A stretch of DNA of 25,222 nucleotides from a virus. The notes beneath the pieces are model-generated. The model was given only the letters and a program-made list of their open reading frames with translations. It had not been told where the DNA came from and did no database searches. The stretch spans positions 1 to 25,222 of IMG/VR virus record IMGVR_UViG_3300022707_001072. The stretch is one strand, 5' to 3'. This document shows, piece by piece, positions 1-25,222 of this stretch (positions within the stretch are counted from its first letter, which is position 1; every line of letters starts with the position of its first letter). The position numbers and the translations under genes are program-made.

Positions 1-1
1 A

Positions 2-139
2 TTGAGTTGTTTAGACAATCAAAAATTCATCCATGAAATTAATGCTGATGCTTTGGAATCTGATTATAAGGCAATTCAGAAGAAAAATCAAGAAGCTATT
101 GATAATTTTAACAATCAGTGCAGAAAGTTACTTAATTAG
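2..139 (+). CDS. C-terminal part of an unknown small protein (5' end outside window)
   Basis: An open frame enters from the left edge and ends at TAG 137-139, giving 45 residues. The fragment is charged and Gln/Asn/Lys rich and probably helical. It begins Leu-Ser-Cys, which could be the end of a lipoprotein signal if a hydrophobic stretch lies just upstream, but that part is not visible. No family is recognised. The real start is outside the window. Confidence 0.5.
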   Translation: MSCLDNQKFIHEINADALESDYKAIQKKNQEAIDNFNNQCRKLLN

Positions 140-173
140 AAGATAAAAACTCAACTAAAATACTAGCAGAGAT

Positions 174-575
174 ATGAAAACACCAGAAGCAAGCAAAGAG
201 TTTATTGATTATTGTATTAAAAATTATTGTGATCCAGATAGCCTAATTGATACAAATTCTAAATCATTAGTCTTCATGGGAAAATTTGAATGGCTGTACT
301 ATAAGATACTTGCTATCGAAAAGGAACTAGACGAACTGAAAAGAAAATGGACAGATTCAGAGAATGCAAGACAAAAATCAATCAATGATAATTTAGATAT
401 ATCGGTAGAACTCCAAACCCTGAAAGATGCAGTAAAGGAGAAAATAAAAGTAGAAAGTGATATGTATGCATCTGTATTTAAAAATGACAAAGAGCGTCAC
501 GAGGCAGAAAGAATAGTGTTAAAGGCAGAAGACAAACTCAAAGAACTAATAACTTACAAATCATTAATTTCATAG
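174..575 (+). CDS. Coiled-coil protein of unknown function
   Basis: This 133-residue protein begins MKTPEASKEF. Residues 1-45 look globular, with several aromatic residues and two cysteines. From about residue 45 to 130 the sequence is strongly charged, with Leu/Ile/Val spacing typical of a long coiled coil. There is no signal peptide or membrane segment. Codon and base use match the neighbours. The start ATG has no strong Shine-Dalgarno site, as is usual in Bacteroidota. It is followed after 3 bases by another small gene, so both are probably on one transcript. No function can be named. Confidence 0.7.
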   Translation: MKTPEASKEFIDYCIKNYCDPDSLIDTNSKSLVFMGKFEWLYYKILAIEKELDELKRKWTDSENARQKSINDNLDISVELQTLKDAVKEKIKVESDMYASVFKNDKERHEAERIVLKAEDKLKELITYKSLIS

Positions 576-578
576 GTC

Positions 579-710
579 ATGAGCGAAGATAAAATAAAGG
601 AACTAAAGGCGGATAGGTGGAAAGATAACAAAGATAGAGCATTGAACCACAAATGGTATGCAATTGCTCGTATGGACTTGTATCAGAACCACCACCATAT
701 CGTTTACTAG
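579..710 (+). CDS. Small hypothetical protein (43 aa)
   Basis: ATG at 579 lies three bases after the stop of the preceding gene, and the frame runs to TAG 708-710. The peptide starts MSEDKIKELK, is rich in Lys, Asp and aromatic residues, and ends with three His before Ile-Val-Tyr. The tight spacing and protein-like composition support a real gene, but nothing identifies its role. It is too short for usual length cut-offs. Confidence 0.45.
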   Translation: MSEDKIKELKADRWKDNKDRALNHKWYAIARMDLYQNHHHIVY

Positions 711-740
711 CTTTATAAGTATATAATTACCTAAAGGAAT

Positions 741-849
741 ATGGCAGAGCACACAGATCCAGGTATAGATACTAGAGGAAACGGAAGGTGATTATGGAGT
801 ATCTGAATTAAAGCCCTATCTTTACGTTACCTTAATAATAAAGCAATAA
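741..849 (+). pseudogene. Possible frameshifted small gene before TerS
   Basis: An ATG at 741, preceded by AAAGGAAT, opens a 16-codon frame (MAEHTDPGID...) that stops at 789-791. A different frame is open from 769 and reads as normal protein (LEETEGDYGVSELKPYLYV) to TAA 847-849. That stop forms a TAATG overlap with the terminase small subunit start. The same TAATG junction occurs at 4630, 5257 and 20755, so the downstream frame looks translated, yet it has no ATG of its own. One indel between about 768 and 790 would join the two frames. It may be a decayed gene, a sequencing error, or chance. Confidence 0.22.
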
Positions 850-1184
850 TGCCAAAAGGTTACCAGGGTTTTCAGAAAGGCATAATAACCAACCCCAAAG
901 GGCGTGGAGGGTCTACTGGCAACAAGAACAAGCAGAAGATAAGGGACGCTATAAGCAACATATTAGACGATAACATCGATAAGGTTATAACGGAGCTAGG
1001 GATGCTCACAGGCAAGGATTTCCTTGATTTCTACACCAGGTTCCTTGAATACGGGCTTCCTAAGCTACAAAGGCAGATCATAGAGATTGACCCTGATACA
1101 ATAGTCCGAGGATGGCAAATCCTGCCTGCATCAGCCGTTATAATGAACGGAAAGGATAAGAAAGTTGAACAAATCGAAGAATAA
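849..1184 (+). CDS. terS: Putative terminase small subunit
   Basis: This 111-residue protein would bind phage DNA and guide the large subunit to the packaging start. The N-terminus has the basic FQKGIITNPKGRGG segment that resembles the F-x-x-G-x-x-x-N-P-x-G-R motif of small terminase-like (DUF5681-type) proteins. It is followed by helical sequence from about residue 27 to 75 and a more variable C-terminus. The position about 560 bases upstream of TerL supports the call. Its TAA is immediately followed by a 12-base AT-rich element seen again three times after TerL. The start overlaps an upstream open frame (TAATG). Confidence 0.68.
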   Translation: MPKGYQGFQKGIITNPKGRGGSTGNKNKQKIRDAISNILDDNIDKVITELGMLTGKDFLDFYTRFLEYGLPKLQRQIIEIDPDTIVRGWQILPASAVIMNGKDKKVEQIEE

Positions 1185-1191
1185 ATATAAA
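1180..1191 (+). repeat. Partial copy of the AATAAATATAAA gene-junction element
   Basis: The 12 bases aataaatataaa overlap the stop codon of TerS. The same string is the core of longer repeats at 2991, 3451 and 3657, which also sit on stop codons. This copy lacks the GAGGCC flank and is not followed directly by a start codon, so it may be a remnant or a chance AT-rich match. Confidence 0.35.
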
Positions 1192-1273
1192 GCGAGTCTC
1201 TGGAAATAGGGGGTTAGACAAAAAGATATAATAATATAAAGACGGAATGTGATTTGGGGTAAATAATCTTAAT

Positions 1274-1465
1274 ATGTGTTGGATAGCAAGAAAATTTAAA
1301 TGCATAAAAATCGGTAGTTTATTTATAATGTACTATAATGTAAGAAGGCAGGAGTATTGGATTTATGTATTAGGAGAAACAATTACTTTTTACCATTACC
1401 GTTTTTTGAGAAGAAGATATGTTAAGTTAAGAATACTGGAGAAAATTATCTTCACCAACTATTGA
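1274..1465 (+). CDS. Hypothetical small aromatic, basic protein
   Basis: This 63-residue frame is rich in Tyr, Phe, Ile and Arg. The start is uncertain: ATG 1274 gives a Cys/Lys-rich N-terminus, while ATG 1328 would give a 45-residue protein beginning MYYNVRRQEY. It lies between TerS and another unknown gene on the same strand. About 90 bases upstream (1185-1273) hold no clear promoter. No domain is recognised, and the unusual composition leaves some chance that it is not coding. Confidence 0.4.
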   Translation: MCWIARKFKCIKIGSLFIMYYNVRRQEYWIYVLGETITFYHYRFLRRRYVKLRILEKIIFTNY

Positions 1466-1484
1466 AGTTACCTAGAGGAATTAA

Positions 1485-1748
1485 ATGACTGAAATTATGA
1501 CATTTGAAATTAACACAGAGTCTAAATCGGTTACGATTAAATCATTTGGGCATACCTTTAAGGAAATCAAGAACGATTTAAGGAAAGTATTAGGTAAGGA
1601 TTGGGAAGATTATAAACTATATGTTGATAATTCAGTTACCTATATTCCCAGTTTTCCACAGTCGTATCCATGGACTTGGTATGACGCAACCACAGCAGCA
1701 ACTCAAACAGCAGATGATGATTATTGGGGTCAATATTTAAATGGCTGA
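1485..1748 (+). CDS. Hypothetical protein overlapping TerL
   Basis: This is an 87-residue protein (MTEIMTFEIN...). ATG 1485 is preceded by TAGAGGAATTAA, one of the few good Shine-Dalgarno matches in the window. The first 50 residues alternate beta-like and helical segments. The C-terminus is rich in Trp, Tyr, Thr and Asp. The last 8 bases overlap the TerL start, which suggests coupled translation with the terminase. No family is recognised. Confidence 0.6.
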   Translation: MTEIMTFEINTESKSVTIKSFGHTFKEIKNDLRKVLGKDWEDYKLYVDNSVTYIPSFPQSYPWTWYDATTAATQTADDDYWGQYLNG

Positions 1749-3015
1749 GACCTCCGAACTAGGCCAGGTCGTAATGAACGATGCCTTCATTCCATTGATG
1801 AATAACACCGATAGGCATCTATACCTCTATGGTGGTGCCGGTTCCGGCAAGTCATGGTGGGCTATACAGAAGTTTTCCCATAGGCTTGTAAGCGAAAGGC
1901 CACACAAGTTTATCTTCCTCAGAAAGTGGGCCGTAGACCTTAAAGATAGTGTGGTAGAGCGTCTCGAAAAGACTCTTGAAAGCATGGGGATATTTAATGA
2001 GTTCATAATTAACAAAACCGAGCGTTCCTATAAACATCTACTCACTGGTAATTCAATCATCTGCAAAGGGCTTGACGATCATCACCGTGTGCAGTCATTA
2101 GAAGGCGTTACAGGGATGTTCGTTGAAGAAGCAACAGAATTTACTCTTGATGACTTAGATCAGTTAAATCTAAGGATAAGGGGTATCAAGGATAATTATG
2201 TACAATATATTTATAGCTTTAACCCTATTGACGAAAAGAACCAAGTAGTAGATAAAGTAATATTGAAAAAAGACAAACTTAGAAATAGTTCTGTCCGCCA
2301 TTTCACTTATCACGACAATTATTATATAGACGAGGAGTATAAAGCCATATTAGAGGGATATAAAGAGTCAAATCCTATATGGTATGATGTTTATTGTTTG
2401 GGGAAACCGGGGGTACATGATAAGAGCAACAAATTCTTATTCAATTTCATGGATGAAAAGCATGTAGGTAAAACAGAAAGGAACAATGACCTTACATTGC
2501 GGCTGAGTTTTGATTTTAACCTGGACCCTTATGCAGTGATAATCTATCAAAAGATTGATAACCGGACATTAAGAATAATTGACAAGATAAAGACATCCTC
2601 TGATATTGAGCAGGTGTGTGACATAATACTTGCTACCTATGGGCAACATCCATTCATAGTGACAGGGGACGCTTCAGGCAAGGCTAGAACAGGTGTGGTA
2701 AGGGGAAAGACTGCATACTGGAATATCGTCAGGAGAAGGCTTAATTTAAGCGACCACCAAATAAAGCTACGGACTAAGAACATAGATCATCTTGAATCCA
2801 AACTTATCTGTAATGCTGCATTGGCGATATGCGATATCAAGATAGATCCCAAGTGTAGTGAATTGATACAAGACTGCAATTATGCTGCTTTGGACGATCA
2901 CGGTATGTTAATTAAGGACAGAAACCATAATAAGAATGATTTTTTAGATACCTTTCGTTATCTTTGTGATATGGAGTGGCCCGATATAATTGTGAGGCCG
3001 AATAAATATAAATGA
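1741..3015 (+). CDS. terL: Terminase large subunit (ATPase-nuclease)
   Basis: This 424-residue motor pumps DNA into the prohead and cuts the concatemer. The ATPase domain has a Walker A motif GGAGSGKS at residues 31-38 and a Walker B region ending VEEA at 128-131, with Glu129/Glu130 as catalytic acids. The RNase H-like nuclease domain has conserved acids at Asp258 (SFDFN), Asp310 (TGDASG) and Asp400/Asp403 (NDFLD). Length and motif order are normal for TerL. The C-terminus ends in RPNKYK, encoded by a junction repeat that recurs at the end of the gene at 3200-3475. It overlaps the next gene by 4 bases (ATGA). Confidence 0.95.
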   Translation: MAETSELGQVVMNDAFIPLMNNTDRHLYLYGGAGSGKSWWAIQKFSHRLVSERPHKFIFLRKWAVDLKDSVVERLEKTLESMGIFNEFIINKTERSYKHLLTGNSIICKGLDDHHRVQSLEGVTGMFVEEATEFTLDDLDQLNLRIRGIKDNYVQYIYSFNPIDEKNQVVDKVILKKDKLRNSSVRHFTYHDNYYIDEEYKAILEGYKESNPIWYDVYCLGKPGVHDKSNKFLFNFMDEKHVGKTERNNDLTLRLSFDFNLDPYAVIIYQKIDNRTLRIIDKIKTSSDIEQVCDIILATYGQHPFIVTGDASGKARTGVVRGKTAYWNIVRRRLNLSDHQIKLRTKNIDHLESKLICNAALAICDIKIDPKCSELIQDCNYAALDDHGMLIKDRNHNKNDFLDTFRYLCDMEWPDIIVRPNKYK

Positions 3016-3016
3016 T
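2991..3016 (+). repeat. Gene-junction repeat, copy 1
   Basis: This 26-base element contains tgtgaggcc followed by aataaatataaatgat. It encodes the last residues of TerL, includes its TGA stop, and provides the ATG of the next gene. It differs at one base from the copy at 3451-3476. The AT-rich part directly before the ATG resembles the A-rich start context favoured by Bacteroidota ribosomes. Confidence 0.75.
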
Positions 3017-3203
3017 GGGAAAAACAACAATTGGAAAACTAAAAGAAATGCTGGTCATTGAAACACAAATAGATGCTGAGACATCAATAGTGGTTATTCC
3101 AAAAGGATCAATAATAGAAGTATCAAGTGAAGACGATTATCCTCATACAACATCTACAATGGATATAAAGGAAGCAGTCAAATATTTGAAAGAGGTGAAA
3201 TGA
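3012..3203 (+). CDS. Hypothetical protein (63 aa)
   Basis: The start ATG overlaps the TerL stop (ATGA), and the second codon is also ATG. The protein is acidic overall, with a beta-like core (SIVVIPKGSIIEVSSED) and a C-terminal helix (DIKEAVKYLKEVK). The short beta-strand core with a Pro-Lys-Gly turn recalls small SH3-like or barrel folds, but that is only an impression. The gene lies between repeat copies 1 and 2 and overlaps the next gene by 4 bases. Confidence 0.6.
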   Translation: MMGKTTIGKLKEMLVIETQIDAETSIVVIPKGSIIEVSSEDDYPHTTSTMDIKEAVKYLKEVK

Positions 3204-3475
3204 TAAATATAACAAATGAGTTGAGTCAATTTGAAAGGGGATTATTGTTTTATAATTGCGGAGAAGGGATCTGTGTGGATAGAGAAGGAAACGAAAGTTG
3301 GTTTAAAAGAAACTTTGCATCTAATAAGATAGAATCAGATGGCAAAGTATTTTTCAGGACTGGCGAAATCTTTGAGAATAGTGATAGCAATAGTCCGGTA
3401 ATTGTGTACAGAGAAATTCCTTTTGGCCTGGAGGAAGGACTGACTTTAAATGTGAGGCCTAATAAATATAAATGA
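3200..3475 (+). CDS. Hypothetical protein ending in the shared RPNKYK tail
   Basis: This is a 91-residue protein with a 4-base ATGA overlap to the gene before. The preceding bases include GAAAGAGGTG, a usable Shine-Dalgarno site. It is mixed alpha/beta with several Gly and Glu residues and no motif I recognise. Its last six residues (RPNKYK) match the TerL C-terminus because both ends lie in the same DNA repeat. The surrounding DNA makes duplication or recombination at the repeat a simpler explanation than protein homology. Confidence 0.6.
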   Translation: MINITNELSQFERGLLFYNCGEGICVDREGNESWFKRNFASNKIESDGKVFFRTGEIFENSDSNSPVIVYREIPFGLEEGLTLNVRPNKYK

Positions 3476-3476
3476 T
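3451..3476 (+). repeat. Gene-junction repeat, copy 2
   Basis: This matches copy 1 (2991-3016) in 25 of 26 bases (tgtgaggcc, one changed base, then aataaatataaatgat). It covers the end and TGA stop of the gene at 3200-3475 and leads straight into the next start at 3477. Distance from copy 1 is 460 bases. Confidence 0.75.
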
Positions 3477-3665
3477 ATGGTAAAGCAAATAGAAGCCAGA
3501 ACTAATAAAACGCTACAAAATAGGATAAATAAATTTATTAAGATATTAGGGGAATTACCAAAACCCGTTGAAAAGTATACACAGACATTTTTAACCCTTA
3601 CCTTAAAAGATAATACACGGCGTTTCTATTGTAGAATAGACTATGATTATGGATATGAAGCCTAA
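3477..3665 (+). CDS. Hypothetical small basic protein (62 aa)
   Basis: The protein begins MVKQIEARTNKTLQNRINKF. A basic N-terminal helix is followed by a beta-like C-terminal half with several Tyr and Arg. The gene lies exactly between repeat copies 2 and 3 and has two stop codons in a row at its end (TAATAA), both inside copy 3. Function is unknown. Its position between direct repeats fits a small inserted gene. Confidence 0.5.
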   Translation: MVKQIEARTNKTLQNRINKFIKILGELPKPVEKYTQTFLTLTLKDNTRRFYCRIDYDYGYEA

Positions 3666-3681
3666 TAAATATAAATAATGG
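3657..3681 (+). repeat. Gene-junction repeat, copy 3
   Basis: The sequence gcctaataaatataaat is identical to copy 2, with a diverged upstream flank (gaa instead of gag) and aatgg downstream. It contains the stop of the preceding gene and the ATG at 3678 of the putative structural gene. Distance from copy 2 is about 206 bases. Confidence 0.7.
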
Positions 3682-4439
3682 CGGGGGGATTTTTTAGTTA
3701 TTTTACAGAGATGGCGCTAGGGCGCTCCAAAACTAGAAAGATAATCCATCAGTTTGGCGCTAACCATTTAGTCAGCACATCTGTAGTCGATATATGGATT
3801 GTAAGTGGTATTTATGTGTGGCTACAGGCTCCAGTTACATTAGAGGCAATTAGCGGTAGCGCCAACGATGATGCATCGGGAACGGGTGCAAGAACAATTG
3901 TACTACATGGGTTAGATGGTAATTGGGATGAGATCGATGAAGAAATTATTATGAATGGTACATCTGTCACAGCTTCTACAACACAGACCTTTATAAGAAT
4001 CAACGAAGCTCATGTAACTGGTTGCGGTACGTACTCAGATGCAAATGATGGGATTATTACTATCAGAACATCAGGCGGAGGGGCAACACATCTGACTATC
4101 CACGTAGATGAAGGCCTAGGAACTGGGGAGAGTCAAGCGGCACGTTTTTCAGTACCAAGGGGCAAAAAAGCATTAGTACATGGAATACATTTATGGACCA
4201 ACAATAACAAGCCAGTTACAGTATGGATGTTAATGAGGGAAGGCGGGAATATTGTAACCGCACCCTTTAAAGCCAGAAGATTACTAGTTGAGTTCTCAGG
4301 AATGACAGCCCCCGAAGACCACGACGAAACCACGCCGCTAACAATAAGTGAGTACTCAGACATATATTTCCAGGCGATCTCTGGGGCTGGAAATACTGAT
4401 GTCAGCATAGATTTTGATATAATGCAGGTAGACTTATGA
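3678..4439 (+). CDS. Putative beta-rich virion structural protein
   Basis: This 253-residue protein lacks a signal peptide or membrane segment and is rich in Thr, Gly, Ile and Val, with predicted beta strands throughout. The middle part (GARTIVLHGLDGNWDEIDEE followed by a Thr-rich FIRINEAHV segment) resembles a repeat pattern I associate with structural proteins of environmental tailed phages. That resemblance is from memory and not tested. The C-terminal part from about residue 140 looks like a second beta domain. It could be a head decoration, neck or tail protein. The gene overlaps the following membrane-protein gene by 4 bases. Confidence 0.6.
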   Translation: MAGGFFSYFTEMALGRSKTRKIIHQFGANHLVSTSVVDIWIVSGIYVWLQAPVTLEAISGSANDDASGTGARTIVLHGLDGNWDEIDEEIIMNGTSVTASTTQTFIRINEAHVTGCGTYSDANDGIITIRTSGGGATHLTIHVDEGLGTGESQAARFSVPRGKKALVHGIHLWTNNNKPVTVWMLMREGGNIVTAPFKARRLLVEFSGMTAPEDHDETTPLTISEYSDIYFQAISGAGNTDVSIDFDIMQVDL

Positions 4440-4630
4440 TAGTTTTAGGAATTATATTGGCATATATTTTGGCATATTATATTTGGCTATTGTTCATGTT
4501 TGAGCCAAGGAACTGGAACATAAGAAGGAACTGGCACATGATTATGTTTGTGATACCTTTTTATGCTATCCTCAAACGTGGAATAGAAAGGATATCATAT
4601 CTTTATAGCAGATATAAGAAACTAAAATAA
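4436..4630 (+). CDS. Small membrane protein (64 aa)
   Basis: Residues 1-22 form one strongly hydrophobic segment, and a second weaker one spans about residues 35-46. A basic tail rich in Arg, Lys and Tyr follows. The topology suits a small inner-membrane protein. A holin-like role is possible but not shown, as no endolysin is seen nearby. It starts with an ATGA overlap and ends with a TAATG overlap, so it is tightly coupled to both neighbours. Confidence 0.6.
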   Translation: MIVLGIILAYILAYYIWLLFMFEPRNWNIRRNWHMIMFVIPFYAILKRGIERISYLYSRYKKLK

Positions 4631-4998
4631 TGGAATACGTATTTCACAAACTTGACATAAAAGGTATCCTACAAGGCCCACCTCATGATTGGTGGTATAA
4701 GTTAAGATGGAAGCCTATTAGGAATGGCACCTGGAACCTATGTTTATTTAAAGAAAGGGATTCTAAGTGGCGAAGACTAGGAATTAGATTCTCTAAGAGT
4801 TGCGCCCATAATGGGTGGGGTAGAATGTGGGATGGATTTGATATTCGAATAAGCCTATACTTCTGGGATATAAACTTCTGGATACACTATAATCATGCAT
4901 GTATGGCAGGGGATTCCTTTGACACAGGAGATATGAAGTATTGTCTGTCTCAGGAGAAGGCAGATAAATGGAAAGCGGAAAACGATATAAGGAGCTAA
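4630..4998 (+). CDS. Trp-rich hypothetical protein
   Basis: This 122-residue protein contains ten Trp residues, spread from the DWWYKLRW segment near residue 20 to the C-terminal third, plus many Tyr and Phe. The pattern suggests a compact beta-sheet protein, perhaps interacting with sugars or membranes, but no family is recognised. The start shares the TAATG junction with the membrane-protein gene before it. The next gene begins one base after its stop. Confidence 0.6.
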   Translation: MEYVFHKLDIKGILQGPPHDWWYKLRWKPIRNGTWNLCLFKERDSKWRRLGIRFSKSCAHNGWGRMWDGFDIRISLYFWDINFWIHYNHACMAGDSFDTGDMKYCLSQEKADKWKAENDIRS

Positions 4999-4999
4999 A

Positions 5000-5257
5000 A
5001 TGAACACTGAAGAACATTTACTAGAGGTAAAAAGGGTAACACTTAAAGATGTTACCGAATCTCAATTGTGGACGACATTAAGGCTTATGGATATTGTAAG
5101 GATTGAGCAGGTTGATAATGTAGGTGCAGGATATCCTGATGATAGCAGGGAAAGGGTTTATATTTTAACTAAATATGATGGTCTTTTTGTATTAGGAAAT
5201 TATAAAAAGTTAATGGAGCAATGGATAACTTATGCACAAGTAAACTCTTTTGAATAA
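5000..5257 (+). CDS. Hypothetical protein (85 aa)
   Basis: The protein is acidic and mixed alpha/beta, with beta-like segments around VRIEQVDNV and RVYILTKYDGLFVLG and a helical end. ATAAGGAGCTAAA before the ATG gives a good Shine-Dalgarno site (AAGGAG). The stop and the start of the next gene share TAATG. No domain is recognised. Confidence 0.6.
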   Translation: MNTEEHLLEVKRVTLKDVTESQLWTTLRLMDIVRIEQVDNVGAGYPDDSRERVYILTKYDGLFVLGNYKKLMEQWITYAQVNSFE

Positions 5258-5637
5258 TGAGGATATATATCGATGTAGTAATACAGGTCTTCTTGGTCAA
5301 CTCACTTTTGATCTTCGGGATATATGCTATCACCGAGAAGGGGATGATATTAGGGATATTTCAAAAGCTGAAATTGTTTAAAGAGGAGCCCGCTGAACCT
5401 TATGATCCCGAAATAGGAATATCTATCTCTGGGGGATTAATCCGATATAACGATGACACAGGGAAGATGCGAAACGATATGCTAAAGAAGGCCCTATTCA
5501 ACTGCCCACCTTGCATGGCTTCAGTTTGGGGTACCGCAGGATTTTTATATACTGGCATGGGCTGGCAATACTGGATAGTGTGGGTGTTGGCTTTGGCGGG
5601 ATTTAACTATATTGTGAATAAGGTAATTGACAAATGA
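5257..5637 (+). CDS. Two-helix membrane protein with a CPPC motif
   Basis: This 126-residue protein has an N-terminal membrane segment (about residues 5-25), a polar middle of about 50 residues, and a hydrophobic C-terminal part (about 86-122). Between them lies FNCPPCMASVWGT, a CxxC motif next to the second membrane segment. Short two-helix proteins with a Cys-pair ahead of a conserved Ser-x-Trp-Gly are familiar to me from Bacteroidota phages, but without a known role. The Cys pair could bind metal or form a disulfide. It overlaps the next gene by 4 bases. Confidence 0.65.
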   Translation: MRIYIDVVIQVFLVNSLLIFGIYAITEKGMILGIFQKLKLFKEEPAEPYDPEIGISISGGLIRYNDDTGKMRNDMLKKALFNCPPCMASVWGTAGFLYTGMGWQYWIVWVLALAGFNYIVNKVIDK

Positions 5638-5921
5638 AGATAGAAACAATAGAAACAATAGAACAAGCAGAGGAAGCTAACAAAGATGTTATTATTCAGC
5701 TTCAGTATTTGCAACAAGCCTACGGTAGCATAATGCAACAAAAAGCGAATATAGTTGCCAAATTAAAGAAAGAGCCTTTTAACCCAGCAATGATTGAATC
5801 AAGGGATAAAATAAAGGAGACGCTTTCCGAGATGGAAACAATAATGCTGGATTTAGCCAAGATAATCAACAATAATTTAAGGGAAAGATATAGTGTTGAC
5901 TTAATATGGTTATCAAAATGA
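5634..5921 (+). CDS. Helical coiled-coil protein of unknown function
   Basis: This 95-residue, almost entirely helical protein starts MKIETIETIEQAEEANKD. The first codons contain a tandem ATAGAAACA unit, which gives the IETIET repeat. It has heptad-like spacing, with no membrane segment and no catalytic motif. It is coupled to both neighbours by ATGA overlaps. A role in virion assembly or as a small adaptor is possible but not supported by sequence alone. Confidence 0.6.
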   Translation: MKIETIETIEQAEEANKDVIIQLQYLQQAYGSIMQQKANIVAKLKKEPFNPAMIESRDKIKETLSEMETIMLDLAKIINNNLRERYSVDLIWLSK

Positions 5922-6139
5922 GCGAGTGGCCAGGAGGTTTTGAGGTAAAGCAGGAAGGCGGGAACATCTGGGATTTTGAGGTAAGAAAGAAGCTACATTA
6001 TAAAGCAAAGAGAACAGGAACAGGATATAGCACCGAACACTGTCCTAGCGGTATGATGATTGTCCCATGTAGAGAAGGCCAGCACTATGAATGGCTCACA
6101 TCCAACGGAAACATTTACGAATACACATTAGAACAATAA
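5918..6139 (+). CDS. Hypothetical protein (73 aa)
   Basis: An in-frame ATG at 5906 exists, but ATG 5918 forms the ATGA overlap typical here, giving MSEWPGGFEVKQEGG. The protein has a Gly/Trp-rich N-terminus, a basic middle and two Cys (EHCPSG and IVPCREG). The Cys spacing is not a standard zinc motif. No family is recognised. It is followed after 4 bases by a 26-residue basic peptide gene. Confidence 0.55.
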   Translation: MSEWPGGFEVKQEGGNIWDFEVRKKLHYKAKRTGTGYSTEHCPSGMMIVPCREGQHYEWLTSNGNIYEYTLEQ

Positions 6140-6143
6140 AATC

Positions 6144-6224
6144 ATGCCTAGACATACATTAACAAAGTTTACAAAGAAGAAGTCTTCAAAGGTTAAGGTA
6201 AAAAGGCCAAAAAGAAGGAAATGA
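6144..6224 (+). CDS. Lys/Arg-rich micro-protein (26 aa)
   Basis: ATG 6144 opens a 26-codon frame that ends in TGA 6222-6224, overlapping the tail chaperone start by ATGA. It starts MPRHTLTKFTKKK and ends KRPKRRK. About half of the residues are Lys or Arg, with no acidic residue. It could bind nucleic acid or be a short leader that couples translation into the chaperone gene. The ATGA junction, used by many genes here, is the main evidence that it is translated. Confidence 0.5.
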   Translation: MPRHTLTKFTKKKSSKVKVKRPKRRK

Positions 6225-6835
6225 GATTACCATTCGGATTTGAACTGATCAGGCCCAAGCCTAAGACGGCGCTACACCCCGATTACAAGACGCTGGTGGA
6301 GCTTGCCTTTGAAATTGAAGGTATAAGCTACTATGCTTTTAAAAACTCAACAGACATGCCCCCAAAGCGTCATGAGAAGATGAACCAATTTATAAAGGAG
6401 TTGGACATGCGGATTAATGCTAAGGACTTGGTGGAGGATATGGACCTGATAATGAAATGTGGAAACAAAGGGGACTTAGTATCTATTGTACAAATAGCAT
6501 CGTCGGTAAAAAACAATGTATCATTATATATTGAGACAGACACTTATTATAGGTTGTTCACTTGCGGGTATTTCACACTGGAGCCATTAGAAGATTTAAC
6601 AGATTATGATTTTGATTATAATATACCAAAGATTGAAGCTTTTAAAGCTATGCCTCCGGGGGATTTTTTTTTCTTAAAACACTTGAATCAGTATCTACCG
6701 CAAATGAATATCTCCTCGCAGGATTTCCAAACTTTTTCAAAGTTGACAAAAAGAAACAAGCTTTACAGGGAAAAAGTAAGATCAGACGTTACGAAAAGTC
6801 TATCAAAGATTGGGAACGGATCTGGTGGACAGTAG
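6221..6835 (+). CDS. Putative tail assembly chaperone, zero-frame product (gpG-like)
   Basis: This 204-residue acidic and helical protein is encoded two short frames upstream of the tape measure. In many siphoviruses this position belongs to the tail assembly chaperone, which binds the tape measure during tail-tube growth. The call rests on position, size and the overlapping -1 frame described separately, not on a sequence motif. The zero-frame stop is TAG 6833-6835, after a Gly/Ser-rich end (GNGSGGQ). The start is fixed by the ATGA overlap with the basic micro-protein gene. Confidence 0.65.
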   Translation: MRLPFGFELIRPKPKTALHPDYKTLVELAFEIEGISYYAFKNSTDMPPKRHEKMNQFIKELDMRINAKDLVEDMDLIMKCGNKGDLVSIVQIASSVKNNVSLYIETDTYYRLFTCGYFTLEPLEDLTDYDFDYNIPKIEAFKAMPPGDFFFLKHLNQYLPQMNISSQDFQTFSKLTKRNKLYREKVRSDVTKSLSKIGNGSGGQ

Positions 6836-6957
6836 CACAGTTTGACCCAATCAAAGAAAGGGAACTTAGCAGATATTCGGTGAATAATTTTTATCTTTAC
6901 AGGGAACAGTTAGAAAATGAAGCAAAAAGAAGGGAGTCAGCAAGCAAAAATAAATGA
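6221..6957 (+). CDS. Predicted -1 frameshift fusion of the tail assembly chaperone (gpGT-like)
   Basis: A -1 shift at the T9 run (6664-6672) would move ribosomes into a frame open from just after the TAA at 6643-6645 to TGA 6955-6957, giving about 245 residues. The added part reads as real protein (for example DWERIWWTVAQFDPIKEREL) and continues 120 bases past the zero-frame stop. It has no good ATG of its own near its beginning. Making two proteins that share an N-terminus just before the tape measure gene is a well-known siphovirus device (lambda G/GT). The exact slip position is inferred. Confidence 0.65.
6664..6673 (+). other. Slippery sequence for -1 frameshifting (T9C)
   Basis: Nine T followed by C, read in the zero frame as GAT TTT TTT TTC. 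The heptamers T-TTT-TTT and T-TTT-TTC both fit the X-XXY-YYZ rule for tandem tRNA slippage by -1. A run of nine T can also cause transcriptional slippage. I could not see an obvious downstream stem-loop, and there is a G5 run just upstream. Confidence 0.6.
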
Positions 6958-7135
6958 TCATTATATAGGATTAACATACGATGATATGTTAGGTTTTATA
7001 GCGTTTAAGGATAAAAAACAACATGGAATGAAATACTATATAACTTCTATGATTGAATGTCCAGTTCTAATGAAGATTGTTGCCGAGGACAGTGATATGT
7101 TCCATTCGTACGATAAAGACGGAAATGATTTATGA
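6917..7135 (+). CDS. Hypothetical protein (72 aa)
   Basis: ATG 6917 opens a frame that overlaps the frameshift product by 41 bases. A later in-frame Met (MLGFIAF, near 6983) would avoid this overlap. The protein is mixed alpha/beta with MKYYITSMIECPVLMKI in the middle and an acidic end. It sits between the tail chaperone and the tape measure. No family is recognised. Confidence 0.5.
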   Translation: MKQKEGSQQAKINDHYIGLTYDDMLGFIAFKDKKQHGMKYYITSMIECPVLMKIVAEDSDMFHSYDKDGNDL

Positions 7136-7236
7136 AATTGAATAAAAACGTGGGCTTAATTGCCAGGACATGGCCGCAAGGCAGGAACAACCCCAAAGCC
7201 CCGGAGAATGGCCACCAACATACGCATCGTTTATGA
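7132..7236 (+). CDS. Possible 34-residue ORF overlapping the tape measure start
   Basis: An ATGA overlap with the previous gene starts this frame (MKLNKNVGLIARTW), and it ends inside the tape measure N-terminus. The peptide is rich in Pro, Asn and His. The frame may be a coupling leader, or it may show that the tape measure once started here and lost frame by a small indel. The composition is not convincing for a folded protein. Confidence 0.2.
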   Translation: MKLNKNVGLIARTWPQGRNNPKAPENGHQHTHRL

Positions 7237-9388
7237 TGTCAAGAAAAAGCAGATAGATGCTGCTGAGAAATCACTAAAAAAACTTGACAAGACCACCGGC
7301 CTCACTAACAAAGAGGTAACCAGGCTCAACAAGAAATTCAACAAACAGCAAAAAGAGCTTGCCCAAAGCACCAAAGGGTTCAATAAAATGAACAGTTCGA
7401 TGGGGTCTTTTGTCAAGCTGGCCTCTGCTGCATTTGCTATTAACTTACTCAAGAACTTTGGCAGTGAATTGATAAGGCTGTCAGATATACAAGCAAAATC
7501 TGAGGCTAAACTTTTGACAGCCCTCAAAGGAAGAGAAGATGTTCAAAGACGTTTGATGGCACAGGCTAGGCAACTTCAAAAGATAACCCTGTTTGGAGAT
7601 GAGGCTACAATAGAAGCACAGGCGTTTCTTGCCTCATTAGGACTTAATGAGGATGCAATCAGAAGGCTTACTCCATTGGTGCAGGATCTTGCTACAAAAA
7701 TGGGAGGAGATTTACGTAGTGCGGCCGATCTTATTGCCAAATCAGTAGGAAGTTCCACCAATGCGTTATCCAGGTACGGTATAGAGATTAAAGGAGCTGT
7801 GGGGAGCACAGAAAGACTTGAAAGTGCTATAAACGCATTGAACCAACAAGTTGGAGGGCAGTCAGTGGCAGCGGCAAAAGCAGGGGCAGGGCAATTCACG
7901 ATACTTGGCAATACTATTGGAGATATTAAAGAAGAGATGGGGGCAATGCTGATAGAGGGACTGAATCCTATGATAAGTGCCTTTAATGAATTTTTATCAA
8001 TATCCCTATCTGAAGAACTAGAAAAAGAAAAAGCTGGTATAAATGCACTGGTAGGGGCTATCACAGACGCCAATATAAAACAAGAAGAAAGGAACACTTT
8101 GATCGGGATATTACAACAAGAATATTCTAGTTTTTTAGAAAACCTTGATGCCGAGACAGTAAGTAATGAACAACTAAGGGACAGGTTAAAAGAGGTAAAT
8201 GCACAACTAACAATAAAAATCCAACAACAGCTATTAGAAGAGAAAGTCGGCAAACTCTTAAAGGAGCAAGCAAAAGCACAATTAGAAATTGCCGCACAGC
8301 AAAGAAGGACACAACAGGAAGGAGGGCGGATTGCAGAGGTAGAGTTTGGACCATCTGGACTATCCCCTAAAATAATTACCGTTGCTGATGAAGCTACTGG
8401 AGCGATAAATCGACTAAGGAGGAGAATCAATGAAATAAACAAAGAGCTTGCAGATACAAACGAACTGTTTAAAGAGGCTTTCGGTGGTGGCGGAGCAGGT
8501 GGGGCAGGCGGAGCGGGCGGTGGCGGAGCAGGCGGTAACGGCGGTAACAAAGACACAGTAGATGCAATGACGGAAAGCCTAGAGGCGGCAGCCGAAGCCA
8601 TAAACAAATTATTCGGTGACCCAGAAGAAGACGAATTTAACATTGCAGAAATAGCGGCCACAATAGAAGATGAAAGAGTAGACATAGCTATATCCGGTGC
8701 AGAAAGGAGAAAACAAATCAGGGAGGAAGAATTACAAAGTGAGCGTGACGCAGTTGCCATAAGGCAGGAATTGGCAAATGTCCAATTAAATATGGCGGCT
8801 AATGTTGTTGGTGCTTTCTCAAAGTTAGCAAAGGACGGATCAGAGGCCCAAGTGGCTTTACTAGTGTTAGAAAAACTCATTGCAGTAGGAAGGGTATTGA
8901 CAAATCTTGCCGCAGAGAACTCGTTAATTGCATTAACAGCAGCACAAATTAATCTAATTCCTCCATTTGTTGGAGGAGCTCTTTATTTAGCTACACATTT
9001 ACCATTGGCATCCGCAAGGGCAACAGGTAGTCTAGTACAAATAGCAGCCCAGGCAATTCCTGAATTAGCTGGAACTTTCCATGAAGGTGGAGAAATCACA
9101 GGTCTTCTAAGACACGGCGACGTATCAATAACTGCCCAAGAAGGTGAATTTATGATTAAAACAAAAGCTGTAGACCATTATGGCCTTCAGGCTATGGAGA
9201 GCATAAACAACATGGAATTTAACACCGTGGGATTTTCTGATGATAATATCGTAGCGGCAATAGAGGATATGAACCGAAGCTTTGCAAATCGGCCGGTAAA
9301 TATGATAAAATTTGATGAGAGAGGCTTTAGAAGAAGTTTAATAAAAGGCATGAACGAAACAATATATGTAACAAACAGATATGTCTAA
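7208..9388 (+). CDS. Tape measure protein
   Basis: ATG 7208 (MATNIRIVYDVKKKQIDAAE) gives 726 residues; a TTG at 7160 would add 16. The tape measure sets tail length and is ejected with DNA. Residues 1-70 are a charged coiled coil, followed by Ala-rich helices and a region (FGDEATIEAQAFLASLGL onward) like the tape-measure core of siphoviruses. Residues about 426-448 are an almost pure Gly/Ala/Asn linker. Hydrophobic helices lie near 547-622. The end carries HEGGEITGLLRHGD and GEFMIKTKAVDHYG, a familiar C-terminal pattern of phage tail proteins. If about 1.5 angstrom per residue applies, the tail would be near 110 nm. Confidence 0.88.
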   Translation: MATNIRIVYDVKKKQIDAAEKSLKKLDKTTGLTNKEVTRLNKKFNKQQKELAQSTKGFNKMNSSMGSFVKLASAAFAINLLKNFGSELIRLSDIQAKSEAKLLTALKGREDVQRRLMAQARQLQKITLFGDEATIEAQAFLASLGLNEDAIRRLTPLVQDLATKMGGDLRSAADLIAKSVGSSTNALSRYGIEIKGAVGSTERLESAINALNQQVGGQSVAAAKAGAGQFTILGNTIGDIKEEMGAMLIEGLNPMISAFNEFLSISLSEELEKEKAGINALVGAITDANIKQEERNTLIGILQQEYSSFLENLDAETVSNEQLRDRLKEVNAQLTIKIQQQLLEEKVGKLLKEQAKAQLEIAAQQRRTQQEGGRIAEVEFGPSGLSPKIITVADEATGAINRLRRRINEINKELADTNELFKEAFGGGGAGGAGGAGGGGAGGNGGNKDTVDAMTESLEAAAEAINKLFGDPEEDEFNIAEIAATIEDERVDIAISGAERRKQIREEELQSERDAVAIRQELANVQLNMAANVVGAFSKLAKDGSEAQVALLVLEKLIAVGRVLTNLAAENSLIALTAAQINLIPPFVGGALYLATHLPLASARATGSLVQIAAQAIPELAGTFHEGGEITGLLRHGDVSITAQEGEFMIKTKAVDHYGLQAMESINNMEFNTVGFSDDNIVAAIEDMNRSFANRPVNMIKFDERGFRRSLIKGMNETIYVTNRYV

Positions 9389-11597
9389 TATCAAATATAA
9401 AGTATTTCTGGACAATGATACCAAAGGGAAACAACAAATAACAGAACCTGTTGGCATGAAGGATTTACAAATAAGGCTTGAAAGGAATATTGAGGATGGG
9501 TTTTTCGGCTTAATACAACTATTTGCCAAACAGAAATTAGGTTTCTTTGGGGATGCAAAAGACTATCTCCAGAGTGTGCTTGATACCGACGGTATCGATG
9601 GGGAGGCGAGGATAGATATAGACATTTCAGATGATGGGGGAGTTACTTTTAGCGATTATTTTGATGGGGTGGTAGACTTCGATGGAATAGAAAGGGTAGA
9701 TGACGAGAAGGACGGACTGATAATAAATGCAAGGATAAATGAAAGCGGATTTTACCAGAAGCTAAAAAGCCGCATGGATGTAAAAGTCGATTTATTCCAG
9801 AACAAAGACTTTTCAGGAGGCACTAGGGAGACGATTAATAAGCACACGGTTACTACCCATAACCAAAGCATACGCAAAAAATGGAAAGGACTGAAGAACG
9901 ATGGAGCTATCGCAGCGAGTTTGTCCATGCTTGCCGCTGGAGATATATTTTACTGTACCCCTGACTTTCCCGATGTTACTGTCGATGAACTTGACAAAAC
10001 ATCCGGTAGCGGAGCGTTATTAAATGATGTTGTCTCTACCAATGCACTATATGAAGTACAGGATTTTACAGCATCAGGTAAGGCACATACCTTCAAAATT
10101 GGCAGGGCAAGCTCCATAAATGAGTTTGGGGTTGCTATATCAGGTGGGGCGGTAAATATAACTTCTGTCACAATACGATGGTTTTATCAGGTAAACAGCG
10201 ATACGGCGGTAGGGATTGGGGCAACTACATCAGCTACCCCAAATGCAGCGACTTATGATACAGGAGGCTTACCGTTGACTGTTTCTGATTTTGATCTTAC
10301 ATTAAAAAGTGGCGATATATTCAGGATGTATCTGCAAATCAATATTACTACCGCCGCAGATACCACAAAAACGGTGACTGTTAACTTTAAAGACCAGGGT
10401 GTTACAGCATTGTTGGGTGTTGACATTGAAATAACTGTTGACACTACCTTCCCAACTTTTGATATTGACACCTACCTGGTACATGAGGCAGGCAATAAGA
10501 TTACTAACTCTATTACAGAGGTAAATGGCAGTTTCAAATCTAATTATCTGGGAACAAAAATATCAGCTATTCAGACTTACACCGCTAATGGATGTGGGGC
10601 TTTTTGTGCTATAACATCAGGGCTGAACTTGCGTGGTAATGCTGTGACAGATAAGCCAATGTCGATGAGTTTTAAAGAATACTTTGATGGTCTAAATGCA
10701 ATATGGAACCTAGGCCTGGACATTGAAAGCACCCCTCTAGTAAGGATAGAAGAAAAGAAGTTCTTTTTTGGCACTGGCTCACCATCTGTAACCTTACTAG
10801 GGGTCAACGGACTCTCCAGGACACTAGATACTAGCATTATAGATAATGCCGTAAAGGTGGGGTATTCAAAATGGAAAAGTGAGACTTTTGATTCTGCAGA
10901 TGATTTTGCCACTATTAGGGAATATGCCAACCGATTAAAAACAGTAGGGAAAAAGAAAAATATTCTAAGTGGCCTTATTGCCGGCACTTATGCTATTGAA
11001 AATACCAGGCGAATGAAATTTAATACTAAAGACGGGAAGCTAGATGACGACGCATTCATCATCGCATTGAAACGCACCGTCGACGGAAGCAGCAACCCTA
11101 ACGCATTAGGAACCCCAGAAAAGGATGAAAACTTCAGCAGCATTAGCGGTCTATTGTTCAGCGATGAGTCATATAATCTAAGGCTGTCAGCAGGGCGTAA
11201 TTTCTTAAGATGGGGCAATATGGTGAGTGCGGGGTTATTGGAATATGCCGGCACCGAATGGTTGATACAATCGGGAGAGGGGAATTTAGATTTGATATCC
11301 ATCCAAGATGGCGATAGTTGTGAGGGCGATTTTAATGGTATGTATTTCGATGAAGGTGGAAATATAAATTGGGACTATGCCGCACTTGATGAGCAGAAGC
11401 CATTATTTAAGCCCTTTCGATGGAAGTTCGATATACCTTTGCCGAAAGCTGACTTTGATACCATCGTAGCTGACAAAAGAAACACTATTGAAGTAGAAAC
11501 ATTCGGTGGGGTGTTAAAAGAGATGTTTATATGGTCACTTAAATATATAGCCGAAAGGCCATTGGCAGAATTTGAATGTATAGAAGCAAATATATGA
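9381..11597 (+). CDS. Large tail protein, probable tail tip/baseplate component
   Basis: This 738-residue protein starts MSNIKYKVFLDNDTKG and follows the tape measure with an 8-base overlap. The N-terminal 190 residues are acidic and beta-rich (KDLQIRLERNIEDGFFGLIQ). A Thr/Val-rich middle of about 190-360 looks like an inserted beta domain. The C-terminal half has mixed alpha/beta segments (NAVKVGYSKWKSETFD). Position after the tape measure and size fit a distal tail or hub protein that links the tube to host-binding proteins. The lack of a named motif keeps the exact part uncertain. Confidence 0.68.
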   Translation: MSNIKYKVFLDNDTKGKQQITEPVGMKDLQIRLERNIEDGFFGLIQLFAKQKLGFFGDAKDYLQSVLDTDGIDGEARIDIDISDDGGVTFSDYFDGVVDFDGIERVDDEKDGLIINARINESGFYQKLKSRMDVKVDLFQNKDFSGGTRETINKHTVTTHNQSIRKKWKGLKNDGAIAASLSMLAAGDIFYCTPDFPDVTVDELDKTSGSGALLNDVVSTNALYEVQDFTASGKAHTFKIGRASSINEFGVAISGGAVNITSVTIRWFYQVNSDTAVGIGATTSATPNAATYDTGGLPLTVSDFDLTLKSGDIFRMYLQINITTAADTTKTVTVNFKDQGVTALLGVDIEITVDTTFPTFDIDTYLVHEAGNKITNSITEVNGSFKSNYLGTKISAIQTYTANGCGAFCAITSGLNLRGNAVTDKPMSMSFKEYFDGLNAIWNLGLDIESTPLVRIEEKKFFFGTGSPSVTLLGVNGLSRTLDTSIIDNAVKVGYSKWKSETFDSADDFATIREYANRLKTVGKKKNILSGLIAGTYAIENTRRMKFNTKDGKLDDDAFIIALKRTVDGSSNPNALGTPEKDENFSSISGLLFSDESYNLRLSAGRNFLRWGNMVSAGLLEYAGTEWLIQSGEGNLDLISIQDGDSCEGDFNGMYFDEGGNINWDYAALDEQKPLFKPFRWKFDIPLPKADFDTIVADKRNTIEVETFGGVLKEMFIWSLKYIAERPLAEFECIEANI

Positions 11598-11920
11598 GAT
11601 ACTTAATATTGATATTATTTATTGGTTGTTATAGGCCAGAACCGTTGCTAATGGACGAAAAAATAATATTCAAGGTTTATGGCGAGGAATCGATACCGAT
11701 AGTGATCAGACAAGGGGTAAACACAGGAGAGTATTTTATGACATCTATCGGGGACACATTAACAATAGTAAGATATTTTAAGGTAGGGAAAATAATCACT
11801 TTTGGTCCTGTAAGGAAAAGTGGCAATTATATATTAACTATGTCGCTAAAGCAATACCATTACCCAGAGGTTATTTTAGAATGCGTAGTCTGCAGGAGTA
11901 TAACATGGAGGATAAAATAA
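11594..11920 (+). CDS. Putative small lipoprotein within the tail operon
   Basis: An upstream in-frame ATG at 11576 exists, but ATG 11594 makes the ATGA overlap and begins directly with a signal peptide, MRYLILILFIGC. This is a short hydrophobic stretch ending in a lipobox-like FIGC, with Cys12 as the lipid attachment site. The remaining 96 residues are beta-rich, with two Cys near the end (CVVC). The -3 Phe is unusual for a lipobox. Some phages encode lipoproteins beside receptor-binding genes to block superinfection (T5 Llp is the classic case), and a role like that is possible. A spanin-like role is another option. Confidence 0.55.
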   Translation: MRYLILILFIGCYRPEPLLMDEKIIFKVYGEESIPIVIRQGVNTGEYFMTSIGDTLTIVRYFKVGKIITFGPVRKSGNYILTMSLKQYHYPEVILECVVCRSITWRIK

Positions 11921-11924
11921 AATT

Positions 11925-14606
11925 ATGGCGATAACTTTTACAGAGTTAAGACAATTTGATGATGGTACTGCAAATCTTTTGATGGATGCTATCACAAAAT
12001 ACAACGGATTGATATTCTTTAGTCTTTTGAACAAAGAAGTATGGACATATAACCCTATAACTGGAAGATTTTTACTAAACTCCACCTTCGCCACTAACAG
12101 GGTTACCGATTTTCTGGTGATTCCTGCTACAACAAATTCGAACATTACAGAAAATACCCTCTGGGCAGTTACGGCAGGAACAGACGGCAAGCTGTTCTTG
12201 TACGATAATGATGGGACATGGACAGAGAAAGTAGATTCGGGTGACGTAACGTGTTACACTATGGCGTTTTATAAAGATAATATATATTATGGCACAGAGG
12301 GGGGCGAGGTATTTAAATACGACGGAACTACCCAAACGGTATCTTTACCATCTGCTACAACAGGTGGTGATGATATCGAATCAATAGTATCATTTGATGG
12401 TACTCTTTACGCCGGATCGTCTAACACTACCGACTGCGTTATATATAAATTTGATGGCACAACATGGTCACAAGAGCAAGCAATCGCCATATCAGGGATT
12501 AATCATATTTTTAAATTTGCCCCTTATAGGGCCCTTTTATATTTTGGGACAGATGCCACTAGCAGTCAATCGAAATTATGGGAAAGGAGTACCGCTGGGG
12601 TATGGACAGATATAAAAACATTTACTGCCAGCAATGCAGTAGGCTCTTTGCAAGAATTTAAAGATCATCTCTATATAACATTTGGGGCAGCAGGAACCGA
12701 TAACGACCAGATACAACGCTATAATGGAAGTAATTTTATTCAAGTTAAAGCTGCCGATACAGAAGTAACAACATACGGCAGAAATGCTATCCATGTCGAT
12801 GACAATAGATTATATGTAGGCAGCAGAGACACTACCGGCGATATTGCCAAGCTATGGGAACTATGCGCTGAATGTTCTGATGATGTTGTAATATCTGATG
12901 CTTCGCCGTTTGGATGGAGTGTAGGAAGTTGTGATATTACCCCCGCTTTAGACGATGTGGAAGAAGGCTGCTATTGTGAGGTAGCTAATTATTCTGATAA
13001 ATTTAAGGTACAAATACAACACATTGCTACCATAGCCCCCATTTTAAGAATACTAAATAACGATAACGGAGACCTGATAGCAGAGTATACATTTGTGAGT
13101 ATTATTGGGAATATATGGGAAGTAGAAATATCGCTGTTGGTTATTCCAAACCCTATCACAATAGTAAATTTTGAGATTTATAGTCAATCTGGAGGAGATG
13201 CGGGGAGTGACGATACTTGGGCGAAAAAATCTTCTGGTACTGCTGCCGATATAAGAGGTGTGACAGTTGATGGCATAAAAACAATTATCTTAGGCTCTCC
13301 GGATACTAATAATAGTGCTACACATTACATAGCAAGATCAACAAATAGCGGAGATACATTTACGGACATTACAGCAACAGTCACAGCCCTTGTGGCTAGT
13401 GCCAATTGGGGTGTAGGAAAATTTATTCGCTTTGGAAGTAATAGTCATTACCTAGTATTACGCAGGACAGGGAATGTATCAAAAAACGTAATAATTACAA
13501 CCGATAATTTAGACAGTGCAGCAGGAGGAACTGCCAACTTTGGCGGGCAGGGTCCTCTAATAATCAACGTTGACCCTACAGATTCCGATAATGTACTAAT
13601 ATCATCTACTTCTGGCGCTGTAGGCGCCCTCGAAAAAAGCACAGATGGGGCCTCTACCTTTTCGGCTACTACAGCCATTCCTACGGGGGCTGCCGCTGGA
13701 AATGCAGTTCTGCCAAATGGGAACTTTCTTGCAGGAAATAACGCAAGTGATATTTACCTATCTACCGATGGAGGGTCAACATGGAATGCTCAAACTGTTC
13801 CCGCTGTGTGGACATCTGGGAACAAAGAATTGACTGCAATGCATACTTTTAATAATGATAAGATAATAGCATGTGGTGACGCAGGACATATTCTATTAAG
13901 TACAGATGGCGGCGTAAACTGGCTACAAGTAGATGGGGACATTACTGTGAAAGATTTAAAAGATATAACTTTTATAGATGATAATATTGGGTGGGCATGT
14001 GGTGAAACGGGAACAGTGCTGCGTAGTACCGATGGGGGGGCTTCTTGGGCGACGATGACCACAGGGACAACGGCTAATCTATTAGGAATTGCATCTAATG
14101 GCAATGTATCTGGCTATATAGTCGCTGCCACCGGGGCGAGTGGGGAACTTATTGTTCTACAAGGGGAAAATAAATTGCTTGCAACATCTGAATGTATAAG
14201 TGTAAGGGATAGTCATAAGTCTGGGTTGCTTATAAAATATACCAATGATACCAACTTTACAGGGTTCGATTATACCAATGGGTTGGTAAACCAGATCAGG
14301 ATCATTGCCCACTTCTGGCAGCCAATAAACCCACAAACAAAGAGTATTTACGAACAGTCAACAGGGGATATTACCACTTTAAAATCAACGGTAAAAAAGG
14401 GATTTATTTTAGAGACTGATTACATGCCTGAATATATGCAAAGAAAATTATCGCTTATCTTTGCCCATACAGGGATAGAAATAAATGGAGTGTCTTATTA
14501 TGGCGATGAAGCAGGAATAGAATTTGAACCAATCAAAGGCTTCCGCCAAGCTAAAGGCAGAATAACACTCAAGCAAAGGACATTGTTAAATGAAAACATA
14601 ATATGA
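11925..14606 (+). CDS. Double beta-propeller tail protein, possible receptor binding
   Basis: The protein has 893 residues. Residues about 20-310 contain repeated strands of the kelch/propeller type with recurring WTYNP, YKFDGTTW, YKDNIYYG, FDGTLYAG and DDNRLYVGS segments. Residues about 440-740 form a second propeller of BNR/Asp-box type, with boxes at 472 (STNSGDTF), 572 (STDGASTF), 613 (STDGGSTW), 659 (STDGGVNW) and 701 (STDGGASW), the last four 41-46 residues apart. The final 100 residues look like an attachment domain. Propellers in phage tails often bind or cleave host glycans. No clear catalytic sialidase set is seen. It overlaps the portal start by 4 bases. Confidence 0.75.
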   Translation: MAITFTELRQFDDGTANLLMDAITKYNGLIFFSLLNKEVWTYNPITGRFLLNSTFATNRVTDFLVIPATTNSNITENTLWAVTAGTDGKLFLYDNDGTWTEKVDSGDVTCYTMAFYKDNIYYGTEGGEVFKYDGTTQTVSLPSATTGGDDIESIVSFDGTLYAGSSNTTDCVIYKFDGTTWSQEQAIAISGINHIFKFAPYRALLYFGTDATSSQSKLWERSTAGVWTDIKTFTASNAVGSLQEFKDHLYITFGAAGTDNDQIQRYNGSNFIQVKAADTEVTTYGRNAIHVDDNRLYVGSRDTTGDIAKLWELCAECSDDVVISDASPFGWSVGSCDITPALDDVEEGCYCEVANYSDKFKVQIQHIATIAPILRILNNDNGDLIAEYTFVSIIGNIWEVEISLLVIPNPITIVNFEIYSQSGGDAGSDDTWAKKSSGTAADIRGVTVDGIKTIILGSPDTNNSATHYIARSTNSGDTFTDITATVTALVASANWGVGKFIRFGSNSHYLVLRRTGNVSKNVIITTDNLDSAAGGTANFGGQGPLIINVDPTDSDNVLISSTSGAVGALEKSTDGASTFSATTAIPTGAAAGNAVLPNGNFLAGNNASDIYLSTDGGSTWNAQTVPAVWTSGNKELTAMHTFNNDKIIACGDAGHILLSTDGGVNWLQVDGDITVKDLKDITFIDDNIGWACGETGTVLRSTDGGASWATMTTGTTANLLGIASNGNVSGYIVAATGASGELIVLQGENKLLATSECISVRDSHKSGLLIKYTNDTNFTGFDYTNGLVNQIRIIAHFWQPINPQTKSIYEQSTGDITTLKSTVKKGFILETDYMPEYMQRKLSLIFAHTGIEINGVSYYGDEAGIEFEPIKGFRQAKGRITLKQRTLLNENII

Positions 14607-16594
14607 TGTTTCAAGGATTTGAAGATAAAGGATTCCAGGCTTATTTAATTGGCATTGGGAAAAAGGAAATACACCATAAGTATTACCACGACACCGTTCG
14701 TCATGCCGAAGAAATGGGTGTACACATGGAGGGCGACAAACCAGTTAGGCTTTTGACAATAACAAGACCCAATGAAACCGCAGAGCAAACAGCATATAGG
14801 CTTGCAATCTACGAGCCTACAACGCTAGGGCTAGCACAAAAAATGATAAACACCATTAATCGCATATTCAATGAAAGGTTTTTCCAGATGAAATTTCCTG
14901 AAATGACAAAGACGGTTCCTGAAGATGAAACACTCGCCGAGTATACCAGGGAAAATTATCCGGGTCACATGGATATCATGGGCTACATTAAAGAAACTTT
15001 TACGACCAAAGATTTTTCAGATCCTAATGCTGTAATATATGTACGGCCAAAGGATTTTGATGTAGAGGAAACCGAATTTTTAGAGCCTATTGCCGTAATT
15101 TATACTTCTTGGCAAGTAGCAGATTTTAGCCCAGAGGTTTATTATACTATTCTGTTAGGACCAGAAACAATAAAAATCATCACCGGCGATGAGGTCAGGG
15201 TATATGTAAAAAACCTAATCGATGGTAACGAGATATGGAAGTTAGTGCCGGAGCTTTCCTTTGAGAACAAAATCGGCAAGCCACCGGTATTTAGGCTCGG
15301 GGGAGTGATAAAGGGGTTGGAAGATCCTTACTGGTTTATGTCTTTTGTTGGAGGAGTAGCCCCGGCATGGAATAGGGTGGTAACCCTTACCAGCGATCTT
15401 GATGTTGGCTATGTTAGTTATATGTTCAACCAAAGATGGGAATATGTAATTGAATGTGATGAGTGCCAGGGAGGGTTTGTAGCCCAAAGCACAGACGGGG
15501 AATTGGACGATACTTTCGGGGAAACCCTCGACAGAAAGTGCAGTAAATGCAATGGAACTGGAGAGATAGGAAGAAGCTCATTGGGAGTATTCAGAATCCG
15601 TCATGATGCAATAAACCCCGATAAAGCGTTACCCATCCCACCAGCGGGGGAGATCGAAAAAGATACCAGCATAGTTGCCAAAGTTGAGGAAAGAATAGAA
15701 AAGCTGGAGCTGGCGGGGCTATCATCGGTAAACATGGAAATCCTTAACAATACCCCTGCCCCGGAATCAGGAGTGGCAAAGGCCATAGATAGGCAGGATT
15801 TAGATGCTTTTTTAATGCGATACCAGATGCATGTATTTGAATGGGTGTTACCAAATCTCATGCTATATATTTCATGGTGGAGATATGGGGCATTGTTTGA
15901 TTGGAACGAGGATAAAATTAAAGAAATACAGCCAAAGATAATTCCTGTAAGTGGGGTTGATTTTACAATGTTTAGTATAAAGTTCCTTATGGATGAATAC
16001 AAAGAAGCATCACAGGCTTCGGTATCTTCGAACCATAAAAGGCAACTGGAAGAAGAGATTGTAAACACCCGATTTGCAGGGAAAGAAGAGGAAAGAAAGA
16101 AAAACCTTGCCATAGTTCAGCTGCAGCCATTCCCCGGCAAGACCGAAGATGACCTATTAACTTTACAAAACCTATCATGTGTAGAAGATTGGATGGTTTG
16201 CAAATCATTGTTTATTGATGAATTTGTCCAGAAGGCGATTGAAGAAAATGAAAAGTTTTTAGAGATGAAACACAAGGAGCAACGAGATATAATAGATAAG
16301 ATGGCTGTAGAAAAATCCCCTGAACTAGAGGTGATTGCTACTGATGTTGGCGATAATTTGGCAGGGGCAACTCAACAAGTATCAGACCAACAGCTTGAGG
16401 CACAAGCGTCATTACGGGGTTCTGTGGGTGGGGTGCAGGGTATCTTATCTATACAGGCAGCGGTAGCATCTGGGACATCGGGGTTTGATTCAGCGGTTGA
16501 AGTGTTAGTGGAAATATTTGGATTTGATAAAGAAAAAGCCATTAAGATATTAGGGAAACCCAAGGAACAAAATGCCACAAAAGAGGAATTATAA
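14603..16594 (+). CDS. Portal protein with a zinc-finger-like insert
   Basis: This 663-residue protein would form the dodecameric ring at the head vertex through which DNA passes. Evidence is its size, location just before a MuF-like gene, helical C-terminal half, and the PESGVAKAIDRQDLDAFL segment (about residue 390), which resembles the conserved S/E-G-x-A-K helix of portals. Unusually, residues 285-291 (CDECQGG) and 313-320 (CSKCNGTG) form two CxxCxG motifs 24 residues apart, like the DnaJ zinc domain. The start is set by an ATGA overlap. The last 20 or so bases overlap the next gene. Confidence 0.8.
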   Translation: MMFQGFEDKGFQAYLIGIGKKEIHHKYYHDTVRHAEEMGVHMEGDKPVRLLTITRPNETAEQTAYRLAIYEPTTLGLAQKMINTINRIFNERFFQMKFPEMTKTVPEDETLAEYTRENYPGHMDIMGYIKETFTTKDFSDPNAVIYVRPKDFDVEETEFLEPIAVIYTSWQVADFSPEVYYTILLGPETIKIITGDEVRVYVKNLIDGNEIWKLVPELSFENKIGKPPVFRLGGVIKGLEDPYWFMSFVGGVAPAWNRVVTLTSDLDVGYVSYMFNQRWEYVIECDECQGGFVAQSTDGELDDTFGETLDRKCSKCNGTGEIGRSSLGVFRIRHDAINPDKALPIPPAGEIEKDTSIVAKVEERIEKLELAGLSSVNMEILNNTPAPESGVAKAIDRQDLDAFLMRYQMHVFEWVLPNLMLYISWWRYGALFDWNEDKIKEIQPKIIPVSGVDFTMFSIKFLMDEYKEASQASVSSNHKRQLEEEIVNTRFAGKEEERKKNLAIVQLQPFPGKTEDDLLTLQNLSCVEDWMVCKSLFIDEFVQKAIEENEKFLEMKHKEQRDIIDKMAVEKSPELEVIATDVGDNLAGATQQVSDQQLEAQASLRGSVGGVQGILSIQAAVASGTSGFDSAVEVLVEIFGFDKEKAIKILGKPKEQNATKEEL

Positions 16595-16826
16595 ACGAGA
16601 ATATCTTCTTTTCCATTCATCAGAAAAGGAAATAAGAAACCGGGCAATCAGAAATAAGGCAAGACGCAAAGCCGAAAAAGAGGGCAGGGTCAAGATGGGT
16701 GACGGCAAAGACCTCCATCATATCAATGGGATCAGATCGCTTAAAGTTAGGGTGATGTCAGCCTCTGCAAATAGGGGAAAACGTGAAAAATCCCGACTAA
16801 AAGGATTTAAACAAAAAAGGATATAG
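16572..16826 (+). CDS. Small reduced HNH-like protein
   Basis: The protein has 84 residues and is very basic. After a Lys/Arg-rich helix (residues 20-40), residues 47-53 read DLHHING and 67-70 read NRGK. This resembles the first His pair and closing Asn-Arg of HNH nucleases, which often sit near head and terminase genes and can help terminase cutting. The segment between the motifs is shorter than normal and lacks the usual N-x-x-x-N-L part, so catalytic activity is doubtful. It overlaps the portal by 23 bases and abuts the MuF-like gene. Confidence 0.55.
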   Translation: MPQKRNYKREYLLFHSSEKEIRNRAIRNKARRKAEKEGRVKMGDGKDLHHINGIRSLKVRVMSASANRGKREKSRLKGFKQKRI

Positions 16827-17705
16827 ATGACCCCGCCACAACTGTTTAAGGAACTTGAAACCCTTATTGAACAAGGTATATCAAAGTTTGATAAGCGTAC
16901 TATTGCAGCCCAAGCTGCAATGTGGGCATCACTATTGAGGACAATAAAAAAGCTAGAGTTAGGGGAGCAGGGGAATATCTTGCCAAGCAGGTTAAATTTA
17001 AAGTTGCTACGCACTATTGAGGGGGAGGTTAATCGGTCAATTATCACAAAAGGGTATAGGCAAGGGCTAAATACATTCCTTAATACTTTTCCTAATGTTA
17101 AGAAGATAGCTGATAAATATTTTTCTAATATCGCAGGTTATAATGCTGCTAAACAAATCTTTATGGCGAATCTTAATTTAAGTATTGAGGCGACAAAGAA
17201 TAGTCTCACCCAAGCAGGGATAAACCAGAATGTAATCAAGCCGGTTGGGAACCTTCTGAAGCAAAGCATCACAGGGGGCGGCAGCTTCGTTGACCTTACC
17301 AATAGCCTCCGCACTACGATCATAGGAGATAGTCGAATACAGGGCAAGCTACAAAGCTATGCAGGGCAAATAACAAAGGATGCGCTGAACCAATTTAATG
17401 CAAACCATACTTTATCAGTTGCCAATGACCTTAGCCTTGAATTTTATACATATCAGGGGGCAATACAAAAAGACTCACGGGACTATTGCAGGCGCAGGAT
17501 TGGCGAGGGTGGCTGGTTTCACATTTCAGAGATAGAAAAGACTGCATCAGAATCATGGGCGGGGAAAATCCCGGGAACCAATTCAAGTAATATCCTAATT
17601 AATCGGGGAGGATTCAATTGCAACCACCAATATATCCCCGTTTCCAGGGATGCGGTACCGAAAAATGTTTTAGATAGGGCAATTGCAAATGGACTTGTTT
17701 CTTAA
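16827..17705 (+). CDS. Minor head protein, MuF-like (phage head morphogenesis)
   Basis: The protein has 292 residues. The N-terminal 200 residues are helical. The C-terminal 80 carry the MuF signature: RDYC at residues 218-221, a Trp/Gly segment (GGWFHISEIE), a Pro-Gly loop (AGKIPGT) and GGFNCNHQYIPVS with Cys265 and His267. Such proteins bind the portal or inner head and are needed for capsid assembly. The start ATG follows the previous stop directly. The end overlaps the stop of a minus-strand regulator gene, so transcription converges here. Confidence 0.82.
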   Translation: MTPPQLFKELETLIEQGISKFDKRTIAAQAAMWASLLRTIKKLELGEQGNILPSRLNLKLLRTIEGEVNRSIITKGYRQGLNTFLNTFPNVKKIADKYFSNIAGYNAAKQIFMANLNLSIEATKNSLTQAGINQNVIKPVGNLLKQSITGGGSFVDLTNSLRTTIIGDSRIQGKLQSYAGQITKDALNQFNANHTLSVANDLSLEFYTYQGAIQKDSRDYCRRRIGEGGWFHISEIEKTASESWAGKIPGTNSSNILINRGGFNCNHQYIPVSRDAVPKNVLDRAIANGLVS

Positions 17706-17857
17706 TGTTTTATCTCTTCTTTTAAAACTTTGCCATTAAAATACTTTTCGATTGCTTGATTAACTATCCAGGATTGTGTGCGGTCACGTTCCTTAGAATC
17801 CATCTCTAACAATTTGATGTTCTCCTCTGATATGCGGAAGGATTTGATGTGCTTCAT
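17702..17857 (-). CDS. Ribbon-helix-helix transcription regulator (51 aa)
   Basis: On the minus strand ATG 17857-17855 opens a 51-residue frame ending at 17702. The sequence IKSFRISEENIKLLEMD is a beta-strand plus first helix, and the following RTQSWIVNQAIEKYF forms the turn and second helix of an RHH (Arc/MetJ/CopG) fold. Such proteins bind DNA as dimers through paired strands and often repress their own operon. It is the last gene of a minus-strand cassette. The palindrome at 18317-18331 or the direct repeats at 18426-18473 are likely targets by inference. Confidence 0.72.
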   Translation of the reverse strand: MKHIKSFRISEENIKLLEMDSKERDRTQSWIVNQAIEKYFNGKVLKEEIKH

Positions 17858-17880
17858 TTAATTAGTTTTTTAATTCCCTG

Positions 17881-18111
17881 CTATATATCTAAATCATAAT
17901 CATATACCCAAACATCTTCATCAAAGATATGGTGTAAAGAATCTGTTAAATACATTGTGTTATTATTTTCTTCACATTTGTATCTTCTATCAATAATATG
18001 AATATCCCCATATTTATGGTGATTGGCAAACCTGGGAACATGATATCTATCTGCGATATCCTTCCAATAATCAAGTAATGGTATTCCTGTTTTTTTTAGT
18101 TTAGACTTCAT
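17881..18111 (-). CDS. Hypothetical protein in the minus-strand cassette (76 aa)
   Basis: The protein is rich in His, Asp and Tyr: KKTGIPLLDYWKDIADRYHV in the first third, several His in the middle and an acidic, aromatic end (EDVWVYDYDLDI). The His/Asp wealth may indicate metal binding, but no known motif fits. It lies 3 bases downstream of the first cassette gene and 23 bases upstream of the RHH regulator, so the three are probably co-transcribed. Confidence 0.55.
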   Translation of the reverse strand: MKSKLKKTGIPLLDYWKDIADRYHVPRFANHHKYGDIHIIDRRYKCEENNNTMYLTDSLHHIFDEDVWVYDYDLDI

Positions 18112-18114
18112 CTT

Positions 18115-18279
18115 TCATATCTCTTCGATTGCAATCTCAAAACAACTGATATATTTAGTTGCTTCTATGAATTGTTCGAAACTCATTCCTTTGTATTTAC
18201 CCGGGCTTTTTGTGTTGGCTATTATACTGCCTGCTAATCCTGAATCTTTTTCTATTATTACTGCTTTGTAAGTTTTCAT
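18115..18279 (-). CDS. Hypothetical protein, first gene of the minus-strand cassette
   Basis: Three in-frame Met are possible starts at 18324, 18306 and 18279. I prefer 18279 (MKTYKAVIIEKDSGL), because it follows an A-rich leader (aacaacgaaacc) and the candidate promoter at 18311-18342 would start transcription near 18305. The 54-residue protein looks like a beta-strand followed by a helical end (MSFEQFIEATKYISCFEIAIEE). Its form recalls small antitoxin-like or HicB-like N-termini, but this is only a resemblance. Starting at 18306 would make its mRNA almost leaderless. Confidence 0.5.
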   Translation of the reverse strand: MKTYKAVIIEKDSGLAGSIIANTKSPGKYKGMSFEQFIEATKYISCFEIAIEEI

Positions 18280-18310
18280 GGTTTCGTTGTTTAGTTTAGT
18301 TTTCATATTA

Positions 18311-18342
18311 TGAAGGTAATACAATGTATTATACTATGCAAG
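18311..18342 (-). promoter_or_regulatory. Candidate Bacteroidota-type promoter for the minus-strand cassette
   Basis: On the minus strand CTTG (18342-18339) is followed after 20 bases by TACCTTCA (18318-18311). The Bacteroidota sigma-ABfr consensus is TTTG-N19-21-TAnnTTTG, so the spacing is right while the -33 box has one mismatch and the -7 box two. It lies directly upstream of the cassette and overlaps a perfect palindrome. Confidence 0.35.
18317..18331. promoter_or_regulatory. Operator-like palindrome TAATACAATGTATTA
   Basis: A perfect inverted repeat, arms TAATAC and GTATTA around AAT. It falls between the putative -33 and -7 boxes of the minus-strand promoter. It contains ACAATG, the same hexamer that forms the half-site of the palindrome at 24348-24364, which also sits between promoter boxes next to an RHH gene. 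Confidence 0.45.
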
Positions 18343-18351
18343 CTTTTTATC

Positions 18352-18394
18352 ATTTATCTTTAAAAAAGATTTGCAGATATCGCAAATGATAAAT
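18352..18394. repeat. Nested inverted repeat in the divergent control region
   Basis: Outer arms ATTTATC (18352-18358) and GATAAAT (18388-18394) enclose inner arms ATTTGC (18369-18374) and GCAAAT (18382-18387). The right arms are contiguous, while the left arms are separated by ten bases (TTTAAAAAAG). It could form a bulged hairpin or a protein-binding site. It lies between the minus and plus promoter candidates. Confidence 0.35.
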
Positions 18395-18395
18395 A

Positions 18396-18427
18396 TTTGT
18401 TTCTTAGAATAAGTTATTATACCTTTA
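18396..18427 (+). promoter_or_regulatory. Candidate Bacteroidota-type promoter for the scaffold/capsid genes
   Basis: TTTG at 18396-18399 is followed after exactly 20 bases by TACCTTTA at 18420-18427, a one-mismatch fit to TAnnTTTG. Transcription would start near 18433, inside the first of two identical 16-base repeats. It is well placed to drive 18475 onward. Confidence 0.45.
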
Positions 18428-18473
18428 TAACCGTTTATACATTGATGATAGTAACCGTATAACCGTTTATACA
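18426..18473 (+). repeat. Perfect 16-base direct repeat at the head-operon start (operator candidate)
   Basis: TATAACCGTTTATACA occurs at 18426-18441 and 18458-18473, 32 bases apart (about three helical turns). Each unit is itself an imperfect palindrome (TATAA-N4-TTATA). A shorter related piece, TAACCGTA, lies between them. The first copy overlaps the end of the -7 box and the second ends two bases before the ATG at 18475, so a bound repressor would block both initiation and early transcription. Confidence 0.6.
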
Positions 18474-18474
18474 A

Positions 18475-18792
18475 ATGGTAGAATCTGAAGCAACAATAAA
18501 AAAACAAGCAAAGTTGAACGATTTGAAAGAGAAAGTCAAAGATGATAAGGTGTCAACGGTGCAAGTAAAAAAGCATAGCGGTTCAATGAATGGAAAATTT
18601 GAGAGGCGGGGAACGGGGGGAGTGCCAGAATATTTAATTATTAAAAGCGGAATTGAACGCTGGCTAACAAAACATTCAATAGAAATATCGTTGCAACAAA
18701 AACGAGAAGATATTATAATCCCGAAAGGATCACCATATACGCCGCCAATACATTATGCTGAAAGTAAAAGATGTGAAGGCTGTAACAGATGA
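18475..18792 (+). CDS. Hypothetical protein before the scaffold gene (105 aa)
   Basis: The protein has a Lys-rich helical N-terminus (KKQAKLNDLKEKVKDD), a Gly-rich basic middle (FERRGTGG), a helical segment (IKSGIERWLTKHSIE) and a C-terminal CEGC. The first ATG directly follows the direct repeat. It is coupled to the scaffold gene by an ATGA overlap. No family is recognised. Either a head-assembly factor or a regulatory product would fit the position. Confidence 0.55.
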   Translation: MVESEATIKKQAKLNDLKEKVKDDKVSTVQVKKHSGSMNGKFERRGTGGVPEYLIIKSGIERWLTKHSIEISLQQKREDIIIPKGSPYTPPIHYAESKRCEGCNR

Positions 18793-19643
18793 AAGGGATA
18801 AAAGACATATTGAAGTTAATATCAGGGCAAGCACAAAGTAACGCCCTATCAACCATTGCTGCTGCTGACGATCTAACGAAAGTAGAAATAACAGACGATG
18901 ATTTTACAGAGATAGAAACCTCTATCAAGTCTTTAATGACTTTCGATGCAGCGGTAAACAGCTCTAAAGTCGGTGAAGTAATTTTAAAGGCAGGAGAAGC
19001 GAAAATAAAACAGAATACACTATTTGCCATAGAAAAACATGTCAAAAAGATTACAGATAAAGCCGGCATTGATACTGAAGGGAAAGAAAAAGCTCACGAT
19101 CTTCTTGATGTATTAGATGGGAAAATCGAAGAAGTATTAACAAGTGGTAGTGGCGATAATGAAAAGCTAATAAAATCATATCAAGAAGATATTAAGAATT
19201 TGAATAAAGACCTTAAACAAAAAGAGGAAGGTTTTGGACTAAAGGAAAAAGAACTGCAAGAGGAATTCGATCACGATTTGGTCAAGCGGGATTTTTATCT
19301 TTATGTCAGCAAAGGAGATTGGGCAGAAGTTTATAAAGATGATGTCACTAAGCCGACACTCATCAAGGGTATGTGGGACAAAACCAATACTGATGCCATA
19401 CCAAGAAACGTTGATGGGAAAATTGTCCTTTTCAATAAAGATTTTCCAGAAAAAGAATACATGGATGGGAATAGCATAGTGTCATTCCAAGATTATATTG
19501 AGCCGATGATCGGTCGTTACCTTAAAAAGACAGAAACCCACAAACCAGCTTTATCTGGCGGGAATGGAATTGATGTCAAATTTGAGAATATGACCTCTGG
19601 TGAAAAGCTTGCTACTCAAATGGAGCAGGTCCACGGCGGCTAA
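18789..19643 (+). CDS. Probable scaffolding protein
   Basis: This 284-residue acidic protein sits directly before the major capsid gene. Residues about 1-80 are helical with many Asp, residues about 115-160 form a strongly charged coiled coil (DIKNLNKDLKQKEEGFGLKE), and the rest is mixed with a polar, Gly-rich end. This layout and position are typical for scaffolds, which guide capsid assembly and are removed before or during packaging. No protease motif is seen. The call is mainly from context and composition. Confidence 0.65.
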   Translation: MKGIKDILKLISGQAQSNALSTIAAADDLTKVEITDDDFTEIETSIKSLMTFDAAVNSSKVGEVILKAGEAKIKQNTLFAIEKHVKKITDKAGIDTEGKEKAHDLLDVLDGKIEEVLTSGSGDNEKLIKSYQEDIKNLNKDLKQKEEGFGLKEKELQEEFDHDLVKRDFYLYVSKGDWAEVYKDDVTKPTLIKGMWDKTNTDAIPRNVDGKIVLFNKDFPEKEYMDGNSIVSFQDYIEPMIGRYLKKTETHKPALSGGNGIDVKFENMTSGEKLATQMEQVHGG

Positions 19644-19666
19644 CATAAAATCAAAATAATTATGCA

Positions 19667-20755
19667 ATGGCAATTAATCTTGCGCTCACAGAAGCGCTAC
19701 AAAATATTCAAATTAACCTGAAGACCGTAACGACGGTCAATGATCCAAACAATTACAGTTTATTTACAGGCGCCCTAAACTGGCTTTTTTCACCATCTAA
19801 CGGAAAAGCCATACAGGCGGAAATGGTAAAGTCTTCAAAAGCTTCAAAATACCGGCCAGTAGAAATCCGGTTTATGCCGAAGAAAGGCAGAACAGATGTA
19901 GTAACTTCTGATGCTTCGGCATCGTGTGACAAGGTCAACACTAGAAGGGAGGAAACGCAAGTATTAAATGCTACCCTTTATGTGGAGGACAAGTTTACCA
20001 TCGATGAAGAAGTCATCAGGGAAGGGACTATGGACATGCTCCAAAAGCGCATCGGTGATGAAATCCGTGATGCCCAGCGCAATGCTAGGGAAGACATGGA
20101 TCGTCAGATACTTGCCGCCTATAATTCAAATTTTGGGGCTAACCCGGCTGGCAACAGTGGGGCAGGCATAGGAGTTGGGCAGTATCAGGATATACAACTC
20201 TTACTTTCTGATGGTACTGTCGGGGCAGAATCTTTCGATCAGATCAAAATAGAACAGGAAGAGAATTTCATGGTAGGAACCGCCGGGATAATTGGACTTG
20301 GCAATGCCCGAAGATATATGAACCGGCTTTCTGTTGGCAATGTCAATAGTGGAGGTTTCGATGTCAGGAACATTGATTCAGAGTTTGGTATGGCACTTTT
20401 CAAAGACCAACAAACCACCGCTGTATTAGGTGATGCAGACAGGGTGATAGTATCCTATGCAGGGACTTCAAACTTTTATAATTACAATTTGTTCAACGGG
20501 GACTTCGATCTTAATACCCCAGATCTGGCAATACGTACCACTATGAGGGATGCAATATTTCCTTTTGACTGGGACTTTATTCTCAAATATTCAGATGAAT
20601 GTTCCACTGGAAACGGATTGCAAGGCGAATGGACTGGGCGTATTTTAACATATTTCGACCTCTGGATAGCTCCAGATACAGCATTTGGCGAGCCTTACGG
20701 TGATTTGGTTGACTTTAATGGACAAGTAGGATACAGGATAACCCAAGCAACATAA
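19667..20755 (+). CDS. Major capsid protein
   Basis: The protein has 362 residues. The start ATG (MAINLALTEALQNIQINLK) follows the scaffold gene by 23 bases. A helical N-terminal arm of about 60 residues, an acidic middle helix-rich part (DDEIRD/AREDMDRQILAAYN region, about 125-155), a Gly/Asn-rich loop near 155-170 and a beta-rich C-terminal half fit an HK97-fold capsid protein. Placement after the scaffold and before another structural gene is the strongest support. The end forms a TAATG overlap with the next gene. Confidence 0.82.
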   Translation: MAINLALTEALQNIQINLKTVTTVNDPNNYSLFTGALNWLFSPSNGKAIQAEMVKSSKASKYRPVEIRFMPKKGRTDVVTSDASASCDKVNTRREETQVLNATLYVEDKFTIDEEVIREGTMDMLQKRIGDEIRDAQRNAREDMDRQILAAYNSNFGANPAGNSGAGIGVGQYQDIQLLLSDGTVGAESFDQIKIEQEENFMVGTAGIIGLGNARRYMNRLSVGNVNSGGFDVRNIDSEFGMALFKDQQTTAVLGDADRVIVSYAGTSNFYNYNLFNGDFDLNTPDLAIRTTMRDAIFPFDWDFILKYSDECSTGNGLQGEWTGRILTYFDLWIAPDTAFGEPYGDLVDFNGQVGYRITQAT

Positions 20756-21279
20756 TGGGAAATTGTAGACCACAAATACCGAATTATGTTTCTCCTGATT
20801 GCTCGATAGAATCAGGCAGGCTGACGGGGCTAGCGTTTATCCATAAGGATATCCATACCAACATCTATAATGACCCCTCAAATGCAACACTATGGGTTGA
20901 TGGCAATTATGCTGCTGACCTCCATGTATTTCAGGAGGTGCGGGGGTCTTATACCGCAACGGCTACAGAAGTGCCAGGATTGGGAAGCCAGGCGAACAGG
21001 GTGATCAACTCGGCACGGGTAATCCAGGCAATGGTGCAAGGGATAAAGAACAACGAGGGGTTCTGGGACAACATTTGCCTATCAAATGAATACCGTGTTG
21101 CTGCCGTGGTTGGTGGAGCCTATGACCTTCTATTTATCAACAACAGGGACGTTCAAATATGGGCATTTCCTGCAGTTGAAGATGGGCTCGATACAGAGGC
21201 TCTTTGGAATGTTACTATTAATTGGCAAGAGAAAAACAACATGAGGACATCAAATGTCCCCACTGGTATATTTAATTGA
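20755..21279 (+). CDS. Putative virion structural protein after the capsid gene
   Basis: This 174-residue, beta-rich protein starts MGNCRPQIPNYVSPDCSIES. Its middle part (SQANRVINSARVIQAMVQGI) and end (ALWNVTINWQEKNNMRTSNV) look like packed structural sequence without enzymatic motifs. Coupling to the capsid gene by TAATG implies co-production. A head-tail connector, tail tube or decoration protein would all fit, and the window otherwise lacks an obvious tail tube gene. Which of these it is cannot be told from sequence alone. Confidence 0.6.
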   Translation: MGNCRPQIPNYVSPDCSIESGRLTGLAFIHKDIHTNIYNDPSNATLWVDGNYAADLHVFQEVRGSYTATATEVPGLGSQANRVINSARVIQAMVQGIKNNEGFWDNICLSNEYRVAAVVGGAYDLLFINNRDVQIWAFPAVEDGLDTEALWNVTINWQEKNNMRTSNVPTGIFN

Positions 21280-21317
21280 GAAGGGCAATAAATGCCTTAG
21301 TTGACTTGGAGATAAAA

Positions 21318-21896
21318 TTGAGCATCTTGATTTTGACCGTTCCTGAACGGAAGGGGAAAATGGATGCCATTATTGAAGACCTCAATTTTCAGATCGGGAC
21401 GCTACCTGTTGAATTTCTTTGGCTTGGTGACAACAAGCGAAGGACGGTAGGAGAAAAAAGAAACGATCTTCACTATATAGCCAATGGCACATGGCTTCAA
21501 TTTTTAGACGATGACGACCTTTTACATTCCGAATCTATTAAAAGGGAATTAGAAGTCATTAGAGACAACCCTGAAAAAAAGGTAATATGTTTTCGTGGCA
21601 CCCAAAACCACGGAGGGTCCAAAGATTTAGAGTTCAGATTTGACAGGCGCACTAGTGCAGTTTCCAGTGTAAAAAGCGATGGGCAAGGAGGAAGGTTCAG
21701 GGCAATGATACCGAACCATCTTTGTATATGGCGCAAGGATGCCATCAAAGAAAAATTCCAACACAAAAACCTTTCGGAAGATCATAGATGGGCAACAGAA
21801 ATGCTCAAGCATTACACCGTTGAGGATCAGGTCATTATTGATGATTATATCTATCACTATGAGTTCGATAAAAATCTTTCCCAATGCCGAAGGTAA
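21318..21896 (+). CDS. GT-A type glycosyltransferase-like protein
   Basis: The frame is open from 21276 (TTG overlapping the previous stop), but TTG 21318 follows GGAG at a good distance and gives MSILILTVPERKGK, a typical first beta-strand of the GT-A (family 2-like) fold. This makes 192 residues. A run of four Asp (residues 64-67, FLDDDDLLH) fits the metal-binding DxD site, and EDHRW near residue 155 fits the later catalytic acid region. It starts the sugar-transfer cluster directly after structural genes. Its 3' end overlaps the next gene by 13 bases. Confidence 0.7.
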   Translation: MSILILTVPERKGKMDAIIEDLNFQIGTLPVEFLWLGDNKRRTVGEKRNDLHYIANGTWLQFLDDDDLLHSESIKRELEVIRDNPEKKVICFRGTQNHGGSKDLEFRFDRRTSAVSSVKSDGQGGRFRAMIPNHLCIWRKDAIKEKFQHKNLSEDHRWATEMLKHYTVEDQVIIDDYIYHYEFDKNLSQCRR

Positions 21897-22543
21897 ACCT
21901 TTTCAGCACCTATTTTAATTGCCATGACTCAGAGAGGCAGAAAGAGCTTGATTATTGCCACGAACAAAATAAGGCCAATCCGCTGATCGATAGTATCAAG
22001 GTCTTTTCAGAAAGGCCACACTATAATGATTTTTTTATAGAGACCCGGAAATATCCCGACGATATAAACATCCTGGCCAATGCAGATATATATTTCAACG
22101 AAACATTAAAGTATGTGCAGTTTATGAAGCAAGGGCAGGCTTTTGCAATTACACGCTGGGAGGATGTTAAAGGGAAGGTGATAAAATTTGAAGAACGCAA
22201 TAAATACAACCGACATGCCCAAGCGAAGCACAGCCAAGATGTATGGGTATTTTTAGGCGAGGCGAAAGGCATGAACGGAAATTTCTATATAGGGATACCA
22301 GGATGCGACAATAGGATAGCCTATGAGATGAGCCGCTCTTATAGGGTTTATAATCCATGTGAAACAATACAATGTATTCATAAGCATACCAGCCCCGGAA
22401 GGGATTATAACATTCCTGAAGATTCAATAGAGCGCATACCCCAACCCTGGAAATTAATTATGCCATGTAGTATTGATTCCAATGGTAGAATTATAGAACA
22501 AGTACAACAAAGACAAACGGCTTACGGGAGGAGGTCAATATGA
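21884..22543 (+). CDS. Putative glycosyltransferase-like protein
   Basis: This 219-residue protein starts MPKVNLFSTYFNCHDSERQK. It contains NADIYFNETL (about 66-75), AITRWED and HSQDVWVFLGEAK followed by GIPGCDNRIAYE. This set resembles a glycosyltransferase-like family that combines an Asn-Ala-Asp-x-x-Phe metal-binding strand with Ser-Gln-Asp and Gly-Cys-Asp-Asn motifs; that is recognition by pattern, not by alignment. Position among other sugar-transfer genes supports it. A strong Shine-Dalgarno sequence, GGGAGGAGGT, lies in its last codons. Confidence 0.55.
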   Translation: MPKVNLFSTYFNCHDSERQKELDYCHEQNKANPLIDSIKVFSERPHYNDFFIETRKYPDDINILANADIYFNETLKYVQFMKQGQAFAITRWEDVKGKVIKFEERNKYNRHAQAKHSQDVWVFLGEAKGMNGNFYIGIPGCDNRIAYEMSRSYRVYNPCETIQCIHKHTSPGRDYNIPEDSIERIPQPWKLIMPCSIDSNGRIIEQVQQRQTAYGRRSI

Positions 22544-22676
22544 AGATTTTGTAATACTAAAATAAGACTTTAAATAAAAAAAAGAAACCCCCTCAATACT
22601 CTTGCAAGTATTGCTAATAAGAGGGGGTTAGGATTCTTTTTCTAAACAAATATACGGAAAAATATATGAAGATTTT
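22538..22676 (+). repeat. Duplicated gene start flanking a terminator
   Basis: ATATGAAGATTTT occurs at 22538-22550 and again at 22664-22676, 126 bases apart. The first copy has an ATGA overlap with the preceding stop and an ideal Shine-Dalgarno site, but reads only four codons (MKIL, stop). The second copy is the start of the real gene (MKILHIG). The terminator lies between them. Confidence 0.6.
22586..22643. terminator. Strong intrinsic terminator, probably bidirectional
   Basis: A perfect 9-bp stem (AACCCCCTC, 22586-22594, with GAGGGGGTT, 22621-22629) contains an inner 6-bp stem (AATACT/AGTATT, 22595-22612). A T-rich tract (TTCTTTTTCT) follows on the plus strand and an A-run precedes it, giving a T-run for the minus strand. 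It would end or reduce transcription coming from the capsid operon. Confidence 0.8.
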
Positions 22677-23583
22677 ACATATAGGCTTGATGGTAGATGG
22701 CAAGGGGGAAGGGCTATGCAAAGCATTAAAGGATCTATCAAGCGAATATTTGGAAATCCAGCAGTCGGATCCTGAATTAATAGAGAAGGCAATGGGCTTT
22801 GATTTTGACCTGTTTTTTATGCAAGCCCAATCGGATAAAATAGGAGACTCCGATACGATACAATTATTATCACCTATCGCTAAAAGGGGATTTACTATTA
22901 ATTGGACAGGAGACATCAGGCAGACTACGCCAGCGTGGATGCTAAGGATGCCAGCCAACGTAACTGCATTCACAAACCAAAGGGATGTTAATTTCGCCCT
23001 TTCTCATGGGCGCAGGGCAGAATTTTTGCAGATAGGTATTGATGCTGGAATATTTACCAACGAAGGCGAACAAATTAATAGTAAGGATATTGTTTTTTTT
23101 GCTAATGCCTATGGAAACCAGTTTCCTCTATCGGGGTTTAGAAAGCTTGCCGCCGAGATAATGAAAACAAACTACGGAGATAAGTTTGGCCTTTATGGCA
23201 ATGGGTTCCGGAATGCAGATGGAAATTACAATGTGCAGGGTGGGGACGTGAAACATTGGCAAGGACAGGAGGCAGCCATATATAGGGGATGTAAGATCGC
23301 GGTAAGCATCTCACACTTCGATGCAGAAAGATATACCTCTGATAGATTGTTACGGATTATGGGATGCGGTGCTTTTCCTTTGGTTCATAAATATAAAGGC
23401 ATGGAAAAGGACTTTGAAATAGGAAAAGACTTGGAAGTTTTCAGGTCCTATAATGAACTTTGTGATAAGATTGATTATTGGCTGGAACAAGACAGGGATA
23501 AAATAAAGGAAAATGCCGCCAATCTTATCCGTGAAAATTATACTTATGATAGTATGGCGCAGAACATAGTAAACATGTTATGA
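22666..23583 (+). CDS. GT-B type glycosyltransferase (CgeB/Glyco_trans_1_2-like)
   Basis: The protein has 305 residues. The N-terminal part starts with the beta-strand MKILHIGLMVDGKGEGL and has DLFFMQAQSD and FTINWTGDIRQ. The C-terminal half carries DRLLRIMGCGAFPLVHKYKG and an acidic end of the Glyco_trans_1_2 type (YTSDRLLRI near 225), where conserved residues bind the nucleotide sugar. This two-domain layout fits a GT-B enzyme. The natural start seems to have been separated from its Shine-Dalgarno site by the 126-base terminator insert. No promoter match was seen between terminator and start. Confidence 0.75.
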   Translation: MKILHIGLMVDGKGEGLCKALKDLSSEYLEIQQSDPELIEKAMGFDFDLFFMQAQSDKIGDSDTIQLLSPIAKRGFTINWTGDIRQTTPAWMLRMPANVTAFTNQRDVNFALSHGRRAEFLQIGIDAGIFTNEGEQINSKDIVFFANAYGNQFPLSGFRKLAAEIMKTNYGDKFGLYGNGFRNADGNYNVQGGDVKHWQGQEAAIYRGCKIAVSISHFDAERYTSDRLLRIMGCGAFPLVHKYKGMEKDFEIGKDLEVFRSYNELCDKIDYWLEQDRDKIKENAANLIRENYTYDSMAQNIVNML

Positions 23584-24329
23584 AAACCGCCGCCTACATG
23601 CCACTACATTATGGCAAGGACTATCTAGGCTATGCCATTAAATCCATCATAGACCAGATAGATAAAATGATAATCCTTTATACTTCCAGGCCGAGTTATG
23701 GACATACAAGCGGTTCTTGCCCTGAATCAGAAGATGAACTGCGACAAATAGCAGAAGAGGCAAGCAGCGGTAAGCTTGAATGGATAAAGATCAACCACAC
23801 ACATTTGGAAGGCGACCACCGTAACCAGGCGTTTATGCATGTACATCAAGGATTTGATATCCTTGCCGCAATTGATTCGGATGAAATATGGGAACCAGAA
23901 GCGTTTGAGGTGGCTTTAAAATACGCCAGGAGTTCGGCAGCTTTCGAAATAGGGGCAAACCATCAGGGATGGTATCACTTTTGGCGATCATTCAACGAGT
24001 ATTGCAGTGATGGATTTTGCCCTATCAGGTTCCACAATTTAAAAAACATGCGTAATACCCAGGATATAAACTGCCCTAGCAAAATATATCATTTTGGCTA
24101 TGCCCAAACCAGGGTAATCACAGATTATAAATGGGCTTGCCACGGGCATCAAGACGAACTGCGGGACAACTGGTTTGATGAGATATTCTATGGCTACCAA
24201 AAAGGGATAACAAAAGGGCTTCATCCGGTAAGCTTACAAATATGGCACGAAACAATTGATTTCGACAGAGGTGATTTGCCGGAGTTAATGCACTCCCACC
24301 CATTCTTTGACCTTGATAAGATAGAATAA
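23580..24329 (+). CDS. Glycosyltransferase-like protein with DSDE motif
   Basis: This 249-residue protein is coupled to the gene before by ATGA. It starts MKTAAYMPLHYGKDYLGYAI, and residues 99-102 read DSDE in ILAAIDSDEIWEP, which fits a GT-A metal site. A histidine-rich C-terminal half (HFGYAQTR, HGHQDEL, LMHSHPFFD) could contain the acceptor site. It resembles family-2-like enzymes often seen in phage sugar clusters. The donor and acceptor cannot be inferred. Confidence 0.65.
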   Translation: MKTAAYMPLHYGKDYLGYAIKSIIDQIDKMIILYTSRPSYGHTSGSCPESEDELRQIAEEASSGKLEWIKINHTHLEGDHRNQAFMHVHQGFDILAAIDSDEIWEPEAFEVALKYARSSAAFEIGANHQGWYHFWRSFNEYCSDGFCPIRFHNLKNMRNTQDINCPSKIYHFGYAQTRVITDYKWACHGHQDELRDNWFDEIFYGYQKGITKGLHPVSLQIWHETIDFDRGDLPELMHSHPFFDLDKIE

Positions 24330-24339
24330 ACGGTCTCCA

Positions 24340-24371
24340 TTTGTATAACAATGGTAAACATTGTATCTTTG
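24340..24371 (+). promoter_or_regulatory. Strong Bacteroidota-type promoter
   Basis: TTTG at 24340-24343 and TATCTTTG at 24364-24371 with exactly 20 bases between them match TTTG-N19-21-TAnnTTTG in every defined base. The expected start of transcription is around 24376-24378, at the ATG of the RHH gene, so the mRNA would be nearly or fully leaderless. Confidence 0.75.
24348..24364. promoter_or_regulatory. Operator-like palindrome ACAATGGTAAACATTGT
   Basis: Arms ACAATG and CATTGT flank a 5-base spacer. The site lies between the -33 and -7 boxes, so a bound protein would exclude RNA polymerase. The gene directly downstream encodes an RHH regulator, which suggests autorepression. The ACAATG half-site also occurs in the palindrome at 18317-18331. 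Confidence 0.55.
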
Positions 24372-24375
24372 CAAT

Positions 24376-24522
24376 ATGAAAAGTAAAGGCAAGGTGAAAA
24401 AAGGTATGTGGTTGGATGCTGAAGTAGTAAAAAAAACAGCAGAAAGAGCCAAAAAAGAAAACCGTTCTTTTGGCAATATGGTCGAAACAATTTTGAGCGA
24501 ATATGTAGACTATAAGAAATGA
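24376..24522 (+). CDS. Ribbon-helix-helix transcription regulator (48 aa)
   Basis: ATG 24376 opens a 48-residue frame ending with an ATGA overlap to the next gene. After a basic start (MKSKGKVKKG) comes the strand MWLDAEVVKK, then a helix and the second helix SFGNMVETILSEYV, a typical RHH (Arc/MetJ) arrangement. Such small dimeric repressors bind palindromes and often control their own promoter. Its strong promoter and palindrome lie directly upstream. It shares the fold, but little sequence identity, with the minus-strand RHH protein at 17702-17857. Confidence 0.7.
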   Translation: MKSKGKVKKGMWLDAEVVKKTAERAKKENRSFGNMVETILSEYVDYKK

Positions 24523-24779
24523 CATACAAAAGGGTAGAATATAGAATTTTAATGGACAGATATGGTTCCCTGTGGGTTAACGATATATCCTATGAAACAC
24601 CTGAGCTGGCAGAAAAGGCAACGGCTAACATTAAGGATGTTAGCACCCCCTACGCCATTGTGAAAACAGAACATAAAATAGTAAAGCATTTAACAAAAAG
24701 CAGCGAGGGTGCCGACCTTTGGGTCAAAGGCATGTCCCCACCGGGATATTTTTCACGATCAGACCAATCAAAAAAATGA
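24519..24779 (+). CDS. Hypothetical protein downstream of the RHH gene (86 aa)
   Basis: The protein begins MTYKRVEYRILMDRYGSLWV. Two beta-like segments, an acidic helix region and a C-terminus rich in Ser, Gly and Pro (GMSPPGYFSRSDQ) are seen. It shares ATGA overlaps with both the RHH gene and the glycosyltransferase that follows. The tight junctions argue that it is coding. No family is recognised. A partner or regulator of the downstream enzyme would be one option. Confidence 0.55.
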   Translation: MTYKRVEYRILMDRYGSLWVNDISYETPELAEKATANIKDVSTPYAIVKTEHKIVKHLTKSSEGADLWVKGMSPPGYFSRSDQSKK

Positions 24780-25111
24780 TATCTGGCTTCTCCTACGTCC
24801 ATAACGCCCTATCGGTAGGAATCCCAATCAGGGAATCAATAAAAGCAGTACGTCCTTATGTTGATGAAATGGTGATAGTGGACGCTTCAAGCACCGATGG
24901 TACAACGGAGATGCTTTCTAAGCTACCTGAAGTTGACAGGGTAATAGATGGTGTCGAGTGGGGAGATAATGCAGGGGAGACGCTTAAAAGGCTTCATGCA
25001 ATGAACGTAGAGTGCGAAGGGGATGTGATAATCCACTTTGAGGCTGATGAGGTATTTGATGATAGATTAATAGGGGATATTTCATTATTATATCATCGGC
25101 TAAAGATTTGA
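24776..25111 (+). CDS. Truncated family-2 glycosyltransferase (N-terminal part)
   Basis: An in-frame ATG at 24719 exists, but ATG 24776 (ATGA overlap) gives MISGFSYVHNALSVGIPIRE, a typical first strand of GT2. The usual VIVDASSTDGTTEML sugar-nucleotide loop (near residues 37-51) and the FEADE metal site (Asp91) follow. The frame stops after 111 residues, while such enzymes normally exceed 200. The last 15 codons overlap an oppositely oriented reductase fragment, so the gene is cut by a rearrangement or an assembly or amplification artefact near 25080. Confidence 0.65.
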   Translation: MISGFSYVHNALSVGIPIRESIKAVRPYVDEMVIVDASSTDGTTEMLSKLPEVDRVIDGVEWGDNAGETLKRLHAMNVECEGDVIIHFEADEVFDDRLIGDISLLYHRLKI

Positions 25112-25222
25112 TTTTACCATAGAAATTTATGGGCGCCCGTATCGCCTCTTCACTATAGGGGGAGTGCCTTCCATCATAAACCGCATTAGTGGAAATGGTT
25201 ATCAGTTTGCAGTCCATCTTTT
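24984..25222 (-). CDS. Fragment of an NAD(P)-dependent sugar reductase/epimerase (RmlD-like), partial
   Basis: On the minus strand a frame is open from the right edge. Its first part reads LITISTNAVYDG then SPYSEEAIRAP and FYGKIKSLADDII. This fits the STDxVFDG strand, the proline-rich loop and the catalytic Tyr-x-x-x-Lys (YGKIK) of extended short-chain reductases such as dTDP-4-dehydrorhamnose reductase. Recognisable homology ends near 25075. Beyond that the frame runs antisense to the glycosyltransferase and is probably meaningless. The N-terminal NAD-binding part lies outside the window, so the visible Met at 25217 is likely internal. Confidence 0.6.
   Translation of the reverse strand, partial: KMDCKLITISTNAVYDGRHSPYSEEAIRAPINFYGKIKSLADDIIMKYPLLIYHQIPHQPQSGLSHPLRTLRSLHEAF

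Follow-up and report, generated by a model that had tools for sequence, protein, structure and literature searches.

A T9 homopolymer as the probable recoding site of a lambda-type G/GT tail chaperone pair in a phage lineage without a named member

In the IMG/VR record of an uncultured phage, analysed here in its entirety (25,222 bases, hereafter the window), a short reading frame upstream of the tape measure gene very probably specifies two tail assembly chaperones of the lambda type, G and GT, the longer of which would arise by recoding at a run of nine T's. Two relatives, IMGVR_UViG_3300023222_000213 (G001) and IMGVR_UViG_3300003883_000001 (G003), have this run too, in an identical codon phase, and the extension encoded in the -1 frame is conserved. 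Most translation would yield G (204 aa), and a fraction of decoding events would enter the -1 frame within the run to give GT (245 aa). If the pair acts as in lambda, both forms would coat the tape measure protein, and the T domain would serve to recruit the major tail subunit; in lambda, G attaches to the tape measure, T attaches to the tail tube subunit and the two forms have to be present in a fixed ratio (PMC5009743). The claim is that the locus works like the lambda pair, not that it is homologous to it. The device itself is known; the lineage, to which no named phage of the collection searched belongs, is new, and the T9 homopolymer is an unusual variant of the slip site. The data place the G/GT device in that lineage and provide a three-genome test of a pure T9 site. 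Ordinary ORF calling misses GT.

Reading frames and gene neighbourhood

The run is followed by a C at 6673, so that the zero frame reads GAT (6662) TTT TTT TTC. The -1 frame is open from 6646 to 6957, directly after the TAA at 6643-6645, and terminates at the TGA at 6955-6957. A slip within the run would join the first 150 residues of G to the 95 residues of T, with DFF-FLK as the predicted junction peptide and DPIKERELSRYSVNNFYLYR as a stretch of the GT peptide. A previous reading of the DNA made without database searches (the sequence-only reading) had described the T9C run and these frames, and its coordinates are correct on re-reading of the sequence. Its statement that the -1 frame has no good start of its own also stands, the first ATG, GTG or TTG being the GTG at 6880, only 25 codons ahead of the stop. 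Phage genes often overlap, and T could on that ground be thought a separate gene with its own start, to which the T9 run is incidental. However, the lack of any earlier start codon and the fact that conserved T sequence begins at the run itself make such a gene scarcely credible.

Between the last -1 stop and the zero-frame stop, the only X_XXY_YYZ heptamers in the window and in G003 are those of the T9 run, while G001 has two more downstream of the run within the allowed interval. The T9 run is thus the one slip site that all three genomes share. The +1 frame after the run closes within 2-6 codons in all three genomes (three codons in the window), and a transcript with eight U's would therefore produce only a truncated G.

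Table 1. Features of the chaperone locus and adjacent tail genes, in window coordinates
Feature	Position	Strand	Comparison or match
G, zero-frame tail assembly chaperone ORF (putative), 204 aa, stop TAG 6833-6835	6221..6835	+	homologue L007:5266-5868, 47% identity; distant homologue in G003, E 5e-25
TAA, last -1-frame stop upstream of T9; upstream limit for the shift	6643..6645	+	
T9 run (putative slip site), holding tandem sites U_UUU_UUU (6664-6670) and U_UUU_UUC (6667-6673)	6664..6672	+	L007 5715-5723 and L080 319-327 are T9 in identical phase
T extension, -1-frame portion of the predicted GT, 95 codons + TGA	6670..6957	+	51% identical in G001, 22% in G003; pN 0.22, pS 0.63 past the zero-frame stop
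Dual-coded region, zero and -1 frames both conserved	6673..6835	+	
Small ORF, 72 aa, between GT and tape measure; membership in the device not established	6917..7135	+	without credible family match
Tape measure protein, with ATG 7208 as the likely start (MATNIRIVYD, similar to MANNIRFNYE in G001), inside an ORF from TTG 7160	7208..9388	+	phrog_167 tail length tape measure, E 1.4e-8
Virion structural protein, next tail gene after the tape measure	9381..11597	+	phrog_15220, E 2e-64; weak homologue after the tape measure in G001

G precedes the tape measure gene in the window, G001 and G003, with one small ORF intervening in the window. The sequence-only reading had pointed out that lambda-like phages make these chaperones ahead of the tape measure, and the next large gene does match that family (Table 1). 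The gene order of the window (1741-25111) is unusual in that the terminase is followed by the tail genes, including the chaperone and tape measure, and only then by portal and capsid. After the capsid genes lies a long block of glycosyltransferase-like and sugar-epimerase-like genes (21276-25111; counterparts in both relatives described below, at L002 7933-16942 and L080 12610-17561), assigned from the translations by eye. A 253-aa protein encoded at 3678-4439 matches phrog_8198 (E 2e-27); most of its best hits among phages are to Synechococcus phages and Manatee Spring Caudoviricetes records.

Relatives and conservation of both frames

The comparison covers three genomes, the window and its two relatives. 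G001 was found by a capsid scan of IMG/VR (capsid 73% identical) and G003 via a portal motif (portal 44% identical). Against the window, G is 47% identical in G001 and 27% in G003, where the profile match reaches E 5e-25, and the -1 extension is 51% and 22% identical, respectively. G001 reads GAT TTT TTT TTC as in the window and its layout is ungapped from the run to nearly the end; G003 reads GGT TTT TTT TTG, again with exactly nine T's in identical codon phase, and its -1 extension can be aligned and its -1 ORF overlaps the start of the tape measure gene. Both relatives share the -1-frame layout of the window but have start-like codons further inside the extension. In G003 the G gene spans the ends of the record (L080 start, L079 end), which join in frame; the record is probably a circularly permuted complete genome.

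No relatives of G were found among named phages, and single-protein scans of IMG/VR with G, the terminase or the next tail protein returned none either. The portal motif was present in 60 stretches of genome contigs, and no relative of the tested window proteins is encoded in any of them. When 395 genomes from the phylum of a Bacteroidetes MAG were searched with a portal profile, only two weak matches were obtained; both are confined to profile positions 257-325 and seem to reflect a zinc finger. One candidate relative (L010) was rejected as a chance match. The portal itself (window 14603-16594; L002 2426-4234; L080 6594-8567) contains an internal DnaJ-like CxxCxGxG zinc-finger segment that is retained across the three genomes. 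Flavobacterium, Polaribacter and Elizabethkingia (Flavobacteriia) are the hosts of the named phages whose portals are related, and Shine-Dalgarno-like motifs are rare in the window, preceding 2 of 15 genes; a Bacteroidota host is therefore likely.

The length of the run is not in itself proof of function. In a first-order Markov copy of the window, about 1.6 runs of T9 or A9 are expected and the real window has one T9; given the encoded residues, codon usage alone produces at least nine T's with a probability of 0.34 for the window (DFFF), 0.21 for G001 and 0.05 for G003 (GFFL). Conservation of length alone was accordingly rejected as an argument, being not improbable in the window or G001. 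The open -1 frame is less easily obtained, since random synonymous rewrites of the overlap keep it open in 0.35% of cases for the window, 0.41% for G001 and 5% for G003. The similarity between the -1 peptides of the window and G001 exceeds that of 99.9% of synonymous rewrites; in the same test the -1 similarity of G003 within the overlap does not by itself reach significance. Past the zero-frame stop at 6835, where the sequence-only reading had noted that the -1 frame continues as normal protein, comparison with G001 gives pN 0.22 against pS 0.63, and the two other frames contain stops in both genomes. This shows purifying selection on the -1 frame; a per-phase substitution count for the part upstream of T9 runs across alignment gaps and was left out of the argument. 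What lies beyond chance is the combination of the place and phase of the T9 run in three genomes, the open -1 frame, the similarity of the -1 peptides and the purifying selection.

The zero frame is conserved after the run as well, with LPQ and S-x-x-D motifs in all three genomes, which argues against a broken single gene. It also bears on an assembly error in the homopolymer, with a true run of T10 or T7 and one continuous ORF. According to the sequence-only reading, either T8 or T10 would make a single frame continuous; this holds for T10, whereas T8 leads into the +1 frame and a stop after three codons, and T7, which had gone unmentioned, restores continuity too. Errors are frequent in homopolymers, and the sequence of the window comes from a metagenome, but T9 occurs in three separate records and both frames after it are conserved, including the C-terminus of the zero frame, leaving such an error extremely unlikely. 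A third reading treats the run as a contingency locus, in which replication slippage varies its length and switches between G-only and GT genotypes. Close relatives in an unrelated poly-A chaperone family do differ in this way (BF8P1 has A11 and vB_BfrS_23 has A10); against this, all three T9 genomes have exactly nine T's and every infection should require the two tail chaperones, so we consider genotype switching very unlikely.

The lambda-type G/GT pair is thus the reading that the alignments favour. The zero and -1 frames both align in G001 and G003 with the extension conserved, which is what the sequence-only reading had proposed to look for, and its comparison with lambda-like phages is borne out in that two homologues share the T9 site, the region of the zero-frame stop and the conserved extension, with a tape measure gene following. 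Neither G nor T is assigned to a known tail chaperone by any PHROG or Pfam family, and profile searching against the PDB gave nothing significant. Structure models of G and T (mean pLDDT 50 and 59) are too poor for fold comparison. Chaperones of different known phages share little sequence (PMC5009743), and a missing sequence match is for that reason weak counter-evidence.

Ribosomal or transcriptional slippage

The main route to GT has about an even chance of being a ribosomal -1 slip of tandem tRNA-Phe on U_UUU_UUU or U_UUU_UUC. Alternatively, RNA polymerase may add one U, or skip two, on the T9 run, and ordinary translation of the altered transcript would then give GT, as in Thermus dnaX and Shigella mxiE; we put this at a little short of even. 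Both kinds of slipping are probably active to some extent.

An A or T homopolymer of at least eight is present at the frame junction in all three genomes, in each case T9. In vivo, the polymerase of E. coli slips very efficiently at this length (PMC5009743); it prefers poly(T) and needs about seven T's (PMC6260861), although these figures are for E. coli and not for a Bacteroidota polymerase. Unstimulated heptamers that shift in E. coli mostly do so at only 2-10 times a background of 0.055% (PMC4066793), and no stem-loop stimulator was found after the run: no nested stem-loop stands out in the following 70 nt, fold z-scores against shuffled sequence are 0.45, -0.99 and -0.11 in the three genomes, and there is no Rfam match for a stimulatory RNA. 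Some tailed phages nevertheless shift without stimulators, T9 holds two good ribosomal heptamers and phage G/GT pairs are described as ribosomal in the review that gives the T9 figure (PMC5009743). The number of T's stays at exactly nine even though the last codon in G003 is Leu and not Phe, which favours the polymerase, but the amino acids together with the -1 frame's own Phe codon could account for the number.

Further circumstantial support for the polymerase comes from an unrelated family of Bacteroidota phage chaperones that keeps a run of A8-A11, which is in phase with the long form in some members and out of it in others. The family carries the phrog_8914 annotation in two records and matches 77 phage records; its members belong to phages of Bacteroides, Parabacteroides, Alistipes, Flavobacterium, Croceibacter and Elizabethkingia. 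Its run lies at one place, encoding VKKKI with an invariant KKK, in the gene directly before the tape measure. Among the 16 members whose run length was examined, 12 have A10; BF486P2 has A9, tant8-1 and BF8P1 have A11 and P2559S has A8. The loci are L086:11109-11816, L011:24819-25589, L087-L100 from phage records, and the genome locus L101. Where the long ORF is intact (12 members), AAA is used for each of the three Lys codons, compared with AAG at 82 of 262 other Lys codons in these genes; the joint p is about 2e-7 if the members are treated as independent, an assumption that does not fully hold.

Most A10 members encode the long form in phase, so that a slip leads to termination within a few codons, while the long form is out of phase in BF8P1 (A11), P2559S (A8) and L101 (A10 after GT). 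The BF8P1 and P2559S records, which differ in run length, have the chaperone annotated as two genes. The run looks like a dnaX-type slippage site, although ribosomal slipping on A_AAA_AAA, sequencing errors in single records or variation of run length in the DNA could also produce the pattern. This phase pattern is what slippage-tolerant expression predicts, and it raises, circumstantially, the probability that T9 works likewise. The failure to find a nested stem-loop, the nine T's and this parallel family together make transcriptional slippage likelier than was implied by the sequence-only reading, in which it appeared as a possible contribution.

It may tentatively be proposed that in long-tailed phages of Bacteroidota the chaperone ratio is set when RNA polymerase slips on a long homopolymer, T9 in the window and for the most part A10 in PHROG 8914, a transcriptional form of G/GT that would have arisen at least twice with the long form in or out of phase; this is a possibility that we regard as less probable than its negation. 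If true, tail chaperone ratios in these phages are set in transcription and not in translation. A search of one collection of open-access papers for tail chaperones together with transcriptional slippage returned general works only, and absence there is not proof of novelty.

Comparison with known systems

The likeness to lambda G/GT consists of a short ORF before the tape measure, a -1 extension without its own start, a heptameric slip site within G and conservation of both forms. There is no detectable sequence homology, and the tail genes of the window come before its head genes. The lambda slip site is GGGAAAG, whereas that of the window is a T9 homopolymer with an overlap of about 55 codons past the site.

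The PHROG 8914 chaperones have no sequence homology to G/GT of the window; comparison of GT with three chaperone-position proteins of other Bacteroidota phages by hhalign and BLAST gave no match. They resemble the T9 locus in being encoded by a single gene of similar size before the tape measure, with a long internal homopolymer, in phages of Bacteroidota hosts. They differ in having a run of A8-A11, in most cases A10, with which the long form is usually in phase, such that slipping would give the short form.

Thermus thermophilus dnaX and Shigella mxiE likewise have two products per gene at a long A or T run (nine in dnaX), and ribosomal stimulators are unnecessary in this arrangement. Slippage is demonstrated in those genes and is the candidate mechanism at the T9 run of the window, where, unlike in dnaX and mxiE, the genome-encoded frame gives the short form.
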